From assembly GCA_910574865.1 (NCBI GenBank), contig CAJTDN010000006.1, positions 186,001 to 250,000 on the forward strand: 64,000 bases of DNA, in the 5' to 3' direction. This document shows positions 1 through 64,000 of the stretch, one piece after another. A model generated the notes under the pieces. It saw only the letters and a list, made by a program, of their open reading frames with translations. It was not told the DNA's origin and did no database searches. The translations under genes were made by a program, and so were the position numbers. Position 1 is the first letter of the stretch. Each line of letters begins with the position of its first letter. The DNA is from Lachnospiraceae bacterium (GTDB taxonomy: Bacteria; Bacillota; Clostridia; Lachnospirales; Lachnospiraceae).

Positions 1-1291
1 CCGGCGCGGCGTAATCCATCAAGTATTCCTTCAATGTCATCAGCGCGTTGGGATGGCAGCAGTTTTGAATCTGCCCGCTCTTGCAAAGCGACATGAAGCG
101 GTCCCCGGTGCGCCCTTCCCGGTAACATGCCGTGCAGAAGCTGGGAATGTAGCCCATCTCCATCAGCCAGCGCACGACCTCGTCGAGGGAGCGCGTGTCG
201 CTGACGTCGAACTGCTCCGACTTGGCATCCTCCGGCTCCGGTTCGTAATAGCCGCCCACGCTGGTGCGGGAACCGCCGCTAATCTGGGAAATACCGAGGT
301 GCAGGACGCGTTCCCTGGTCTTCTGGTTCTCCCTCGTGGAAATAATCATGCCGGTGTATGGCACGGCAATGCGGATGCAGGCCACCAGCTTGGCAAAAAT
401 ATCGTCGTCGATGCCATTGTCAAACTGGTCCGGGTCAATGTCGTCGGCCCGTTTCAGCCTCGGCACGCTGATGGTGTGCGGCCCCACGCCAAAGGCGGCC
501 TCAAGATGTTCCGCGTGCATCAAAAGCCCGGCGAACTCGTAACGGTATTTGTCCAAACCGAAAAGCACGCCCACGCCCACGTCGTCAATGCCGCCCTCCA
601 TGGCACGGTCCATGGCTTCCGTGTGGTAATCGTAATCGTGTTTCGGCCCCGTGGGATGGAGCTGCAGGTAGCTTTCCTTGTGGTAGGTCTCCTGGAACAA
701 AATGTAGGTGCCGATGCCAGCCTCCTTCAACAGCCGGTAATTGTCCACGGTGGTGGCGGCGATGTTGATGTTGACACGGCGGATTGCCCCGTTTTTATGC
801 TTGATGCCGTAAATCGTGTCAATGCATTTTAAATAATATTCCATCGTGTTGTGGACCGGGTCCTCCCCGGCCTCCAAGGCCAGCCGCTTGTGTCCCATGT
901 CCTGCAGGGCGACGACCTCCCGCCGGATTTCCTCTTGTGTCAGCTGCTTGCGTGCAATGTGCTTGTTTTTGGCATGGTAAGGGCAGTAGGTACAGCCGTT
1001 GACACAATAATTGGACAAGTAGAGCGGGGCGAACATGACGATGCGGTTTCCGTAGAAATCCTTTTTAATCTGCTCGGCCAGCCTGAAAATTTCCTCGTTC
1101 TTTTCCGGAATGTCGCAGGCCAAAAGCACGGATGCCTCACGGTGCGACAGCCCCTTGCGCAGTTTCGCCTTTTCAATCAGGGCGTCAATCAGTTCGAGGT
1201 TGTCCTTGTTCTCGTCCGCGTAGGAGAGCGTTTCCAGAATCTCCCCGTGGTTGATAAAATCTTCCGCATGTTTTGAATTCACGTCATACAT
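1..1291 (-). CDS. hydG: [FeFe]-hydrogenase maturase HydG (C-terminus beyond window)
   Basis: Radical-SAM enzyme that cleaves tyrosine to make the CO and cyanide ligands of the [FeFe]-hydrogenase H-cluster. Read on the minus strand, the protein starts MYDVNSKHAEDF and runs 430 codons to the window edge; HydG is usually about 470 residues, so roughly the last 40 are missing. The radical-SAM cluster motif CVNGCTYC (CX3CX2C) is present. The auxiliary-cluster motif CX2CX22C (starting CTACYREGRTGD) lies near the visible C-terminus. The ATG at 1291 follows a strong AGGAGGAG ribosome binding site at about 1301-1308. The TM1266-type gene lies upstream on the same strand, with a duplicated structured repeat between them. 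hydE and hydF are not in view and may lie further left. Family assignment is firm. Confidence 0.95.
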   Translation of the reverse strand, partial: MYDVNSKHAEDFINHGEILETLSYADENKDNLELIDALIEKAKLRKGLSHREASVLLACDIPEKNEEIFRLAEQIKKDFYGNRIVMFAPLYLSNYCVNGCTYCPYHAKNKHIARKQLTQEEIRREVVALQDMGHKRLALEAGEDPVHNTMEYYLKCIDTIYGIKHKNGAIRRVNINIAATTVDNYRLLKEAGIGTYILFQETYHKESYLQLHPTGPKHDYDYHTEAMDRAMEGGIDDVGVGVLFGLDKYRYEFAGLLMHAEHLEAAFGVGPHTISVPRLKRADDIDPDQFDNGIDDDIFAKLVACIRIAVPYTGMIISTRENQKTRERVLHLGISQISGGSRTSVGGYYEPEPEDAKSEQFDVSDTRSLDEVVRWLMEMGYIPSFCTACYREGRTGDRFMSLCKSGQIQNCCHPNALMTLKEYLMDYAAP

Positions 1292-1312
1292 AATAAAATC
1301 CTCCTCCTATGA

Positions 1313-1512
1313 GCACTTGGCATCCGTCCTTAGGATGCTTAGTGCGAATGGACTCCGCGCACCTTGGCGAGGCGTGGCCGAGGCTAGTTAAGCGGAGTAA
1401 CCTTGCGTCCAGGCACTTGGCATCCGTCCTTAGGATGCTTAGTGCGAATGGACTCCGCGCACCTTGGCGAGGCGTGGCCGAGGCTAGTTAAGCGGAGTAA
1501 CCTTGCGTCCAG
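1313..1512. repeat. Two exact tandem copies of a 100-bp structured element
   Basis: Units 1313-1412 and 1413-1512 look identical, and a third copy begins (GCACTTA) where the upstream gene stops. On the + strand each unit has an outer GCACT/AGTGC pair enclosing GCATCC/GGATGC (hairpin 1), then ACTCCGC paired with GCGGAGT around about 35 nt (hairpin 2). Read along the minus-strand mRNA, the array lies between the TM1266-type gene and hydG and ends with GCCAAGTGCTCA directly before the hydG ribosome binding site. A diverged copy at 2609-2780 holds the same position before proC. Confidence 0.9.
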
Positions 1513-1516
1513 GCAC

Positions 1517-1762
1517 TTAGTATTTGGCATATATGGTTTTTGTGCTTACCCCGGGCAGCATTCCCAGTTTGCCGGACAAGGCGCTGATCACGTCTCCCGG
1601 CGCGTCCAGGGCGACGCTGATGATGGACAGATCCTTTTCCCGATAGGGGATGCCCATCCGTCCGATAATGTATTGCCCATACTGGCTGAGCAGGTGGTTG
1701 AGCTCGTCCACGGAATCGTGGCTGTTTAGGACGATGCCGACGAGGGCAATCCTTGTATCCAT
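1517..1762 (-). CDS. TM1266-type putative iron-only hydrogenase system regulator
   Basis: Small 81-residue ferredoxin-fold (ACT/NikR-C-like) protein, MDTRIALVGIVLNS to KTIYAKY. This family is typically encoded beside hydE/hydF/hydG and is annotated as a putative regulator of the iron-only hydrogenase system; its biochemical role is not settled. Seen here: the N-terminal beta strand RIALVGIVL, a VDELNHLLSQYGQYIIGRMGIP segment (split here only as a description of positions 18-39), and a C-terminal strand GVSTKTIYAKY. The ATG at 1762 follows GGAG; a longer in-frame extension to 1858 lacks family similarity. The stop TAA (1517-1519) sits on the edge of the 100-bp repeat array. Together with hydG it forms a leftward operon. 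Confidence 0.85.
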   Translation of the reverse strand: MDTRIALVGIVLNSHDSVDELNHLLSQYGQYIIGRMGIPYREKDLSIISVALDAPGDVISALSGKLGMLPGVSTKTIYAKY

Positions 1763-1782
1763 GTCATTCTCCTTTCTGAACA

Positions 1783-1806
1783 AAGAGTTTCGCCTGCGAA
1801 ACTCTT
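1783..1806 (-). promoter_or_regulatory. Perfect 11-bp inverted repeat in the hyd operon leader
   Basis: AAGAGTTTCGC, a two-base centre, then GCGAAACTCTT, lying about 20 bp upstream of the TM1266-type start codon and just before its ribosome binding site. It could be an operator or a leader hairpin. There is no T-tract, so it is not a standard terminator. Confidence 0.5.
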
Positions 1807-2265
1807 GCGCCGGGCGCGGCCGCATGAGCGACAAAGTTCTCTTCGCGTCCGTGCGCATCCTCCCGTAGGGTTTTGTGGTGGGGGAACGATGTTTCCACCA
1901 TCACAAAAATGCCCATGCCAGAAAATGGGTTCTGACAAGGACATCATGAAAAACGCAGATACGCGATTTGCACTCCCCGCATGTTTAAGAACGGAAAAGT
2001 CAATTATTTACGTCTGTTTCATTATCAGCATGGTCATCATGAGCCTTCTTACGCAGGTACGTATTTCCCGCCCTTTGTAATCAGAACCGCTTTCTTGCAA
2101 AACGGCCTTATTGGCCGTTCCACCGTATTAGGATAGCATGCCTGACATAAAATTTCAATAGGATTTTTCGATTTGCGTATAATTTCAATCGGCATGAAAG
2201 CCCCGGGAATGATAGAATACGTCCAAGGGAGTGTAAATGTTTTTATTCCTTTTTGTGAGGAGGCA

Positions 2266-2274
2266 TGGTATACT
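2266..2274 (+). promoter_or_regulatory. Extended -10 promoter element upstream of acyP
   Basis: TGGTATACT, an extended -10 (TGN plus TATACT), with no good -35 at normal spacing. It lies about 30 bp upstream of the acylphosphatase start. The same TG-N-TATANT form recurs upstream of other genes in the window. Confidence 0.5.
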
Positions 2275-2303
2275 GTTGCTATCTTTATGAAGGGAGGACC
2301 GGG

Positions 2304-2573
2304 ATGGCAGAGGTAAGAAAACGCATTACGTTTCATGGGCGGGTGCAGGGCGTGGGTTTCCGATTCACGGCCAAATGCATGGCCCGTTCGCTGGGACTGG
2401 CGGGCTGGGTAAAAAACGAGTGGGACGGCACGGTGCTGATGGAGGTGCAGGGGCGGGAGCCGATGATCGACAAGCTGTTGGTGGGGCTCAACCGCAACCA
2501 GTTCATCCAGATTGAATGGCTGGACACGGAGGAAATCCCGTTGGACACGGAGCAGGGATTTGAGGCGAGATAA
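2304..2573 (+). CDS. acyP: Acylphosphatase
   Basis: 89-residue cytoplasmic enzyme that hydrolyses carboxyl-phosphate bonds in small acyl phosphates. The signature GRVQGVGFR (residues about 13-21) carries the phosphate-binding loop and catalytic Arg. The second conserved block GWVKNEWDGTV (about 36-46) contains the catalytic Asn; the family usually has GWVRN there. The ATG at 2304 has a strong GAAGGGAGG ribosome binding site; an in-frame GTG/ATG 13 codons upstream has none. The length is typical. The 100-bp repeat and then proC follow on the same strand, so co-transcription with proC is possible. Confidence 0.95.
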   Translation: MAEVRKRITFHGRVQGVGFRFTAKCMARSLGLAGWVKNEWDGTVLMEVQGREPMIDKLLVGLNRNQFIQIEWLDTEEIPLDTEQGFEAR

Positions 2574-2608
2574 CGCGCGGGGAACCGAAATTTCACGGCG
2601 TGGCAGAA

Positions 2609-2780
2609 GCGAAACCACCTTGCCAAGGTGCGCGGAGTACATTCGCACGTAGGCGTTCAGAGAACAAACGCCAAGTGCTCAAGGTAAGGAAACTCCGCGC
2701 AACTAGGCGCGAAACCACCTTGCCAAGGTGCGCGGAGTACATTCGCACGTAGGCGTTCAAAGAACAAACGCCAAGTGCTC
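2609..2780. repeat. Second locus of the 100-bp structured element (about 1.7 copies)
   Basis: GCGAAACCACC recurs at 2609 and 2709, a period of exactly 100 bp. Reverse-complemented, the units align over their full length with those at 1313-1512: GCACTTGGC, GTGCGAATG, ACTCCGCGCACCTTGGC and CTAGTT are shared. The large stem here is 10 bp (ACTCCGCGCA with TGCGCGGAGT). The small hairpin is GGCGTT/AACGCC instead of GCATCC/GGATGC, so the pairing is kept while the sequence changes. Along the mRNA the element again ends GCCAAGTGCTCA a few bases before the ribosome binding site, here that of proC. Confidence 0.85.
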
Positions 2781-2799
2781 AAAGTAAGGAGGAGTCAAT

Positions 2800-3594
2800 A
2801 TGAAATTGGGATTTATCGGGACTGGAAACATGGCGGGAGCCATCATGGGAGGGATTATTAAAAAAGGAATCATGGCGCCATCGGAAATCATCGGGTCGGA
2901 CGTTTCCGCGGCAGGACGTGACAGGACGCGAGAGACGTATGGTATCTGCGTGACGGAGGACAACGTCGAGGTGGTGAGGAAGGCGGAGACGGTGTTTTTG
3001 TCCGTGAAGCCGCAATTTTACCCGGCGGTAATCGAACAAATCAAAGGGGCGGTGGGGGAAAGCCAGCTGATTGTCACGATTGCCCCGGGCAAGACGCTCG
3101 ACTGGCTGAAGGGGCAATTCGGGAGAGAATTGAAAATCGTCCGCACGATGCCAAATACCCCGGCGATGGTCGGAGAGGGGATGACGGCGGCCTGCCCGAA
3201 CGAGAACGTGACCGGGGAGGAACTTTCTCACGTGCTGGACATTTTAAACTCGTTTGGGAAGACCGAAGTGGTGGCGGAACATTTGATGGACGCGGTGGTG
3301 TCCGTGAGCGGCAGTTCGCCGGCATACGTCTTCCTGATGATCGAAGCGATGGCCGACGCCGCGGTGGCCGGTGGGATGCCAAGGGCGCAGGCCTACACGT
3401 TTGCGGCACAGGCGGTGTATGGAAGCGCGAAAATGGTTTTGGAGACCGGGAAGCACCCGGGAGAACTCAAGGACATGGTGTGCTCGCCCGCGGGAACGAC
3501 GATAGAGGCGGTACGCGTGCTGGAGGAAAAAGGATTTCGAAGCGCGATGATAGAGGCGATGAGGGCCTGCGCGGAAGTATCAAGAAAATTGTAA
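2800..3594 (+). CDS. proC: Pyrroline-5-carboxylate reductase
   Basis: Last step of proline synthesis: NAD(P)H-dependent reduction of 1-pyrroline-5-carboxylate. The 264-residue length is normal. The N-terminal Rossmann motif GFIGTGNMAGA is at residues 4-14. The conserved blocks VKPQFYPAV, RTMPNTPAMVGEGMT and SVSGSSPAYVF are present, and a C-terminal dimerisation helix region contains VCSPAGTTIEAVRVLEEKGF. The ATG at 2800 follows AAGGAGGAG. It is preceded by the tandem 100-bp element and followed by a strong terminator, so it is the end of a unit that may begin at acyP. Confidence 0.96.
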   Translation: MKLGFIGTGNMAGAIMGGIIKKGIMAPSEIIGSDVSAAGRDRTRETYGICVTEDNVEVVRKAETVFLSVKPQFYPAVIEQIKGAVGESQLIVTIAPGKTLDWLKGQFGRELKIVRTMPNTPAMVGEGMTAACPNENVTGEELSHVLDILNSFGKTEVVAEHLMDAVVSVSGSSPAYVFLMIEAMADAAVAGGMPRAQAYTFAAQAVYGSAKMVLETGKHPGELKDMVCSPAGTTIEAVRVLEEKGFRSAMIEAMRACAEVSRKL

Positions 3595-3603
3595 GTGGGA
3601 TTT

Positions 3604-3656
3604 GCAGGGAATGAATGATACCGATGGTAAAAATTCATTCCCTGCTTATTTTTTTG
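3604..3656 (+). terminator. Rho-independent terminator after proC
   Basis: 13-bp stem GCAGGGAATGAAT (3604-3616) with ATTCATTCCCTGC (3633-3645), followed by TTATTTTTTT. Confidence 0.92.
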
Positions 3657-3719
3657 CCGTGACAATGTGATTTCTCAGTGCCTAGTGAACAGTGTTTTGC
3701 CGTTATTATCGCTTCCGTA

Positions 3720-3741
3720 AGTCGCGAAATGGCGACTTTTT
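3720..3741 (+). terminator. Short terminator-like hairpin
   Basis: AGTCGC (3720-3725) pairs with GCGACT (3732-3737) and runs into TTTTT. It lies downstream of the main proC terminator with no recognisable gene between; it could be a backup terminator. Confidence 0.5.
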
Positions 3742-3776
3742 GTCGAAAGCTGTCGGAAAGTATGCCCAAACCTGGA

Positions 3777-3805
3777 TTGACAACACGGGTGGCCGAGTAT
3801 ACGAT
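3777..3805 (+). promoter_or_regulatory. Sigma-A-like promoter pointing into the HTH gene (antisense)
   Basis: TTGACA (3777-3782), a 17-bp spacer, then TACGAT (3800-3805). There is no plus-strand gene immediately downstream; transcription would run antisense to the HTH gene at 3848-4057. This is sequence match only. Confidence 0.4.
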
Positions 3806-3847
3806 AGGTGTAGGGCGAACCGCTCCGACGTTTCCATTATGTCAAGC

Positions 3848-4057
3848 TTATTCCTTTACCAAGACGATGAGGTCTTTGATTTCGCAGTTAAAATATTTGC
3901 ACAGCCTTACCACGAGGTTTGCGTCAACCCGCTGAAATTCATCTCGGCAGTAGCGGTTGAAATTCCCCCTTGGAAGGTCCAAGTCCTTGCAAATTCTATT
4001 TTTACTGATGGAACGTTCTGCTAGTAACTCGTTGATTCTTAAGTGTAAATGCGCCAT
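3848..4057 (-). CDS. Small Cro/XRE-like helix-turn-helix regulator
   Basis: 69-residue single-domain DNA-binding protein. The helix pair around INELLAERSISKNRICKDL and the following DANLVVRLCKYFNCEIKDL segment match the compact HTH_26 / Cro-like fold found in many Firmicute regulators. The recognition helix is unusual (LPRGNFNRYCR). The ATG at 4057 follows AAAAGGAGA. It is divergent from the lipoprotein gene at 4389, across an AT-rich spacer with five AATTGG or CCAATT sites that could be its operators. A candidate promoter at 3777 would make an antisense transcript. The regulated target is unknown. Confidence 0.8.
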   Translation of the reverse strand: MAHLHLRINELLAERSISKNRICKDLDLPRGNFNRYCRDEFQRVDANLVVRLCKYFNCEIKDLIVLVKE

Positions 4058-4184
4058 ATCTTGTCTCCTTTTCTTTGAAAAGCGGCAATTGAGAGAATAT
4101 CCATGGTCTGCAGCTTAAAAATAATTATAAATTTTATAATTAAAGATAGAAATTTCCTATGAAATAAGTTATGATTTAACAAAT

Positions 4185-4326
4185 ACACCAATTCCGAGTA
4201 AGAAAATACCAATTTTTGGTATGCCAAGTAAAAAATAAAAAAGTCATTAAAAATAAAATTGGCAAATCATAAATCAATATATTCTAAATTGGTATAAAAA
4301 AGGTTTTGAAAACAAGAAATTGGTGA
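4185..4326. promoter_or_regulatory. Cluster of AATTGG/CCAATT motifs in an AT-rich spacer
   Basis: The gene-free stretch 4058-4388 is much richer in A and T than its surroundings. It carries CCAATT near 4187, a 15-bp palindrome TACCAATTTTTGGTA (4207-4221), then AATTGG near 4258, 4287 and 4319. The arrangement between a divergent HTH gene and a lipoprotein gene suggests an operator cluster; binding is inferred. Confidence 0.45.
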
Positions 4327-4388
4327 ATAAATAGTTAGTCAATTATAAGTTTGCAAAAAACAAGTTTAAAAGATGAGAGGTGCGCGGA

Positions 4389-4802
4389 ATGAGTAGAATG
4401 GTGTGGATGGTATTGGTATGGACGTTGTTGTTGACGGGATGCGGCCGGGACGAGCCGGAAAAGGGAATGGACGTGGTGGGAAACCGTGCCGAAATCATGG
4501 AAAATGGCACGATAGAGCACCTGTCCATCGTGACGAACACGGACGGGATCGAGGACTGGGAGGCATGCGCGGAGGAGATCATAGAGCGCTGTGTCAACAA
4601 TGATTTTCCGTCGGTCCACTTTAGTTATGACCTGAACGGGTATCCGGTGGGACTGCATGCGGAGGTTTATTTGACGGAGGAAGACATGAGGAACGGGGTG
4701 GCCGTCTTTTCGATGTCCTACATGCAGGACGAGTCGAGCGGCTACCAATACAACATCAAGGATTACCCGGAGAAATTTAGCCTGGAATTGAAAGGGGCGT
4801 AA
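4389..4802 (+). CDS. Small predicted lipoprotein of unknown function
   Basis: 137 residues. The short N-terminal hydrophobic segment ends in the lipobox LLTGC, so the mature protein should be lipid-anchored at Cys17 on the outer face of the membrane. The rest is acidic and soluble, with no domain I recognise. It ends FSLELKGA. The ATG at 4389 has GAGAGG about 8 bases upstream; a GTG at 4380 would add three residues. The 3' end overlaps the 3' end of the convergent pseudouridine synthase gene by 26 bp. The AT-rich, motif-rich spacer upstream suggests control by the divergent HTH protein. Confidence 0.75.
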   Translation: MSRMVWMVLVWTLLLTGCGRDEPEKGMDVVGNRAEIMENGTIEHLSIVTNTDGIEDWEACAEEIIERCVNNDFPSVHFSYDLNGYPVGLHAEVYLTEEDMRNGVAVFSMSYMQDESSGYQYNIKDYPEKFSLELKGA

Positions 4803-5694
4803 CGGTTTCCCACCCGAAGGCTTCCATGTCCGCCGGTAACGGGGCGGAGAATTCCATCCGCCTCCCGCTTATTGGGTGCACGAAGCAAAGCCGGGCGCTG
4901 TGGAGCGCCTGCCTCTTCATGTACTCCATGTCGGGATTGTACAGGTAGTCGCCAACCAGAGGGTATCCCAGATGTTTCATGTGGATGCGGATTTGATGGG
5001 TACGGCCGGTCTCCAAACGCAGTGAGAGGAGGCTGTGCCCGTCTTTTTCTTCCAGCACGCGGTAGTGTGTCATGGCCCGTTCACCGTGTGCAAAATCCAC
5101 CGCGCGCTCGATGACGGAACCGGGTTTGCGCGAGAGAGGCGCGTTTATTGTGCCGCTTTCAGGCAAGGGGCGGCCGCGCACGATGCCGAGGTAAATCCGT
5201 TCGATTTCGTGGCGGGTGGCCATGCGTGAAAGGATGCTGGAACTTACCATGTGCTTGGCGACCACCGTCAGCCCGGAGGTGTCGCGGTCGAGGCGGTTCG
5301 TGCAGCGGAAGACGAAAGCCTTGCCTTGCCGGGCGTAATACCATGCCAGGGCGTTTGCAAGGGAATTGTAATAATTGTCCCGGGACGGGTGCGTCGGCAT
5401 CCCGGCGGGCTTGTTGACCACCAGGAGATCCTCGTCCTCGTAAACGATGTCGAGTGGCAAGGGAACCGGTGGTATTTTCTGCGAGGAAGCAGTTTCATGA
5501 ATATGGATTGTAAGTTCGTCTCCGGTGGCCATGGGGTGGTTCAGGTAATGCCAGGCGCCGTTCACGAGGACGCTTCCGGCCTTCTTTTTCAATTCGACCA
5601 GGTTTTGCCTGGAAAACCCCAGACGGCGTAAATATTGTTCCACGCGCAGGCCGTCGTCGGCCGCGGTGATTTCGTAGGTCAAAATGCGGTTCAT
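4777..5694 (-). CDS. RluA/RluD-family RNA pseudouridine synthase
   Basis: 305-residue enzyme converting specific uridines in rRNA or tRNA to pseudouridine. An N-terminal S4-like RNA-binding region (LRVEQYLRRLGFSRQNLVELKK) is followed by the catalytic domain. The catalytic motif is RLDRDTSGL, and the family strands VVNKPAGMPTHPS and LETGRTHQIRIHMKHLG are present. The ATG at 5694 follows GGGAGGAGAATTGAC; a longer open frame to 5760 lacks homology. The exact RNA target (RluC, RluD or YjbO-type) cannot be told from sequence alone. It converges with the lipoprotein gene. Confidence 0.92.
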   Translation of the reverse strand: MNRILTYEITAADDGLRVEQYLRRLGFSRQNLVELKKKAGSVLVNGAWHYLNHPMATGDELTIHIHETASSQKIPPVPLPLDIVYEDEDLLVVNKPAGMPTHPSRDNYYNSLANALAWYYARQGKAFVFRCTNRLDRDTSGLTVVAKHMVSSSILSRMATRHEIERIYLGIVRGRPLPESGTINAPLSRKPGSVIERAVDFAHGERAMTHYRVLEEKDGHSLLSLRLETGRTHQIRIHMKHLGYPLVGDYLYNPDMEYMKRQALHSARLCFVHPISGRRMEFSAPLPADMEAFGWETVTPLSIPG

Positions 5695-5792
5695 GTCAAT
5701 TCTCCTCCCATCCGCGCCAAAACAACTTTTATTCCCGCGGGCAACGAGCCAAGCGGCCATGCTTGCATGGACATTTGGCGACTGCCGCGAGG

Positions 5793-5861
5793 GTGAAATA
5801 TCCCGCAGCTTGCTGCGTATTCAAGTTATGACGCCCCGTAGCTTGCTGCGGGGTATTTCAC
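5793..5861. repeat. Nested palindromic intergenic element
   Basis: GTGAAATATCCCGCAGC (5793-5809) is the inverse of GCTGCGGGGTATTTCAC (5845-5861) with one mismatch. Each arm carries its own small palindrome (GCAGCTTGCTGC at the left). No T-tract follows. It sits between the divergent pseudouridine synthase and murB genes. The AGCTTGCTGCG core looks like a dispersed intergenic repeat, and a related core (GTTTGCTGCGGGGTTTTA) occurs in the hairpin at 9305-9344. Confidence 0.7.
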
Positions 5862-5981
5862 TTATGATACCGTCATCATACTATAGACGGCGGCACATAT
5901 CAATGGTGAAAGCCGATTATTTTTCGGACCCGGTCCAATCACCGTGCTGGCGTAAATTATGGTGGAAGATGAAAATACCTT

Positions 5982-6010
5982 TTGACCGCAACGATGTTTT
6001 GTAGTAGTAT
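5982..6010 (+). promoter_or_regulatory. Sigma-A promoter for murB-rapZ-whiA-HPr
   Basis: TTGACC (5982-5987), a 17-bp spacer, TAGTAT (6005-6010). The murB start is about 55 bp downstream. This is the best promoter match in the gene-free stretch 5695-6065. Confidence 0.7.
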
Positions 6011-6065
6011 ACCAATATGGCAACCGTAATATAATATCAAGGTGAAAGAGAAACGGAGATTATTC

Positions 6066-6971
6066 ATGGGTGTGTATGAAACGTTATGTAATATGCTTGG
6101 TAGGGAAAACGTGTCGCGCGACGAGCCGATGAGTGCGCATACGACATTCCGCGTCGGGGGGCCGGCGGACTATTTCGTGACGCCGCGATCGGAGGAGGCG
6201 TTGGCGGAACTGGCCGCGTTTGCCACGAAGGAAGGCCTTCCCCATTATATATTGGGAAACGGGAGCAACCTGCTGGTGGGCGACAAGGGATACCGTGGCG
6301 TGATGATCCAGGTTGGCAAAGGGTTTGACGGGGTGAGCGTGGAAGGGGAAATGGTTTACGCGCAGGCGGGGATTTCCCTGGCCAGGCTGGCCTTGGCGGC
6401 ACGGCAGTCGTCACTGTCGGGACTGGAGTTCGCCTCTGGGATACCGGGGACGCTGGGTGGGGCCGTGATGATGAACGCGGGCGCGTACGGCGGCGAGATG
6501 AAGCAGGTGGTCGTCAGCGTGCGCGCGCTTGCGCAAAGCGGGGAAATCCGGGAAATTCCGGAAGAAGGACTGGAGCTCGGTTATCGGACCAGCATATTCG
6601 CCCGGAACGGGGACGTCATACTGGGAGCCGTCCTGAAATTGGAAAAGGGCGACGGAGACCAGATTCAGAAAAACATGGACGAGTTGAAGCGGCGCAGGGT
6701 GGAGAAGCAGCCGCTGGAGTATCCGAGCGCGGGCAGCACCTTCAAGCGGCCGGAGGGGCATTTTGCCGGAAAGCTGATAGAGGAGGCCGGACTGCGGGGG
6801 TTTTCCGTCGGCGGCGCGCAGGTGTCGGAGAAACACTGCGGGTTCGTGGTTAACAAGGGCGGGGCGACGGCGGCGGACATCGCCTCCTTGATGGACCAGG
6901 TGGCCGAGAGGGTGGAGCGTCATTCGGGCGTGCGCCTTAGGCCGGAAGTGAGGCGCGTCGGAGAGTTTTGA
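6066..6971 (+). CDS. murB: UDP-N-acetylenolpyruvoylglucosamine reductase
   Basis: 301-residue FAD enzyme reducing UDP-GlcNAc-enolpyruvate to UDP-MurNAc in peptidoglycan synthesis. The FAD-binding region has TTFRVGGPADYFV and LGNGSNLLVGD. The substrate and flavin blocks ASGIPGTLGGAVMMNAGAYG and GYRTSIF are present. The catalytic serine region is YPSAGSTFKRP and the C-terminal Glu is in LRPEVRR. This is the short type II form. The ATG at 6066 follows CGGAG; an in-frame GTG eight codons upstream is less likely. It is the first gene of a four-gene run with rapZ, whiA and an HPr homologue. Confidence 0.96.
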   Translation: MGVYETLCNMLGRENVSRDEPMSAHTTFRVGGPADYFVTPRSEEALAELAAFATKEGLPHYILGNGSNLLVGDKGYRGVMIQVGKGFDGVSVEGEMVYAQAGISLARLALAARQSSLSGLEFASGIPGTLGGAVMMNAGAYGGEMKQVVVSVRALAQSGEIREIPEEGLELGYRTSIFARNGDVILGAVLKLEKGDGDQIQKNMDELKRRRVEKQPLEYPSAGSTFKRPEGHFAGKLIEEAGLRGFSVGGAQVSEKHCGFVVNKGGATAADIASLMDQVAERVERHSGVRLRPEVRRVGEF

Positions 6972-7071
6972 GTGGAAAACGGAAAAAATGTTTGCAGGGA
7001 AGAAAGAACAAGGAAGGCTTGCAGACAAGAGAGTTTCCGGGCAGGAAGAATTTTGAAGGGAGGGGCGTGGC

Positions 7072-7971
7072 ATGAGGCTGGTAATCGTGACGGGGATGTC
7101 CGGCGCGGGGAAGTCCACCGCGCTGAAGATACTGGAGGACGCGGGGTACTTATGCGTGGACAATCTGCCGATTCCGTTGATTCCGGGGTTTGTCGAAATG
7201 TTGTCGGCTCCCGACGCGGACGTCGGGAAGGCGGCGGTCGGGATAGACGTGCGAAACGGGCAGGCATTGGACGATTTGGCGCGGAACGCCGGGCGGCCGT
7301 TGGACGGTTTGGCGCGGGACGCCGCCCGGACATGGCCGGATGCCGGAAAAATGACCTGCGAGGTTCTTTTTCTCGACGCGAGCGACGACGTGCTGGTAAA
7401 ACGTTACAAGGAGACGCGGCGGCAGCACCCGCTAGGCAAGGAAGGCCATGTCGGGGAAGGGATTGCCAGGGAGCGGGAGAAAATCGCGTTCTTAAAAAGG
7501 CAGGCGACGTATATACTGGATACGAGCAAGATGTTGACGAGGGAGCTCAAGGCGGAGTTGGACAAGATTTTCGTGGAGGGGAAGGACTTTAAGAACCTCT
7601 ACGTGACAATCATGTCGTTTGGCTTCAAGTACGGGCTTCCGCAGGATGCCGACCTCGTCTTTGACGTGCGCTTCCTGCCCAATCCGTATTACGTGGAGGG
7701 GCTGAAGGAAAAGACGGGAAATGACGTGGAAGTGCAAGATTACGTGTTAAACGGCGAACGGGCGGCTGAATTCCTGGAAAAGTTCAAGGACATGGTCGGG
7801 TTTTTGCTCCCGAATTACATTTTGGAGGGGAAGAACCAGCTCGTCATCGCGGTGGGCTGTACCGGCGGGAAACACCGCTCGGTCACGATGGCCAACGCTC
7901 TATACGCGTTCGTCAAGGAAAACGAGGACTACGGCGTGCGCGTCGAGCACAGGGACATCGGGAAGAGATAA
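7072..7971 (+). CDS. rapZ: RapZ (YvcJ) nucleotide-binding regulatory protein
   Basis: 299-residue P-loop protein. In E. coli RapZ is an RNase adaptor controlling glmS; in Bacillus the homologue YvcJ hydrolyses GTP and affects competence. The Walker A motif GMSGAGKS is at residues 8-15, and a LFLDASDDVLVKRYKETRR block and the C-terminal GCTGGKHRSV motif are present. Residues 65-86 are an in-frame 33-bp tandem duplication (ALDDLARNAGR then PLDGLARDAAR), which lengthens a normally short linker. The ATG at 7072 follows GAAGGGAGG. The yvcK gene often found between rapZ and whiA is absent here. Confidence 0.95.
   Translation: MRLVIVTGMSGAGKSTALKILEDAGYLCVDNLPIPLIPGFVEMLSAPDADVGKAAVGIDVRNGQALDDLARNAGRPLDGLARDAARTWPDAGKMTCEVLFLDASDDVLVKRYKETRRQHPLGKEGHVGEGIAREREKIAFLKRQATYILDTSKMLTRELKAELDKIFVEGKDFKNLYVTIMSFGFKYGLPQDADLVFDVRFLPNPYYVEGLKEKTGNDVEVQDYVLNGERAAEFLEKFKDMVGFLLPNYILEGKNQLVIAVGCTGGKHRSVTMANALYAFVKENEDYGVRVEHRDIGKR
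7265..7330 (+). repeat. 33-bp in-frame tandem duplication inside rapZ
   Basis: Units 7265-7297 and 7298-7330 differ at only a few bases and each encodes eleven residues. This is one of several short tandem duplications in the GC-rich half of the window. Confidence 0.85.
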
Positions 7972-8012
7972 CGGCGGCGGGAAAAAACTATGGCGGGAAC
8001 GGGTGGGACATT

Positions 8013-9014
8013 ATGTCATTTTCAGCAAACGTGAAGGAAGAAATTTCCAACCAGTGGAGCCAGGCCAGGCATTGCCAAATCGCGGAGTTGGCGGCGCTTA
8101 CCGGGTTTTGCGGGTGCATAACGGTCGACGGGCGCGACCGTTACGGAATAAAATTTCATACGGAAAATAGAGCTGTTGCAAGAAAAGTCTTTACATTAAT
8201 CAAAAAAACATTTAATATAGAGACGAATATCTCGGTTCGCAGGAACATGGAAAAACATGGCACTTCCTATTCCATCGTGGTAAACGGGCACGAAGAGGCG
8301 TTGCGCGTCTTGCGGGCGGTCAAGGTGGTGGACGAGTATCAATACGGGTTTGAAAGGGTCAGGGCGATGAATCCCATCGTGACGCGACAACCTTGTTGCA
8401 AGCGGGCTTTCCTGCGGGGGGCGTTCCTCGCCGCGGGCTCGATGAGCGACCCGAACAAGTCCTACCATTTTGAAATCGTGTGCGGCGCGGGCGAGATGGC
8501 GGCCCGGATCCAGGAACTGATGCGCGGTTTTTCAATGGACGCCAAGGTTGTCCAAAGGAAAAAGGCACATGTCGTGTATTTGAAAGAGGGCGAGCAAATC
8601 GTAGATATGTTGAACATCATGGAAGCGCACATTTCTCTTATGCAGCTGGAGAATGTAAGGATAATAAAAGAGATGCGCAACGCGGTGAACCGAAAGGTGA
8701 ACTGCGAGACGGCCAACATCAATAAGACGGTTTTCGCGGCGGTCAAGCAGGTGGAGGACATTACATACCTGCGTGACACGGTCGGGCTGGACAAATTGCC
8801 GGAGGGACTCGAGGACATGGCGCTTGCCCGCCTGTCCCATCCTGACGCGACGCTCAAGGAGCTGGGAGAACTCATGTCGCCGCCGGTCGGTAAGTCGGGG
8901 GTAAACCACAGGCTGCGGAAAATTGGCGAGATGGCCGACAAGGTTAGGGAAAGTAACGGCTCGGCTTTGGCCGGACTGTTACCAGGAAAAAACAAGGAGG
9001 GTTATTATGATTGA
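8013..9014 (+). CDS. whiA: WhiA sporulation/cell-division regulator
   Basis: 333-residue protein with an N-terminal LAGLIDADG-endonuclease-like fold (catalytically inactive in the family; block RAFLRGAFLAAGSMSDPNKSYHFE around residues 128-151) and a C-terminal helix-turn-helix. The typical C-terminal blocks are there: LRDTVGLDKLPE, ARLSHPDATLKELGELM, PPVGKSGVNHRLRKI. WhiA controls sporulation in Actinobacteria and affects division and nucleoid organisation in Firmicutes. Its last 8 bases overlap the start of the HPr-like gene, suggesting translational coupling. The ribosome binding site is weak (GGGTGGG), consistent with coupling to rapZ. Confidence 0.95.
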   Translation: MSFSANVKEEISNQWSQARHCQIAELAALTGFCGCITVDGRDRYGIKFHTENRAVARKVFTLIKKTFNIETNISVRRNMEKHGTSYSIVVNGHEEALRVLRAVKVVDEYQYGFERVRAMNPIVTRQPCCKRAFLRGAFLAAGSMSDPNKSYHFEIVCGAGEMAARIQELMRGFSMDAKVVQRKKAHVVYLKEGEQIVDMLNIMEAHISLMQLENVRIIKEMRNAVNRKVNCETANINKTVFAAVKQVEDITYLRDTVGLDKLPEGLEDMALARLSHPDATLKELGELMSPPVGKSGVNHRLRKIGEMADKVRESNGSALAGLLPGKNKEGYYD

Positions 9015-9264
9015 AACACCGGTAGTCGTGAAACAAGAAAATGGTCTGGACGGAAGGCCAATCGCGCTTTTGGTACAAGAGGCAAGCCAGTACGCGAGCC
9101 AGGTCTTCATTTTGGCGGATGATAAAAAAATCAATGCCAAGAGCATCATGGGCATGATGAGCTTAAGCCTGGCGGAGGGCGAGCGGGTCACGGTGCTCAC
9201 GGACGGCGAGGACGAGGAAAAGGCGGCGGAAGGAATCAAAACCTTTTTCATGCATACGAATTAA
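9007..9264 (+). CDS. HPr-family protein with Asp15 in place of the phospho-accepting His
   Basis: 85 residues aligning without gaps to HPr. The usual GIHARP/GLHARP motif reads GLDGRP, so the residue at position 15 is Asp and cannot take phosphate from enzyme I in the normal way. The regulatory site is intact: NAKSIMGMMSL puts Ser at position 46, the HPr kinase target. This resembles Bacillus Crh (Gln at 15, Ser46 kept), a regulatory paralogue not used in PTS transport. The ATG at 9007 overlaps the end of whiA by 8 bp and has AAGGAGG. HPr homologues beside whiA are common in Lachnospiraceae; a regulatory role with CcpA or a similar partner is an inference. Confidence 0.88.
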   Translation: MIETPVVVKQENGLDGRPIALLVQEASQYASQVFILADDKKINAKSIMGMMSLSLAEGERVTVLTDGEDEEKAAEGIKTFFMHTN

Positions 9265-9304
9265 AGGAGGGGAAAGGATTTTTTTCCCAGCATGAGGATT
9301 CATG

Positions 9305-9344
9305 GCGTAAAACCCCACGGCGAGTTTGCTGCGGGGTTTTACGC
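9305..9344. terminator. Strong inverted repeat after the HPr-like gene
   Basis: 12-bp perfect stem GCGTAAAACCCC (9305-9316) with GGGGTTTTACGC (9333-9344). The T-run is inside the stem, and no further T-tract follows. It probably ends or attenuates the murB operon. Confidence 0.6.
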
Positions 9345-9424
9345 TAGTGTCCCGCGGGCGGGGCGGCCTTTTGGCCGGCGAACGGCGGCGGGACGCGCCG
9401 CAAGAAGCGAAAGGAGCCATGTTT

Positions 9425-10642
9425 ATGAAAAAGATGTTGTTCATTTATAATCCAAACGCGGGGATGGGGCTGTTGAAGCCACAATTGTCGGACGTTCTGG
9501 ACACTTTCGTGAAGGGCGGGTACGAGGTGACGGTTTATCCGACCCAGCAGCGTCAGGATGCCATGGAGAAAACACGGGCTTACACGGAAAAGTATGATTT
9601 GGTCGTGTGCAGCGGCGGGGACGGCACGCTTGACGAGGTCGTGACCGGCATGTCCATGCGCGAAGAAAGGGTGCCCATCGGTTACATTCCGGCGGGGACG
9701 ACCAACGATTTCGCCAGCAGCCTGCACATTCCAAGGGACATGCTCGAGGCCGCGGAGGTGGCCGTGAACGGGAAGCCGTTTCCCTGCGACGTCGGGGCCT
9801 TTAACGATAATTACTTTGTTTACATCGCGGCATTCGGGCTTTTTACGGACGTGTCATACGAGACGGATCAGAGGATGAAGAACATCCTCGGGCATTTGGC
9901 GTACGTTCTGGAAGGGACGAAAAAGATTTTCAACGTGCCGTCCTACCGTATCAGGGTATCGCATGACGGGGAGCGCGTCGAGGACGAGTTCATGTTCGGC
10001 ATGGTGACGAATTCCCGCTCGGTTGGCGGCTTTAAAGGAATCATCGGGCAGAACGTGGCTTTTGACGACGGCCTGTTCGAGGTGACGTTGATCAAGACCC
10101 CGAGGACGCCGATGGACGTAAACGAAATCGTGACCGCCCTTCTGGGAAAGCAGATTGATTCCACGCACATGTATTGTTTCCGCACCGGCAGCATCCGATT
10201 CGAGAGCGGAGAGGAAATTCCGTGGACGCTGGACGGCGAGTTTGGTGGAAATCATGGCGAAGTGCTGATTGAAAATCGAAAAAAGGAACTGCAAATCATG
10301 GTGGAAGAGGACGTGATTCCCCATTTGCACCGCAAGAAGGAGGAAGTGCGCGAGGAAGAGAAGAAACTGACCGTGGAGGCCGCGGCGGCGGAGCTGGCCG
10401 AGGAAGTCGTGGCAGAACTGGATGGAACGCTGGAAATCGAACTGGAAATCGAACTGGACGAGCTGAAGGAAGAATTGAAAGAGGAAGTAAAGGAAAAAAT
10501 GGAGACCGGTCTTGAGGGCGGCTTGGACAAAGAATTGAAAATAAAGTCGGGTTCCAAGGAAGAGATGAAGGCCGGGTTGAAAGAGGAATTCAAGGAGGAT
10601 GCCAAGGAAGGCATCGAGGAACGGCTCGGGGCTGGCCTTTAA
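9425..10642 (+). CDS. Diacylglycerol kinase-family protein with a long charged C-terminal tail
   Basis: 405 residues. Residues 1 to about 295 are a DagK/YegS/LCB5-type lipid kinase domain: FIYNPNAGMG at the N-terminus, the ATP-binding VVCSGGDGTLDEVV, PAGTTNDFASSL and WTLDGEFGG. The expected reaction is phosphorylation of diacylglycerol or a related lipid on the inner membrane face. The last 105 or so residues are a highly charged Glu/Lys-rich helix-forming tail with short internal repeats (EIELEIELDELKEELKEEV), not part of the usual family. The ATG at 9425 is 8 bases after AGGAG; an ATG six bases earlier is too close to it. An ABC transporter pair follows. Confidence 0.88.
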   Translation: MKKMLFIYNPNAGMGLLKPQLSDVLDTFVKGGYEVTVYPTQQRQDAMEKTRAYTEKYDLVVCSGGDGTLDEVVTGMSMREERVPIGYIPAGTTNDFASSLHIPRDMLEAAEVAVNGKPFPCDVGAFNDNYFVYIAAFGLFTDVSYETDQRMKNILGHLAYVLEGTKKIFNVPSYRIRVSHDGERVEDEFMFGMVTNSRSVGGFKGIIGQNVAFDDGLFEVTLIKTPRTPMDVNEIVTALLGKQIDSTHMYCFRTGSIRFESGEEIPWTLDGEFGGNHGEVLIENRKKELQIMVEEDVIPHLHRKKEEVREEEKKLTVEAAAAELAEEVVAELDGTLEIELEIELDELKEELKEEVKEKMETGLEGGLDKELKIKSGSKEEMKAGLKEEFKEDAKEGIEERLGAGL

Positions 10643-10736
10643 GCAAGGATTCATGGCTGATGAGGCTGAACCTGCGGCAATGGGCCGGACGCATGGGGAA
10701 GGTTATAAAAGGAGGGCTTGCAGAAAAGGAAGGCTT

Positions 10737-11639
10737 ATGATTAAAATCAACGACTTGACAAAATATTTTGACGACGTTTGTGCGGTAAACCACGTCTCGT
10801 TGGAAATCGGGGACGGCACCATGTTGGGGCTGCTTGGGACGAACGGGGCGGGAAAGACGACGCTGCTTCGGGTGCTTTCCGGCGTTCTTGAGGCGGACGG
10901 GGGAGAGATACGGTTGGACGGGGAGGAGGCCCCCTTTTCGCCGTCGTGCAAGGAAAAACTTTTTTACTTGCCGGACGACCCGTATTATTTCCCGAACGCG
11001 TCCATCCGGGTGATGGCGGATTTTTTTGGAAAGCAGTATCCGGACATGGATGCAGAGTCCGTCTCGTATATGGCGGAGTCACTCAATTTGGACATGCTGC
11101 AGCCGATACGGACGTTTTCAAAGGGGATGAGGCGGCAGGCGTTCCTCATACTAGCATTGTGTTCCCGCACGAAATACCTTTTTTGTGACGAGGTGTTCGA
11201 CGGGCTGGATCCGATTGCCACGGAAATCATGAAAAACCTGTTCCGGCAGGAGATGAAGGCGCGGGAATTTACCATTGTCGTGGCCTCGCACAAGCTGGGG
11301 GAGCTGGAGGACGTCTGCGGAAATATTGCCATTCTTCACAAAGGCGGCGTGGTCACGGCGGGAGACTTTCGCGCGCAGGCGGGAAACGTCAGGAAATTCC
11401 AGTGCGTGTTCCCGCTAAAGGCCGAGTTGGACGGCATAAGGAGGCATCCGCAAATCGTGCGCTTTCATGAGGACGCGCGGTTTATCACGTTGGTTACGAG
11501 GGGGGACGCGGACGAAATTCTGGCACTTGTCAATGGACAAAACCCGGTTTTTGTAGGCGAGGTTCCTTTGAACCTGGAGGAAATGTTTATCGCGGAAATG
11601 GAGGGCGCGGGATATGACATCAGAAAAGTACTTTCTTAA
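10737..11639 (+). CDS. ABC transporter ATP-binding protein
   Basis: 300-residue ATPase subunit. Walker A is LLGTNGAGKTT (about residues 34-44). The signature is FSKGMRRQ rather than LSGGQ, as often seen in exporter-type or GntR-linked systems. Walker B is KYLFCDEVFDGLDP and the switch His is in VVASHKLGE. The C-terminal extension ends in the start of the permease gene (26-bp overlap, 11614-11639), so the two are a translationally coupled pair. The ATG at 10737 has AAAAGGAAG upstream. The substrate is unknown; no GntR regulator is adjacent. Confidence 0.92.
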   Translation: MIKINDLTKYFDDVCAVNHVSLEIGDGTMLGLLGTNGAGKTTLLRVLSGVLEADGGEIRLDGEEAPFSPSCKEKLFYLPDDPYYFPNASIRVMADFFGKQYPDMDAESVSYMAESLNLDMLQPIRTFSKGMRRQAFLILALCSRTKYLFCDEVFDGLDPIATEIMKNLFRQEMKAREFTIVVASHKLGELEDVCGNIAILHKGGVVTAGDFRAQAGNVRKFQCVFPLKAELDGIRRHPQIVRFHEDARFITLVTRGDADEILALVNGQNPVFVGEVPLNLEEMFIAEMEGAGYDIRKVLS

Positions 11640-13623
11640 ATGGGTAAAGGAAGCGGGCAGGGGTCATGTCGTGGCGTTTTTGTCCTGGGGGGTTCTGGCG
11701 GGATACGCCCTGATGACGATGGCAAGGCTGGGACTTGACACGGAATCTTGTTTTTTTGGCATTGGCAGCCAGGAACTTTTGTGGATTTGCGCCGGACTCG
11801 GGGCGGCCATTTCCTTTTTGGAATATTTTTACCTGTTGCAGCCGAAAAAGCTGGATTTTTACCATAGCCTGCCGGTTCGGAAAAACACGATATTCTGGGG
11901 GCGGTACGTGCACGGGCTTTTACATTTTATCATTCCCCTCGTGCTGGTGGTGACGGCCTGCGGATTGTTCGAGGCGAACCTGGACGTGGATTTTCTGCCG
12001 TATTCGTCCAGTTATACGGGACATGGCATCCTGGCGTTTACGGCGGTGTTCCTCGTGTTCTACCATATCGGAATTTTCTTCCTTTCGATTTGCGGGAACA
12101 TCCTTCCGGCAATTCTCGGGTACGCGCTCTGCCTGGGGTATGGGCATATCCTGGTTGAAAACGTATTTGTCACGTGGGCGGAAACAAATTTTCACGCTTA
12201 TTATAAAATCCCCTTGCTTGAAAAATTGGATATCGTCTTGTCTCCCTTGTTTTTGGCCGGGCATCTGACCGGGCAGAATTTGTTTGACAAGCAGGAGGTG
12301 CTCGAGTACGTGCCGTCCGCCTTGCACGTCATGGCCGTGGCGGCATGGATTTTTCTTCCCCTTCTTCTTTTTTCCATGGCACGGGAGAAAAGGAGGACGG
12401 AGCGGGTGGGAAGGATGTTTGCCCTCCCCTTGGCAGAGCGGGTGGCAATGGTCTTGCTTTCTTTTCTTTCCGGGGCGTGGGGAGGGAGCCTGTTTGTGGA
12501 GCTGTCAGGGCTTTCTAAAACATGTCCCGTGGCAGGTTGCGTGGCTGGCGCGCTGGTCGGCGCGATGCTCGCGCTGGCGGCGCATGTTTTGCTGGAATGG
12601 TGCGTGGGAAGCGGTAAAAAGAAATTGTCCGCAAGAATCCTGCGAAGAAAATGGCAGCTTGCTTTGGAATGCGCGGCGGCCGCGTTGACGGGCATGTTTT
12701 TTTTGGCGGGCGAGTCCTCGTTTGACTCCTTCGTGCCGGAATGGGACGAGGTAGAGGAAATCGGGGTCAGCGTTGCCGGATTGGACATGGATTACGAGGG
12801 GTATATGCGCGCCTTGGAAAAAGGGGAGCAGTATGAGACGAAACGGCAGCTCGACAAGTACGCGCTGACGGCGGAAGGGAAGGATGCCGCTTTTGCGTGG
12901 ATCACGTCCCTGGTTTCAGAAAACGGCATGACAAAAGCGGACTCGGTGGAGGGGGCGGGCGGCGTTTCCAAAGTGACCGTTCGTTACCGCATGAAAAATG
13001 GAAGCGAGTTCTACCGTCAGTATCCGATTGGTGAGGGAGACCTGCAAAGTTTTGCCTCCGTATATGATACGGACGAGTACAAGGACATTGCCTATCTGGC
13101 CGGACAAATCAGACGCGTGTCGGATGCACGTTTTCAGTGGTCGGACGGCGTCACGGACACGGTCCTGAAGCTGACGGACGAGGAAAAGGATGCCCTTTTG
13201 GACGCTTATGGGGCGGACGTGGAGGACATGGGAATGGAAAATCTCCGCCAGCACCTGCCGCTCGGCTTCGTGGAGGTTACTTCGGAGGCACCATATTTTT
13301 CCAACAGGATGGTGGTGTATCCGTTCTTTACCAGGACGTGCGGGCTGCTGGGGGAATACGGGGTGGAGACGGAAAAAGGGCTGGCGGATTATTCCGTGCG
13401 TGCCATAAGCGTGGCCGACGTGTCCGAAAAGGGCATGGCGCGCACGAATTCCAAGCATTATGAGGAACCGGACGAACTGGAGGCGTGGACTCGGGAAGCG
13501 GTGTTAAAGGAGTTTGACTTGCAGCCGCTCCTCTTCCCCCTGGATTATTCCCGGGAAATGAAAATCGAGGTCAGGGACGAGGCGACAAATTCAACCGTTT
13601 ATGTGGACGGGTATGCCCGGTAG
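11614..13623 (+). CDS. ABC transporter permease with a large C-terminal extracytoplasmic domain
   Basis: 669 residues. The N-terminal half (about 1-375) has several hydrophobic helices and the motif LLQPKKLDFYHSLPVRKN, typical of permeases paired with this type of ATPase in Clostridia (often described as having a DUF6449-like C-terminal part). The remainder (about 380-669) is soluble and acidic and ends VYVDGYAR. The start overlaps the ATPase gene. Export of a peptide, lipid or antibiotic is plausible, but nothing in the sequence fixes the substrate. Confidence 0.82.
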   Translation: MTSEKYFLKWVKEAGRGHVVAFLSWGVLAGYALMTMARLGLDTESCFFGIGSQELLWICAGLGAAISFLEYFYLLQPKKLDFYHSLPVRKNTIFWGRYVHGLLHFIIPLVLVVTACGLFEANLDVDFLPYSSSYTGHGILAFTAVFLVFYHIGIFFLSICGNILPAILGYALCLGYGHILVENVFVTWAETNFHAYYKIPLLEKLDIVLSPLFLAGHLTGQNLFDKQEVLEYVPSALHVMAVAAWIFLPLLLFSMAREKRRTERVGRMFALPLAERVAMVLLSFLSGAWGGSLFVELSGLSKTCPVAGCVAGALVGAMLALAAHVLLEWCVGSGKKKLSARILRRKWQLALECAAAALTGMFFLAGESSFDSFVPEWDEVEEIGVSVAGLDMDYEGYMRALEKGEQYETKRQLDKYALTAEGKDAAFAWITSLVSENGMTKADSVEGAGGVSKVTVRYRMKNGSEFYRQYPIGEGDLQSFASVYDTDEYKDIAYLAGQIRRVSDARFQWSDGVTDTVLKLTDEEKDALLDAYGADVEDMGMENLRQHLPLGFVEVTSEAPYFSNRMVVYPFFTRTCGLLGEYGVETEKGLADYSVRAISVADVSEKGMARTNSKHYEEPDELEAWTREAVLKEFDLQPLLFPLDYSREMKIEVRDEATNSTVYVDGYAR

Positions 13624-13650
13624 GATGCGAAAATAAAAGTCGATAGTTTC

Positions 13651-13680
13651 TTGACAAGTGGTGGGTATAGTTGATAATAT
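13651..13680 (+). promoter_or_regulatory. Sigma-A promoter for the fapA-like gene
   Basis: TTGACA (13651-13656), an 18-bp spacer, TAATAT (13675-13680), about 70 bp before the start codon at 13748. Confidence 0.7.
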
Positions 13681-13747
13681 GTAATTAGAGAACTGCGATT
13701 ATTATTTTGGAAGGAAGTTTGCGTAAGGACTTGGGAGGTGAAGTGGC

Positions 13748-15586
13748 ATGCGTTTAAAAAATTCCATACTTTCCCGGTGGTTCGGTTCAAAGGCCGGGGA
13801 AGAAACAAAAGAAGGAACGAAAGAGGAACAAATTGAGGAACGGCAGGAAGAGGGGGGCGCGCCGTCGGTGGAGGATCCGGCGCGGCTTAAGTTGTTGTTG
13901 GATGACGCCTTGTGCCAGCTGTGGGAACTGTGTGAGGCGCGGCAGGAGCTGCCGGAACCGGAAATCCGCCTGGCAGGGGTAAGGCAGCCGGAATTGCTGT
14001 CGGAGGAAAAGCTGGAGTACGAATTGCTGCGCTTGGGCCAGAAGATTGAAACCACGGCCAAGGCGCGTTTTGAGGAGGCAAAGTCCAGATGGGAGACGGC
14101 CGCCCCTACCGGCGGGGAAGAGGAAGAAGGCGGCCGGGAGGACGGGGAACCCGGGCAAGGCGGGGCGGCGGAAGACGTGGAGTCCCTGCAGGATGCGCCG
14201 GCTGGAAGCGGCGAACCCGGGCAAGAAAGCAAAGTGGAGGTCATTCCCCGGCTGGACGCCCAGGTGGTGGTGTTTTTGACGCAGGATTTGATGACCGCGT
14301 GGGTGTTGGCTTACCCACCGTCAGGCGGTGGAAAAGAACTGGAACGGGGCATGCTGGAGGACGCGTTAAGGGAGAACGGCGTAGATTTCGGCGTGGACGA
14401 GGCGGCACTTGAAGGACTGCCGCAGGACGAGGAGCGGTATTTCCATTTGTACCTGGTGGCGGAGGGGAATTTGCCGGCCCATGGAAAGGACGGCTATGTC
14501 ATAGACGCGATTCCGCGTACCGATCGAAGGGAGCTCGCGATGACCGAGGGCGGGCAGATTGATTACATGCAGCTGAATACCGTCCGCGGGATAGAGGAAG
14601 GGGACCTGATTTGTGAAATCGTCGCCCCGACCGCCGGGGAGGCGGGGAGCACCGTGACGGGGAAGACGCTCCCGCCGAAGGCGGGAAGGAAGGCGACGGT
14701 GCCAAAGGGGCGGAACACCGAGTTGTCCGAGGACGGCACCATGCTGAAGGCGGCCAAGACCGGCCGAATCGAATTTAACGGATGCAACTTCGAAGTGAAG
14801 ACGGCGTTGGAAATCAGCAACAACGTGGATTATTCTACCGGAAACATCAATTTCCTGGGCGACGTGCACATTCGCGGCGACATTTGCGGGGGGTTCGAAG
14901 TCAAGGCGTCGGGGAACGTCACCGTGGACGGCGTCGTGGAAGGATGCACGATCGAGGCCGGGGGCGACCTTGTCGTGGCGAAAGGAATCAAGGGCGACGA
15001 CCAGGCCGTGATTCGAACGGGGCGCAGCATTTATGCGAGGTATATTGAAAACAGTGTTCTCTGTGCGAGAGAAAACCTGATAACGGACTTTATCGTGAAT
15101 TGCGACTCGTATTGTGACGGGGCGGTGAACGCATGCTCCGGACGCGGTATCATCATCGGCGGAAAAATCCGGGCGGGCAGGGAAGTCCGGGCGAACGTCG
15201 TGGGTTCCAGGGCGGAGGGCGTTACCACGATATCCCTGGGCGGGAGGCCGAGTGACGAGTTCGAGTATGAAAGCCTGCAGCAGGAGGTAAAGAAATTGCA
15301 GGAAGAATTCAACAAGCTTGAGCGTCAGCCGGACGGACCCGAGAGGCGCAGGTCCCTGCCGATGGTGCGGATGAAACTTTCGGTGGACAAAAAACGGCTT
15401 GAGCAGTTCCAAAAGGATCTTGAGAAGAACGGAGAGGGCACGAAGGGGCAGGAAGGGCTGAGGCTGACGTGCATGACCGCCTATGCGGGAACGGAGATTA
15501 TCATCAATGGCGTCCGCCATCAGCTGAAATATGAAGTGGAACCATGTACGGCGGTATTGCGGAAAGGTGAGATACGCCTGATATAA
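13748..15586 (+). CDS. FapA-family (DUF342) protein
   Basis: 612 residues. The N-terminal 170 or so are acidic, low-complexity and poorly conserved (many EE/KE/GG runs). The middle has the DUF342 pattern: DGYVIDAIPRT, GDLICEIVAPTAG and GKTLPPKAGRKATVPKG. A right-handed beta-helix-like stretch follows with repeated hydrophobic-glycine turns (VHIRGDICGGFEVKASG, VVEGCTIEAGGDLVVAKG). A coiled coil comes near residue 515-560. FapA family proteins are described as polymerising or scaffold-like and have been linked to envelope and flagellar functions. The ATG at 13748 has GGGAGGTGAAG. A stand-alone receiver gene follows directly. Confidence 0.88.
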   Translation: MRLKNSILSRWFGSKAGEETKEGTKEEQIEERQEEGGAPSVEDPARLKLLLDDALCQLWELCEARQELPEPEIRLAGVRQPELLSEEKLEYELLRLGQKIETTAKARFEEAKSRWETAAPTGGEEEEGGREDGEPGQGGAAEDVESLQDAPAGSGEPGQESKVEVIPRLDAQVVVFLTQDLMTAWVLAYPPSGGGKELERGMLEDALRENGVDFGVDEAALEGLPQDEERYFHLYLVAEGNLPAHGKDGYVIDAIPRTDRRELAMTEGGQIDYMQLNTVRGIEEGDLICEIVAPTAGEAGSTVTGKTLPPKAGRKATVPKGRNTELSEDGTMLKAAKTGRIEFNGCNFEVKTALEISNNVDYSTGNINFLGDVHIRGDICGGFEVKASGNVTVDGVVEGCTIEAGGDLVVAKGIKGDDQAVIRTGRSIYARYIENSVLCARENLITDFIVNCDSYCDGAVNACSGRGIIIGGKIRAGREVRANVVGSRAEGVTTISLGGRPSDEFEYESLQQEVKKLQEEFNKLERQPDGPERRRSLPMVRMKLSVDKKRLEQFQKDLEKNGEGTKGQEGLRLTCMTAYAGTEIIINGVRHQLKYEVEPCTAVLRKGEIRLI

Positions 15587-15650
15587 GATTCTGGTGTTGA
15601 AAGGTCAAATGTCAAAGGTTCATGTACAATTTTCAAAGGAGATGATTTCT

Positions 15651-16022
15651 ATGGGAAAGCGAATCATGGTGGTAGATGATTTGCGGGGGATTCAGTTGCA
15701 GATGCAGGCGGTTTTGGAAGGGACGGACTATGAAATCGTGGCTTTTTGCCGGAGCGGTGGAGAGGCCATTGAAAAGTACGACGAAGTCCGTCCGGATCTT
15801 GTGACCATGGACATCGTGATGCCCGGGATGGACGGCCTGGAGGCCGCGAGGGAAATCTTGGAGAAGCATCCGGGGGCCAGGATTATTATTAGCTCCTCAT
15901 TGGCAAACGAGGATACGATCAAGGAAGCGAAGGCCATCGGCGCGAAAGGCTTCATTTATAAGCCGCTGGAGCAGGCGCGGGTATTGGAAGTTCTGGACGA
16001 GGCCCTGCAAGGGAAGGACTGA
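15651..16022 (+). CDS. Stand-alone CheY-like response regulator
   Basis: 123 residues, receiver domain only. The acidic pair is Asp9-Asp10, the phospho-acceptor is Asp54 (VTMDIVMPGMDG), the switch Ser lies in IIISSSLAN and Lys104 is in GFIYKPL. There is no output domain, so it must act by protein contact, as CheY does. The ATG at 15651 follows AAAGGAGATG. It lies 64 bp after the FapA-family gene, probably in the same operon. No chemotaxis genes are in the window, so the partner kinase is unknown. Confidence 0.93.
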   Translation: MGKRIMVVDDLRGIQLQMQAVLEGTDYEIVAFCRSGGEAIEKYDEVRPDLVTMDIVMPGMDGLEAAREILEKHPGARIIISSSLANEDTIKEAKAIGAKGFIYKPLEQARVLEVLDEALQGKD

Positions 16023-16061
16023 AGGCCGGACAAGGGATAAGTTCGAGAACGGGGAAGCGTG

Positions 16062-17396
16062 ATGGCTTACGGCGAGTTGATTAAAAATTTTGAATCCATC
16101 CGCGATTATATGCGGGAGTTTTACGTGTTCGGATTTCGCCGCCGTGGCGAAATTGGCGCGAAAAGCGCCCGCAGCTATGACAACGAGAGGCGGCGTATCG
16201 AGAGCTGGCTGGGCGGGTACATGTCCTTTACATGGTCGCCGTCCGGACGGGCACGGTTCTTGTCCGTGGATGGGCGGGACATTTTACATAATCCGCTTTA
16301 CCAGGCGTTTCGGGCGAAGTCGTTTACGGACAATGACATTGTCCTGCACTTTTATCTCCTGGACTTGCTGGGAGAGAAGGAATGGCTTTCGTTTCGGGAA
16401 ATCGTGGACGGGTTGCAGGAGGAATATTTTGACAAATCGGAGCGGCCGTTTTTGCTGGATGAGTCCACGGTACGCAACAAGTTGAAAGAGTACGTGAAAA
16501 TCGGCTTGTTTGAGCAGAAAAAGGACGGGAAGAGCATTTTCTACCGCAGGGTGAACAGTAGGGTGGACTTGCCGTCGTGGGCGGATGCCGCCGCGTTTTT
16601 CTCGGAGGAAAATCCGTTGGGCGTGATTGGCTCCTTCCTGCTGGCGCGGGGAAATGCGGGAGAAGTGGCGGCGGGGGACGACGCGCCCGGGACGGAGTGT
16701 TTCCAGTTTCGCCACCATTATATGTTGTACGCGTTGGATTGCCAGGTGCTTTATGGATTGTTGGACGCGATGCATGACAAGTGCACGGTGCGGCTTGCCG
16801 TTTCGAGACGCAGGCGGGAAGCGGCACGAAAGTATGACATCTATCCGGTGCGGATTTTTATTAGCACGCAGACGGGGCGCGAGTACGTGCTGGGCTATGA
16901 GTACGTGCTGGGGAAGTTGTCTTTTTTCCGCTTAGACCATGTCAAAGGCGTGGAGAAGGGGCGGCGGGAAGAAAATTGGGAAAGCCACGAACGGCGTTTT
17001 GAGAAATTCCGCAAGAACTTGTGGGGCGTGTCCGCCGGGCAAGAGCGGCGGACGGAGCATTTGGAGATGACGGTGGCCGTTCACGGTGGCGAGGAACATA
17101 TCGTGCGGCGGCTTGAGCGGGAAAAGCGGAACGGCAGGGTCGAAAAGCTGGACGGGGAAGCATGCCAAAACGTGGCCTGGGCACATGGCATGTCAAAAGC
17201 ACGCCCATATGCGCCAAAACCGTGTGACGCGGTGGAATTGTACCGATATACGACAAACGCGCGTGACACGGTGGAAATGCTGCCGTGGATTCGCACGTTC
17301 ATTGGCAGGATCGTGAAATTGGAGTGCTCGAACCCGGCCGTCGCCGCGACGTTTGAAAATGACATGCGGGAATTGTATGACGCGTATCAGGTTTGA
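16062..17396 (+). CDS. WYL-domain protein 1 (upstream of RtcB)
   Basis: 444 residues, cytoplasmic. The N-terminal part (about 1-165) is helical and looks like a winged-helix DNA-binding region (KEWLSFREIVDGLQEE, STVRNKLKEYVKIGLF). The WYL domain follows from about residue 215; its core reads GREYVLGYEYVLGKLSFFRLDHVKGV, in which an 18-bp direct repeat (EYVLGY EYVLGK) is visible. WYL domains are ligand-sensing modules in transcription regulators, some of which bind nucleic acids. It is 21 bp upstream of a second WYL gene. The ATG at 16062 was chosen over a GTG one codon earlier. Confidence 0.82.
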   Translation: MAYGELIKNFESIRDYMREFYVFGFRRRGEIGAKSARSYDNERRRIESWLGGYMSFTWSPSGRARFLSVDGRDILHNPLYQAFRAKSFTDNDIVLHFYLLDLLGEKEWLSFREIVDGLQEEYFDKSERPFLLDESTVRNKLKEYVKIGLFEQKKDGKSIFYRRVNSRVDLPSWADAAAFFSEENPLGVIGSFLLARGNAGEVAAGDDAPGTECFQFRHHYMLYALDCQVLYGLLDAMHDKCTVRLAVSRRRREAARKYDIYPVRIFISTQTGREYVLGYEYVLGKLSFFRLDHVKGVEKGRREENWESHERRFEKFRKNLWGVSAGQERRTEHLEMTVAVHGGEEHIVRRLEREKRNGRVEKLDGEACQNVAWAHGMSKARPYAPKPCDAVELYRYTTNARDTVEMLPWIRTFIGRIVKLECSNPAVAATFENDMRELYDAYQV

Positions 17397-17417
17397 GGCG
17401 CGGCAAGGGGGAACGGG

Positions 17418-18323
17418 ATGGTTTTCAGTGAAATATACGGTACGTATTTTCAGGTGGTCGCGGAGATTTTGGAGCTTGCGTCGCGGGAACCGGTTTCGGA
17501 AAAGAAGGTTCGTGAAATCGTGGAAGAAAAGGCGTTCGCCGAGAGCATCCTCACCATACCGGCGGCGTTAAAGGACGGGAGGTGGCCGTTCCTGGACGGA
17601 ACCGGAAAGTCATTGCTTAAACATGCCCCTTCCATGCCGATGACGATGTTGGAGAAGCGGTGGTTGAAATCGTTGACATTGGATTCGCGGATTGCCTTGT
17701 TCCGGCCGTCGCAGGCGGGATTGGAGGATGTGGAGCCGTTGTTTACGCCGGACATGTTCGTTTATTTTGACCGTTATGCGGACAGTGACCCGTATGGCGA
17801 CTGGCGGTACGTGGAGCATTTTCGCATGGTTTTGACGGCGTTAAAGGAAAGGCGGAAGCTGTGGGTACGGTTTCGCATGAGGAAAGGGAAGGAATGCCGG
17901 ATGGTTTGCGTGCCGTGCAAGTTGGAGTATTCCCCGAAGGACGACAAGTTCCGGCTTCTCGCCGTGGCAGGGGGACGAAAGGTGACAATCAACGTGGCGC
18001 GGATTCTGGAATGCCGTTTTTTGGCGGAATGCGAGACGGGGGCGAGGCTGCCCGCATGTGAAAAGCGGGAGGTCGAGATGGTTTTGACCGACGAGCGAAA
18101 TGCCTTGGAACGCGCGATGCTGCATTTTTCCCATTTTGAGAAAGTGACGGAACGGCTGGGAGAGGGACGGTATCATTTCTTGATCCGCTATGACGGGGAG
18201 GACGAGACGGAGGTGCTCATTCGAGTCTTGTCGTTCGGGCCGAGGCTTCGGGTGGTGGCTCCGGAAGCGTTCGTGGACAAGATAAGGGAGCGGCTGGAAA
18301 GGCAGAAGCGGTTGCAAGGATAG
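17418..18323 (+). CDS. WYL-domain protein 2 (upstream of RtcB)
   Basis: 301 residues. A shorter relative of the preceding protein. The WYL core is near residues 150-205 (RFRMRKGKECRM, CKLEYSPKDDKFRLLAVAGG, INVARILECRFL), followed by a WCX-like C-terminal extension (LIRVLSFGPRLRVVAPEAFVDKIRERL) typical of WYL regulators. The N-terminal region lacks an obvious complete DNA-binding domain. This suggests that it may work as a hetero-oligomer with the upstream protein. The ATG at 17418 is preceded by GGGGGAACGGG. RtcB follows after 237 bp. The spacing and order suggest control of RNA repair by the WYL pair. Confidence 0.8.
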   Translation: MVFSEIYGTYFQVVAEILELASREPVSEKKVREIVEEKAFAESILTIPAALKDGRWPFLDGTGKSLLKHAPSMPMTMLEKRWLKSLTLDSRIALFRPSQAGLEDVEPLFTPDMFVYFDRYADSDPYGDWRYVEHFRMVLTALKERRKLWVRFRMRKGKECRMVCVPCKLEYSPKDDKFRLLAVAGGRKVTINVARILECRFLAECETGARLPACEKREVEMVLTDERNALERAMLHFSHFEKVTERLGEGRYHFLIRYDGEDETEVLIRVLSFGPRLRVVAPEAFVDKIRERLERQKRLQG

Positions 18324-18560
18324 GGGAATGAGCGCGAAGGAGGAAGCATTTACAAGGATAAACGGGTTTCAAGAACGGGAAGGGTTGTGGACAAAGCGGG
18401 GCGTGGCCATCGGTGATGGTTTCGCGCACATGAGTTCGCAACCTTTTTTTCATGATAAAATGCGGTGGGGGTGGTATCATATGAATAACTTGGCGGGGGC
18501 AAGAGCCTGGTGGACATGACGCCATTTGAACATGCATTTGGAAGGAAAGAAGGGAAAATC

Positions 18561-19766
18561 ATGGAAGTAATGGAAATTAAGGGAAAGGTAAATACGGCCG
18601 TTTGCTATGCGAGGGTCGTGGAGGAGGAGGCCATCGAGCAGGTGCGCAGGATGTGCGACTATGAGTTCACGGCAGGGAGCAGGATTCGCATCATGCCGGA
18701 CGTGCATGCCGGGAAGGGCTGTACGATTGGCACGACGATGACGGTGGGCGACAAGGTGGTGCCAAACATTGTCGGGGTGGACATTGGCTGCGGGATGTAC
18801 ACTGTCGATTTGGGGATACAGGAGCTGGATTTTGTAAGGATTGACGAGGCGGCGCATTTCATCCCGTCGGGGATGGGCGTGTGGAAGGGGCGGAAGGAAC
18901 GTTTCGACCTGACGGAGTTTCGCTGCTACAGGAGCCTGCGTGACACGAAACGATTGGAGCGAAGCCTTGGCACGCTCGGCGGGGGAAATCATTTTATCGA
19001 GGTGGACCAGGCGGCGGACGGGAGAAATTACCTGGTGATCCATTCCGGCAGCCGCAACCTTGGCAAGCAGGTGGCCGAGATTTACCAGCAGCTGGCCATA
19101 GACCTGGACAAAGGGAAGGAAACCTATTTCCAGGAGCGGGACGAGATTATCCGCACGTATAAGGCGGCCGGGCGCAGGAAGGAGATTCAGGCCGCGCTCG
19201 ATAAAATCGCGTGGAAGGGGCGCGAGGCGACGATTCCGGAGGACTTGTGTTATTTGTATGGTACGTATTTGGAGGATTACCTGCACGACGTGGAGATTTG
19301 CCAGCGGTTTGCCCGTCGCAATCGCGAGAAAATGGCCGAAATTTTGTTGGAGCGGGCGGGACTTGACGGTGGCGGGGCGTTCCACACGGTCCACAATTAC
19401 ATTGACACCGGGGAAATGATTTTGCGCAAGGGGGCGATTGCCGCGCATAAGGGCGAAAAGGTGCTGATTCCGATTAACATGCGGGACGGCAGCGTCCTGG
19501 CGGTCGGACGGGGAAACGCGGAGTGGAATTATTCGGCACCGCACGGGGCGGGCCGCCTGATGTCGAGGACGGGAGCCAGGCAGCGGCTTTCCCTGGAGGA
19601 GTACGAGAAGGCTATGGAGGGGATTTACACCACCTCCGTCAGTGAGGCGACCCTCGACGAGGCGCCGATGGCGTACAAGGCGCTGGAGGACATCATCGAC
19701 GTGATACGCGAGTCGGTGGACGTGGTTGACATCATGAAGCCCGTGTATAATTTCAAGGCGGCGTGA
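18561..19766 (+). CDS. rtcB: RtcB RNA-splicing/repair ligase
   Basis: 401-residue Mn- and GTP-dependent ligase joining 2',3'-cyclic phosphate or 3'-phosphate RNA ends to 5'-OH ends. The metal and active-site motifs are all present: MPDVHAGKG, VGVDIGCGM (Asp and Cys ligands), GTLGGGNHFIE, IHSGSRNLG and the guanylylated-His motif APHGAGRLMSR. The length matches the short bacterial form. The ATG at 18561 follows GAAGGAAAGAAGGG. No archease or rtcA is adjacent. In E. coli rtcB is controlled by RtcR; here two WYL proteins occupy the regulator position. Confidence 0.95.
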   Translation: MEVMEIKGKVNTAVCYARVVEEEAIEQVRRMCDYEFTAGSRIRIMPDVHAGKGCTIGTTMTVGDKVVPNIVGVDIGCGMYTVDLGIQELDFVRIDEAAHFIPSGMGVWKGRKERFDLTEFRCYRSLRDTKRLERSLGTLGGGNHFIEVDQAADGRNYLVIHSGSRNLGKQVAEIYQQLAIDLDKGKETYFQERDEIIRTYKAAGRRKEIQAALDKIAWKGREATIPEDLCYLYGTYLEDYLHDVEICQRFARRNREKMAEILLERAGLDGGGAFHTVHNYIDTGEMILRKGAIAAHKGEKVLIPINMRDGSVLAVGRGNAEWNYSAPHGAGRLMSRTGARQRLSLEEYEKAMEGIYTTSVSEATLDEAPMAYKALEDIIDVIRESVDVVDIMKPVYNFKAA

Positions 19767-20088
19767 CGGATGGGCGTGAAGCGGGCGGGGGTGGCTTCCC
19801 CGCCGTTTTGCATGGTGCGCCCGGCGGCACATGTTTCGAACAGATGAAAATTTTAAGCATGTATTTTTGATGGAACGAGCAGGAATTTGAGAATGGACAT
19901 GTTTTTTGAACACAAAAGCAAATAATTGGATAAAATAACTTCACAAGCTGTGGTATAATGTCCGCAAAGGGCAGAGCCAAACGTGCGAAATGCAGGTGCC
20001 GGGCTTGCCCGAGCAAATGCATAGGCGCACATTTGGCGAGGTGTTTCACGAGCTTGGCGGACATGGTGTAAAAGGATGGAGGGAAGTC
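19767..20088. other. Gene-free stretch with an extended -10 promoter
   Basis: No gene seen after rtcB until 20089. TGGTATAAT (19951-19959) is an extended -10 with perfect TATAAT but no good -35. It would drive the DUF6020-like gene. No clear terminator for rtcB is present. Confidence 0.55.
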
Positions 20089-22287
20089 ATGCGGGAATGG
20101 TTTGCAAAATTGAATCGAAAAAATTTGGTCGTTGCATGGCTGCTCGGCACGTTTTGCAGCTGTGGCTTGATGCTGTCCTTGACAAGCGAGGCCACGAAGC
20201 AAAATAGCCATGGGTTGGATTTGAAAAATGAAATGCTCGTGTACGTCCGCACGTTGTATTTGTCCTTTTCATCCGACCGGCTTCGGACGTTCCTTTTGCT
20301 GTTGGCGGTTGCCGTGGTGGTTTATTTGGGGCGGCAATTACAGGGGAGTGCCAAAGAACGGGTTTTGTTGTTTTTGTTTTCGGGTTCGTTTGCCCTGGCG
20401 CAGCTATTGAGCATGAGTTATAAGTCGGCAGGGTCGTGGGACTTGTTGTTTGAAACGGATGTAAATCGGACGCGGGCGTGGTTCAAGGGGCTTTCCCTCG
20501 CGATTCTTTGCTACTACGTATTGAAAATTTTGTGCCATTTCGTGAAGACGTATTTGGTGCAGGATGCCGTGGCCGGAGCGGGCAAAGTGCATGAGGCCGG
20601 GAGTGCCGCGCGTGAGAGCGGTTTTGGCGCGACCGAAGCGGGTAAAGTGCTTAAGGCCGGGAGCAATACGCGTGGAAATAGCGCGGGAGCGGCCTGGGCG
20701 GGTGATAATCATCGGCGGGAATCTGTCGCGGACTTGTCCGGGATGCCACGGGAATCTGTCGCGGACTTGTCCGGGATGTTGCGGGAATTTGTCGCGAATT
20801 TGTCCGGGACGTTGCAAAACTGGTTGTTGAGGGCGCGGGCAATTCTGGCAAACGAGGTTTCCGCACGCGCGTTTTGGCTGTCGGTCGGCCTGACGTTTTT
20901 GTGCTGGCTGCCGTATTTCGTCATTTTTTATCCGGGGACGAGCAACGAGGACACCGTGATCCAGATGATGGAGTTTTTCCATATCCGCAGTTACATCAAT
21001 GACATGACGGCGGCGGCCTGGGCGGATGCGTTCATCACGAACCACCATCCGTATTTGCTGACGCTTTTGTTCGGTGGCTTCATCCGGCTGGGACTTTTTC
21101 TCGGTGACATCCGCCTGGGCGTGGCGTTGTATTCTTTGTTGCACATGTTGTTTTTGGCCTGCACGTTTTCGGGAGCCTCGCTGTATTTGAAATACGTGGG
21201 GGTATCCAGGCGGCGGGTGGGAACGGTTCGGTGTTTGGTCGCGTTTTTGCCCATTTTTCCCTTATATGGCATCTGCATGGTGAAGGACACGATATATGCG
21301 GCGTTTTGCCTGGGGTACATTTTGATGATGTACGAGGTGGCCAGGACGCGCGGGGAGGCGCTAAAATCCGTGAAGTTTGACACGGGATTGTTTGCGTCGG
21401 GCCTTTTGATGACGCTGACCAAGGTGTATGCCATGTACATTTTGCTCATCGTGGGCGTGGCGTACGTGCTGCATTACCGTAAATATGCGTTGCGCACGGT
21501 GGCGGCCGTCTTCCTGCCGGTCATGTTGTACAAGTTCATGTTCGTCGGGGTATTATTGCCCGCGCTTGGCGTGGCCCCGGGCGGTATCCAGGAAGGGCTA
21601 AGCGTCCTCATCCAGCAGACCTCGCGTTACGTGGTCGAATATGGCGGCGAGGTGACGGACGAGGAGCGGGCGGCGATTGACGCCGTCCTGGTGTATGACG
21701 ACATTCCCGAGGACTATAATTCGGAACTTTCCGACCCAGTGAAGGAGAAGTGGCGGCAGGATTATACGCGGGAAGAGCTTTTGGCGTATTTTGAGGCATG
21801 GCTTAAGATGTTTTTTAAGCACCCGGACGTGTACGTGGAATCTCTTTTGCACAACACGTACCAGTATTACGACGTCAACAAGATTTCCAGTCTGGAGTAT
21901 TACGAGTTTAACCGTTATTTGCAGGATGAATATGACGTGGACGGGGAATATTCCTGGCTGTACGTGGAAAACGAAGAACGGTTTTTGGAGGAACGCTACG
22001 TGGTCAACCAGCTCGTGTTGTTTTTGCAGAAGCTTCCGGGGCTGAACATTTTCATGTCGATGGGATTTTTGCCGTGGATTTTGTGGTTTTTCATTTACTT
22101 GTACGTGTTCCGCGGGGAGGGGCGGTACGTGGAAGGCTTGTTGGTTCCGATTGTCACTTTCGCCGTCTGCCTTGTGTCACCCGATAACGGGAATTACCGC
22201 TACATCATGCCGATTCTGTTCGCGCTGCCGTATTTGGGGGCGTTGGTGTTGGTGCGGCGGGAGAAATTAATCCCGGAAAAACTTTAA
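20089..22287 (+). CDS. Large polytopic membrane protein (DUF6020-like, GT-C-type)
   Basis: 732 residues with many hydrophobic segments. Conserved-looking blocks are IFYPGTSNEDTVIQMMEF, FITNHHPYLLTLLFG and VKDTIYAAFCLGYIL, matching membrane proteins of the DUF6020 type and resembling lipid-linked-sugar GT-C glycosyltransferases with an acidic loop after the first helices. Between an N-terminal helical bundle and this core (about residues 160-245) lies a hydrophilic, repeat-rich insertion including three copies of an 11-residue repeat. The ATG at 20089 follows GGAGGGAAG; an upstream extension to 19990 lies over the promoter. It is followed by a GT2 and a GtrA gene, consistent with lipid-linked sugar transfer. 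Confidence 0.72.
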   Translation: MREWFAKLNRKNLVVAWLLGTFCSCGLMLSLTSEATKQNSHGLDLKNEMLVYVRTLYLSFSSDRLRTFLLLLAVAVVVYLGRQLQGSAKERVLLFLFSGSFALAQLLSMSYKSAGSWDLLFETDVNRTRAWFKGLSLAILCYYVLKILCHFVKTYLVQDAVAGAGKVHEAGSAARESGFGATEAGKVLKAGSNTRGNSAGAAWAGDNHRRESVADLSGMPRESVADLSGMLREFVANLSGTLQNWLLRARAILANEVSARAFWLSVGLTFLCWLPYFVIFYPGTSNEDTVIQMMEFFHIRSYINDMTAAAWADAFITNHHPYLLTLLFGGFIRLGLFLGDIRLGVALYSLLHMLFLACTFSGASLYLKYVGVSRRRVGTVRCLVAFLPIFPLYGICMVKDTIYAAFCLGYILMMYEVARTRGEALKSVKFDTGLFASGLLMTLTKVYAMYILLIVGVAYVLHYRKYALRTVAAVFLPVMLYKFMFVGVLLPALGVAPGGIQEGLSVLIQQTSRYVVEYGGEVTDEERAAIDAVLVYDDIPEDYNSELSDPVKEKWRQDYTREELLAYFEAWLKMFFKHPDVYVESLLHNTYQYYDVNKISSLEYYEFNRYLQDEYDVDGEYSWLYVENEERFLEERYVVNQLVLFLQKLPGLNIFMSMGFLPWILWFFIYLYVFRGEGRYVEGLLVPIVTFAVCLVSPDNGNYRYIMPILFALPYLGALVLVRREKLIPEKL
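20716..20814 (+). repeat. Three 33-bp in-frame tandem repeats in the DUF6020-like gene
   Basis: Units 20716-20748, 20749-20781 and 20782-20814 encode RESVADLSGMP, RESVADLSGML and REFVANLSGTL. The preceding 130 bp also contain a weaker duplication (AGKVHEAGS / AGKVLKAGS). Confidence 0.9.
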
Positions 22288-22346
22288 CATTTGGTGAAGT
22301 AAAAAGTGAAATGGCTAAAATGGGGGTGGAGTTGGGTAACGTTTTG

Positions 22347-22355
22347 TGTTATACT
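22347..22355 (+). promoter_or_regulatory. Extended -10 promoter for the GT2-gtrA genes
   Basis: TGTTATACT (TG-N-TATACT), about 35 bp upstream of the GT2 start at 22391. No strong -35 is present at the usual spacing. Confidence 0.5.
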
Positions 22356-22390
22356 ATTCCAGATAGTGGTGAAGGGAGAATTTGTAAGTC

Positions 22391-23116
22391 ATGGGTATCA
22401 GCGTTGCATTGTTGGCATATAAAGAGGAAGAAAACTTGAAGGTCCTCCTGCCGCAGATTATCGAGCAGGTGGAAAAGTGCGGGGAGGAGTACGAAATCCT
22501 GGTGGTCGACACGGAGCAGCCATTAGACCATACGGCGGACGTGTGCGAGCGGTTCGGCGCGCGTTATGTCAACCAGGAGCAGCCGGGATTTGGCGGCGCG
22601 TTTCGCACGGCCATCAAGTACGCGAAGAAGGACAAGTTCTTGATTTTGGACAGCGACGGTTCGCATCCGCCAAAGAACATCCAGGATTTGCACCGGATGT
22701 TCGCGTCGGGGCGTTATGACGTGGTGATTGGCTCCCGTTATGTCAAGGGCGGGCGGACGGACGACGCGAAATCTTCCATCATCATGTCGCACATGTTGAA
22801 TTTCGCGTTCCGCGTCTGCCTGGGGATTTCGGCGAAGGACATTTCCACGGATTATCGGATGTATTATACGAAGCAGTTGAAGCAGGTGGAACTGACTTGT
22901 GTCAATTATGACGTGCTGCAGGAGGTCTTGCTGAAGCTGAAGCTGAACAAGGAAGACCATCGTTTGCGGATTGGCGAGGCGCCGATTTATTTCCAGAAGC
23001 GTTTGTACGGCGAGTCCAAGCGGCAGTTGGCCAAGTTCATCATCAGTTATATGAAGACGATTACCCGTTTGACTTGGATGCGGATCACGCACGCGAGGCG
23101 GTCGGCCGGCGCGTGA
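22391..23116 (+). CDS. GT2 glycosyltransferase, polyprenyl-phosphate sugar synthase type
   Basis: 241 residues, soluble, GT-A fold. MGISVALLAYKEEENL is the usual N-terminal strand and acceptor loop. The nucleotide-binding acidic motif is ILDSDGSHPP, followed by VVIGSRYVKGG. This matches DPM1-like enzymes that transfer a sugar from a nucleotide to polyprenyl phosphate. It has no membrane domain. The adjacent GtrA gene would supply the flippase-like membrane partner, and the DUF6020-like protein upstream would be a candidate user of the lipid-linked sugar. The ATG at 22391 follows GAAGGGAG. Confidence 0.9.
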   Translation: MGISVALLAYKEEENLKVLLPQIIEQVEKCGEEYEILVVDTEQPLDHTADVCERFGARYVNQEQPGFGGAFRTAIKYAKKDKFLILDSDGSHPPKNIQDLHRMFASGRYDVVIGSRYVKGGRTDDAKSSIIMSHMLNFAFRVCLGISAKDISTDYRMYYTKQLKQVELTCVNYDVLQEVLLKLKLNKEDHRLRIGEAPIYFQKRLYGESKRQLAKFIISYMKTITRLTWMRITHARRSAGA

Positions 23117-23146
23117 ATTGGGGCGAACGTGGCTCGTGTCCGCCGG

Positions 23147-23194
23147 GGAAGCGTTTGGCGGGCGCGGAGAGGAAGCGTTTGGCGGGTGCGGAAG
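23147..23194 (+). repeat. 24-bp tandem duplication in the GT2-gtrA spacer
   Basis: GGAAGCGTTTGGCGGG begins both units, 23147-23170 and 23171-23194, with one or two differences. It is noncoding. Confidence 0.75.
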
Positions 23195-23223
23195 AATAAC
23201 GAATGAAAGAGGCATAAATTTAA

Positions 23224-23652
23224 ATGAAGAAATTAATTGCACAGATGTTAAAATTCGGCGTGGTCGGGGGAATCAGCTTCGTGGTGGATTTCACCGTGTA
23301 CGGCGTGCTTTGTAACGTAATCGGGGTACATTATCTTGTGGCGGGGATGTTTGGCTTTACCATCTCCGTCATCGTCAATTATCTGCTGAGCATGCGGTTC
23401 GTGTTTGAATCCCGGGACGACATGTCAAGGACGGGGGAATTCGTGATATTCGTCATCTTGAGCCTGATTGGTTTGGGGCTGAATTCTTTGATACTTTATA
23501 TTTGCGTGGACGTGATTTACGCGAACTGGGCGTGGCTGAACGGGTTTGTCGGCATCAAGCTGATGAACCTGGGGGCGAAAGTCGTGGCTACCGGGATCGT
23601 GATGGTCTACAATTTCGTCACCCGCAAGATTTTCATTGAGAAGAAAGCGTGA
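23224..23652 (+). CDS. GtrA-family membrane protein
   Basis: 142 residues with four predicted membrane helices, the GtrA pattern. The N-terminal block FGVVGGISFVVDFTVYGVL and the C-terminal ATGIVMVYNFVTRKIF (conserved FxxRKxxVF-type end) are characteristic. GtrA-like proteins are thought to move polyprenyl-phosphate-linked sugars across the membrane. It follows the GT2 gene by about 107 bp, a spacing that contains a short tandem duplication. Confidence 0.9.
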   Translation: MKKLIAQMLKFGVVGGISFVVDFTVYGVLCNVIGVHYLVAGMFGFTISVIVNYLLSMRFVFESRDDMSRTGEFVIFVILSLIGLGLNSLILYICVDVIYANWAWLNGFVGIKLMNLGAKVVATGIVMVYNFVTRKIFIEKKA

Positions 23653-23756
23653 CGTGGCGGCGGAGTCACGATTTATGGGAATTTGCGGCCTTTCATGGGA
23701 ACGGCTGCCAGCCGTGGAAGGATGCGCGTTGAAATGAGGAAGAGGACAAAATAAGA

Positions 23757-24743
23757 ATGAAAAAAATCATGATTACCGGGTTTTCCGGGTTCGTGGCCAG
23801 GCATTTTTTAGAATATTTGCATGGGGAGGGGCTTTCCTATAAGGTGCTGGGGGCGGATATCAAGGAGCCGGAGCTGGATTTGCCATGCCATGGGCCGGTT
23901 TTAGATGTTCGATTTGAAAAGCTGGACATGCTGGACGCGGATGCCCTGCGACGGGTGGTTCGCGGGTTTCGGCCCGATTATGTGTTGCATTTGGCGGCAT
24001 TTTCCAGTGTGGCTTACAGCTGGAAATATCCATCGGCCTGTTTTGACAATAATACCAAGATATTCTTAAACCTGGCCGATGCCCTGCGTGCGGAACAGTT
24101 GGATTGCCGCGTGTTGTCGGTCGGCTCGTCGGAGGAATACGGGGACGTCGCGCCGGGTAAGCTGCCGCTCGTGGAGGGGATGCCGTTAAGCCCGGTCAGC
24201 CCTTACGCGGTGGCCAGGGTGGCACAAGAAATGATGTCGAAGGTGTTCGTCAATGGATTTGGCATGAAAATCATACTGACCCGTTCTTTTAACCATATCG
24301 GGCCGTACCAGGACGAGCGGTTCGTGATTCCGGGATTCATCAGGCGGATTTTGAATCTCTCGGCGATGGAGGGCGAGATTGAGACGGGAAACACGGGAAT
24401 CGTGAGGGATTTTTTGGACGTGCGGGACGTGGTGCGGGCGTATTACTTGTTGCTGACGGAAGGGACGCCGGGCGAGGTCTATAACATTTGCTCGGGAAAG
24501 GGCGTCCGGCTTTCGGAGGTGATTGAAAAAATCGCCGACATTGTGGGCGTTTCGGTGACGGGGAAGGTCAATCCGGCGTTCGTGCGGCCCGGAGACAACC
24601 AGGCCGTGGTCGGCTCGGCCGCGAAAATCGAGGCGGAGCTTGGCTGGACACCGCAAATCCCACTGGAGGAGACCTTGAAGGACATGGTAGAATGTATGCG
24701 TCAAGACGGCCCGCCAGCCGGGGCGTCTTGCGCCGGGAAGTGA
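23757..24743 (+). CDS. NAD(P)-dependent sugar-nucleotide epimerase/dehydratase/reductase
   Basis: 328-residue extended SDR. The cofactor motif is TGFSGFVARHF. The active-site region has SVGSSEEYGD and SPYAVARVAQE, giving Tyr with Arg where most family members have YxxxK; Arg appears regularly in the GDP-mannose-dehydratase/reductase-like subgroup. RSFNHIGP and IVRDFLDVRDVVRAY are further family blocks. The nearby ManC and ManB genes point to a GDP-sugar substrate, such as the reductase making GDP-rhamnose, but no Gmd is in view. The last 20 or so codons form the first part of a 146-bp tandem repeat that continues past the stop. Confidence 0.85.
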   Translation: MKKIMITGFSGFVARHFLEYLHGEGLSYKVLGADIKEPELDLPCHGPVLDVRFEKLDMLDADALRRVVRGFRPDYVLHLAAFSSVAYSWKYPSACFDNNTKIFLNLADALRAEQLDCRVLSVGSSEEYGDVAPGKLPLVEGMPLSPVSPYAVARVAQEMMSKVFVNGFGMKIILTRSFNHIGPYQDERFVIPGFIRRILNLSAMEGEIETGNTGIVRDFLDVRDVVRAYYLLLTEGTPGEVYNICSGKGVRLSEVIEKIADIVGVSVTGKVNPAFVRPGDNQAVVGSAAKIEAELGWTPQIPLEETLKDMVECMRQDGPPAGASCAGK

Positions 24744-25039
24744 CGGGGCGAAGCCGGTCGGGCCATTGCCGGAGGCAATTTGAAATGGCCGGACGGCTGC
24801 CATGGCCGCCGGAGGCGGGCCATGGCGACATGGTAGAATGTATGCGTCAAGACGGCCCGCCAGCCGGGGCGTCTTGCACCGGGAAGTGACGGGGCGAAGC
24901 CGGCCGGGCCATTGCCGGAGGCAATTTGAAATGGCCGGACGGCCGCCATGGCCGCCGGAGGCGGGCCATGGCGACATGGTAAAATGTATGCGTCAAGACG
25001 GCCCGCCAGCCGGGGCGTCTTGCACCGGGAAGTGACGGG
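24681..25039 (+). repeat. 146-bp tandem repeat (about 2.4 copies) spanning the epimerase 3' end
   Basis: GACATGGTAGAATG begins units at 24681 and 24827 and, with one change, at 24973; both periods are 146 bp. Unit 1 carries the true end of the epimerase reading frame. Units 2 and 3 repeat that end as noncoding DNA. Each full unit contains hairpins: CAAGACG/CGTCTTG, TTGCC/GGCAA and GCCATGGC/GCCATGGC. The last copy stops just before the manC ribosome binding site. It is not a CRISPR, because the copies are contiguous. Confidence 0.92.
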
Positions 25040-25051
25040 AGGATTTTGAGG

Positions 25052-26119
25052 ATGAAGGTATACGGGGTGATTATGGCAGGCGGCGGCGGTACGCGGTTCT
25101 GGCCGCTGTCCAGGCAGGAGGAGCCGAAGCAGCTTTTGAACTTGAGCGGCAAGGACTTGATGATTAACGAGACGATTGACCGTGTCCGTACCATGGTGGC
25201 GGAGGAAGACATTTTCATCGTGACAAATCAGACCCAGGTGCCAAAAATGAAGGCCGTGACGGCGGGGCGCGTCCAAGAGGACCATGTCCTTTCGGAACCC
25301 TGCGCGCGTAACACGGCGGCCTGTATCGGCTACGCCGCGTTTGAAATTTTGAAAAAGCATGGCGACGGCATCATGTGCATTTTTCCGTCAGACCATTTTA
25401 TTAAAAACCAGGCCGAGTTTACCCGCGTCCTTGGCATGGCGGTGGAGACGGCCGAGAGCGAGGACGTGCTGGTGACGCTGGGCATTACTCCCGCCTGCCC
25501 GGCCACGGGGTACGGTTATATCAAGTTTGACAAGAAGGATTCGGGACTGGCCAAGATTGTCCTGGAGTTTCGGGAGAAGCCGGATTTGGAGACGGCGAAG
25601 CGTTATCTTGCGAGCGGGGAATACGCGTGGAACAGCGGGATGTTCATCTGGCGGGCCTCCACGATTTTGCGTTATTTTGAAGAATTGTTGCCGGACGTTT
25701 ACGCGTGCCTGGAGGAAATTGCCGGCGCGATGGGCGCTCCCGGGGAGAGGGACGTGATTGCCCGCGTATATCCGACGATTCCGAGTATTTCCATTGATTA
25801 TGGCATCATGGAAAAATGTCCGGACGTGCGGGTGATTTCGGCGGAATTTGGTTGGGACGACGTGGGCAGCTGGGACAACCTGGGTGTCTTGTACGAGGCG
25901 GACGAAAACGGGAACGTGACGGTCGGCGACCAGATTAACATAGACACGAAAAATTGTATTTCCTACGCGAAGAAGCGGCTGATTACCACGGTGGGGGTGG
26001 AAAACCTGATTATCGTGGAGACGGACGACGCGATTCTGGTTTGCGACAAGACGCGTTCGCAGGATGTCAAGATGGTGGTTGAGGAATTGAGGCGCCAGGG
26101 GCGGGACGCATGGCTGTGA
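25052..26119 (+). CDS. manC: Mannose-1-phosphate guanylyltransferase
   Basis: 355-residue GT-A-fold nucleotidyltransferase making GDP-mannose from GTP and mannose-1-phosphate. The N-terminal motif MAGGGGTRFWPLSR and the sugar-binding FREKPDLETA and EYAWNSGMFIWRA match ManC. The EFGWDDVGSWD block is diagnostic. It lacks the phosphomannose-isomerase domain of bifunctional forms. The ATG at 25052 was chosen with GGGAGG 10 bases upstream; a TTG at 25046 is possible. The last codons run into a 36-bp tandem repeat array that leads to the mutase gene, giving a GDP-mannose supply pair. Confidence 0.93.
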   Translation: MKVYGVIMAGGGGTRFWPLSRQEEPKQLLNLSGKDLMINETIDRVRTMVAEEDIFIVTNQTQVPKMKAVTAGRVQEDHVLSEPCARNTAACIGYAAFEILKKHGDGIMCIFPSDHFIKNQAEFTRVLGMAVETAESEDVLVTLGITPACPATGYGYIKFDKKDSGLAKIVLEFREKPDLETAKRYLASGEYAWNSGMFIWRASTILRYFEELLPDVYACLEEIAGAMGAPGERDVIARVYPTIPSISIDYGIMEKCPDVRVISAEFGWDDVGSWDNLGVLYEADENGNVTVGDQINIDTKNCISYAKKRLITTVGVENLIIVETDDAILVCDKTRSQDVKMVVEELRRQGRDAWL

Positions 26120-26270
26120 CGGAGGAAGTGCCGTGAAGAAGCCGGGGGTTGTGACGGAGGAAGTGCCGTGAAGAAGCCAGGGGGTTGTGACGGAGGAAGT
26201 GTCGTGAAGAAGCCAGGGGGCTGTGACGGAGGAAGTGCCGTGAAGAAGCCACGTGGCCGTGACGGTGGAA
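26115..26270 (+). repeat. 36-bp tandem repeats carrying a ribosome binding site and GTG
   Basis: The TGTGACGGAGGAAGTG core occurs at 26115, 26150, 26186 and 26222, and in a diverged form at 26258 (one step of 35 bp, the rest 36 bp). Each unit contains GGAGGAAGTG(C/T)CGTG, i.e. a good Shine-Dalgarno followed at about 6 bases by GTG. From the unit at 26168 onward the GTG frame stays open into the mutase gene and encodes KKPGGCDGGSVV-type repeats. It probably arose by repeated duplication of the intergenic start region. Confidence 0.88.
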
Positions 26271-26296
26271 GCGTGAGGGAAATGTCGGAGGGCGTG

Positions 26297-28096
26297 ATGG
26301 ACTATCAGGAAGTTTACAGGCAATGGTGCACGGATGCATATTTTGACGAGGACACGAGGGCGGAGTTGATTTCGCTGGCGGGCGACGAGGCGGAAATCAA
26401 GGACCGTTTTTACAAGCAGCTTGAGTTTGGCACCGGGGGACTGCGCGGCATTATCGGGGCGGGCACGAACCGCATGAATGTTTATACCGTGCGGCAGGCC
26501 ACGCAGGGGCTGGCAAATTACGTCGTGGAGTGTGGTGGCCAAAAAAGGGGCGTGGCGATTGCCTGGGACTCGCGGCGGATGTCGCCGGAGTTTGCCCTGG
26601 AGGCGGCGCTTTGCCTGAACGCGAATGGCATCGTGACGTATTGCTTTGACTCGCTCCGGCCGACCCCGGAGTTGTCATTTGCGGTGCGCAGGCTTGGCTG
26701 CATGGCGGGCATCGTCATCACGGCCAGCCATAATCCGCGGGAATACAATGGTTACAAGGTGTATTGGGAGGACGGCGCGCAGATTACACCGCCCCATGAC
26801 AAGAATATTTTGCGCGAGGTGCGGAAGGTCACTTCGTTTACCATGGTAAGGACGACGGAGAAGGAGGCGGCCGTGGCGGCCGGGCTTTACCGCGTGGTTG
26901 GAAAGGAAATCGACGACGCCTACATGGCGGAATTGAAAAGCCTGTCCATCCACCCGGAAGTGATCCGGGAGATGGCGGGGGACATCACGATTGTTTATAC
27001 GCCGCTGCATGGGACGGGCAATTTGCCGGTGCGCCGCGTGTTAAAGGAGTTGGGTTTTGAGAAGGTTTATGTCGTGAAGGAACAAGAGCTTCCCGACGGG
27101 GCGTTTCCCACGGTGGCCTATCCGAACCCGGAGTCCCCGGCGGCGTTCGAACTCGCGCTGGAGCTGGCGCGGGAAGTCGATGCCGACATCGTGCTGGCCA
27201 CCGACCCGGATGCCGACCGGCTCGGCGTGTATTGCAAGGACACGGGGAACGCGTCGGGTTACGTTCCATTTACCGGGAACATGTCGGGCATGCTGATTGC
27301 GGAATACATTTTGCGCGAGCGTCTGGCGACGGGCACGATGCCGCGAAACCCGGCGCTCGTCGAGACCATCGTGACGACCGACATGGCGAAAGCGGTGGCG
27401 AAGGCCTACGGTGTGACGCTTGTTGAGGTGTTGACCGGATTTAAATATATTGGGGAACAGATTCGATTTTTTGAGGAACAAGGCACGTATGATTACGTGT
27501 TCGGCCTTGAGGAGAGCTATGGCTGCCTGGCCGGGACTTATGCCCGGGACAAGGATGCTTGTGTGGCGGTGATGATGCTGTGCGAGGTGGCTTCATGGTA
27601 TAAGAAGAAAAACATGACGTTGTGGGATGCCATGATGGAAATGTACGGGACGTACGGGTTTTACCGCGAGGGGCTTGAAACATTGACCCTCAAGGGCGCG
27701 GACGGCGCGAAAAAAATCCAGGAGATGATGGACGCGGCCAGGAACAATCCTCCGAAGGAGCTGGCTTCATACAAGGTGGCCGCGGTGCGCGATTACAAGG
27801 CGGGCACGCGGACGGATTTGGCAACCGGGAGCGTGGAAAGGACAGACCTTCCCGCCTCGAACGTGATTTATTTTGAACTGGAGGACACGCGGGAGGCATT
27901 CGCAAAAAGCGAAAGCATCGCGGACGTGAGGCACGCCGGGCATGCGCGGGAACCCGGCGCGGCGTGGTGCTGCATCCGCCCGTCGGGGACGGAGCCGAAA
28001 ATTAAGTTCTATTTCGGCGTGCGGGGGTCTGGCCTGGAAGAGGCAGATGAAAAACTGGCGGAATTGAAAACTTCGCTTGTGGAGATGTTTTCCTGA
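26297..28096 (+). CDS. Phosphoglucomutase/phosphomannomutase (alpha-D-phosphohexomutase)
   Basis: 599 residues. Interconverts hexose-6-phosphate and hexose-1-phosphate and, by context, supplies mannose-1-phosphate to ManC. All four family motifs are present: the catalytic serine loop VITASHNPREYNG, the metal-binding ATDPDADRLG, the sugar-binding GLEESYGCLAG and the phosphate-binding CCIRPSGTEPK. The ATG at 26297 has CGGAGGG upstream and gives the standard N-terminus. An in-frame GTG at 26168 would add 43 residues made of 12-residue repeats; that longer form is a real alternative, because each repeat has its own Shine-Dalgarno. It belongs to the same cluster as manC. Confidence 0.92.
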   Translation: MDYQEVYRQWCTDAYFDEDTRAELISLAGDEAEIKDRFYKQLEFGTGGLRGIIGAGTNRMNVYTVRQATQGLANYVVECGGQKRGVAIAWDSRRMSPEFALEAALCLNANGIVTYCFDSLRPTPELSFAVRRLGCMAGIVITASHNPREYNGYKVYWEDGAQITPPHDKNILREVRKVTSFTMVRTTEKEAAVAAGLYRVVGKEIDDAYMAELKSLSIHPEVIREMAGDITIVYTPLHGTGNLPVRRVLKELGFEKVYVVKEQELPDGAFPTVAYPNPESPAAFELALELAREVDADIVLATDPDADRLGVYCKDTGNASGYVPFTGNMSGMLIAEYILRERLATGTMPRNPALVETIVTTDMAKAVAKAYGVTLVEVLTGFKYIGEQIRFFEEQGTYDYVFGLEESYGCLAGTYARDKDACVAVMMLCEVASWYKKKNMTLWDAMMEMYGTYGFYREGLETLTLKGADGAKKIQEMMDAARNNPPKELASYKVAAVRDYKAGTRTDLATGSVERTDLPASNVIYFELEDTREAFAKSESIADVRHAGHAREPGAAWCCIRPSGTEPKIKFYFGVRGSGLEEADEKLAELKTSLVEMFS

Positions 28097-28189
28097 AAGG
28101 ATTGCCGAGCGGTGGATGATGACATTCATGGCGCACGTGGCAGGCATAAGTTAAAAAAGTTATTGCAAGATGGTATACAAGGGAGGATT

Positions 28190-28714
28190 ATGGAAAGAAA
28201 CATAAGTGTGATAAAAGATGTGAACGGGAATCAGATTGTTATTGTAAATGATATTCGTTTTAAAGGGAAAAGAAATATAGATTGGGATGAAGTTGAGCAG
28301 TATTTAAAACAGTATATTGGAGAATTCATGGAAATTGCTGCAAGTAAAGAAATTATTTATATCGGTAGTGATTTACCCGATGAATATTCAGGTTCGAAGT
28401 ATACTGCAAAATTAAAAGGAGCGTTAGCAAAGGCAAAAGCAAATGCGGCACAAGGAATTCCAGAGATGATTGAAATTGCGGGCAACAGAAGATTTAAGGA
28501 AAATCTGGAAAGGAAACATGATAGAGATGCAAAATATGGATGGTACCGATATGATTCCAGATTTGCGATACCGGTTTTTGATGAAAATAATGATGTTTTG
28601 CGGTATAACATATTCCATGCAGAGTTGGTGATAAGACACTCTGAAAATAGAAAGATGTATTTGTATGATATCATAAATATAAAAAAAGAAACGAGCACCC
28701 CGTTTGAGCAATAA
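28190..28714 (+). CDS. Orphan AT-rich gene resembling a domain of phage/ICE polyvalent proteins
   Basis: 174 residues, MERNISVIKDVNGN to KKETSTPFEQ. The block YIGSDLPDEYSGSKYTAKLK, then KANAAQGIPEMIEIAGNRRF, KYGWYRYDSRFAIPVFDE and MYLYDIINIKKETSTP resemble a domain common in large polyvalent proteins of clostridial phages and conjugative elements, where it may be a barnase/EndoU-like nuclease. I am not certain of the exact family. Base composition is much more AT-rich than manB before it or the GT2 after it, a sign of recent transfer. It follows GGGAGGATT. There is no obvious immunity partner or mobile-element gene next to it. Confidence 0.65.
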   Translation: MERNISVIKDVNGNQIVIVNDIRFKGKRNIDWDEVEQYLKQYIGEFMEIAASKEIIYIGSDLPDEYSGSKYTAKLKGALAKAKANAAQGIPEMIEIAGNRRFKENLERKHDRDAKYGWYRYDSRFAIPVFDENNDVLRYNIFHAELVIRHSENRKMYLYDIINIKKETSTPFEQ

Positions 28715-28829
28715 AGCTGTACGGTAAAAAACCCGCTTCTCTTTTTGGTATTATATGATAGGGGGAAAAAAAAGTCAAGAGAAATATAACGAAAAATTCA
28801 GGTGATGGGCTGGATTCCCACTGGCACCA

Positions 28830-28993
28830 TTACTTTACTTATAGGAAACTTCGTCTCCTATAAAGTAAAACCCGTCAGGGAATGCGCACTTCGCGCATAA
28901 AGAAAATGGCTGCTGAAGCAGCCGCGCTCCTGCGCGAGAGTCCGGCAGGCCGGACTCCTTGCTCTCGGGCAGTGGTCGTGCGGCAGGCGCACG
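28830..28993. other. Run of six consecutive hairpins before a GT2 gene
   Basis: The gene-free stretch 28715-29046 contains, in order: TTATAGGA/TCCTATAA (28839-28863), ATGCGC/GCGCAT (28882-28898), GGCTGC/GCAGCC (28908-28923), CGCGC/GCGCG (28923-28936), GAGTCCGGC/GCCGGACTC (28938-28957) and CGTGCG/CGCACG (28977-28993). It contains no open frame with a start signal. It could be a structured leader RNA or an array of palindromic repeats. Confidence 0.6.
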
Positions 28994-29046
28994 GCCCCGT
29001 GAACAGTGGCCAAGACGGTGTTACAATTGATAAGGAAGGGTGAAGA

Positions 29047-29982
29047 ATGGAGAAAGAACGGCTGACACTGGTAGTTCCGGCATATAATGAGGAAGAGGCG
29101 ATTCCGATATTTTACAAGGAAGCCAAGAAAGTGGAAGAAAAGCTGCCCCAGGTGGAAGTGGAATATTTGTTCATAGATGACGGCTCGAGTGACGCGACGC
29201 TTGACGTGCTTAGGCGGCTTTCCGAGGAGGACGGGATGGTACACTACGTGTCCTTTTCCCGTAATTTTGGCAAGGAATCGGCCATTTATGCCGGGCTCCA
29301 AAAGGCATCCGGCGAATATGTGGCCATCATGGACGCGGACTTGCAAGATCCCCCGGCGCTGTTGCCGCAGATGCTTTTGGGCATCATGGAAGAAGGGTAT
29401 GACTGCGTGGGAAGCCGCCGGGTTTCCAGGAAGGGGGAGCCGCCGGTGCGCTCGTTTTTCGCAAGGCTGTTTTATAAAATCATGAACAAGATGTCCCACA
29501 CCGAGGTCGTGGACGGGGCCAGGGACTTTCAGATGATGAACCGCAAGGTGGTGGAGGCGATTCTCGGCATGGGAGAATACAACCGTTTTTCAAAAGGGAT
29601 TTTTGGCTGGATTGGTTTTAAAAAGAAATGGATGGAATACGAAAACATCGAGCGGGTCGCGGGGGAGACAAAATGGTCCTTCTGGTCGCTCTTGTTATAT
29701 GCGCTTGACGGTATCGTGGCATTTTCCACGTTCCCGTTGGTACTCGTTTCCATATTGGGACTTGTATTCTGCGTGGCGGCGTTTATTGCCATCGTATTCA
29801 TCATCGTGCGGACGCTGGTATTTGGCGACCCGACCTCGGGCTGGCCGTCCATGGTCTGCATCATCATGCTGGTGAGCGGCGTGCAGCTTTTATGCATGGG
29901 AATCATTGGCCAGTATATGGCGAAAACGTATTTGGAGACGAAAAAGCGGCCGTTGTACCTGGTCGAGGAGGAGAGACTGTAA
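29047..29982 (+). CDS. GtrB-type GT2 glycosyltransferase with two C-terminal membrane helices
   Basis: 311 residues. The N-terminal GT-A domain has LTLVVPAYNEEEAIP, LFIDDGSSD and the DXD-like IMDADLQDPP. FSRNFGKESAIYAGL and DFQMMNRKV are typical of polyprenyl-phosphate glucosyl-type transferases (GtrB, YkoT). Two membrane helices at about residues 230-260 and 270-295 anchor it. The expected product is a polyprenyl-phosphate hexose on the inner membrane face. The start is preceded by GGAAGGGTG. It lies just downstream of an unusual hairpin-rich leader and 12 bp upstream of the zinc-ribbon gene. Confidence 0.92.
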   Translation: MEKERLTLVVPAYNEEEAIPIFYKEAKKVEEKLPQVEVEYLFIDDGSSDATLDVLRRLSEEDGMVHYVSFSRNFGKESAIYAGLQKASGEYVAIMDADLQDPPALLPQMLLGIMEEGYDCVGSRRVSRKGEPPVRSFFARLFYKIMNKMSHTEVVDGARDFQMMNRKVVEAILGMGEYNRFSKGIFGWIGFKKKWMEYENIERVAGETKWSFWSLLLYALDGIVAFSTFPLVLVSILGLVFCVAAFIAIVFIIVRTLVFGDPTSGWPSMVCIIMLVSGVQLLCMGIIGQYMAKTYLETKKRPLYLVEEERL

Positions 29983-29994
29983 GGAGGTTCGAGG

Positions 29995-31077
29995 ATGGAT
30001 TTTGTGGAGTACAAATGCCCTTGTTGCGGGGCGGCCCTCAAGTTTTCGTCGGGGGCGCAGAAGTTGAAGTGTGACAGTTGTGGCAACAAGTATGACGTGG
30101 AAGCACTCAAGGAGTGGAAAGAGGTGGATGGAAACGCGCCGGAGCCGGAGCTTCACTGGGAGTTCCAGAAAGAGGCGCAAGGGGCGAAGCGGACGGCGGA
30201 CGGGAAATACATCTGCCCTTCTTGTGCGGGGGAAATCGAGGTGGACGAGGACACCGTCAGCACGAAGTGTCCGTATTGTGACAACGTGGTGGTCATCAGG
30301 GCGACGGCTTCGGGAGAGTTTGAACCGGATGCCATGATTCCGTTCCAGGTCGAGGCGGGGGACGCCAGGCAGCGGTTGGAGAATTTTTGCCGGGGAAAGC
30401 GTCTTTTGCCGCGTGATTTTAAGAACAAGAGTTATCTGAAAAATCTGAAGGGATATTATGTGCCATACTGGCTGTTCGACTGTGACGCGAGGGCGGACAT
30501 GAGTTTTCGCGCGACGCGTGTCCATACGTGGAGCGATTCGGAGTATGATTACGTGGATACCTCGCACTATCTTGTGCATCGGGGTGGTGAGATGGAATTC
30601 TACCATGTGCCGGTTGACGGCAGCACGGAAATGGACGACAGGACGACGGAATCCATCGAGCCGTTTGACTATGCCGGGCTGACGGATTTCAACCCGGCCT
30701 ATTTGGCGGGATACGAGACGGACAAATACGACGTGGACGAAAAGACCGCCGAGGTGCGGGCCAAGGAGCGGCTTTACAACACGGCGGAGACGGCGCTTCG
30801 GAACACGGTCACGGGATATGGCAGCGTGGTGGCACAGCGGCGGCAGATGGGGACGAAAGGCGGAAGAGTCAGTTACGCTCTCCTTCCGGTGTGGCTTTTC
30901 GAGACGATTTATGATAAGAAGAAATACCAGTTTGCCATCAACGGCCAAACGGGCAGGATGGTGGGTGAACTGCCGGTGGACAAGGGCGCGTACTGGAAAT
31001 ACCTCTGTGGTTTCACGGCGCTTGGGACGGCAGTCTGTTCCCTGATAGGAATCTGGTTGTTTGGGGGTGTGCTGTGA
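29995..31077 (+). CDS. YdjG-like zinc-ribbon membrane protein
   Basis: 360 residues. Two zinc ribbons near the N-terminus: YKCPCCG with KCDSCG (about residues 7-32) and YICPSC with KCPYCDN (about 74-101). A soluble middle domain follows, then one or two C-terminal membrane segments (YLCGFTALGTAVCSLIGIWLF). In Bacillus subtilis YdjG, YdjH and YdjI act with the PspA homologue YdjF in an envelope-stress response, with YdjG and YdjH forming the membrane platform. The same gene order is kept here (zinc ribbon, TPM domain, SPFH), without a PspA gene next to it. The stop overlaps the next start (TGATG). Confidence 0.85.
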   Translation: MDFVEYKCPCCGAALKFSSGAQKLKCDSCGNKYDVEALKEWKEVDGNAPEPELHWEFQKEAQGAKRTADGKYICPSCAGEIEVDEDTVSTKCPYCDNVVVIRATASGEFEPDAMIPFQVEAGDARQRLENFCRGKRLLPRDFKNKSYLKNLKGYYVPYWLFDCDARADMSFRATRVHTWSDSEYDYVDTSHYLVHRGGEMEFYHVPVDGSTEMDDRTTESIEPFDYAGLTDFNPAYLAGYETDKYDVDEKTAEVRAKERLYNTAETALRNTVTGYGSVVAQRRQMGTKGGRVSYALLPVWLFETIYDKKKYQFAINGQTGRMVGELPVDKGAYWKYLCGFTALGTAVCSLIGIWLFGGVL

Positions 31078-32069
31078 TGGGGAAAATGAGAAGGCGAAGG
31101 ACATTTTTACATAGGGCGGAATCATTTTCAGCGTGCGTGCCCGTGGGAATCGGGAAAGGGCGCGGGACGTGCCGGCGCACGGGAAAATCATTTCTGGCGT
31201 GCGCGGCGGCCGTGCTCGTGCTGTGCCTGGCATGTGGCGGACTTGTGTTTGCGGGCGGGCCGGCAACGGACGCGGGGGAACCGATGACGCTGGAGAGCGT
31301 GGGAGAGCCGCTGCCAGACGGGGCGGATTCGGCACTTCTGGAAAATCCGGCGGGGCGCGCCTGCGTGATTGACCAGGCGGGACTCTTGGACGCGGAGGAC
31401 GTGGCATTGCTCAACGAAGAATGCGAGCGTCTTTATGAGGCATACGGCGTGCTTGTTGCCATCGTGACGGTCGACGATTTTGGCGGCGGGGATATTTTGG
31501 ACTGGCAAATCCGCGTGTTCAGGGAAGACCCGTTCGGAATGAGAGCACAGGACGGCGTGATGTTGGCAATCAGTATGGCGGATCGCGATTGGGGAATCCA
31601 GACGTTTGGCAGCGCGCAGAGGGCGTTTAACACTTACGGGAGGGAACGAATCGGCGAAATCGTGTTGGAGAGCCTTTCGGACGGGGAGTACTACGACGCG
31701 CTTGACGATTTTGTTGGCCTGTGCGGACGATTCCTTAAGGAGGCGGAGAAAGGGAAGCCTTATTCTTCGGAGCACCCTTATCGAAAGAGCGTGCCGGTTT
31801 GGATAATCGTGGCGGTTTCCTTCGTGGCATCGTTCGCGGTGTCATTTGGAATCGTGAGCGTTTGGAAGAAGGGCATGAACACGCAGGTGCAAAGAATCGG
31901 GGCGGACGAGTATTTGAAGCCCGGCAGCTTCCACCTGACGCGGTCGTCGGACATTTTCTTGTACCATACGGTGAGCCGCAGCCCGAAACCGAAGGCGGAC
32001 AGTAGCAGTAGCAGCGGGGGGAGCTCGGGCATGAGCTCCACGAGTTCGGGAACAAGTGGAAAATTTTGA
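31077..32069 (+). CDS. TPM-domain membrane protein (YdjH/YgcG-like)
   Basis: 330 residues. After an N-terminal hydrophobic segment (about 40-60), the extracytoplasmic TPM domain runs from about 95 to 225: CVIDQAGLLDAEDVALLNE, VLVAIVTVDDFGG and a DGVMLAISMADRDWGIQTFG block. A second membrane helix (VPVWIIVAVSFVASFAVSFG) and a Ser/Gly-rich C-terminal tail follow, as is usual in the family. The start ATG shares one base with the preceding stop. By analogy with B. subtilis it would pair with the zinc-ribbon protein to recruit the SPFH protein encoded next. Confidence 0.85.
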   Translation: MGKMRRRRTFLHRAESFSACVPVGIGKGRGTCRRTGKSFLACAAAVLVLCLACGGLVFAGGPATDAGEPMTLESVGEPLPDGADSALLENPAGRACVIDQAGLLDAEDVALLNEECERLYEAYGVLVAIVTVDDFGGGDILDWQIRVFREDPFGMRAQDGVMLAISMADRDWGIQTFGSAQRAFNTYGRERIGEIVLESLSDGEYYDALDDFVGLCGRFLKEAEKGKPYSSEHPYRKSVPVWIIVAVSFVASFAVSFGIVSVWKKGMNTQVQRIGADEYLKPGSFHLTRSSDIFLYHTVSRSPKPKADSSSSSGGSSGMSSTSSGTSGKF

Positions 32070-32203
32070 TTACAGTGCCACAATGAGGATGGAGTGGGGT
32101 GAAGCCCCATGGGAATCCGAATTGTGGGTAGGATTGCGAGGGCGCATGGCGCGGGGCAATCCGTAATCAAAAAATAATGTGAGAAAGGAAATGGTGAAAA
32201 ATC

Positions 32204-33496
32204 ATGGGACTTATCAAGGCGGCGTTTGGCGCGATGGGAAGCACGCTGGCAGACCAGTGGAAGGAGTATTTTTGTTGTGACTCGTTGGACGGGGACGTTC
32301 TGGTGGCGCGGGGCGAAAAGCGGATCAACGGGCGCTCGTCCAACACGAAGGGAAATGACAACGTCATTACGGACGGCTCGAATATCGCGGTGGCGGACGG
32401 GCAGTGCATGATGATCGTGGAAAACGGGAAGATTCTCGACGTGTGTGCCGAGCCGGGCGCGTACACGTACCAGACGGGGAGCAGCCCGTCGGTTTTTGGC
32501 GGCAAATTAAAGGACGGATTGAAGGGAATCGCCAAGGAAGCCTGGGAACGGTTCGAGTTTGGCGGGGGCGCGGGGCGCGACCAGCGCATCTATTATTTCA
32601 ACACGAAGGAAATTCCCGGCAACAAGTATGGGACGCCCAACCCGGTGCCGTTCCGCGTGATTGACCGAAACATCGGCCTGGACGTGGACATTGCCATCCG
32701 CTGTAACGGGGAATACTCGTACCGCATCGTCAACCCGATGTTGTTTTACAAGAACGTCTGTGGGAACATCAGTGCCGTGTACACGCGCGGGCAGATTGAC
32801 TCGATGTTAAAGTCCGAGCTTTTGACCGCCCTGCAGCCGGCGTTCGCAAGGATTTCCGAGATGGGAATCCGCTACAGTGCCTTGCCGGGACACACGGTGG
32901 AAATCGCGGATGCCCTGAATGAGATTCTTTCCAAGAAATGGCTGGAGATGCGGGGAATCCAGGTCTTCTCCTTCGGCGTGAACAGCGTCACCGCCTCGAA
33001 AGAGGACGAGGACATGATCAAGCAGATGCAGAAGGCGGCGGTCTTGCGCGACCCGAACATGGCGGCGGCCAACCTGGTGGGGGCGCAGGCAGACGCCATG
33101 CGCATGGCGGCCTCGAACACGGGCGGTGCGATGACCGGCTTCATGGGAATGGGCATGGCCCAGCAGGCGGGCGGCGCGAACGTGCAGAACCTCTACGCGA
33201 TGGGGGGCCAGGGACAGAACCAGGCATATGGCGGGCAACAAGCCCAGGCGGGATACGGCCAGGGACAGAACCAGGCGTACGGCACACAACAAGGGCAGCA
33301 GGCGATAGGCGCGCCAAACCAGCCGGGACAGCCGTCAACGGCGGGAGCGGTCTGGACCTGCGGCTGCGGGGCACAAAACAGCGGGAAATTCTGTTCCGAG
33401 TGTGGGAAGCCGAGGCCGGCACGGGAGTGGACGTGTGCCTGCGGTGCGGTGAACAAGGGGAACTTCTGCTCCGAATGCGGCGCGAAAAGGCCGTAA
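32204..33496 (+). CDS. SPFH-domain protein with C-terminal zinc ribbons (YdjI-like)
   Basis: 430 residues. The N-terminal and middle part (about 1-280) is an SPFH/virion-core-like domain: DQWKEYFCCDSLDGDVLVARG, AVADGQCMMIVENGKILDV, YFNTKEIPGNKYGTPNPVPF. A Gln/Gly-rich linker with a 51-bp internal duplication (QGQNQAYG occurs twice) leads to two near-identical zinc-ribbon units, WTCGCGAQNSGKFCSECG and WTCACGAVNKGNFCSECG. B. subtilis YdjI is the matching SPFH partner of YdjG/YdjH. The ATG at 32204 follows AGAAAGGAAATGG. A large palindrome ends the operon. Confidence 0.87.
   Translation: MGLIKAAFGAMGSTLADQWKEYFCCDSLDGDVLVARGEKRINGRSSNTKGNDNVITDGSNIAVADGQCMMIVENGKILDVCAEPGAYTYQTGSSPSVFGGKLKDGLKGIAKEAWERFEFGGGAGRDQRIYYFNTKEIPGNKYGTPNPVPFRVIDRNIGLDVDIAIRCNGEYSYRIVNPMLFYKNVCGNISAVYTRGQIDSMLKSELLTALQPAFARISEMGIRYSALPGHTVEIADALNEILSKKWLEMRGIQVFSFGVNSVTASKEDEDMIKQMQKAAVLRDPNMAAANLVGAQADAMRMAASNTGGAMTGFMGMGMAQQAGGANVQNLYAMGGQGQNQAYGGQQAQAGYGQGQNQAYGTQQGQQAIGAPNQPGQPSTAGAVWTCGCGAQNSGKFCSECGKPRPAREWTCACGAVNKGNFCSECGAKRP
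33206..33307 (+). repeat. 51-bp in-frame duplication in the SPFH gene linker
   Basis: GGCCAGGGACAGAACCAGG occurs at 33206 and 33257, a period of 51 bp (17 codons) inside the Gln/Gly-rich linker. The second copy has diverged towards its end. Confidence 0.7.
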
Positions 33497-33547
33497 CGTA
33501 AAAATGGAAGGTGCCATCGGGATGTGGATGGTTCCAAGAAAAGGTAT

Positions 33548-33662
33548 ACAAACGGGGGGCTGTCGGGTAATGCAGAAAACCCACAATATATGGTGGCAAA
33601 TCCAGATGCGCCATGGCATATATTGTGGGCGTGCAGTCATTACCCGACAGCCCCTCGTTTGT
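33548..33662. terminator. 115-bp near-perfect palindrome between convergent genes
   Basis: Paired arms from outside in: ACAAACG/CGTTTGT, GGGCTGTCGGGTAATG/CATTACCCGACAGCCC, then CCCACAATATATG/CATATATTGTGGG, with short unpaired stretches between. It lies between the SPFH gene (+) and the MFS gene (-). It is far larger than a normal terminator and could be a palindromic insertion acting as a bidirectional terminator. Confidence 0.85.
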
Positions 33663-33678
33663 CAGGAACGCAAACTTT

Positions 33679-34902
33679 TTATACTTTCCGATTATATATC
33701 TTTTCGATGTCCTTCCGCCCGCGGCCGATGACAAGGTAGCAGGGCAGGATCCCGAGGCCGCTGATGATGGTCACGCACAGCCGGTAATCCAACACCTCGC
33801 CGAGCGCGCCGCCAATCAAGGTGAACAACGCGGGAAAGAGGGCGAAGAGCGTCGAGAAGATGGCGTTGACCTTCGCCCGCATGTTGTCCGGTATATAGTT
33901 TTGCACGCTGCTTTCACGCATCGTGGCGCTGTTGATGCCGAGGAAGCCGCATACCGCCCGGTTGGCCAGCATGAGCGGGAATCCCGTCCATAAGAGGACG
34001 GTGTCCATGACGCTGTAGGTGAGGTAGACGGCATAAGCAAGGGAAAAACGTTTTTCCGGCGGGATTTCAAATTTGTAATGTACCAGCCCGCCGATGGTCC
34101 GCCCGATGAACTGGGCGGAAGTGAACAAGGCGTACATGGTGATGTTGAGTCCCGGCGCGGTGCGAAACCACGCCCGTATCAGGGGGTCCGTGGCTTCGGC
34201 GAGCCCTTGCGTGACGGGCATGTAGCTGTATATGCGCAACAGCCCCTTTTCTTTTTTCAAGTAGGCGAATCCGTCCTTGAAATCCTGCATATAGTCACGG
34301 AATGAGAAACGCGATCCCTTCTTGGTCCGCTCTTCCAACCGGATTTGCGTCTCCATCGTGGCGGCCACGGCCAGGAGCAGGCTTTCCACCAGGCAGATGG
34401 GGGCCAGCCCGAACTGCGTGTACAAAATGCTTGCCACAGGGGTCATGACCATGAGCACGGTGGGGTAAAGCATGCCGGAGACGGTATAGCCTTTCTGGGC
34501 GAAACCCTCGGGAATCAGGTTGGGATAGAGGCTTTGGTAAGCCAGGCCGTATACCGACCCAATGCAACCGCCCAGGAGGGAAAAAAACAGGTAGAGGGGC
34601 AGGTGGAAGGGGTTATGTAGCAAATAAAGGCCAAACAGTAGGTATATGGCACAACTGAAATAATCCAGGCCGACGATTACCGGCTTGCGCCGGAAGTTGT
34701 CGAGGTAGGGGGAAACCAGTATCGGCAGGAGGATTCTCGGCAGCGAGGAGACGGCGGTGAAAAGGGCCGAGAGCAAGGTGCTCCCGGTCGTGTCAAACAC
34801 CACGAAGCTCAAGGCGAAGCCCATGGCCGTGTCGCCGATGGCGCTGATGACGGTGCCAAGCGTGATGATGGTAAAATTTTTACTCCATAGCGTCTTTTTC
34901 AT
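33679..34902 (-). CDS. MFS transporter
   Basis: 407 residues with about 12 predicted membrane helices. The N-terminal helix region TLGTVISAIGDTAMGFALSF and the loop between helices 2 and 3 (YLDNFRRKPVIVGLDYFSC) fit the drug-efflux-like MFS group; the central loop around residues 190-215 is charged (RLEERTKKGSRFSFRDYMQ). The substrate cannot be told. The ATG at 34902 follows GGAGGAACC. A good minus-strand promoter lies at 34989-35017. The gene is divergent from DUF1015 and convergent with the SPFH gene. Confidence 0.88.
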   Translation of the reverse strand: MKKTLWSKNFTIITLGTVISAIGDTAMGFALSFVVFDTTGSTLLSALFTAVSSLPRILLPILVSPYLDNFRRKPVIVGLDYFSCAIYLLFGLYLLHNPFHLPLYLFFSLLGGCIGSVYGLAYQSLYPNLIPEGFAQKGYTVSGMLYPTVLMVMTPVASILYTQFGLAPICLVESLLLAVAATMETQIRLEERTKKGSRFSFRDYMQDFKDGFAYLKKEKGLLRIYSYMPVTQGLAEATDPLIRAWFRTAPGLNITMYALFTSAQFIGRTIGGLVHYKFEIPPEKRFSLAYAVYLTYSVMDTVLLWTGFPLMLANRAVCGFLGINSATMRESSVQNYIPDNMRAKVNAIFSTLFALFPALFTLIGGALGEVLDYRLCVTIISGLGILPCYLVIGRGRKDIEKIYNRKV

Positions 34903-34988
34903 AAAATGGTTCCTCCATGTAAAATAATTCTGTCATGTAAACCATCATATGAAGACGGTCCATGCAAGCCGTGCCGGCTGATGGAAAG

Positions 34989-35017
34989 AACATATCATGA
35001 TCTGTTTTGCGTGTCAA
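34989..35017 (-). promoter_or_regulatory. Sigma-A promoter for the MFS gene
   Basis: On the minus strand, TTGACA (35017-35012), 17 bp, TATGTT (34994-34989), about 87 bp before the start codon. Confidence 0.7.
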
Positions 35018-35136
35018 TGTATTATGTCCAATTTACCTCCTAAAAAATATTATGCGCCAATTTTTTGTTGCACTAGCATTTTTCATTAAATTGTGCTACA
35101 CTATAAGCGTTGTTCATTTTTCACCCATGAATGGTT

Positions 35137-35179
35137 GCGCGAGTGTGCGGATGGCAACGCGCCATCCGCACACTCGCGC
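35137..35179 (+). promoter_or_regulatory. Perfect 19-bp hairpin just before the DUF1015 ribosome binding site
   Basis: GCGCGAGTGTGCGGATGGC (35137-35155), loop AACGC, GCCATCCGCACACTCGCGC (35161-35179), then GAAAGGAG and the ATG at 35201. A TG-C-TACACT extended -10 sits at 35094-35102. There is no T-tract, so it is a leader hairpin rather than a terminator. Confidence 0.75.
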
Positions 35180-35200
35180 TGACGAAAGGAGATTCCCGCC

Positions 35201-36457
35201 ATGGCAATCCTGCGACCGTTTTGTGCGATTCGCCCGACAAAAGAATATGCAGCGGCCATCGCCGCGCTTCCCTATGACGTTTACGATCGTGCCGGGGCAA
35301 AGGCCGCCGTGGAGGCCAACCCGCTTTCCTTTTTGCGGATTGACCGGGCCGAGACACAGCTTCCCGATGAAATTGACATGTATTCCCCGGCCGTTTATGA
35401 AAAAGCCAGAAGCATTTTGGGCGGGATGGTCGCGGACGGATTCTTTACCCGTGAACGGACGAGTTGCTACTATGTCTATGCCTTGACGATGCGGGGACGC
35501 ACCCAGAACGGGCTGGTAGGATGCGCCTCGCTTGACGATTACCAGGACGGCACCATCAAGCGGCATGAGAACACGTTGGACGCCAAGGAACTTGACCGTA
35601 TTCGCCACATTGACGCCTTGAACGCCCAGACGGGGCCGATTTTCCTTGCCTACCGTCCCAAGGAGGAACTGCGGGAGCTGATTACCAGGCACAAGACGCG
35701 GCCCGCCCTTTATGACTTCACGGGCGGGGACGGCATCCGGCACCAGGTTTGGAAAATAGGGGACGACGTGGAAATTGCCAAGATTACCCGGCTGGTGGGA
35801 GCGATGGATGCCCTTTATATCGCGGACGGGCACCACCGCGCGGCATCCGCCGTCAAAGTCGGGCTTGGGCGCAGAAAGCGGCATCCTTCTTATGACGGCA
35901 CGGAGGAATTCAATTATTTCCTCTCCGTATTGTTTGCTGCGGACGAACTGCAGATTTTCCCGTACCACCGCATTGTGGCGAACGCGGGGCATCCACCGCG
36001 GGCCATTCTGGACAAATTGTCGGACTCCTTCGTGGTTGAGGCCCGTGCGGCTTCCCTTTCGGGAGGGTTGCCCTTGTTTTTGCATGGGAAGGGAGACGTC
36101 GGCATGTATATGGAGAAACAATGGTACCGTCTGCGCGCCAGGCCGCACCTTTTTCGTGGCGACCCGATCGGCGACTTGGATGTTTCCATTTTGCAGGAAC
36201 AAGTCTTGGAACCATTATTTGATATCCATGACCCGAAGTGCGACCCGAACATTTCCTTCATCGGGGGCGTGCATGGTGAAAAAGACCTGATGGAGATGGC
36301 GGATTCGTCCCCTGGAAGCGTCGTGTTTTCCATGTACCCGACTTCCATGGAAGAACTGCTTGCCGTGGCGGACGCGGGCGGACTGATGCCGCCGAAGTCC
36401 ACCTGGTTCGAACCCAAACTTCGCAGCGGACTCTTCATTCACGAGATAGAGGCTTGA
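35201..36457 (+). CDS. DUF1015-family protein
   Basis: 418 residues, cytoplasmic. Family blocks are ALPYDVYDRAGAKAAVEANP, FLRIDRAE, TIKRHENTLDAKELDRIRHI and YIADGHHRAASA. DUF1015 proteins are often found near serine or amino-acid metabolism genes and relate to the ParB/SbnI-like serine kinase fold, so an ATP-linked small-molecule kinase is possible; the function is not proven. The ATG at 35201 follows GAAAGGAG. A very stable hairpin in the leader may control its expression. Methionine aminopeptidase lies downstream on the same strand. Confidence 0.87.
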   Translation: MAILRPFCAIRPTKEYAAAIAALPYDVYDRAGAKAAVEANPLSFLRIDRAETQLPDEIDMYSPAVYEKARSILGGMVADGFFTRERTSCYYVYALTMRGRTQNGLVGCASLDDYQDGTIKRHENTLDAKELDRIRHIDALNAQTGPIFLAYRPKEELRELITRHKTRPALYDFTGGDGIRHQVWKIGDDVEIAKITRLVGAMDALYIADGHHRAASAVKVGLGRRKRHPSYDGTEEFNYFLSVLFAADELQIFPYHRIVANAGHPPRAILDKLSDSFVVEARAASLSGGLPLFLHGKGDVGMYMEKQWYRLRARPHLFRGDPIGDLDVSILQEQVLEPLFDIHDPKCDPNISFIGGVHGEKDLMEMADSSPGSVVFSMYPTSMEELLAVADAGGLMPPKSTWFEPKLRSGLFIHEIEA

Positions 36458-36540
36458 CGCGCGTCCGCCCATATGGGGGAGTTTTGCGGGGCGGCGTGCG
36501 TTCAACCGATACAATGTAAAGACCTGGGGAGGCGGTATCC

Positions 36541-37449
36541 ATGTTGTTCAACATATACAAGAAAATAGTAAACGAGGTAAAGGAAATGGAAAGAAATGCG
36601 CCATGCTGGTGTGGCAGCGGCAAAAAATACAAGAAGTGCCACATGGCAATCGAAGAACGGATGCGGATTCACGCGGACAAGGGGGAAATCGTGCCGACGC
36701 GGAAACTCTTGAAGACTCCCGCCCAAATTGAGAAGATTAAGGAAAGCGCGGCGCTGAACACGCTTGTCCTGGACTCCGTGGCCGAGAAAATCCGCGTCGG
36801 GATGTGCACAGAGGAAATCGACCAGATTGTCTACGACGTTACCACGAAAAACGGCGGGATACCCGCACCGCTCCATTACGAGGGTTTTCCGAAAAGCGTG
36901 TGTACGTCCGTCAACAACGAGATATGCCATGGCATTCCCGACAAGGACATCATTTTGCAGGAGGGGGACATCGTCAACGTGGACGTTTCTACGAATTTGA
37001 ACGGGTATTATTCGGACGCGTCCCGGATGTTCAAGATTGGCAAGGTTTCCGAGCGAGCCGAGCGTCTGGTGCGCGTGACCGGGGAATGCGTGGAACTTGG
37101 CCTGGCCGCGGCCAAGCCATGGGGACATCTAGGTGATATCGCCGATGCCATCAATTCCCACGCCCAGGCCAACGGCTACTCGGTCGTGATTGACATCGGC
37201 GGGCACGGCGTCGGCCTGGAGTTCCACGAGGACCCGTTTGTCAGCTACGTCGCCCCAAAGGGAACCGAGATGCTGCTCGTGCCCGGCATGATGTTTACCA
37301 TCGAGCCGATGATAAACGAAGGCAGCCCCGACTTTTTCATCGACGAGGATAACGAATGGACGGCCTATACCATCGACGACGGCCTTTCAGCGCAGATAGA
37401 GTACATGGTACTGGTGAGGGAGGACGGAGTCGAAGTGCTGACGAAATAA
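36541..37449 (+). CDS. map: Methionine aminopeptidase with SEC-C zinc motif
   Basis: 302 residues. Removes the initiator Met from nascent proteins. An N-terminal SEC-C motif (CWCGSGKKYKKCH, about residues 22-34) probably binds zinc and the ribosome. The catalytic domain has the five metal ligands in VNVDVS (Asp), YYSDASR (Asp), GGHGVGLEFHE (His), FTIEPM (Glu) and AQIEYM (Glu), with the substrate His in APLHYEGFPK. The ATG at 36541 has GGGGAGG at good spacing; a second ATG at 36586 would give a form starting MERNAPC, which is closer to the usual family start. Confidence 0.94.
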   Translation: MLFNIYKKIVNEVKEMERNAPCWCGSGKKYKKCHMAIEERMRIHADKGEIVPTRKLLKTPAQIEKIKESAALNTLVLDSVAEKIRVGMCTEEIDQIVYDVTTKNGGIPAPLHYEGFPKSVCTSVNNEICHGIPDKDIILQEGDIVNVDVSTNLNGYYSDASRMFKIGKVSERAERLVRVTGECVELGLAAAKPWGHLGDIADAINSHAQANGYSVVIDIGGHGVGLEFHEDPFVSYVAPKGTEMLLVPGMMFTIEPMINEGSPDFFIDEDNEWTAYTIDDGLSAQIEYMVLVREDGVEVLTK

Positions 37450-37509
37450 GCGCGTCAATTGCCGGCAGGGTGGGAAAACGGGCTGGCCATGCCGGGATGG
37501 AGAGGAAAG

Positions 37510-38217
37510 ATGGTACGAATCGCCGTGGTGGAGGACGAGCAGGTTTATAGGGAGCAGATCGTGGAGTACCTGCATCGTTACGAGGAAGAACATAAGGAAA
37601 AATTTCAGGTCAGCGTGTACCGGGACGGGGACGACATTTTACAAGAATACAAGGCCCAGTTCGACATTATCTTGATGGACATCCAGATGAGGTTCGTGGA
37701 CGGGATGAGCGCGGCCGAGGAGATTCGCAGGCAGGATGCGGAAGTGACTTTGATTTTTATCACCAACATGACGCAGTATGCCATCCGGGGGTACCAGGTT
37801 GACGCGATGGATTACGTGCTCAAGCCGGTATCCTATTTTTCATTCGGGCAAAAGCTGTTCAAGGCGATAGAGCGGCTTGCCAGGCGGCACGGCGGCCACG
37901 TCACGGTGCAGGTCAAGGGCGGGGTGCGTCGATTGGCCGTGTCGGATATTTATTACGTGGAGAGCGAGGGGCACAACCTGCTTTATCATACGAAAAACGG
38001 GACAATCGTCTCGCCGGGGACGATGAAGTACGCCGTGGAAATGCTGGAAAAGCTGCATTTTTCAAGGGGGAACAAGGGATACCTGATTAACCTGGAGCAT
38101 GTGGAAGGCGTAAGGGACAAATGTGCGCAGGTGAACGGGGAGAACCTTTTGCTCAGCCGCCTGGGCATGAAGAAGTTCATGCAGGACTTGACCCGCTATT
38201 GGGGCGAGATGGAATAA
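37510..38217 (+). CDS. LytTR-type response regulator
   Basis: 235 residues. The N-terminal receiver has the acidic pocket Glu8-Asp9 and phospho-acceptor Asp57 (IILMDIQM), with Lys in YVLKPVSY. The C-terminal LytTR DNA-binding domain (about 130-232) includes VSDIYYVESEGHNLLYHT and LINLEHVEGV. It is the AgrA/VirR-like half of a two-component system; the GHKL kinase gene lies 60 bp downstream. The ATG at 37510 follows GGAGAGGAAAG. Targets are unknown; LytTR sites were not recognised nearby. Confidence 0.93.
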   Translation: MVRIAVVEDEQVYREQIVEYLHRYEEEHKEKFQVSVYRDGDDILQEYKAQFDIILMDIQMRFVDGMSAAEEIRRQDAEVTLIFITNMTQYAIRGYQVDAMDYVLKPVSYFSFGQKLFKAIERLARRHGGHVTVQVKGGVRRLAVSDIYYVESEGHNLLYHTKNGTIVSPGTMKYAVEMLEKLHFSRGNKGYLINLEHVEGVRDKCAQVNGENLLLSRLGMKKFMQDLTRYWGEME

Positions 38218-38277
38218 GGCGGGAAGCAGGGCCGTGAAGGCGGCGACGGATAATCCGGAAAGGGAGCGTGGGGTGGC

Positions 38278-39669
38278 ATGACGGACGGTTTGCAGGAAAT
38301 TTTGCCGGACATTCCGAGGTATCATACGGCGTTGGCGGAGTGGCTTTCGTGCCTCATGGTCATCATGCACATAAAAAGGCGGATGGAAGGCCGCAGGGCC
38401 ATGGCGGCATGCGGCTGCGCCCTGGTTTTGCAGGTGTTCTTCCTGGAGGCCACGGGCGGCTTGGAAACGGCCTGGTGGCTGCCGTGCATGTTCGTTGCCA
38501 TTGCCATGATGGTCGCGCTTGTTTATGTTTGCGGGGACGTGGACTGGAAGGACGCGGCATACTACGGGGCGTACGCGTTTATCATGGCCGAGACGGCGGC
38601 CTCTCTGGAGTGGCAGCTTTATTTGTTTGGCTACGGGAAGCATGCCGGTTTCATTAGGGAAATTGTCGGCAATACCGGGGACGCCGTGGCGGGCGCGCTT
38701 GATGCCGGAGGGCTTTTCACGTCCGCCCTTATATATGAATGCGGAGTGCTGGCCTTGTCATATGCGGCCATCTTTTTCCTATACTGGAGGCTGTGCGCGA
38801 TGTTGTTGGAAAAGGAAGAGAGACTGGGCGTTGAGGCGAAGGATTTGCTGGCGGTGGCGCTCTTGACGGGGAGCGTTTTTTTTGTCAGTAACCTGGGGTT
38901 CGTCACGGGGGACACGCCGTTCAGCGGGCTGTACGCGCGGGAAATTTTCAATATCCGCACGTTTGCCGACATTGCCGGGCTGGCCGCGTTGTTCGCCTAC
39001 CACGTCCAATGGCGCGACCAGAAGGTGCGAAGGGAGTTGGAGAGCATCCGCAACATTTTGCACAACCAGTACGTCCAGTATGAGCAGTCCCGGCGGACGC
39101 TGGAATTGATCAATTTCAAGTATCATGACCTGAAGCATTATATCGTCGCCTTGCAGGCGGAAGGGGACGGGCAAAGGGGCGGTTATCTGGAAAAGCTGAA
39201 AGAGGAAATCCAACAGTACGAGGTGCAGAACAAGACGGGAAACAAGGTGCTCGACACCTTGCTCACGGCCAAGGGAATGGAATGCCAGAAGGAAAAAATC
39301 GAATTGACGTGCGTGGCGGACGGGACGATCCTGGAATTTATGGAAGTGATGGACATTTGTTCGATTTTCGGTAACGCCCTGGACAATGCCATCGAGTGCG
39401 AGAAGAAAATCCCGGATCCGGAAAAGCGGATGATCCACCTGCGTTTGTCATCCAAACATAATTTCGTGATGATCAAGATTGAAAATTATTACGAGGGGAG
39501 CATCCGTTTCGAGCAGGATCTTCCAGTGACCACCAAGGGGGACAAGGAGTACCACGGCTATGGGCTGAAGAGCCTGAAATACACCGTGCACCAATATCAT
39601 GGAGAGGTGGACATCCGCGCAGAGAACCATTGGTTCTCGTTAAGGATTTTGATCCCAATACCGTTTTGA
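38278..39669 (+). CDS. GHKL-family sensor histidine kinase
   Basis: 463 residues. About six or seven N-terminal membrane helices (to about 245) form the sensor, followed by a coiled coil and the kinase core. The phospho-accepting region reads NFKYHDLKHYIVAL, and the ATP-binding domain has GNALDNAIE (N box) and HGYGLKSLKYTVHQYHGE (G box). This matches AgrC-like kinases that sense peptides at the membrane. No peptide precursor or AgrB gene is adjacent. It forms an operon with the LytTR regulator. Confidence 0.92.
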   Translation: MTDGLQEILPDIPRYHTALAEWLSCLMVIMHIKRRMEGRRAMAACGCALVLQVFFLEATGGLETAWWLPCMFVAIAMMVALVYVCGDVDWKDAAYYGAYAFIMAETAASLEWQLYLFGYGKHAGFIREIVGNTGDAVAGALDAGGLFTSALIYECGVLALSYAAIFFLYWRLCAMLLEKEERLGVEAKDLLAVALLTGSVFFVSNLGFVTGDTPFSGLYAREIFNIRTFADIAGLAALFAYHVQWRDQKVRRELESIRNILHNQYVQYEQSRRTLELINFKYHDLKHYIVALQAEGDGQRGGYLEKLKEEIQQYEVQNKTGNKVLDTLLTAKGMECQKEKIELTCVADGTILEFMEVMDICSIFGNALDNAIECEKKIPDPEKRMIHLRLSSKHNFVMIKIENYYEGSIRFEQDLPVTTKGDKEYHGYGLKSLKYTVHQYHGEVDIRAENHWFSLRILIPIPF

Positions 39670-39734
39670 CAGAGGAAACGTTCAATTGTCAGACAATTTT
39701 AAAATAAAAATTAAAAATTTGTACTTCCCTTTAG

Positions 39735-39783
39735 GCACAATATGTAGTATTATATTGGAAGACACCAAAACAATATATAGTGT
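39735..39783 (+). promoter_or_regulatory. Pair of NrdR boxes upstream of nrdD
   Basis: GCACAATATGTAGTAT (39735-39750) and AAACAATATATAGTGT (39768-39783) both match the NrdR consensus (ACACwATATwTwGTGT), 33 bp apart, i.e. about three helical turns. They overlap the AT-rich promoter region before nrdD. NrdR-ATP/dATP repression of nrdD is therefore expected. Confidence 0.85.
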
Positions 39784-39822
39784 ATTGGCGGTAAATATAT
39801 ACGAAAGGCAGATGAGGAGAGT

Positions 39823-42015
39823 ATGATGAATCTTGACGTGAAGACGAAGGTAATTAAGCGGAACGGGAAGGAAGTGAGTTTTGACCTTTCCAAGATTACG
39901 AACGCGATAGAGAAGGCGAACAACGAGGTGGAGCAGATCCACCAGATGAACATTTTCCAGATTAATGCGATTGCGGAGACGATTGCCAGCCAGGTGAAGG
40001 ATTCGACGCACGCGGTCAACGTGGAGGACATCCAGGACCTGGTGGAGACGCGCATCATGGAGATGCGGGGGTACGAGGTGGCGCAGAAGTACGTGCGTTA
40101 CCGTTACAAAAGGGAGCTGACCCGCAAGTCCAACACGACGGACAACGGGATTCTCGCGCTTATCGAGCACATCAACGAGGAAGTGAAGCAGGAGAATTCC
40201 AACAAGAACCCGATTATCAACTCCACCCAGAGGGATTACATGGCGGGCGAGGTCAGTAAGGACCTTTCCAGGCGCGTGCTTTTGCCGGAGGACATCGTGA
40301 GGGCCCACGAGGAAGGCGTCATCCATTTCCACGACACCGATTATTTCGCGCAGAAGGAGCACAACTGCGACTTGATCAACCTGGAAGACATGCTGCAGAA
40401 TGGCACGGTCATCAGCGAGACGATGATTGAGAAGCCGCACAGCTTCTTCACCGCCTGCAACGTGACGACGCAGATCGTGGCGCAGGTCGCCAGCAACCAG
40501 TATGGCGGGCAGTCGTTTTCCTTGTCCCATTTGGCGCCGTTCGTGGACATCAGCCGCCGGAAGATTCGCAAGGCCGTGGTCGAGGAGCGCGAGGAGTGCG
40601 GTGAAAGCATGGACGAGGAAATCATCGACAAGGTCACCGAGCGCAGGCTCAAGAGGGAAATCAAGGACGGCATCCAGACCATCCAGTACCAGCTGATCAC
40701 GTTGATGACTTGTAACGGGCAGGCCCCGTTCGTGACGGTGTTCATGTATTTGGACGAGGTTCCGGAAGGGCGCACCCGCGACGACCTGGCGATGATTATC
40801 GAGGAAGTGCTGGTGCAACGGATGCAGGGCGTGAAGAATGAAAAGGGTGTCTGGATTACCCCGGCCTTCCCCAAGCTGATTTACGTGCTGGATGAGGACA
40901 ATATCACGGAAGACGCCAAGTACTGGTGTCTGACCGAGCTGGCGGCGAAGTGCACGGCCAAGCGGATGGTGCCGGATTACATTTCGGCCAAGATGATGCG
41001 GGAGCTTAAGAAAGGCGAGGTGTACACCTGCATGGGATGCCGGTCATTCCTGACGGTGGAAGACAACCAATTGAACCCGGACGGAAGCCACAAGTTCTAT
41101 GGCCGGTTCAACCAGGGCGTGGTGACCATCAACCTGGTGGACGTGGCGTGCTCTTCCAACGGGGACATGGACGAGTTCTGGAAGATTTTGGACGAGAGGC
41201 TGGAATTATGCCACCGGGCGCTTCGCTGCCGCCATGAGCGGTTGCTCGGCACGGTGTCGGACGTGGCCCCGATTTTGTGGCAGAACGGCGCGCTGGCCCG
41301 TTTGAAAAAGGGCGAGAAGATTGACAAGCTGCTGTACGGCGGGTATTCGACGATTTCCCTCGGTTACGCGGGATTGTACGAGATGTGCATGCGCATGTGC
41401 GGGAAGTCCCACACGAGCCCGGAGGCCAAGCCGTTCGCCCTTAAGGTGATGCAGCACTTGAATGACAAGTGCGCGGAGTGGAAGGCGGCGGAGAACATCA
41501 GCTACTCCGTCTATGGCACGCCGATGGAGTCCACCACATATAAGTTCGCGAAGTGCCTGCAGAAACGTTTCGGTATCATCGAGGGCGTGACGGACAAGAA
41601 CTATATCACGAACAGCTACCACGTGCACGTTTCCGAGGAGATTGACGCCTTCAGCAAGCTGAAGTTCGAGTCGGAGTTCCAGAAGCTGTCGCCGGGCGGC
41701 GCCATCAGCTACGTGGAAGTGCCGAACATGCAGCACAACATCCCGGCGGTGTTGTCCGTGATGCAGTTCATTTATAATAATATCATGTATGCGGAACTGA
41801 ATACCAAGAGCGATTTCTGCGAGTGCTGCGGTTTTGACGGGGAAATCCAGATTGTCGAGGACGAATCCGGCAAGCTTGTGTGGGAGTGTCCCAACTGCGG
41901 CAACCGCGACCAGGAGAAGATGTCGGTGGCCAGGCGCACCTGCGGCTACATCGGGACACAGTTCTGGAACCAGGGACGGACGCAGGAAATCAAGGACAGG
42001 GTGTTGCACTTGTAA
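39823..42015 (+). CDS. nrdD: Anaerobic ribonucleoside-triphosphate reductase
   Basis: 730-residue glycyl-radical enzyme making dNTPs from NTPs without oxygen. An N-terminal ATP-cone (about 5-95) gives allosteric control. The catalytic barrel includes HFHDTDYFAQ and SFFTACNVTTQ. A C-terminal zinc site (CECCGFDG, CPNCGN) precedes the glycyl-radical motif RRTCGYIGTQFW, with the radical Gly at 708. The start is ATG-ATG at 39823 after GAGGAGAG. The activase gene nrdG, usually next door, is not adjacent here. Two NrdR boxes precede the gene and a terminator follows. Confidence 0.97.
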   Translation: MMNLDVKTKVIKRNGKEVSFDLSKITNAIEKANNEVEQIHQMNIFQINAIAETIASQVKDSTHAVNVEDIQDLVETRIMEMRGYEVAQKYVRYRYKRELTRKSNTTDNGILALIEHINEEVKQENSNKNPIINSTQRDYMAGEVSKDLSRRVLLPEDIVRAHEEGVIHFHDTDYFAQKEHNCDLINLEDMLQNGTVISETMIEKPHSFFTACNVTTQIVAQVASNQYGGQSFSLSHLAPFVDISRRKIRKAVVEEREECGESMDEEIIDKVTERRLKREIKDGIQTIQYQLITLMTCNGQAPFVTVFMYLDEVPEGRTRDDLAMIIEEVLVQRMQGVKNEKGVWITPAFPKLIYVLDEDNITEDAKYWCLTELAAKCTAKRMVPDYISAKMMRELKKGEVYTCMGCRSFLTVEDNQLNPDGSHKFYGRFNQGVVTINLVDVACSSNGDMDEFWKILDERLELCHRALRCRHERLLGTVSDVAPILWQNGALARLKKGEKIDKLLYGGYSTISLGYAGLYEMCMRMCGKSHTSPEAKPFALKVMQHLNDKCAEWKAAENISYSVYGTPMESTTYKFAKCLQKRFGIIEGVTDKNYITNSYHVHVSEEIDAFSKLKFESEFQKLSPGGAISYVEVPNMQHNIPAVLSVMQFIYNNIMYAELNTKSDFCECCGFDGEIQIVEDESGKLVWECPNCGNRDQEKMSVARRTCGYIGTQFWNQGRTQEIKDRVLHL

Positions 42016-42105
42016 GGGCCGTTGTGGATAACCATGGAGTACGGGCGGTTCCCGTGAATGGTAATAGACCCGTTACAATTTGCGTTGGCGTAAGTGTGAA
42101 TTGTA

Positions 42106-42152
42106 CCCCCGGGCTAATCACGGTGGTGATTGGCCGGGGGTTGTTGTGATTT
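42106..42152 (+). terminator. Terminator after nrdD
   Basis: CCCCCGG (42106-42112) with CCGGGGG (42134-42140), and an inner AATCAC/GTGATT, followed by TTGTTGTGATTTT. It is the main feature of the gene-free stretch 42016-42352 besides the promoter at 42225. Confidence 0.8.
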
Positions 42153-42224
42153 TAGGGAAAAGCGGCCATGTGGCGTGGGGTTCATCACATTGCCGATGGA
42201 AGTGAACGTTGCGAGTGAAATTTG

Positions 42225-42253
42225 TTGAAAATAGGGAGAAATTGTGGTATAGT
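42225..42253 (+). promoter_or_regulatory. Promoter for the GT2 gene (shared sequence with 50520)
   Basis: TTGAAA (42225-42230), 17 bp, TATAGT (42248-42253) with a TGG extended -10. The spacer and flanks are nearly the same as those of the promoter at 50520-50548. Confidence 0.8.
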
Positions 42254-42352
42254 AGGAACACTTGGGTTGCTTTCCGACCCGTGCCGGCGCGGGCGGGAAG
42301 GGGCATGATTGGTGTTGTAAGGAGATGCTGGTAGAAGAGAAGGAGAGTTTCG

Positions 42353-43039
42353 ATGGAAAACAAGGTTTTGAGCGTGGTGATTCCCTGTTACAACGAACGG
42401 GAGAGCATTTTAGAGATACTTAAAAAGGTCAAGGAGGCTCCCGTGGAGCACATGGAAATCATCGTGGTGGATGACAAGTCGACGGACGGGACGACGGATA
42501 TCGTCAGGGAAAAGGTCGAGCCCATCGTGGACAAGGTCATATACCATACGGAGAATACCGGGAAGGGAGGAGCCCTGCGAACCGGCTTCATGGCGGCAAC
42601 AGGTGACGTGGTCATCATCCAGGACGCGGACATGGAGTACGACCCGGATGAGTACCCGCTGGTCGTGAATCCCATTTTCGAGGGAAGAGCGGAAGTGGTG
42701 TACGGTTCCCGCTTTCTAAACCAGAGCGCGAAGGGATATTTGCTAAATCGTCTGGCGAACAAGGGACTCACGTTCTTGTCCAACCTGCGCACGCATCAGA
42801 AACTGACGGATATGGAAACATGCTATAAGGCGTTTAAAAGGGAGATTATCCAATCTATCGACATAGAGGAGAAGCGGTTTGGCTTCGAGCCGGAGATTAC
42901 GGCCAAGATTTCGAAGAAAGGAATCACGATACAGGAGGTGCCGATTTCCTATTATCCGAGGAGCAACGAGGAAGGGAAGAAAATTGGTTGGAAGGACGGC
43001 GTGAGGGCGTTGCACTGTATTTGGCATTATAGCAAGTAG
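42353..43039 (+). CDS. GT2 glycosyltransferase, DPM1-like
   Basis: 228 residues. LSVVIPCYNERESI, IIVVDDKSTDGT and the acidic VIIQDADMEYDPDE motif define a GT-A enzyme of the polyprenyl-phosphate sugar synthase type. TDMETCYKAFKR and FGFEPEITAKISKKG are typical of this subgroup. It has no membrane helices. It starts the AT-richer surface-glycan region. The ATG at 42353 follows AAGGAGAG. The product could be the donor for the large membrane proteins further downstream; that link is inferred. Confidence 0.9.
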   Translation: MENKVLSVVIPCYNERESILEILKKVKEAPVEHMEIIVVDDKSTDGTTDIVREKVEPIVDKVIYHTENTGKGGALRTGFMAATGDVVIIQDADMEYDPDEYPLVVNPIFEGRAEVVYGSRFLNQSAKGYLLNRLANKGLTFLSNLRTHQKLTDMETCYKAFKREIIQSIDIEEKRFGFEPEITAKISKKGITIQEVPISYYPRSNEEGKKIGWKDGVRALHCIWHYSK

Positions 43040-43133
43040 CTTGTCCGATGGCCGTGGGATGTGGCGTGTGGCTCGTTTCTACACGGGGGACTTCGACGGT
43101 TCGTTAGCAAGAATGGATGGGAATTAAAAGACG

Positions 43134-44207
43134 ATGGAAAAGGGCATGGGCAGTAAAGGACGAAACGTGGCCATCGACCTGGCGAAGTTCGTGATGGCGG
43201 TATTTGTCGTGGCGATTCATGTGCGCCCGTTTTCGGGGTGGTTGGCCTTTATGGTGGATGACTGCATTACGCGATTGGCAAATCCGATGTTTTTCGTGAT
43301 ATCGTCCTACTTTTTGTTTTACCGCTTGGAAACGGAGCGAGTTCAAAATGGCGATGCAAAGTGGAAAGCCGGATTGCTTCGTAACTATGTAAAACGGCTC
43401 CTAGTTCTTTATACGGCTTTGTTTTTGCTGAATTTGCCGAATGTGCTGCGCCTGGTGGAATTTGGCGGAATGAAAGATTTCGTTGTCCGGCTTCTTCAGT
43501 TCTATTTTTTGTCAGGGCCGTCCTATACGGCGTTATGGTTTTTACCGGCGCTAATCTGGGGCGTGACTTTCACATTTTGGATGGGCAGGGAGACAAGGCC
43601 GTGGGTCGCGTTGTTGGCGGGCGTGCCACTGTATGCACTGACCGTCTTGGATGGTGATTACACGATATTTGTGAAGGAGGCCGCTTGGTTTCAGTTTCTT
43701 GTGGATGGATTCAAGGCGATATTTCTATGGCTGGCAAACGGTCTTACTTATGGCTTGTGCTATTGTGCCTTGGGCGCGTGCGTGGCAGTTGGGAATGTCA
43801 GGAAAGGTGAAAGAAGTGAAGAAGAAAAACGGGAATGCCGAACGCGATTTGGCGTGGGAACGTGTATTTTTCTTGTCTTATATATCGTGGAGTGCGTGTT
43901 AATCAAGCGCTACCAGTGGGGAGCGGGATTTGGAGCCCAGTTCATGATGATTCCGTTCGCCTACGTTTGTCTGCAACTTCTTTTGGTGTTGGAAATGAAG
44001 GAACGGCCGATATATCGGTTTTTACAGAAAATGAGCATTGTAATTTTTGGTATACAGTTTCTGGTCATTTCCGGACTGGGGAAATTGTTTCGGGAATGTC
44101 GATGGTATATGGAATCGACGACGGCACAGTTCGTCATTGTTTTGGTCGTGACGAGTGCGATTGCGGCGGTGGTGGTGTGGGTTTCGGAGCATGTCCGGAC
44201 TTCTTAA
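43134..44207 (+). CDS. Acyltransferase-3 family membrane protein
   Basis: 357 residues, about ten predicted membrane helices. The N-terminal pattern NVAIDLAKFVMAVFVVAIHV carries the family's Asp and the conserved His29. LANPMFFVISSYFLFYR and YTALWFLPALIWG are typical further blocks. Such proteins O-acetylate or otherwise acylate sugars of surface glycans using cytoplasmic acyl donors. The ATG at 43134 has AAAAGACG only, a weak ribosome binding site. It is the first of at least five acyltransferase-3 genes in this region. Confidence 0.87.
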   Translation: MEKGMGSKGRNVAIDLAKFVMAVFVVAIHVRPFSGWLAFMVDDCITRLANPMFFVISSYFLFYRLETERVQNGDAKWKAGLLRNYVKRLLVLYTALFLLNLPNVLRLVEFGGMKDFVVRLLQFYFLSGPSYTALWFLPALIWGVTFTFWMGRETRPWVALLAGVPLYALTVLDGDYTIFVKEAAWFQFLVDGFKAIFLWLANGLTYGLCYCALGACVAVGNVRKGERSEEEKRECRTRFGVGTCIFLVLYIVECVLIKRYQWGAGFGAQFMMIPFAYVCLQLLLVLEMKERPIYRFLQKMSIVIFGIQFLVISGLGKLFRECRWYMESTTAQFVIVLVVTSAIAAVVVWVSEHVRTS

Positions 44208-44245
44208 GCCGCGTTTTAGCCGATGTGAAGATGTGAAATCCTTCC

Positions 44246-44274
44246 TTGACATTTTCATGTCAGGGATTTATACT
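44246..44274 (+). promoter_or_regulatory. Strong sigma-A promoter for the TylF-like gene
   Basis: Consensus TTGACA (44246-44251), 17 bp, TATACT (44269-44274), 58 bp before the start at 44332. Confidence 0.85.
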
Positions 44275-44331
44275 GGGCATCAGATAAATTTTATTTGGAA
44301 ATGGACGAAAAAGACTTGAGAGGGGTTCATC

Positions 44332-45039
44332 ATGAAAATTAAATTTGAATTGTTTGCCATAAAGTTTATAAAAGTATTCCTCACGGGCATCAACCATCTA
44401 TTATCAAAAATCAAGCTTGCCGTAGTGGTTCAGATGAGGAGTGTCGGTTGGAAACGTCGTGGCTTTGTCAACGGATATGATTATATACGATTTTCATCCC
44501 TGGAACTTGTCGCAAGGGAGATACATGAACGGAAAATTCCAGGAAACGTCGCGGAGCTTGGCGTGTATCGAGGGGATTTTGCTTCCAAAATAAACATCGC
44601 GTTTCCAGACAGAAAGCTTTACTTGTTTGATACCTTTGAGGGATTCGCCAAGGAAGATATTGAGACAGAACAAAAAGAATCGTTTTCTAAAATGAAGAGC
44701 AAGGATTTTAGCGACACCAGCGTGTCATTGGTTCTGAAAAAAATGGCACATGCGGGGAATTGTATCGTCAAAAAGGGGATTTTCCCGGAAACGGCGAAGG
44801 GCGTGGAAGATAAGTTCGCCTTTGTCAGCATAGATTGTGATTTGTATGATCCGATTTTAAGCGGACTGCGCTTTTTCTGGGAAAGATTGTCCGCAGGGGG
44901 ATATATTTTTGTCCATGAATATAATCAGACGGAATATCTTGGTTCAAATGCGGCGGTGAACCAGTTTATCAAGGAAAACCCGGACGTTCACTTTTTCCCG
45001 CTCACGGATCAGGGCGGTTCCGTCGTATTAATCAAGTAG
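44332..45039 (+). CDS. TylF/MycF-like sugar O-methyltransferase
   Basis: 235 residues. The SAM-binding motif is GNVAELGVYRGDFASKI, followed by FPDRKLYLFDTFEGF, both characteristic of the TylF (macrocin O-methyltransferase) family. The metal- and acceptor-binding region is FVSIDCDLYDPILSGLRFFW and GGYIFVHEYN. The family methylates sugar hydroxyls in antibiotics and in surface glycans. A hydrophobic N-terminal stretch of about 35 residues precedes the domain. It has its own strong promoter and an AGAGGGG ribosome binding site, and ends before a hairpin. Confidence 0.88.
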   Translation: MKIKFELFAIKFIKVFLTGINHLLSKIKLAVVVQMRSVGWKRRGFVNGYDYIRFSSLELVAREIHERKIPGNVAELGVYRGDFASKINIAFPDRKLYLFDTFEGFAKEDIETEQKESFSKMKSKDFSDTSVSLVLKKMAHAGNCIVKKGIFPETAKGVEDKFAFVSIDCDLYDPILSGLRFFWERLSAGGYIFVHEYNQTEYLGSNAAVNQFIKENPDVHFFPLTDQGGSVVLIK

Positions 45040-45043
45040 AAGG

Positions 45044-45079
45044 TCTATCGCGGGGCGACAATATTTGTCCCGTGATAGA
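45044..45079 (+). terminator. Hairpin between the methyltransferase and the next gene
   Basis: TCTATC-G-CGGG (45044-45054) pairs with CCCG-T-GATAGA (45069-45079). The U-tract is weak (CTTTTA at 45085), so it may be a partial terminator or a spacer hairpin. Confidence 0.55.
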
Positions 45080-45109
45080 GATGGCTTTTAAGACTGAGGA
45101 TATTGTATT

Positions 45110-47170
45110 ATGAATAATTTCATCGCGAAAATAAGCAAGCGCAAGATAGAATTTCTTCTTTTGTCACTGGTTGCCATTCAAATTCTATATTTGTTGGTAT
45201 TTAACGTGTGCCGCATGAAATATATGGTAAATTTTGATTCCAACACGTATCTGGTTCAGGTCATGCAGATATGGAAGCAGCGCACCTTGTTAATTGAGGA
45301 TTACTATTATAGCACCATGCTGACGTGGGACATGCCCACTTTATCGGCCGTGGTGTTCTATGCTATTTTCCGTGACGTGTTTCTGGCCTATGCGCTGGCG
45401 GATGACCTGCTGATCATCTTGTTCGTGCTTGTGTTGAATAAATTATGTAATGACCTTGATTTCAGCAAAATAGCAAAATATTTGACCTTCATCGCGGTGT
45501 TTGCCACGTATCAGTATGGATGGGTGGATTACATGGAGGAACTCTTCGTCAATGGTGCATTGTATGGGTTTCGAATCATGTTCATGCTGATGCTGATGGA
45601 CGTTTTGGTGTGTTTTCGCAGAAAGGGGTTTGCCAAACGGGATGCCGTCTTATATTGCCTTTCTCTGGTTGGTTTTTTCCTATGTGGGATTTCCAGTGGC
45701 ATTTTTGAGTTGGGGTGCTGCATATTTCCACTGTTATTATATGAAATCTGGGATGTCCTAGAAGAAAACGTCGAATTCAGGATACATCATTTTTTCAATA
45801 CCAAGCTGTTGCTCGTGCTTGGTGCCGTTGCCGTTTCCTTGTGCGGGATTGTTGCGAATCGTTTGTTAGGATTTGACGGTTCGTCCGCCATGCATAAAAA
45901 TACGATGGCGGCCGAAGGCTTGGGGGAGAATATCATCAATGTTTTCGTAAGCCTTTTTCAGTTGTTTGGATGGCCGTTAAACAGCGTGGACATCGCAAGC
46001 GTTTCGGGAATCTTCGCATTTGCGGCAATAGCCGTCACCCTAGTGATTTTGGCGGTTTTTGGTATCGCTTCGGCGAGTTCGATTCGAAAACGGGGCATTG
46101 TGGAGGAGCGACGGGTTTACTGTCGACAGGTTCTTTGCATATTTCTCGTAAATGCTCTTCTTTTTTGCTTTGCCGACTTAACATATGGTTCTGTCACTTT
46201 TGAATACCGCTATTGGCTTACGGCGATGGTTCCTATCTTCTTGGAATTTGGGATATTGTACGATTATGGCAGGGGGCATGTCAAGGCAAGTTATAGGAAA
46301 TTCTTTTTAATCTGCTACGTGGCGCTGGTAGTTTGCATATCCGTTTATAAGGATTATGGAATGTGGCATGTGGATTGTGGAGGCTCTAAGTTTGACGGCT
46401 TGATGGAAATGGCAAAGAAACATGAAAGCGATGTCGTGTTTATCTATTCCGATTATTTTAGTAGTAGGGTTTTTTTGGCCTTTGCGCCTGAAGGACTGGA
46501 GGTGTTTGCCGTAAATAACGTGAGTATTGATGATACTGGGGCGAACTGGATAGACGGTCAGCTTCGGATGCCAAAATGGGGAAACTATGCAAAATATGAC
46601 GGGGACTGTATGGAATTGACGGAAGACAAGACGATAGGAATGTTTATAACGTCTTTCGTGGGAGAAGATTATCAGAAGTTATTGGCCAAGGCGGACAAGG
46701 TTGTGCCTATAGAGGATGGTTTTTCGTTTTTGGTGATGAGTGAGAACTACATGGACTTTGAATATGGCGTTCCAAAGGAGGGGAACGAGCGTAGTCGGGA
46801 TTATCTCAACTGGGGATATGATAGGAAGGGATTGACCCTCGACGAAGGAGGTGACTATGTATCGGACGGCGAGGGAGGACGCATTCTTTTTGGGGAATTT
46901 ATGTCCGACCGAGACGGAATCTTTTCGGCAACAATTGAATATGAGGTGTTGTCTTGCCAAAATGAGGAACATCCGGCATCTTTTGACATCGTGGTGACTG
47001 GGGGGGACGGCAAGGAGAAGTTATACGGCGTGGTTCTTGATGCCGGAAGGACTAAGGGTTCCATAGAAAGATTTAATTTACGGAGCGGAGACACTTACCG
47101 CGTTGTGGTGGAGGAAAGTGAAGGAACCATCATGACGTTGAAGCAGATAGAGTATTATGGGGTGCAATAG
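45110..47170 (+). CDS. Large membrane protein of GT-C type with a C-terminal beta-rich domain
   Basis: 686 residues. The first 430 or so contain about ten to twelve membrane helices; the loop after helix 1 reads MVNFDSNTYLVQVMQIWK, with an acidic residue placed as in GT-C enzymes. A soluble segment follows (DVVFIYSDYFSSRVFLAF onwards), and the last 110 residues look like a beta-sandwich (GGRILFGEFMSDRDGIFSAT, GDTYRVVVEE). No named family is recognised with confidence. The position in a glycan cluster suggests a glycosyltransferase using a lipid-linked donor. The start ATG is at 45110; no strong ribosome binding site is seen. Confidence 0.7.
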   Translation: MNNFIAKISKRKIEFLLLSLVAIQILYLLVFNVCRMKYMVNFDSNTYLVQVMQIWKQRTLLIEDYYYSTMLTWDMPTLSAVVFYAIFRDVFLAYALADDLLIILFVLVLNKLCNDLDFSKIAKYLTFIAVFATYQYGWVDYMEELFVNGALYGFRIMFMLMLMDVLVCFRRKGFAKRDAVLYCLSLVGFFLCGISSGIFELGCCIFPLLLYEIWDVLEENVEFRIHHFFNTKLLLVLGAVAVSLCGIVANRLLGFDGSSAMHKNTMAAEGLGENIINVFVSLFQLFGWPLNSVDIASVSGIFAFAAIAVTLVILAVFGIASASSIRKRGIVEERRVYCRQVLCIFLVNALLFCFADLTYGSVTFEYRYWLTAMVPIFLEFGILYDYGRGHVKASYRKFFLICYVALVVCISVYKDYGMWHVDCGGSKFDGLMEMAKKHESDVVFIYSDYFSSRVFLAFAPEGLEVFAVNNVSIDDTGANWIDGQLRMPKWGNYAKYDGDCMELTEDKTIGMFITSFVGEDYQKLLAKADKVVPIEDGFSFLVMSENYMDFEYGVPKEGNERSRDYLNWGYDRKGLTLDEGGDYVSDGEGGRILFGEFMSDRDGIFSATIEYEVLSCQNEEHPASFDIVVTGGDGKEKLYGVVLDAGRTKGSIERFNLRSGDTYRVVVEESEGTIMTLKQIEYYGVQ

Positions 47171-47237
47171 TATTGCTCTTGTCGTAAGAAGGCTTTATTG
47201 TCAAAGGGGAGAGTATAATGGCGGAAATGAGGTTTTT

Positions 47238-48209
47238 ATGAGATTGAAGGCGCAAAGGAAAGAAGATAATAAGTTTTTGGTTTGGCTTGGAATGTTCGCG
47301 CTGGTGAGCTTTATTCTTTATGCACCAAGGGAGACAAGGAGCATCTTGGGGTATGAAGCGGCAATCGTGGTTTATGTGGTATATATTTTGGCACTTTTAT
47401 TATTATATAGATCGATTCTTGCAAAGGCAAGGGCGACAATGAACAAGGCATTGCGTTATTTGATGGGGTTTTTGTCCGTGTTTGCATTTTCCTTTTTTCT
47501 TACCGTGGAGAAGTTTGGTGGAGCGGATATTTGCCAAATTATTTTATTGTGTGGTTGCTTGTCCGTGTTGCTATATGAAAAGAGGGAATGGTTGGTGGTT
47601 CCGCTCACTGCAGCCGCCGTGGGAATGGGAGTTGGATACATTTTCTTATATGGAAGCATCGTACCGGTGTTGTTGCTTTACAAATATTTTGCAAGGACTG
47701 GTGCCAGACAAAGGAAATACTTGTCGTTGTTTGTTTTAACAATTGCGGTGAGTGCTTTTATGTTCATTTTTTGTGGAGGATTTAATTACTTTGCAGAAAT
47801 CACATTGTTCTGTAATTTTCGAAGGCTTGGCGTATTTGTTCTTTGTTTCATTCCGTATCTAATGATGGCGTTTTCCTTTTTTAGGGGATTGATACGGGGT
47901 TTGTCAAAAAAGGCGTATGGTTGGTTTTTGGGCTTGGGAGGCATTACGAGTGTGCCCTTGCTTGCACTAAAAAATCAAGGAGGAAGCTGTATTTTTGCCG
48001 TATTTTTGTTTTATGCATTAGTTATTGGAATGTTATTGGCGATGGGGGATTTGGATGCCATCCGGCAAATGGAACGATTAAAGGCAATATTGCAAAGGGA
48101 GGAACCGATAGGGGCTTTCGTATTGGTGTACCCGGTTTTATTCATGCCGTTAAATGATGCGTCCATTTGCAGGACGGTGGATTATATGGTCAACTTGATT
48201 TTGCCATAA
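47238..48209 (+). CDS. Short member of a tandem membrane-protein family (member 1)
   Basis: 323 residues, almost entirely hydrophobic helices. YEKREWLVVPLTAAAVGMGVGYIF aligns with the same region of the long paralogues (for example YEKWEWLIVPLSVVAMLIHPGYVF), and EKFGGADI matches their GRxDxY block. It lacks their N-terminal SY-GF-SRG motif, the His before GYVF and the DYxRW motif, so the putative active site seems lost. It may be a degenerate or accessory copy. The ATG at 47238 follows GGAAATGAGG; an upstream frame to 47157 overlaps the previous gene. Function unknown. Confidence 0.68.
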   Translation: MRLKAQRKEDNKFLVWLGMFALVSFILYAPRETRSILGYEAAIVVYVVYILALLLLYRSILAKARATMNKALRYLMGFLSVFAFSFFLTVEKFGGADICQIILLCGCLSVLLYEKREWLVVPLTAAAVGMGVGYIFLYGSIVPVLLLYKYFARTGARQRKYLSLFVLTIAVSAFMFIFCGGFNYFAEITLFCNFRRLGVFVLCFIPYLMMAFSFFRGLIRGLSKKAYGWFLGLGGITSVPLLALKNQGGSCIFAVFLFYALVIGMLLAMGDLDAIRQMERLKAILQREEPIGAFVLVYPVLFMPLNDASICRTVDYMVNLILP

Positions 48210-48292
48210 AAGCTCCAGGCGGTATCGTGACAAAGTGGTTAACTTTGCTTGCGACGATGTTCGGATGGATGATAGGGAAAGAGGAGAGAAGA

Positions 48293-49528
48293 GTGTTGGA
48301 AGATGCAAAGAAGAAAAAGATAAATAGAATACTGTTGGCGCTGCTGGTCTTTTCCGGATTTATTTTTTTCCGTTTTTATGATGCCATGGTCGATTTGTAT
48401 AATACGACGTTGTTGGCATTTTCCTATAAATACGGTTTTATTTCCAGGGGATTGGTTGGAACGATTTTCCAGATAGTGGATAAAGTAATTCCCGTGGATT
48501 TGATGAATTATGATGGGGCGATGATCTTTACCCAGGTGACAACGGCAATATTCGTGATGATACTGTTTACTTTTTTCAGGCAGTGTCTGATGTGCGCGGA
48601 TGAAAAAATGATTTCTTTTCAGACATATTTGATCTTGTTTTTCATGATGATTGCCATTTCCATGTTCGTGTCACGTAGAAATATGGGGCGTGTGGACATT
48701 TATATGATAGCACTCAGTTTAATTGGCACCATGCTAATTATGAAGAAGCGGTTTGAATTTCTGCTAATCCCTATTTCTGCTTTGGCAGTAATGTTTCATC
48801 AGGGATATGTGTTCATGTTTTTTAATATTCTCTTGATTTTGTTGATTTATCGTTTTTTTACGGTGGGAAAAAAAGAAAAAAAGAAATATGCGATCATTTT
48901 TGTTCTTTGCTTTTGTGTCGGATCCGCCTTGTTTTTGTGGTTTGAATTTTTCAGCAGGATGAATGGCGAGCAGTTTGTCGAAGAAATTATTTCAAATGCC
49001 AAACTGCTGTCTTATAATGGGGAGTACCATGATACTTTGATTGATCATGAAATTTTGGGGATTGACTTAGGAGGTACGGAATGGGATTTTCATAAGGAGA
49101 ATTTTGTGGAATATCCACTGTTTTTGTTATTTATGTCACCTTATATTTGGATTGGCGTATGTTTGTTCGGTGGATTTATTAAGGAAGCGAAAACAAGGAC
49201 GGATAAGTGTAAGTATATATTTGTCGCCATTGGGGCGTTGACCATCGTGCCAAACTATATTTTGAAAATTGATTATGCCAGATGGACGATGTCAATTGTA
49301 ACTTATTATGTCGTGATGTTGCTTTCCATGCTTGCCATGCAGGATGAGGTGGTGGAAAGTGTGTGCAGCAGCATGCTGTTAGAGATAAAAAAGAAAGCGT
49401 GGATGCCGCTTTTATTTACATATTTGACTTTGTTTTTGCCGTTCTATGACGTTTTCGTGGATCAGGTCATGCATAATATTGGTCATTTTCTAAATGTAAA
49501 CTGGCTGCATTTATGGGAGCACTATTAA
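48293..49528 (+). CDS. Long member of the tandem membrane-protein family (member 2)
   Basis: 411 residues from a GTG at 48293 with GAGGAGAG upstream; ATGs at 48257 and 48269 are alternatives with no good site. About ten membrane helices. Motifs shared with members 3 and 5 are NTTLLAFSYKYGFISRGL (near 35), GRVDIYM (near 135), FHQGYVFMF (near 165), YHDTLIDHEILGIDLGG (near 245) and LKIDYARWTM (near 330). Conserved charged residues in loops between helices suggest an enzyme of the GT-C or Wzy-like kind. The UbiA-type gene follows after 47 bp. I do not recognise a named family. Confidence 0.72.
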   Translation: MLEDAKKKKINRILLALLVFSGFIFFRFYDAMVDLYNTTLLAFSYKYGFISRGLVGTIFQIVDKVIPVDLMNYDGAMIFTQVTTAIFVMILFTFFRQCLMCADEKMISFQTYLILFFMMIAISMFVSRRNMGRVDIYMIALSLIGTMLIMKKRFEFLLIPISALAVMFHQGYVFMFFNILLILLIYRFFTVGKKEKKKYAIIFVLCFCVGSALFLWFEFFSRMNGEQFVEEIISNAKLLSYNGEYHDTLIDHEILGIDLGGTEWDFHKENFVEYPLFLLFMSPYIWIGVCLFGGFIKEAKTRTDKCKYIFVAIGALTIVPNYILKIDYARWTMSIVTYYVVMLLSMLAMQDEVVESVCSSMLLEIKKKAWMPLLFTYLTLFLPFYDVFVDQVMHNIGHFLNVNWLHLWEHY

Positions 49529-49575
49529 AGAATAGGCATGAGTGAAAATAAGAATGAGAATGGAGAGTTCATAGC

Positions 49576-50511
49576 ATGAAAAAGTATATTAGAATCGCCA
49601 GACCGGATCATTGTATTAAACAGATGTTTGTCCTTCCGGGAGTGGCATGTGCCGTCGTACTTGCCACATCTGTATCAACACTGTTGGAATTTGGGTTTTG
49701 GTTTAGAATGTTGGCAGGCTTTCTTTCCACTTGTTGTACGGCATCGGCTAATTATGTGATTAATGAATGGCTGGATGCGGAGTTTGACAAATTCCATCCG
49801 ATAAAAAAACATCGGAGCGTGGTGGAGAACGATTTGAGAAAGTCAATCGTCTATGCGATGTATATAGGATTGACAATTGCGGGCTTTTCATTGGGATGTT
49901 TTGTGTGTATGCCATTTCTGTTGATGCAGGTGTGGCTGTGGGTAATGGGTATTTTATATAATGTAGAGCCTATTCGGACAAAGGACGTTCCGTTTGTGGA
50001 TGTATTAACCGAGTCATTAAATAATGCAATTCGTTTTCTGATGGGGTGGTTTATTGTCACGCATGAGTTTCTGCCTCCAAGCAGTATTGTTATTGGATAT
50101 TGGATGGCAGGGGCATTTCTCATGGCGACAAAACGTTATTCGGAATATCGAATGATAGGTGATGCAGAATTAGCGGTGAAATATCGTAAGTCCTTTAAAG
50201 GATATACGGAACACAGTCTGATGCTTTCCGCTTTCTTTTATGCAATGTGTTCGGTGTTTTTGGTGGGAGTTTTCCTTATTAAGTATCGAGTTGAACTGTT
50301 GCTGATTATCCCGTTTATCATAGGGTTGTTTTGTTATTATTTTTGGATTTCGTTTAAGGAAGATTCAGCCGCGCAAAAGCCGGAAAAGTTGTATCGGGAG
50401 AAGGGACTGATGTTATATGTTTTGATTTTGGTCTTAGTGTTTGTTATTTTGATGTGCGTGGATATTCCGGGATTGGATATTTTCATGTCGGATGTATTGA
50501 TTTCAATATAA
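49576..50511 (+). CDS. UbiA-family prenyltransferase, DPPR-synthase-like
   Basis: 311 residues, about eight to nine helices. The first Asp-rich motif is NEWLDAEFDKFHPIKKHR, with Asn63, Asp67 and Asp71, followed by the Lys/Arg pair typical of 5-phosphoribosyl-1-pyrophosphate:polyprenyl-phosphate transferases. The second motif region is YNVEPIRTKDVPFVDVLTES, then RFLMGW. In mycobacteria the homologue makes decaprenylphosphoryl-5-phosphoribose, precursor of the arabinose donor. Here it sits inside a run of related membrane proteins, so it may provide a polyprenyl-phosphate pentose to them. No DprE1/DprE2 homologue is in the window. The ATG at 49576 follows AATGGAGAG. Confidence 0.82.
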   Translation: MKKYIRIARPDHCIKQMFVLPGVACAVVLATSVSTLLEFGFWFRMLAGFLSTCCTASANYVINEWLDAEFDKFHPIKKHRSVVENDLRKSIVYAMYIGLTIAGFSLGCFVCMPFLLMQVWLWVMGILYNVEPIRTKDVPFVDVLTESLNNAIRFLMGWFIVTHEFLPPSSIVIGYWMAGAFLMATKRYSEYRMIGDAELAVKYRKSFKGYTEHSLMLSAFFYAMCSVFLVGVFLIKYRVELLLIIPFIIGLFCYYFWISFKEDSAAQKPEKLYREKGLMLYVLILVLVFVILMCVDIPGLDIFMSDVLISI

Positions 50512-50519
50512 CGTTAGTG

Positions 50520-50548
50520 TTGAAAAAGGGGAAAAATTGTGGTATAGT
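50520..50548 (+). promoter_or_regulatory. Promoter nearly identical to that at 42225
   Basis: TTGAAA (50520-50525), 17 bp, TATAGT (50543-50548) with the TGG extended -10. The shared AAATTGTGGTATAGTA segment links this unit with the GT2 gene at 42353. Confidence 0.8.
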
Positions 50549-50587
50549 AAGAACGTTTGAAAAATAGCTGGAATAAAGAGGGAATAG

Positions 50588-51826
50588 ATGACGATGCACG
50601 GAGAGGAAAAAAAAGAAAACCGGATTTTTTTCATTTTGTTAGGCATGTTTGCCGTTGTGTGTGTGTTAAGATATTATGACCATTTTATCGTATCTGTTAA
50701 TACGACGGTATTTGCATTTTCCTATGAGCTAGGGTTCATTTCAAGGGGATTACCGGGAACGGCGCTAAGGGTTCTAAATAGCTTGTTACCCTATGATTTC
50801 ATGTCGTACGATGGCATTGGCCTAGTATCAAAAGCGGTGACTTTTCTTTTTTTCGTGATTCTTTTTTGGTTTTATGCGGTTTGTCTGAAAAAATGTACGG
50901 AAAGGATGTATAAGGAAGCGAGATATCTGATTCTCTTTTTGTCCATTTTTACTTTTCCCATGTTTCTGTCGGCTGAAAATTTTGGCAGGCTGGATGTTTA
51001 TCTTTTAAGTATTGTCATATTGAGCTGTATTTTGGTGTTATATGAGAAATGGGAGTGGCTTATCGTGCCTTTGTCCGTGGTCGCCATGCTTATACATCCC
51101 GGATATGTTTTTATGGATATTAACCTTTTGCTTGTATTGCTGCTGTATAAGGTGTTGAGTGTTCCGAGGGAAAAAAGAAAAAAATATATTGTCTTGTTGG
51201 CCGTGACATTTTTAGTGGTTTCCGTCTTGTTTTTGTATTTTGAGTTTTTCAGTCATCCACAAGATACGGAAATTTATGAGGAAATTGTTGCCACGGCAAA
51301 ATCGCTGTCGGATAACGGGCAGAATTACCATGACCACTTGATTAATCACGACATATTGGGGCAGAACGTGTTTTGGGATGAGTGGGATTGGCATATCGTG
51401 AATTTTATCGAGTTCCCAATTTTCCTCATATTGTTTTCCCCGTATATTTATTTGATTGGGCGGTTTTATTGGAATTTGATTAAAAAAGAACAAGAGCGGA
51501 CGAGAAGATTTGCCTACATCTTTATCGTGATGGGGGCGGGAACTCTTTTGCCGGAGATGGTGTTGAAAACGGATTATGGGCGTTACATGTTTGCCCTGAT
51601 TTTCTATTATATCGCATGCGTCCTCATTTTGTTGGCTCTAGGGGATGAAGGGGCGACCATGCGGGTAAAAGAGTTGACGGGGTTTTTAAGAAACAATATG
51701 ACATTGTCCATCTTTCTTATCATGTACGCATTTTTGTTCGTTCCCTTCCGTGACTTTCATATTTCGGACGTGTTGGAAGAATTTTACGATATGATTATTA
51801 TATATTTGCCATATCGGGCGTTGTGA
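50588..51826 (+). CDS. Long member of the tandem membrane-protein family (member 3)
   Basis: 412 residues, about ten helices. It carries the family motifs NTTVFAFSYELGFISRGL, FGRLDVYL, IHPGYVFMD (Pro in place of Gln in the other long members), YHDHLINHDILGQNV and LKTDYGRYMF. It has its own promoter, shared in sequence with that of the upstream GT2 gene, and the ATG at 50588 follows AGAGGG. Compared with members 2 and 5 it has diverged in the loop after HDILG. Catalytic role unknown; GT-C or polymerase activity is the working guess. Confidence 0.72.
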   Translation: MTMHGEEKKENRIFFILLGMFAVVCVLRYYDHFIVSVNTTVFAFSYELGFISRGLPGTALRVLNSLLPYDFMSYDGIGLVSKAVTFLFFVILFWFYAVCLKKCTERMYKEARYLILFLSIFTFPMFLSAENFGRLDVYLLSIVILSCILVLYEKWEWLIVPLSVVAMLIHPGYVFMDINLLLVLLLYKVLSVPREKRKKYIVLLAVTFLVVSVLFLYFEFFSHPQDTEIYEEIVATAKSLSDNGQNYHDHLINHDILGQNVFWDEWDWHIVNFIEFPIFLILFSPYIYLIGRFYWNLIKKEQERTRRFAYIFIVMGAGTLLPEMVLKTDYGRYMFALIFYYIACVLILLALGDEGATMRVKELTGFLRNNMTLSIFLIMYAFLFVPFRDFHISDVLEEFYDMIIIYLPYRAL

Positions 51827-51918
51827 CAGCAAAAAGCGACTGCGCTTGGTGTGATAGTTTCGTAAGCGGAACTTTTTATATTGTCGCGTATTATGAAAAA
51901 CGGAATAGGGAGATGTGT

Positions 51919-52911
51919 ATGAGAGGATTTGGACTTGAAATTGAAAAAAATGATAAGGAGTTTTTGACGGTTTTGGCTTTTTTTGCAGTATTGTGCATGA
52001 GTCGGTTTTATGATCATGCATTATATTCTCATCCTGCGCCGTTTTCCATCTTGCAATCATATTATGTGGTCGTATTGGCCACGGCGGTATATTATGCGGC
52101 CTTGTTTGTATTTTATATTGTATGCGTTGGAAAAACGTTGCGGTTTAATAAGAAGCTCATGTATTATTTGGTGGCACTTTGTTCCGTATTTACTTTTCCA
52201 ATGTTTTTACAAGCAAATTATTTTGGCTCAATGGATGTTTATGCATGGTTTTTTACGTTGATGGGGATTTGCCTTATCGTGTTGGAACATGGGGAGTGGC
52301 TTGTTGTTCTGTATGGCCTTTTGAGTGCATGCATATGCCCCATGTTTGTCTTTGGCGGGGGATGCTTATTACTTGTATTTCTTTTTTACCAAAGATGTAT
52401 AAAAGAGGAGAAAAAGTACGGTTGCATGTTACTTGCCTTTATACTGGCGGAGGCGGTAGGATTTTTGGTCTCATATGTTCGTGGATCATTCAGTATGGAC
52501 GTACAGATGACGGTCTCCCTTCGAAACTTTGTTTTGATGATGGTTTTGATGAGTCCGTATTTGTTGATGTCGATTATTTATTTCCAAAATCTTTTACGAG
52601 GTGCAAAAAAGAGAATGAAAATGGCATATACAGTTATTTTTGCGGGAGGAATTCCTTCAGCGGCAATGTATGCCTTGAGAGGGGATTTCGCAAGAGCGTT
52701 TTTCTATGTTTTTGCATATTATGTGGTCACGCTTCTTGTGTTGATGGCAATGCGGGATGAAGGGGCGGAGAGCGGCCTGATGGTGTTGAAAAATAAGATT
52801 TTACAGTGGGTTCCGATTCCGGCTATCGTGGTCGTTTATCCGTTTTTGTTTATGACCTTGTGGATTTCGGGGGCGCATGAGTTGATTGTGGAAACCGTGT
52901 TGGGACAGTGA
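51919..52911 (+). CDS. Short member of the tandem membrane-protein family (member 4)
   Basis: 330 residues. The N-terminus (LAFFAVLCMSRFYDHALYS) follows member 3 (GMFAVVCVLRYYDHFIVS) and then skips the SY-GF-SRG block. FGSMDVYA replaces GRxDxY. The EWLVVLYGLLSACICPMFVF segment lacks the His of the long members, and the region with the conserved HDILG motif is missing. As with member 1, the putative active site appears lost. The ATG at 51919 has GGGAG 6 bases upstream. A longer frame to 51823 overlaps the previous gene. Confidence 0.68.
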   Translation: MRGFGLEIEKNDKEFLTVLAFFAVLCMSRFYDHALYSHPAPFSILQSYYVVVLATAVYYAALFVFYIVCVGKTLRFNKKLMYYLVALCSVFTFPMFLQANYFGSMDVYAWFFTLMGICLIVLEHGEWLVVLYGLLSACICPMFVFGGGCLLLVFLFYQRCIKEEKKYGCMLLAFILAEAVGFLVSYVRGSFSMDVQMTVSLRNFVLMMVLMSPYLLMSIIYFQNLLRGAKKRMKMAYTVIFAGGIPSAAMYALRGDFARAFFYVFAYYVVTLLVLMAMRDEGAESGLMVLKNKILQWVPIPAIVVVYPFLFMTLWISGAHELIVETVLGQ

Positions 52912-52921
52912 GGGTGTATGG

Positions 52922-54163
52922 GTGTTTAAATTGAAAAATAAATGGAATGGAAGAAATCTGGAAATTGTAAAATTCATGATTATGCTTACTGTATTTAGTT
53001 TTGCCGTTTTTATCACGAACTACCAGTATGTTATAAGATCCTATAATTCTACGATGTTGGCATTGTCTTATAAGTATGGTTTTACATCCAGGGCGTTGTT
53101 AGGAACGATTTATCATTTGGTAAATAGAATTCTTCCGATTGACATGATAGATTATACGATGGCAATGCGGTTTGCCCAAGTGGTTACGGCGTTGTTTTTC
53201 TTGTTCTTGCTGGCATTTGCGTATATGTGCCTAAAATCTTGTGAAGAAAAGTATTTGAAACCATGTGAATATTTGATTTTATTTTTCATGTTATTTGCCG
53301 TTTCGATGTTTTCTGGTGGGTACAATTTTTTCCGGGTAGATTTGTTCATGGTTGCGGTAAGCATGATATGCGCACTTTTGATAGCATGCGGGAAGGCGGA
53401 GTGGTTAGTCGTGCCTCTTTCCGCGGTTGGAGTGATGTTTCATCAAGGCTATGTTTTTATGTTTTTAAACGTTGCACTGGTTCTTTTGGCATATAAGTTT
53501 TTAAGTACGGACAAAAAAGTGAAATATGGCGTTCTCTTTTTCTTGGCCTTTACGATTAGTTCGGCATTGTTTTTGTGGTTTGAATTGTTTAGCAGGAGTG
53601 ATGGTGCGCTGTATTATGATACGATTGTGGACGAGGCGAAGCAGTTGTCGGAAAATGGATACCATATGACGTTGCTGATGCATGAGGTTTTGGGAATTGA
53701 CCTTGGAGCGGCCGAGGAAAGTCTTAGAAAGATAAATATCGTGCAGTTTCCGATATTTACGTTGTTGTTCTCGCCATATATCATGATAGCGGCAAAATTC
53801 TTTTACCGCTTGATAAAAAATGCAGAGACAAAAGTGGAAAAATGGAAATATGTCATCGTACTTATCGGTGCGGGGACCATGTTGCCGGATTTCATTTTGA
53901 AATTGGATTATGGCAGGTGGATGTTCGCGGTGATGACGTATTACTCGGTCGTCATACTTGCACTTTGTATGATGAAGGATAAAAATGTGGGAGAGGAAGC
54001 GGCATATAGTTTTCAGTGCGTTTCCAGTAGGCCGTGGATGTTCCTGCTCTTATTGATTCCTATATTGTTCATTCCGTTTTGGGACGTGGACATTAACGGA
54101 TTTGTGCAACATGTGGGAACATGGCTAGATTCCCACTTCTTAAACTGGTATGAGTTTCAGTAA
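52922..54163 (+). CDS. Long member of the tandem membrane-protein family (member 5)
   Basis: 413 residues from a GTG at 52922, with GAGGG 8-12 bases upstream, 10 bp after the previous stop. Motifs are NSTMLALSYKYGFTSRAL, FFRVDLFM, FHQGYVFMF, YHMTLLMHEVLGIDLG and LKLDYGRWMF. It is closest to member 2 (shared SSALFLWFELFSR-type block and C-terminal NxxLxWxE ending). The order short-long-UbiA-long-short-long suggests duplication of gene units. No named family recognised. Confidence 0.72.
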   Translation: MFKLKNKWNGRNLEIVKFMIMLTVFSFAVFITNYQYVIRSYNSTMLALSYKYGFTSRALLGTIYHLVNRILPIDMIDYTMAMRFAQVVTALFFLFLLAFAYMCLKSCEEKYLKPCEYLILFFMLFAVSMFSGGYNFFRVDLFMVAVSMICALLIACGKAEWLVVPLSAVGVMFHQGYVFMFLNVALVLLAYKFLSTDKKVKYGVLFFLAFTISSALFLWFELFSRSDGALYYDTIVDEAKQLSENGYHMTLLMHEVLGIDLGAAEESLRKINIVQFPIFTLLFSPYIMIAAKFFYRLIKNAETKVEKWKYVIVLIGAGTMLPDFILKLDYGRWMFAVMTYYSVVILALCMMKDKNVGEEAAYSFQCVSSRPWMFLLLLIPILFIPFWDVDINGFVQHVGTWLDSHFLNWYEFQ

Positions 54164-54198
54164 GATGAAAACGTGCGGCATCGTCGAGGAAGGTTGAC

Positions 54199-56049
54199 AT
54201 GAAAAGAGAGAGAGCTTGTGAAAACGGAATATTTATAGGAAAGATCGTTTGTGCGTGCGCCGTATTCTTCTCCGCTTTTTTGCCGGGTGCCCTGCAAAGG
54301 GCCTTGGCACCGTGCGCGATGCCGTTTCTCTTTTTTGCCGTTGGATTTGAAATGAGGGATGAACCCTTATCAACGCAGGTTCCCAGGGTGTTTCGGCGTT
54401 ATATGCTTCCATATGTGGGACTGTCCATATTGTGGCTTGTTTTGAAAGAGAGCCAGATGTTTGCCACTGGAGCGGGAGCGCAGGAATTGAAATCCTTTTT
54501 TGTGGAATATATTTGGCGGGCGGTTTTTGCCAGTGGCAATGACATCATGTGGCCGGTGGAAGTTCCGGGGGTTGGGATTCTGTGCCTATTTCCCATGCTT
54601 TTCTTTTCGGTTGTTTTGACAAATTACTTTGTGGAGAGGAAATACGGTTTGATTGGTATAGGAATCCTGATATGTATTGGCCTATACACGGGAAATATAT
54701 ACTGGCTTCCATTCAGCGTTCAGGCGGCGTTGGTATCTACTTGTTTTACGACTTTGGGTTATTATGCCGGAAAATATAAAATCATATCATACATTCGTTT
54801 CCCACAAGCGTTGGCGGTTGGTGTGGCGGTTGCGTTAATTTATTTTTTTCAGGGAGGCGGGTATTGTAGTTATTGGAATAATGTGTTGCCGCATGGCATG
54901 TTTGATTTGGCTGCATCCATGATTTTTGCCGTATGTGGCGCGGCAGTATTTGTAGAAGTGGCTGATTGGCTGGGCGTGAGTGTTTTAATGCAAGAACTTG
55001 TTGCAAGGATAAAAAAGTTATTTGGAAAAGAAGGAAAAGTAACATGCCCCATTTTGTCAGAGGCTGGTAAAAAGCGTGAGAAGGCCATGGACTTTGCCAA
55101 AGGATTGGGAATTGCCTGCATGGTATATGCACATATTAAAGGATGGGAGTATATCAGCGTACAGATTATTTATTCGTTCCATATGCCGTTGTTTGTCTTT
55201 GTTAGTGGCTATTTTTTTCGCGAAGAAGACTTTGTCACCACGTTGAAAAAGAAAGTTAAAGGGATTTATCTTCCATATTTCGTTTTTGGGATGATTGCTG
55301 TAGTGGTAGGAACGTGGATTAGCCTTTATTTCGAGGGGAGAAGCATGCATGATAGCCTAGCTTTTTTTGTTGGAAATACCTACAATGTGTTAATTGGCTA
55401 CCAGACATGGGTCATATGGTTTTTGCTGGCCTTGTTTTGTTCCTGCATTATTTTTTCAATTACGAAAAAAATTACTGGAAAGAGAACATGGTTACGTTGG
55501 TTGTTGTCGGTTGTGGAGTGCTTTGTGGGATGGTATCTTGCGATGCACTTGGAGTTTGTGCCTTGGTATTTGGATGTTGCACTCGTATGCGTCGTGTTCT
55601 TTAATGCCGGTTATGAAGTGAAGCTTCACAAAGAGACGTTTTGGAGGGATTCGTTAGAAAATAAAATGGCATTGGCGCTGTTATTTTTTGTGTGGATGTG
55701 GGGGGCGTATGCGGGAAGGCTTGACATCGTATTTGAAATATACCCACAATTTCCAATCTGCATCGTGGCGGCAATTGCGGGGTGTATGGTCGTGGTCGTG
55801 CTATCGGGATATTTGTCACGTATACCAATATTGTCGGATGTCATCATTTATTGTGGGAGAAATACATTGTGCATTTTATGTGTGCATAATGTCATTATGC
55901 GCTATTGCACGTGGGGAGAGTTATGTTCGTCCCAACCTACATGGATAAGCTTTCTGATGCAGATGCTGGTGCTGCTTTTTACATGTTTCGTATGGCAGGG
56001 CATAAGGGGAACGTTAAAGCGTTCTAAAATCGAAAACGGTAGGAAGTAG
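54199..56049 (+). CDS. Fused double acyltransferase-3 protein with a degenerate first half
   Basis: 616 residues. The second half (from about 295) is a complete acyltransferase-3 domain: MDFAKGLGIACMVYAHIKGW with the conserved His312, then YSFHMPLFVFVSGYFFREE and WVIWFLLALF. The first half (1 to about 265) has the same fold signature (PCAMPFLFFAVGFEMRDE, and LCLFPMLFF in the WFL-type position) but has no His where the family needs one (FFSAFLPG). The two halves are joined by a charged linker at 268-296. It may be a fused dimer with one active unit. The ATG at 54199 is preceded by GAGGAAGG. Confidence 0.82.
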   Translation: MKRERACENGIFIGKIVCACAVFFSAFLPGALQRALAPCAMPFLFFAVGFEMRDEPLSTQVPRVFRRYMLPYVGLSILWLVLKESQMFATGAGAQELKSFFVEYIWRAVFASGNDIMWPVEVPGVGILCLFPMLFFSVVLTNYFVERKYGLIGIGILICIGLYTGNIYWLPFSVQAALVSTCFTTLGYYAGKYKIISYIRFPQALAVGVAVALIYFFQGGGYCSYWNNVLPHGMFDLAASMIFAVCGAAVFVEVADWLGVSVLMQELVARIKKLFGKEGKVTCPILSEAGKKREKAMDFAKGLGIACMVYAHIKGWEYISVQIIYSFHMPLFVFVSGYFFREEDFVTTLKKKVKGIYLPYFVFGMIAVVVGTWISLYFEGRSMHDSLAFFVGNTYNVLIGYQTWVIWFLLALFCSCIIFSITKKITGKRTWLRWLLSVVECFVGWYLAMHLEFVPWYLDVALVCVVFFNAGYEVKLHKETFWRDSLENKMALALLFFVWMWGAYAGRLDIVFEIYPQFPICIVAAIAGCMVVVVLSGYLSRIPILSDVIIYCGRNTLCILCVHNVIMRYCTWGELCSSQPTWISFLMQMLVLLFTCFVWQGIRGTLKRSKIENGRK

Positions 56050-56108
56050 GAAGGTTTGTTTGCAAAAATGTCAAATGATTTTTTTGTTGGAAATGGAGAC
56101 ATTGTTTT

Positions 56109-57773
56109 ATGGGAAAGAGGATTTGGAACGGAAAGTCGAAGAAGGTAACTGTCACGGTGGTCGTGTTGCTGTTGATTTTGGCAGGAGAAATCATCACTTT
56201 CCGCAATATTTTGTTTAGTGATTCTTTGTTTGGAGCGGCATATGACGGGAAATTGAATAATTATTTCGTGGAACATTGGTACAAGGTGTTTTGTGGGCAG
56301 GAGAATTGGAAAGAACTGATATGTTTTTATCCGGCCAAAAACGTGCTGGGCTATTCGGACATCATGCTTGGATTTTCGTTGCCGTACAGTGTTTTACGCT
56401 TTTTGGGAATGAACATGTTTTCCGCCTTTAAATGGGTTTTAATCTTTACGCATGTTTTGGGGAGTTATGGTTTATTTTGTTTTTCAAATAAATGCCTTAA
56501 GTTGTCCCCGTGGGCATCCCTTGTGGCGGTTGTGTCCTTTTCGTTTTCCAATGGGTATAACGCCATGATGATCAATCCGCAGATGCTGGCGGTGAGTTGG
56601 GTTCCATTTCTCCTAATCACGCTTTATTATTATTTCGCAAATTGGAAGAAAAAGCGCAGGCACGTGTTTGCCTTGGCATCCTTGGCAATCGTGGTGTTGT
56701 TGTTTTATACGGCTTTTTATGTGGCATATTTCGTGTGCGTGCTGGCCATGATTTCCGTCTTGTTTTTTCTGGTTTGTTCCATGTTCAGGCGAAAGAACGA
56801 GGTGCTACGGCAACTGTATAGGGACGTTTTGTCACATTGGAAAGAATATCTCATATATGGGGGAATCGCTGTGATTTTCATGCTGCCCTTCATACAGCTA
56901 TATTTACCCGTGCTACGCTCGGCCGGGGGACGAACGTGGGAGGAGGTACTGGCATTTTCACCAGGGTGGAGGCATCTGGTTCAGATGAATGACACTAACA
57001 TAGTGGGATGGGACTCGATGACTTACAATTTGGTGTCCGGGTTCCCGATTGTGGATTTGTGCATTTTTGCAATCGTGGCGTTGTTGGTCATTTTCGTGAG
57101 GCGTAAGAGAGAACGTACGCAGAAGGAAGAATTTTGGGATTTTATTTTTTTCTATTTATTATTGCTATTGGGATTTTGCATGATTATGACGATTCAGGTT
57201 CACGGGACGTCTATCTGGTATGTTTTTTATAAATTTCTTCCTGGGGCATCCGCCCTGAGGGGAATCGCAAGATGGCTGTCTTTCATGACGTTGTGGTTTG
57301 GTATCGTGTCGGCATTGTTCCTGGAACGTGCCAGAAATAAATTTTCTTGGTTTGGATCATGGATCACGGCTACGATTGCCATATTTGTTTTTTGTACGAA
57401 CTACACGCCACAAGCAATTGGAACGGAGTGGAGCGTTTCGGAGGAAACGTCCTATTTGGATTTTGTGTCAAGGCCGCCGAAAGATTGTGAAGTTATGTAT
57501 CTGACAGATTGTGAACGTGTGGCGGAGCGGCAGAGTAACGAAATGTTTTTGGAAGCGACATTACAAATGCAGTCATGGGCGATTGCCGACCGATTCTCCA
57601 TTAAAACAATCAATGGGTATTCGGGGCAGGAGCCAAGGGGGTGGAACGTTCATCCGCAAGATGAGGACGTGGATCAGGAAGTTAGGAAGTGGCTTGCTCT
57701 AAACGGTATTACGGATGACGTGGTTTATGCTTATGATATTGGCACAAACAAATGGACAAAGCTTGAATATTAA
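56109..57773 (+). CDS. YfhO/GT-C-like membrane protein
   Basis: 554 residues, about eleven helices plus a C-terminal soluble segment of about 100 residues. GAAYDGKLNNYFVEHWYKVF after helix 1 and GASALRGIARWLSFMTLWFG before a late helix are typical of YfhO-like GT-C proteins, which transfer sugars from lipid carriers on the outer face. The soluble end has SYLDFVSRPPKDCEVMYLTD. The ATG at 56109 has TGGAGACATTG upstream. It is the last gene of the rightward run; a terminator follows. Confidence 0.78.
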   Translation: MGKRIWNGKSKKVTVTVVVLLLILAGEIITFRNILFSDSLFGAAYDGKLNNYFVEHWYKVFCGQENWKELICFYPAKNVLGYSDIMLGFSLPYSVLRFLGMNMFSAFKWVLIFTHVLGSYGLFCFSNKCLKLSPWASLVAVVSFSFSNGYNAMMINPQMLAVSWVPFLLITLYYYFANWKKKRRHVFALASLAIVVLLFYTAFYVAYFVCVLAMISVLFFLVCSMFRRKNEVLRQLYRDVLSHWKEYLIYGGIAVIFMLPFIQLYLPVLRSAGGRTWEEVLAFSPGWRHLVQMNDTNIVGWDSMTYNLVSGFPIVDLCIFAIVALLVIFVRRKRERTQKEEFWDFIFFYLLLLLGFCMIMTIQVHGTSIWYVFYKFLPGASALRGIARWLSFMTLWFGIVSALFLERARNKFSWFGSWITATIAIFVFCTNYTPQAIGTEWSVSEETSYLDFVSRPPKDCEVMYLTDCERVAERQSNEMFLEATLQMQSWAIADRFSIKTINGYSGQEPRGWNVHPQDEDVDQEVRKWLALNGITDDVVYAYDIGTNKWTKLEY

Positions 57774-57786
57774 GAAATGAGAAGGT

Positions 57787-57821
57787 GCCCGACCCGGTGG
57801 TTACATGTTTGGGGGTCGGGC
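57787..57821. terminator. Terminator between convergent genes
   Basis: GCCCGACCC (57787-57795) with GGGTCGGGC (57813-57821), then TTGTCATTTG. It ends the rightward glycan run and may also serve the leftward kinase-pyrophosphorylase gene. Confidence 0.75.
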
Positions 57822-57875
57822 TTGTCATTTGTAAGGGATTTTCTTGAAATCATGCATGTATTGCCTTGGAAGGAA

Positions 57876-59855
57876 TCAGCGCATGTTGTTTGTCTTGTGG
57901 TATCTGACAAAGGTGTCGTAGTATTGGGCGGGAATGCCTACGTCATAGCTTTCGCCCGCAATGTCACAAGCGATAAGTTGCTTCTTGGATGCCAAATGTT
58001 GTAAAGTACATGTTAAGTCGATTTCCTTCGCGGACTCGGTCAATTCGCTCTCTTCAATCTGATGGGCGAGGAGCTGAAAGACCTCGTCGTTCAAGATATA
58101 TTGTCCAAACGTGGCATAGTACTTGGCGTTTCCACTTTCGTCCGGAACGCCAAGTGTTTCTTTTGCCATGCTAACGGAAGGCTTTTCTACCATAGTGTGC
58201 ACGTCCATCAAGTAGGAACGTTCGGGCTGGAAGGTTCCATTGATGATTCCGTAGTTGGAAACTTGTTCAAGCGGTATAGACTTGACGGAAACCACGGATT
58301 TATTTCCACCAGCCTTGTTATAGGCGTTGATGGTCTGTGTCGTGCAGGAAAAGGCAATTCTGCTTTTGTAAATAAAATCGCCGAGCAGTAACAAGACGGG
58401 TTCGCCTTTTAGCAAGTCGTGGGCCTGATATACGGCGTGGCCGAATCCCTTCTTTTTCTTTTGCACGACATACGTGATTTTGCCGCCAATGGTATAAAGC
58501 CATTGATAATATTGGCGAACGGCTTTTGGAAGACGTTTTAGGAAGCCGTTGTCCATTTCATATTCGAAAAGTTTTTTATATTCTTCCACCTCGCGCTCTC
58601 CGACGATTAGGATGACATCCTCGATTCCGGCCGCGTCAAGTTCCTCCAGGATGCATACCAGTACGGGTTTTACTATGTCATTTTCATCAATTATCGGAAG
58701 GAACGCCTTTTTCGTAAAATGAGTCTGTGGATACATCCGCGTGCCGAATCCGGCAAGCGGGATGATGGCTTTACGAATCTTCCCTCCAGCTTGTAGTTCG
58801 AACGGGAAGGCCTCCATCTTGCGACCATCGTTTAAATATGCGACAAGTGCTTGTTGGCACGCCTTGTCCCTTGCAAGAAGCTGGACGCTCCCGTCGCCTT
58901 GCGAGCCGACTCCTTTCACGCCCCAGATATAGGGCTGGATGTTTGGATCGTTCATCACGGAATGTAAGATGGGCGAAGTTAATTCCTCAGGGCAAGCGGG
59001 GGCGATTTTTGCATCGAAGAGGGCTTGTGCCTCGTTCATGATTTTTCCGAGGGCTTCGGCATCGCCAGATTCGATTGCATCGCTTGCCTTGGCAATGATT
59101 TTATAATTATCCTTGCCTAATGCTTCTTGGACGTTCTGGTAAAGTTCGTTTTGGGCAAATGGGTAGGCCCGGTTCAGGTGGGAAAGTATTTTTCTGGTAT
59201 CCTTGCCCGCGCAGAGGTCGGCAAACACCCAGTACAAGGTTTTGCCGACTTTTAGCTTGCGAATGTTAATCTCTTCATCAGAAAAACGCATGATAATGGG
59301 TTGTTCTCCGAAAGCACAAGCCTGGTCAAGCCTGCCGCAACGCGACTTCGTGAGACGCTCCCCGTGGTAGGCCGCTCGCATTTCGCCCTGGATGCTCAAG
59401 TGAAGCTGGTATAGCTTGCTAAAGGCACGGGCTATCAAGACGCAAATGGCGGCACTGGAGGACAACCCCTTTTTCATCGGCAAAGTCACGTTCTTTACGT
59501 CGATGGAAATGCCACCGACATGGTAATTTTCCTCCATGTATGCGGCAACGCCACAGCAGTAGCTGAAAAAATTATCCTCCAGGGCATGCTGGCGCAAAAT
59601 TTCGGCATCCATTTCACATTCGAAATCAAGCGTCATCCCATCTTGGTTTATTGATTTTATGTAAAAGCAGGTGTTAGTTCTTGCACTGGCATAGATACCG
59701 AGGTTGATTCCGGTGACAATGGCCTGTCCTTCTAAAATTTCGGGATTTTGGCTGACATATTTTCCGGCCCAGTCACTATGTTCGCCGAACAAGCATAGTC
59801 GGCCGGGGACGAATAGTTCGATTTCCCGGCCATTGGTTTGTGCATAATGTTCCAT
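57876..59855 (-). CDS. Bifunctional GHMP sugar kinase / sugar-1-phosphate nucleotidyltransferase
   Basis: 659 residues. N-terminal GHMP kinase (about 1-355): GRLCLFGEHSDWAG (galactokinase-like substrate motif), LPMKKGLSSSAAICV (ATP loop) and KGVGSQGDGSVQLLA (third motif). C-terminal GalU-like nucleotidyltransferase (about 360-640): IIPLAGFGTRMYPQTHFTKK, LLLLGDFIY and VHTMVEKP. Together these would turn a free sugar into sugar-1-phosphate and then a nucleotide sugar. The order kinase-then-transferase is opposite to the known fucokinase/GDP-fucose fusions (FKP). The sugar is unknown. The ATG at 59855 follows AAAGGAGAA; an upstream extension to 59897 is unlikely. Confidence 0.88.
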   Translation of the reverse strand: MEHYAQTNGREIELFVPGRLCLFGEHSDWAGKYVSQNPEILEGQAIVTGINLGIYASARTNTCFYIKSINQDGMTLDFECEMDAEILRQHALEDNFFSYCCGVAAYMEENYHVGGISIDVKNVTLPMKKGLSSSAAICVLIARAFSKLYQLHLSIQGEMRAAYHGERLTKSRCGRLDQACAFGEQPIIMRFSDEEINIRKLKVGKTLYWVFADLCAGKDTRKILSHLNRAYPFAQNELYQNVQEALGKDNYKIIAKASDAIESGDAEALGKIMNEAQALFDAKIAPACPEELTSPILHSVMNDPNIQPYIWGVKGVGSQGDGSVQLLARDKACQQALVAYLNDGRKMEAFPFELQAGGKIRKAIIPLAGFGTRMYPQTHFTKKAFLPIIDENDIVKPVLVCILEELDAAGIEDVILIVGEREVEEYKKLFEYEMDNGFLKRLPKAVRQYYQWLYTIGGKITYVVQKKKKGFGHAVYQAHDLLKGEPVLLLLGDFIYKSRIAFSCTTQTINAYNKAGGNKSVVSVKSIPLEQVSNYGIINGTFQPERSYLMDVHTMVEKPSVSMAKETLGVPDESGNAKYYATFGQYILNDEVFQLLAHQIEESELTESAKEIDLTCTLQHLASKKQLIACDIAGESYDVGIPAQYYDTFVRYHKTNNMR

Positions 59856-59936
59856 GAATATTCTCCTTTGATTAATCTGGCTTTTTAAAGTATACAAGGG
59901 ATAGAAGGAAAAAGCAATATTTTTATCAAGGAAAAG

Positions 59937-61031
59937 CTATTTTGCGTAAAATAATATTTTTCCGGCAAATGGAATTTTACAGACCATATGTACGCCGATC
60001 CAACTGATGCAAGTGACAATGGCGAAAAGCAGGACAATTGAAATCGGTTTGGAGAATGTGTGGCTATAGGGCACTAGTAAAATCAGGATGGGATTGTGAA
60101 GAATGTAAATGCCAAAAGAGCATTTGGACAAGTCCCGAACTAGCTTTTGCAGGAACGAAGGTTTTCCAGAAGGGTCGTCCTCCGACCGGGGGGCATGATT
60201 GGCAGTTCTGGAAGAGAATTCAAAGATGCATAGGGCACATATGAGCAGTAAACCACAGTCATACCAGACGTTGTAAGGCCGGAGATTGTGATAAGAAAAA
60301 ACTTGTAGCAGGACGGTGCCAATAAAGGTGGAAATTCCTAGCAGGTATAGCAGGGCGGCGGGGATGCGCCGGAAAGCATCTTGGTAAACGAGATAACCAA
60401 GAATTAGGTAGAAGCCATAAATCCCTCCGCTAAAATCCAGAGACAAGGATGCGCTGATTGGGGAATGACCCAAGGAGGTGAGCATGACATTGGCGACGGG
60501 AAGCATAAAAAGGCATATAAAAGATACAATTGCGGGAAATAGTAATACATGCGGCTTCGTTTGTTGCAAAACAAGGGCGGAAAAGGGCAGAAAAAGATAA
60601 AGCCCCAAAATCATGGGCATGTACCACATATGTGAGTAGTCGCACGGTTCCAAGAAAAGTAGTTGCTTTATGAATGCAAAAAAATGGAAGTTTTTCTTGC
60701 CATATAGACACGGCAGGAGATAGAAAAGCACAATCCATAATTCGGTGGTAGAAAGTAAATGTAGCCACCTTGTTTTCCAAAAATATAGAATATTTTTTGT
60801 CTGATAGTCTCGGCCTAGTAGCAAATATCCCGATATGAAGAGGAAGAGCGGAACGCCAAGCCGCCCCAAGGTAAATGAGGAAAAAATGACAATTTCGGAA
60901 AAAATGCCCATAGGTGGAAGGGAGTATTCAAACAAAACATATGTGAGTTCTACTACGTGACATAAAATTACACACAAAATGGCGAAACTCCTTGTAATGT
61001 CTATAAATATGAGATGTTTATTCAATTTCAT
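59937..61031 (-). CDS. Acyltransferase-3 family membrane protein
   Basis: 364 residues, about ten helices. The N-terminal block FIDITRSFAILCVILCHVVE contains Asp and the conserved His25; GRLGVPLFLFISGYLLLGRD and HMWYMPMILGLYLFLP are typical. It fits OafA/WecH-type O-acetyltransferases. The ATG at 61031 follows GGAGGATCG; a longer frame to 61112 is rejected. It lies upstream of, and is co-directed with, the kinase-nucleotidyltransferase gene, possibly in one leftward unit, and is divergent from the next acyltransferase. Confidence 0.88.
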   Translation of the reverse strand: MKLNKHLIFIDITRSFAILCVILCHVVELTYVLFEYSLPPMGIFSEIVIFSSFTLGRLGVPLFLFISGYLLLGRDYQTKNILYFWKTRWLHLLSTTELWIVLFYLLPCLYGKKNFHFFAFIKQLLFLEPCDYSHMWYMPMILGLYLFLPFSALVLQQTKPHVLLFPAIVSFICLFMLPVANVMLTSLGHSPISASLSLDFSGGIYGFYLILGYLVYQDAFRRIPAALLYLLGISTFIGTVLLQVFSYHNLRPYNVWYDCGLLLICALCIFEFSSRTANHAPRSEDDPSGKPSFLQKLVRDLSKCSFGIYILHNPILILLVPYSHTFSKPISIVLLFAIVTCISWIGVHMVCKIPFAGKILFYAK

Positions 61032-61351
61032 ATGGTTCGATCCTCCTTCGAATAAATGGTTCATGGAAATGGAATGCCATATAGTTCGTACATGTTGATA
61101 AGATGGTTTCAAAAACTATCATAGCACATTTTTGCGAATTCTTCTATAATTGTATGTAATATTTATGAAAATTTATTGTTTATTTTTGTTGGAAACTGGT
61201 ATTCGTTGTGGTAGGGTGGTGTTTCAGGATTCTTGCGAGAAGAGAGTAATTTGAAGATTTATAGAAAAAGACTTGTAGTTTGAGGAAATATAGGATATGA
61301 TTTTCTCATAGATAGAAGTTTTTTCAAAAAGAAAAGCAGGAGATTGTTAGT
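61032..61351. other. AT-rich spacer between divergent acyltransferase genes
   Basis: No gene or strong hairpin was seen. It should contain two divergent promoters, but no pair of -35/-10 boxes stands out. The composition is strongly AT-rich, as in the surrounding genes. Confidence 0.5.
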
Positions 61352-62506
61352 ATGATTGGTTTATTACAAAAGCGGTTTACGAGAAAAGGGATTGAAGAGA
61401 GGGAAAAAAAGGAGGAGGTGGGAAAGCGGGTTGAATGGATTGATGCGTTAAAAGGAGTGTCCATTTTACTTGTCGTGTTTTGTCACTATGTGGTTTTGCC
61501 TGAAAACACAATTGTTGGAAATGTTGTCATGGCATTGGCCTGGGCGGCGGTGCCTTGTTTTATGATGGTCAGTGGCGCGGTAATGCATCAATCAGAGATG
61601 TTTGAGTGGAGAAAACATTTTCTGAAAATAGGGAAGACATATGTCGTATTATGCATATGGCGGTTGATTTATTTGTTGATTCACATAAGAATACAGAGCA
61701 TGCATTTTGGCAGGGCGCAATTGTTGAGCTACTTGTTTTTTTTGACGGATTTAGATGGCATTGATACGGGGGTAATGTGGTATATGAATGCTTACTTGGT
61801 TATGCTCTTTCTTTTCCCCGTCACACGTTTTTTGTTTTGTGAAAAGTTTCAGGGAAAGCATATAGGGAGAGAAATTCTGGTATATATGGCTGGAATCTCT
61901 GCAGTAGGTGGGATAATTATTCCATCTGTTAATTGGGGACTGGAACGAATTTGTATTTTCTTGCGGGTGGAAAAGATTAGCATAAATGGAATCGCAGCAT
62001 TGATGCCGTTTGTAAATCATGGAAACCTTTTGTTTTATTTTTTGGCGGGAGCATTCATATTTGAATATCGTGAGTGGGTCAAGGAAAAATTTGGGAGATA
62101 TAAAGTTATCTTATTTCCTCTTATATGTGCTGGTACAATGGGGCTTGTACTTGTAAAGTATATTGATTCCGGGTTGCTTATTTGGGGCGGGGTGTATTTG
62201 TCCGAAGGCTATAGTCATATGATGACATCAGTGATTTCGGTTGGAATGTTTCTGCTGTTCATGTGGCACGATTGGGAGTGGCGGCATGTAAATCATTTTT
62301 TGGCAACGTACATAGGACGACATACGATGGGAATTTATTATATGCATTATATTTTGTTGGCTGTATGTAGTGCCTTTATTTATCCGATGATACGAACCCA
62401 TTATTCCTTTGCTATGAATGTTATCAAGACAGTGATAGTGACGGCGTTTTGTGTGATGATTATTATGTTGTTGAAAAAGATTCCGTGGGTTAAAAATCTT
62501 TTTTGA
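61352..62506 (+). CDS. Acyltransferase-3 family membrane protein
   Basis: 384 residues. After a charged N-terminus, VEWIDALKGVSILLVVFCHYVV carries the family Asp and His45. AAVPCFMMVSGAVMHQSE, GVMWYMNAYLVMLFLFPV and the C-terminal MGIYYMHYILLAV are standard blocks. It is a predicted O-acyltransferase for a surface glycan or lipid. The ATG at 61352 has AGGAGATTG upstream. It stands alone between an AT-rich divergent spacer and the structured spacer at 62507-62822. Confidence 0.88.
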   Translation: MIGLLQKRFTRKGIEEREKKEEVGKRVEWIDALKGVSILLVVFCHYVVLPENTIVGNVVMALAWAAVPCFMMVSGAVMHQSEMFEWRKHFLKIGKTYVVLCIWRLIYLLIHIRIQSMHFGRAQLLSYLFFLTDLDGIDTGVMWYMNAYLVMLFLFPVTRFLFCEKFQGKHIGREILVYMAGISAVGGIIIPSVNWGLERICIFLRVEKISINGIAALMPFVNHGNLLFYFLAGAFIFEYREWVKEKFGRYKVILFPLICAGTMGLVLVKYIDSGLLIWGGVYLSEGYSHMMTSVISVGMFLLFMWHDWEWRHVNHFLATYIGRHTMGIYYMHYILLAVCSAFIYPMIRTHYSFAMNVIKTVIVTAFCVMIIMLLKKIPWVKNLF

Positions 62507-62822
62507 CATGTATGGGAAAATAGAGAATGTGTTTCAAATGGATGGATAAATTTACTGAAAATTAAAGAAAATTGTTATTTTTAAAAAGACTATAGATAAT
62601 TTAATGCAGTCATGGTATGATAAATAAAGTGCACTCAAGGGTATTTCTTAACACCGGTCCCAAAAGGCAGGTGGACTTTGTGAACTTGTCAAAGTATACC
62701 CGTCTGGGCATACCGTATCAAACGCGCTTCGCGCTAGCGAACTCTTAGAGTCCATTAAAGTATAGAAAAGGGATAAGCATGAGATTGTAAAAAAAGAAAA
62801 ATGTTTATTGGAGGTTTGAAGC
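62507..62822. other. Gene-free spacer with possible structured RNA
   Basis: No gene. GGGTAT (near 62639) can pair with ATACCC (near 62696), enclosing ACTTTG/CAAAGT; GCGCTTCGCGC and ACTCTTAGAGT follow near 62730-62750. The central part (about 62640-62760) is more GC-rich than both flanks. It could be a decayed or structured noncoding element. The HAD gene's ribosome binding site (TTGGAGG) is at the right end. Confidence 0.4.
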
Positions 62823-63401
62823 ATGAACGTGTATGATTTTGACGGGACGATTTATGACGGGGACGCGACGGTGGGGTTTATTTTTTATACGCTGCGGCAT
62901 CACCCGCTGGCGATGCTAAGGGCGCTGCCGAGGCAGGTTTCGGCGGTGGCGGCATATGCGGCGGGGAGGATTGACAAGACACGGATGAAAGCCAGGTCCT
63001 TTTTGTTTCTTCAGTATTTAAACGACGTGGAAGGCGACGTGAAGGATTATTGGGATAAAAACCAGCATAAAATCAAGGCATGGTATCTTGCCCAGCAGAA
63101 AGAGGATGACGTGATTATCTCGGCTTCCGCCGAGTTCTTGTTAAGCGACATCTGCGGGCGGCTTGGCATTCGCCATTTGATTGCCACGAGGATGAATCCA
63201 CACACAGGGGAAATTTCCGGGGCGAACTGTAAAGGAAAGGAAAAGCCGGGGCGGTTTTACGAAATTTTTCCAGAAGGGGAAATTGACGGGTTTTATTCGG
63301 ACCATGATTCCGACCGTTATATGGCGGCATTGGCGAAGAAGGGATACCTGGTGAAGAAAAATGACCTATTTGATTGGCCGTTTTCTGACAAGGAGGCATA
63401 A
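62823..63401 (+). CDS. HAD-IB family phosphatase
   Basis: 192 residues. Motif I is YDFDGTIYDGD (nucleophile Asp and acid/base Asp), motif II SASAEFLL, motif III Lys in KGKEKPG, and motif IV SDHDSDRYM. The helical cap between motifs I and II (RHHPLAMLRALPRQV onwards) fits the HAD-IB subgroup containing phosphoserine-phosphatase-like and lipid-phosphate enzymes. Composition is more GC-rich than the acyltransferase genes on either side. The ATG at 62823 follows TTGGAGG. The substrate is unknown; by context a phosphosugar or phospholipid is possible. Confidence 0.9.
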   Translation: MNVYDFDGTIYDGDATVGFIFYTLRHHPLAMLRALPRQVSAVAAYAAGRIDKTRMKARSFLFLQYLNDVEGDVKDYWDKNQHKIKAWYLAQQKEDDVIISASAEFLLSDICGRLGIRHLIATRMNPHTGEISGANCKGKEKPGRFYEIFPEGEIDGFYSDHDSDRYMAALAKKGYLVKKNDLFDWPFSDKEA

Positions 63402-63501
63402 ATTTTTTTGTTGTTTAACAATGGAATTAGAGGGTAGATTGAACGAATGCTGAAGTTTCTTGAAGGATGAAAAAGATGCCAAATTCTTTGGAGTATAAAA
63501 A

Positions 63502-64000
63502 ATGAGTGGGAATGACATGATGTTAAAGAAAAAGGAACGAATAGAATGGATTGACGTGGCAAGGGGAATCGCCATTTTGCTGGTCATACTTGGGCACAGT
63601 CTGGAAATGGGGAGCATGGTGAGAATGTGTATCTATTCGTTCCATGTTCCGCTCTTTTTCGTGTTAAGTGGTTTTTTTTATAAGTATGGAGCATTTTTGC
63701 CGTTTTTGTGGAAAAACGTGAGGCAAATATTGATTCCTTACGCCCTGACATTATTTGTGAGATATATTATATATGTCTTGTTGAAGAGAATGGCATGGAA
63801 GGTGGCTCTGCAAAAATGCTTTTGCACCATTTTTGCAGGAATGATCATGTCTAATGAGCAAGTGGGGCCTATTGGGGAGTTATGGTTTTTGGTGACATTG
63901 TTTGGAGTTAGGATGTTATTCTGGATTATTTCAAAATGTTGTAGAGAAAACGAAATGTCACGGGTGTTGATTGTTTTACTTGCAGTTATGTGTGAATTGT
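63502..64000 (+). CDS. Acyltransferase-3 family membrane protein (3' end beyond window)
   Basis: Open from an ATG at 63502 to the window edge, 166 codons. RIEWIDVARGIAILLVILGH gives the family Asp and the conserved His32, followed by YSFHVPLFFVLSGFFYKYG and a WFLVTLFG block. It matches the fucose/exopolysaccharide-type acyltransferase-3 group. TTGGAG precedes the start; an ATG-ATG pair at 63517-63522 is an alternative. About half of a typical 330-residue protein is visible. Confidence 0.88.
   Translation, partial: MSGNDMMLKKKERIEWIDVARGIAILLVILGHSLEMGSMVRMCIYSFHVPLFFVLSGFFYKYGAFLPFLWKNVRQILIPYALTLFVRYIIYVLLKRMAWKVALQKCFCTIFAGMIMSNEQVGPIGELWFLVTLFGVRMLFWIISKCCRENEMSRVLIVLLAVMCEL

Follow-up and report, generated by a model that had tools for sequence, protein, structure and literature searches.

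A dispersed family of hairpin-forming tandem repeats that end in the Shine-Dalgarno sequence of the following gene in a genus of Lachnospiraceae

Results

Two tandem arrays precede hydG and proC

The window, which is the whole 64,000-nucleotide stretch of Lachnospiraceae DNA analysed here, carried two tandem arrays within its first 3 kb. Array 1 was read on the minus strand, downstream of a TM1266-family gene and upstream of hydG, whose identity was given by TIGR03955 with 936 bits on the full gene taken from locus L296. Array 2 was read on the plus strand; an acylphosphatase-like gene lay upstream of it and proC downstream. A sequence-only reading had described two tandem loci with a period of exactly 100 bp, which was confirmed by TRF, and the internal match of arrays 1 and 2 was 100% and 97%, respectively. 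The features are listed in Table 1, where G002 is a congener of the window's genome (G000), R1 and R2 are covariance models of the A and the B hairpin, and the window coordinate equals the position in locus L296 minus 555.

Table 1. Positions of the arrays, their parts and the adjoining genes in the window
Feature	Position	Strand	Basis
Tandem array 1, period 100, 2.1 copies	1313..1518	-	TRF
Array 1, gene-proximal B hairpin and tail including the SD of hydG	1299..1351	-	R2 match, L296:1854-1906
SD of hydG, 3' end of array 1	1300..1308	-	sequence; unchanged in G002 beside the homologous array
Array 1, A hairpin (ACTCCGC/GCGGAGT with kernel)	1346..1402	-	R1 match, L296:1901-1957
Array 1, second B hairpin	1402..1451	-	R2 match, L296:1957-2006
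Array 1, second A hairpin	1446..1502	-	R1 match, L296:2001-2057
Tandem array 2, period 100, 1.8 copies	2609..2790	+	TRF
Array 2, first A hairpin, lacking its 5' arm	2586..2644	+	weak R1 match, L296:3141-3199, 21.2 bits
Array 2, first B hairpin	2639..2692	+	R2 match, L296:3194-3247
Array 2, A hairpin	2688..2744	+	R1 match, L296:3243-3299
Array 2, gene-proximal B hairpin, tail and SD	2739..2792	+	R2 match, L296:3294-3347
SD of proC, 3' end of array 2	2786..2792	+	sequence; array-free proC of G002: ATTAAGGAGGG before the start
hydG, 5' part in the window	2..1291	-	TIGR03955 on the full gene from L296; ORF
TM1266-family gene upstream of array 1	1517..1858 (ORF as listed)	-	TIGR03959, residues 36-110
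Acylphosphatase-like gene upstream of array 2	2265..2573	+	NCBIfam matches below curated cut-offs
proC, downstream of array 2	2800..3594	+	TIGR00112

Along the mRNA the order of the parts was the same in both arrays, namely the A hairpin (ACTCCGC/GCGGAGT), a linker NCATTC, the B hairpin, GCCAAGTGC and the Shine-Dalgarno sequence (SD); in each unit the 3' part read as B hairpin, a TCA-tail with GNA, and then AAGGA or GGAGG. The paired change from GCATCC/GGATGC to GGCGTT/AACGCC between the arrays and the longer A stem of the second array were found as claimed in that reading. Its alignment of the units over their whole length held except for the first unit of array 2, which lacks the 5' arm of the A hairpin. 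The same orientation along the mRNA was also found for both arrays. The repeats, described there as ending within a few bases of the SD, take in the SD, which is formed by the last bases of the repeat itself.

At gathering score, no Rfam family matched the arrays in the window. Weak matches to uup RNA (RF03060) at 2683-2747, one on each strand, were at chance level (E about 0.6; 20 bits against a gathering score of 36.8), and a scan of 12 loci with Rfam returned tRNAs only.

Several other elements were present in the window. A Clostridiales-1 RNA (RF01699, 67.6 bits) was located at 32067-32169 on the plus strand. A 146-bp tandem repeat (24681-25039, 2.5 copies, 98%) seems to be a copy of the 3' end of the upstream gene and is placed directly before the SD of the next gene. 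Tandem repeats of 33 bp (20715-20815) and of 36 bp (26112-26271, overlapping ORFs) were also detected.

The arrays belong to a large dispersed repeat family

Further copies were sought in this genome and its relatives, and many were found. The core pattern, with up to two mismatches, had 48 matches in G000, and the reversed pattern had none. Two covariance models were then used, R1 from 36 sequences and R2 from 27 sequences. R1 matched at least 139 times in G000, 51 times in the congener G001, 74 times in G002 and 4 times in G011, and R2 at least 105, 56 and 72 times in G000, G001 and G002; these counts are minima because the scoring covered 150 candidates per genome. Of the 12 genomes that represent the genus, G000 among them, all but G005 had R2 matches in this covariance search (11 genomes); the eight besides G000, G001 and G002 had 1 to 16 each. 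Both arrays of the window are therefore members of a large dispersed repeat family.

The A-type hairpins shared the kernel CTARGCTCG-N3-9-ACCTCGCYAAG with 20 set bases. The exact kernel was found in 84 of 397 Lachnospiraceae genomes (75 copies in G000, 118 in G414), and the reversed control gave 0 in each of them; the outer stems and the kernel spacing varied by lineage. Arrays contained one to four tandem units, and modules A, B, C and D occurred in several orders. The copies within one array were nearly identical. Between arrays of different loci, the best exact match had a median of 33 and a maximum of 75 bases, compared with 10 and 12 for upstream pieces of equal length. A 15-base pattern searched over genome contigs gave, among the matches listed, mostly single ones from unrelated phyla, which were taken as chance. 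In viral contigs, the kernel searched as two patterns was found in 0 and 2, and the 15-base core in 26.

Relatives of other form were also observed. At L299, L304 and L306 (contigs C7, C9 and C10 of G000) a longer relative (GTAACATCCACTCAACTAGGCTCG...CGGGATGGGCTTTC) was found away from any SD, and at L299 the same place was occupied in G002. An insertion into 5S rRNA at these loci was considered and rejected, since no 5S match was obtained. G414 (L443-L472) had many copies of two-kernel elements (CAAGTTACG..CGAACTTG, CATAACACGCA..TGCTCC), some of which, among 13 loci viewed, directly followed a stop codon or preceded terminator-like hairpins. In G294 (L473-L501) the arrays alternated CTAAG and CTAGG kernels at a spacing of 45 bp and bore TATAAT-like boxes on the other strand.

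Paired changes support the hairpins

The units of the A and B alignments were selected as clean. In the R1 alignment of the A hairpin, 7 of 15 pairs were changed on both sides, and 92.6% of cells paired compared with 89.3% after shuffling and at most 45.6% in slid controls; its 14 further pair types were matched by 76 of 500 shuffles. For the B hairpin (R2 alignment) 8 of 12 pairs were changed on both sides, and 95.4% of cells paired against 84.2% and at most 42.6%. The 12 further pair types of B were fewer than in shuffles (15.5) because the swaps were mostly C-G/U-A with few wobbles.

A short helix, N-N', was formed by the linker base N and the base just before the SD tract. Among units of G000, G001 and G002, chosen by a pattern that demanded the B stem, the N-N' pair was Watson-Crick (A-U, G-C, C-G) in 82 of 97 units and, counted per locus and strand, in 71 of 78, compared with a shuffled mean of 40.3, and this value was reached by 0 of 5000 shuffles. 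The kernel R-Y pair was Watson-Crick in 178 of 189 distinct kernels. Covarying pairs, proposed as a check from the four units of the window, were recovered in A, B, N-N' and the kernel R-Y pair. The unpaired kernel bases of the A alignment were as strictly kept as the paired ones, and in longer units the B stem seems, by eye, to enclose both an A hairpin and a C hairpin.

Wobble pairs were counted for the strand on which the structure may act. A hairpins leaned to the sense strand (26 G-U vs 8 A-C), whereas B stems (4 vs 13) and N-N' (1 vs 8) leaned to the other strand; among the kernels collected, those of other genera favoured the sense strand by 4 to 1 and those of this genus the other strand by 0 to 6. 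Owing to this disagreement, the assignment of a functional strand from wobble pairs was rejected.

The 3' end of the repeat is the Shine-Dalgarno sequence of the following gene

In G000, 69 regions with matches were examined, some of which overlap their neighbours (L287/L288, L296/L297). In 61 of the 69 arrays, an ORF of 60 codons or more, with an SD before its start codon, began on the same strand no more than 45 nt downstream; ATG was the start codon in 52 of these 61, and the commonest distance was 7-9 nt past the end of the model. The reversed control (other end, other strand) gave 4 of 69, so the placement of many copies before ribosome binding sites in one orientation, put forward from the two window arrays, was upheld. 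Random same-strand positions in the same loci passed the placement test at 27.9%, which is a loose estimate, as GTG/TTG codons inside genes are also accepted. The stop codon of a same-strand ORF lay within 120 nt upstream of 44 of the 69 arrays. Two of the 8 exceptions (L293, L309) adjoined a tRNA-Cys gene, and copies in G004, G006 and G011 (L241, L252, L260) ended at the 5' ends of tRNA genes. A unit is made up of a shared kernel with two or three stem-loops about it (A, B, C/D); such units are dispersed before genes, and the 3' end serves as the SD of the gene.

The exact kernel was also used as an anchor. In G000 a same-strand start followed within 125 nt in 39 of 47 arrays, and a start on the other strand in 6. 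Within 75 nt, a same-strand start was found in 2 of 20 other genera (first locus of each), in 0 of 18 cases in G414 and in 2 of 10 in G294, where 6 of 10 had a start on the other strand; one G294 locus is counted in both the 20-genera and the G294 lists. At L354, in another genus, the kernel did sit before an SD as judged by eye. Since the kernel is mostly elsewhere in other genera, SD placement is a habit of the genus more than of the kernel.

Among the downstream proteins, 30 of 63 were scanned and 22 of these matched a family, including DnaB, AIR-synthase-like, agmatine-deiminase-like, SipL, beta-galactosidase-like, RmlD-like, HydG and ProC. Neither a common function nor a transposase was found in the 30 scanned proteins, and the related downstream function that characterises riboswitches and regulon leaders was absent from them. 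The gene dnaB is essential in other bacteria.

Computed openness of the Shine-Dalgarno sequence depends on the array

Openness was computed for 56 of the 69 loci, namely those with ATG and a recognisable SD (Table 2).

Table 2. Computed probability that the SD is unpaired (mean of 56 loci)
Sequence upstream of the SD	Mean	Native compared with it
Native array	0.615	
Dinucleotide-shuffled array (12 shuffles each)	0.439	higher in 47/56, p 2e-7
Reverse-complemented array	0.366	higher in 45/56, p 8e-8
Upstream genomic DNA in place of the array	0.512	higher in 35/56, p 0.009
Arrays swapped among loci	0.579	higher in 31/56, p 0.11
No array	0.71	lower, two-sided p 1e-4

The SD was more open without any array, and the array is therefore not free of cost. 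The loss of openness was small for the array in sense orientation and far larger for the inverted one, so that selection can account for the single orientation; regulation is not established by this. An effect of the array on translation is plausible, since the computed openness depends on the sequence and the orientation of the array.

Sites are occupied or empty among congeners

The sample of G002 comprised 60 stretches (about 1.18 of 4.2 Mb) and 11 regions picked for arrays. A downstream match was found in this DNA for 28 of the 69 G000 arrays. Seven matches that were too short or weak were set aside (L264, L273, L278, L292, L293, L306, L325), and also outside the comparison were L277, which is rearranged, and L299 and L309, which are non-SD copies in both genomes. 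Based on reading of the sequences, the 18 comparable SD sites were divided into 9 empty, 7 filled and 2 remnants in G002, a comparison in which the 11 array-picked regions favour 'filled in both' and stretches C9 and C10 were chosen in the knowledge of arrays there. Empty sites with an SD-like tract were L274, L275, L285, L286, L294, L297 (proC), L305, L319 and L327; the sites filled in both were L266, L276, L280, L291, L296 (hydG), L307 and L311; and partial copies were left at L308 and L320. When L266, L276 and L291, which are known solely from the array-picked regions, were omitted, 9 of 15 sites were empty.

Filled sites were often unlike in unit content between the two genomes, and L317 of G000 differed from L244 of G002 by one extra unit exactly at GTAAGGA^GG. 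Within the genus, two of the 11 genomes read at hydG (G000, G002) had an array there, as did two of the 10 read at proC (G000, G009), counts which leave out the proC start of G007, one hydG fragment of G001, and G011 (no match). The proC array of G009 (L508) was of another subtype, with 4 copies at a period of 92 bp, and sat at the same SD as the proC array of the window. The probable direction of these changes, gain or loss, was assigned by parsimony, without a species tree.

Discussion

A structured, tandemly copied and dispersed element, joined to the gene at its SD and present in one congener while absent from another, is in our judgement probably an insertion element of the same kind as BOX and REP, non-autonomous, built of modules and able to form hairpins. 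It would enter the SD tract, carry an SD of its own and lengthen by tandem duplication. REP elements and BIMEs, which are associated with RAYT transposases, are short imperfect hairpins in many intergenic copies that are often clustered. Imperfect hairpins in many intergenic copies were found here as well; the differences are the single orientation with a fixed place at the SD and the missing link to Y1/RAYT. The Y1 transposase (PF01797) was not found in 3 of the 8 genomes searched (G002, G294, G215), and the kernel lay beside only 1 of the 18 Y1 matches in the 8 genomes, unlike a repeat that flanks its transposase gene. No mobilising gene for the repeat was identified among the transposases searched for, which were those of the Y1 type.

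BOX elements of Streptococcus pneumoniae (boxA-boxB-boxC) are described in the passages available to us as many-copy composites with a middle module in variable tandem number, which form stable stem-loops if transcribed and are inserted into one another (PMC3049150, PMC10969869). The present family resembles them, as far as these passages go, in its modular composition (A, B, C, D, with 1 to 4 units per array, the number of tandem units varying), its stem-loops, its copy number and its nested insertion. The terminal inverted repeats of BOX, which resemble those of an IS (PMC3049150), were not found in 13 units. This comparison relies on published descriptions and not on BOX sequence, and SD placement does not appear in those passages on BOX. 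MITEs, ERIC and Correia elements are likewise described, in the part of PMC3049150 consulted, as small non-autonomous folded repeats that can affect the transcripts they enter; the likeness ends at the terminal inverted repeats, for which 7.5 of 20 identities were counted in the 13 units compared with 6.7 in shuffled ones. The repeat is of the dispersed-hairpin kind and unusual in sitting inside the SD, and no membership of a known family is claimed. Integron attC sites were rejected for want of conserved AAC/GTT ends, judged on sequence only, and a phage or plasmid origin was also set aside: array 1 had no blastn hit among plasmids, and viral contigs gave the few kernel and core matches stated above. 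In the literature, searched by narrow queries, no account of this repeat was found, and one may be in print.

Several other explanations were weighed. One is a processing or stability signal: hairpins that are cleaved, or that stop an exonuclease coming from the 5' side, would provide the following cistron or tRNA with a 5' end of its own and be kept where helpful. This would agree with the arrays that follow same-strand stop codons, with the copies adjoining tRNA 5' ends in G000 and congeners, and with one kernel at L358 of another genus just before an apparent 16S gene, so read from its 5' sequence. Mobility would still be needed for the presence/absence pattern, and we regard this signal as an unlikely main cause. 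The idea of a cis-acting regulatory RNA, a leader or attenuator that controls the translation of a regulon through SD-adjacent hairpins, draws on the uniform orientation, the SD adjacency, the covarying helices including N-N' beside the SD, and the variation of computed openness with the array. It is nevertheless improbable, for the scanned downstream genes are unrelated, half of the comparable sites in G002 have no array, swapping arrays among loci hardly alters SD openness, and no Rfam family matches. In the sequence-only reading both a cis-acting intercistronic RNA element and a dispersed repeat selected for that site had been suggested. The SD-side placement and the covariation of the former were borne out and its sense of a regulator was not, and the latter is well supported, both by the presence/absence among congeners and by the 30 scanned proteins, which have no theme in common.

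Two further proposals concern how the sequences arose or move. Paired changes could stem from mutation, with template switching that perfects palindromes, in place of selection on RNA or DNA structure; the few sense-strand wobbles of B stems and N-N' and the near-identical copies within an array point this way, yet the A hairpins show the opposite wobble bias and, in the A alignment, unpaired bases of the kernel vary as little as its paired bases, so that we give this little credence. Movement of a REP-like element as single-stranded DNA by a Y1 transposase (IS200/IS605 or RAYT) would suit the imperfect hairpins with a strict kernel, the Watson-Crick swaps with few G-U pairs in B stems, and AAGGA at both junctions, as expected if each cut were made behind an identical short site. 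Read on its other strand, the kernel has CGAG/CGAG, which is a tandem G-A motif, and such motifs are stable in DNA. The absence of Y1 matches from three copy-rich genomes and the single kernel found near a Y1 match do not support the link, and we consider this mode very improbable.

Under the preferred reading of a BOX/REP-like insertion element, the unit would insert into the purine-rich SD tract at about TAAGGA^GG, and a putative trans-acting factor would recognise the folded kernel and drive the insertion. The copy's own 3' GTAAGGA would re-form the SD, so that the gene would survive, while inverted insertions would be lost because the SD would be masked. The array would then act, either as a by-product or as an adopted function, as a spacer that folds upon itself and keeps most of the openness of the SD. 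At several sites an AAGGA-like tract was present on both sides of the element, which may have arisen by duplication of the target or may belong to the element, and the placement at SDs may come either from insertion into SDs or from selection after random insertion.

A bolder version is offered tentatively, as a possibility we would not bet on: a mobile family that targets the SD itself by recognition of AAGGA^GG and re-creates it from its 3' end, a portable translation spacer whose kernel is a family-wide building block placed at other expression signals in other genera. If this were true, the family could spread through many translated genes without loss of their function. Dispersed repeats would be expected to avoid or break the key bases of translation, and this family occupies them in dozens of genes, a dnaB-like gene included. 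The pairs of sites with and without an array between close species offer natural material for measuring how translation, mRNA ends and the balance within operons respond to a structured insertion next to the SD, and the kernel, apparently undescribed, is present in 84 of the 397 sampled Lachnospiraceae genomes.
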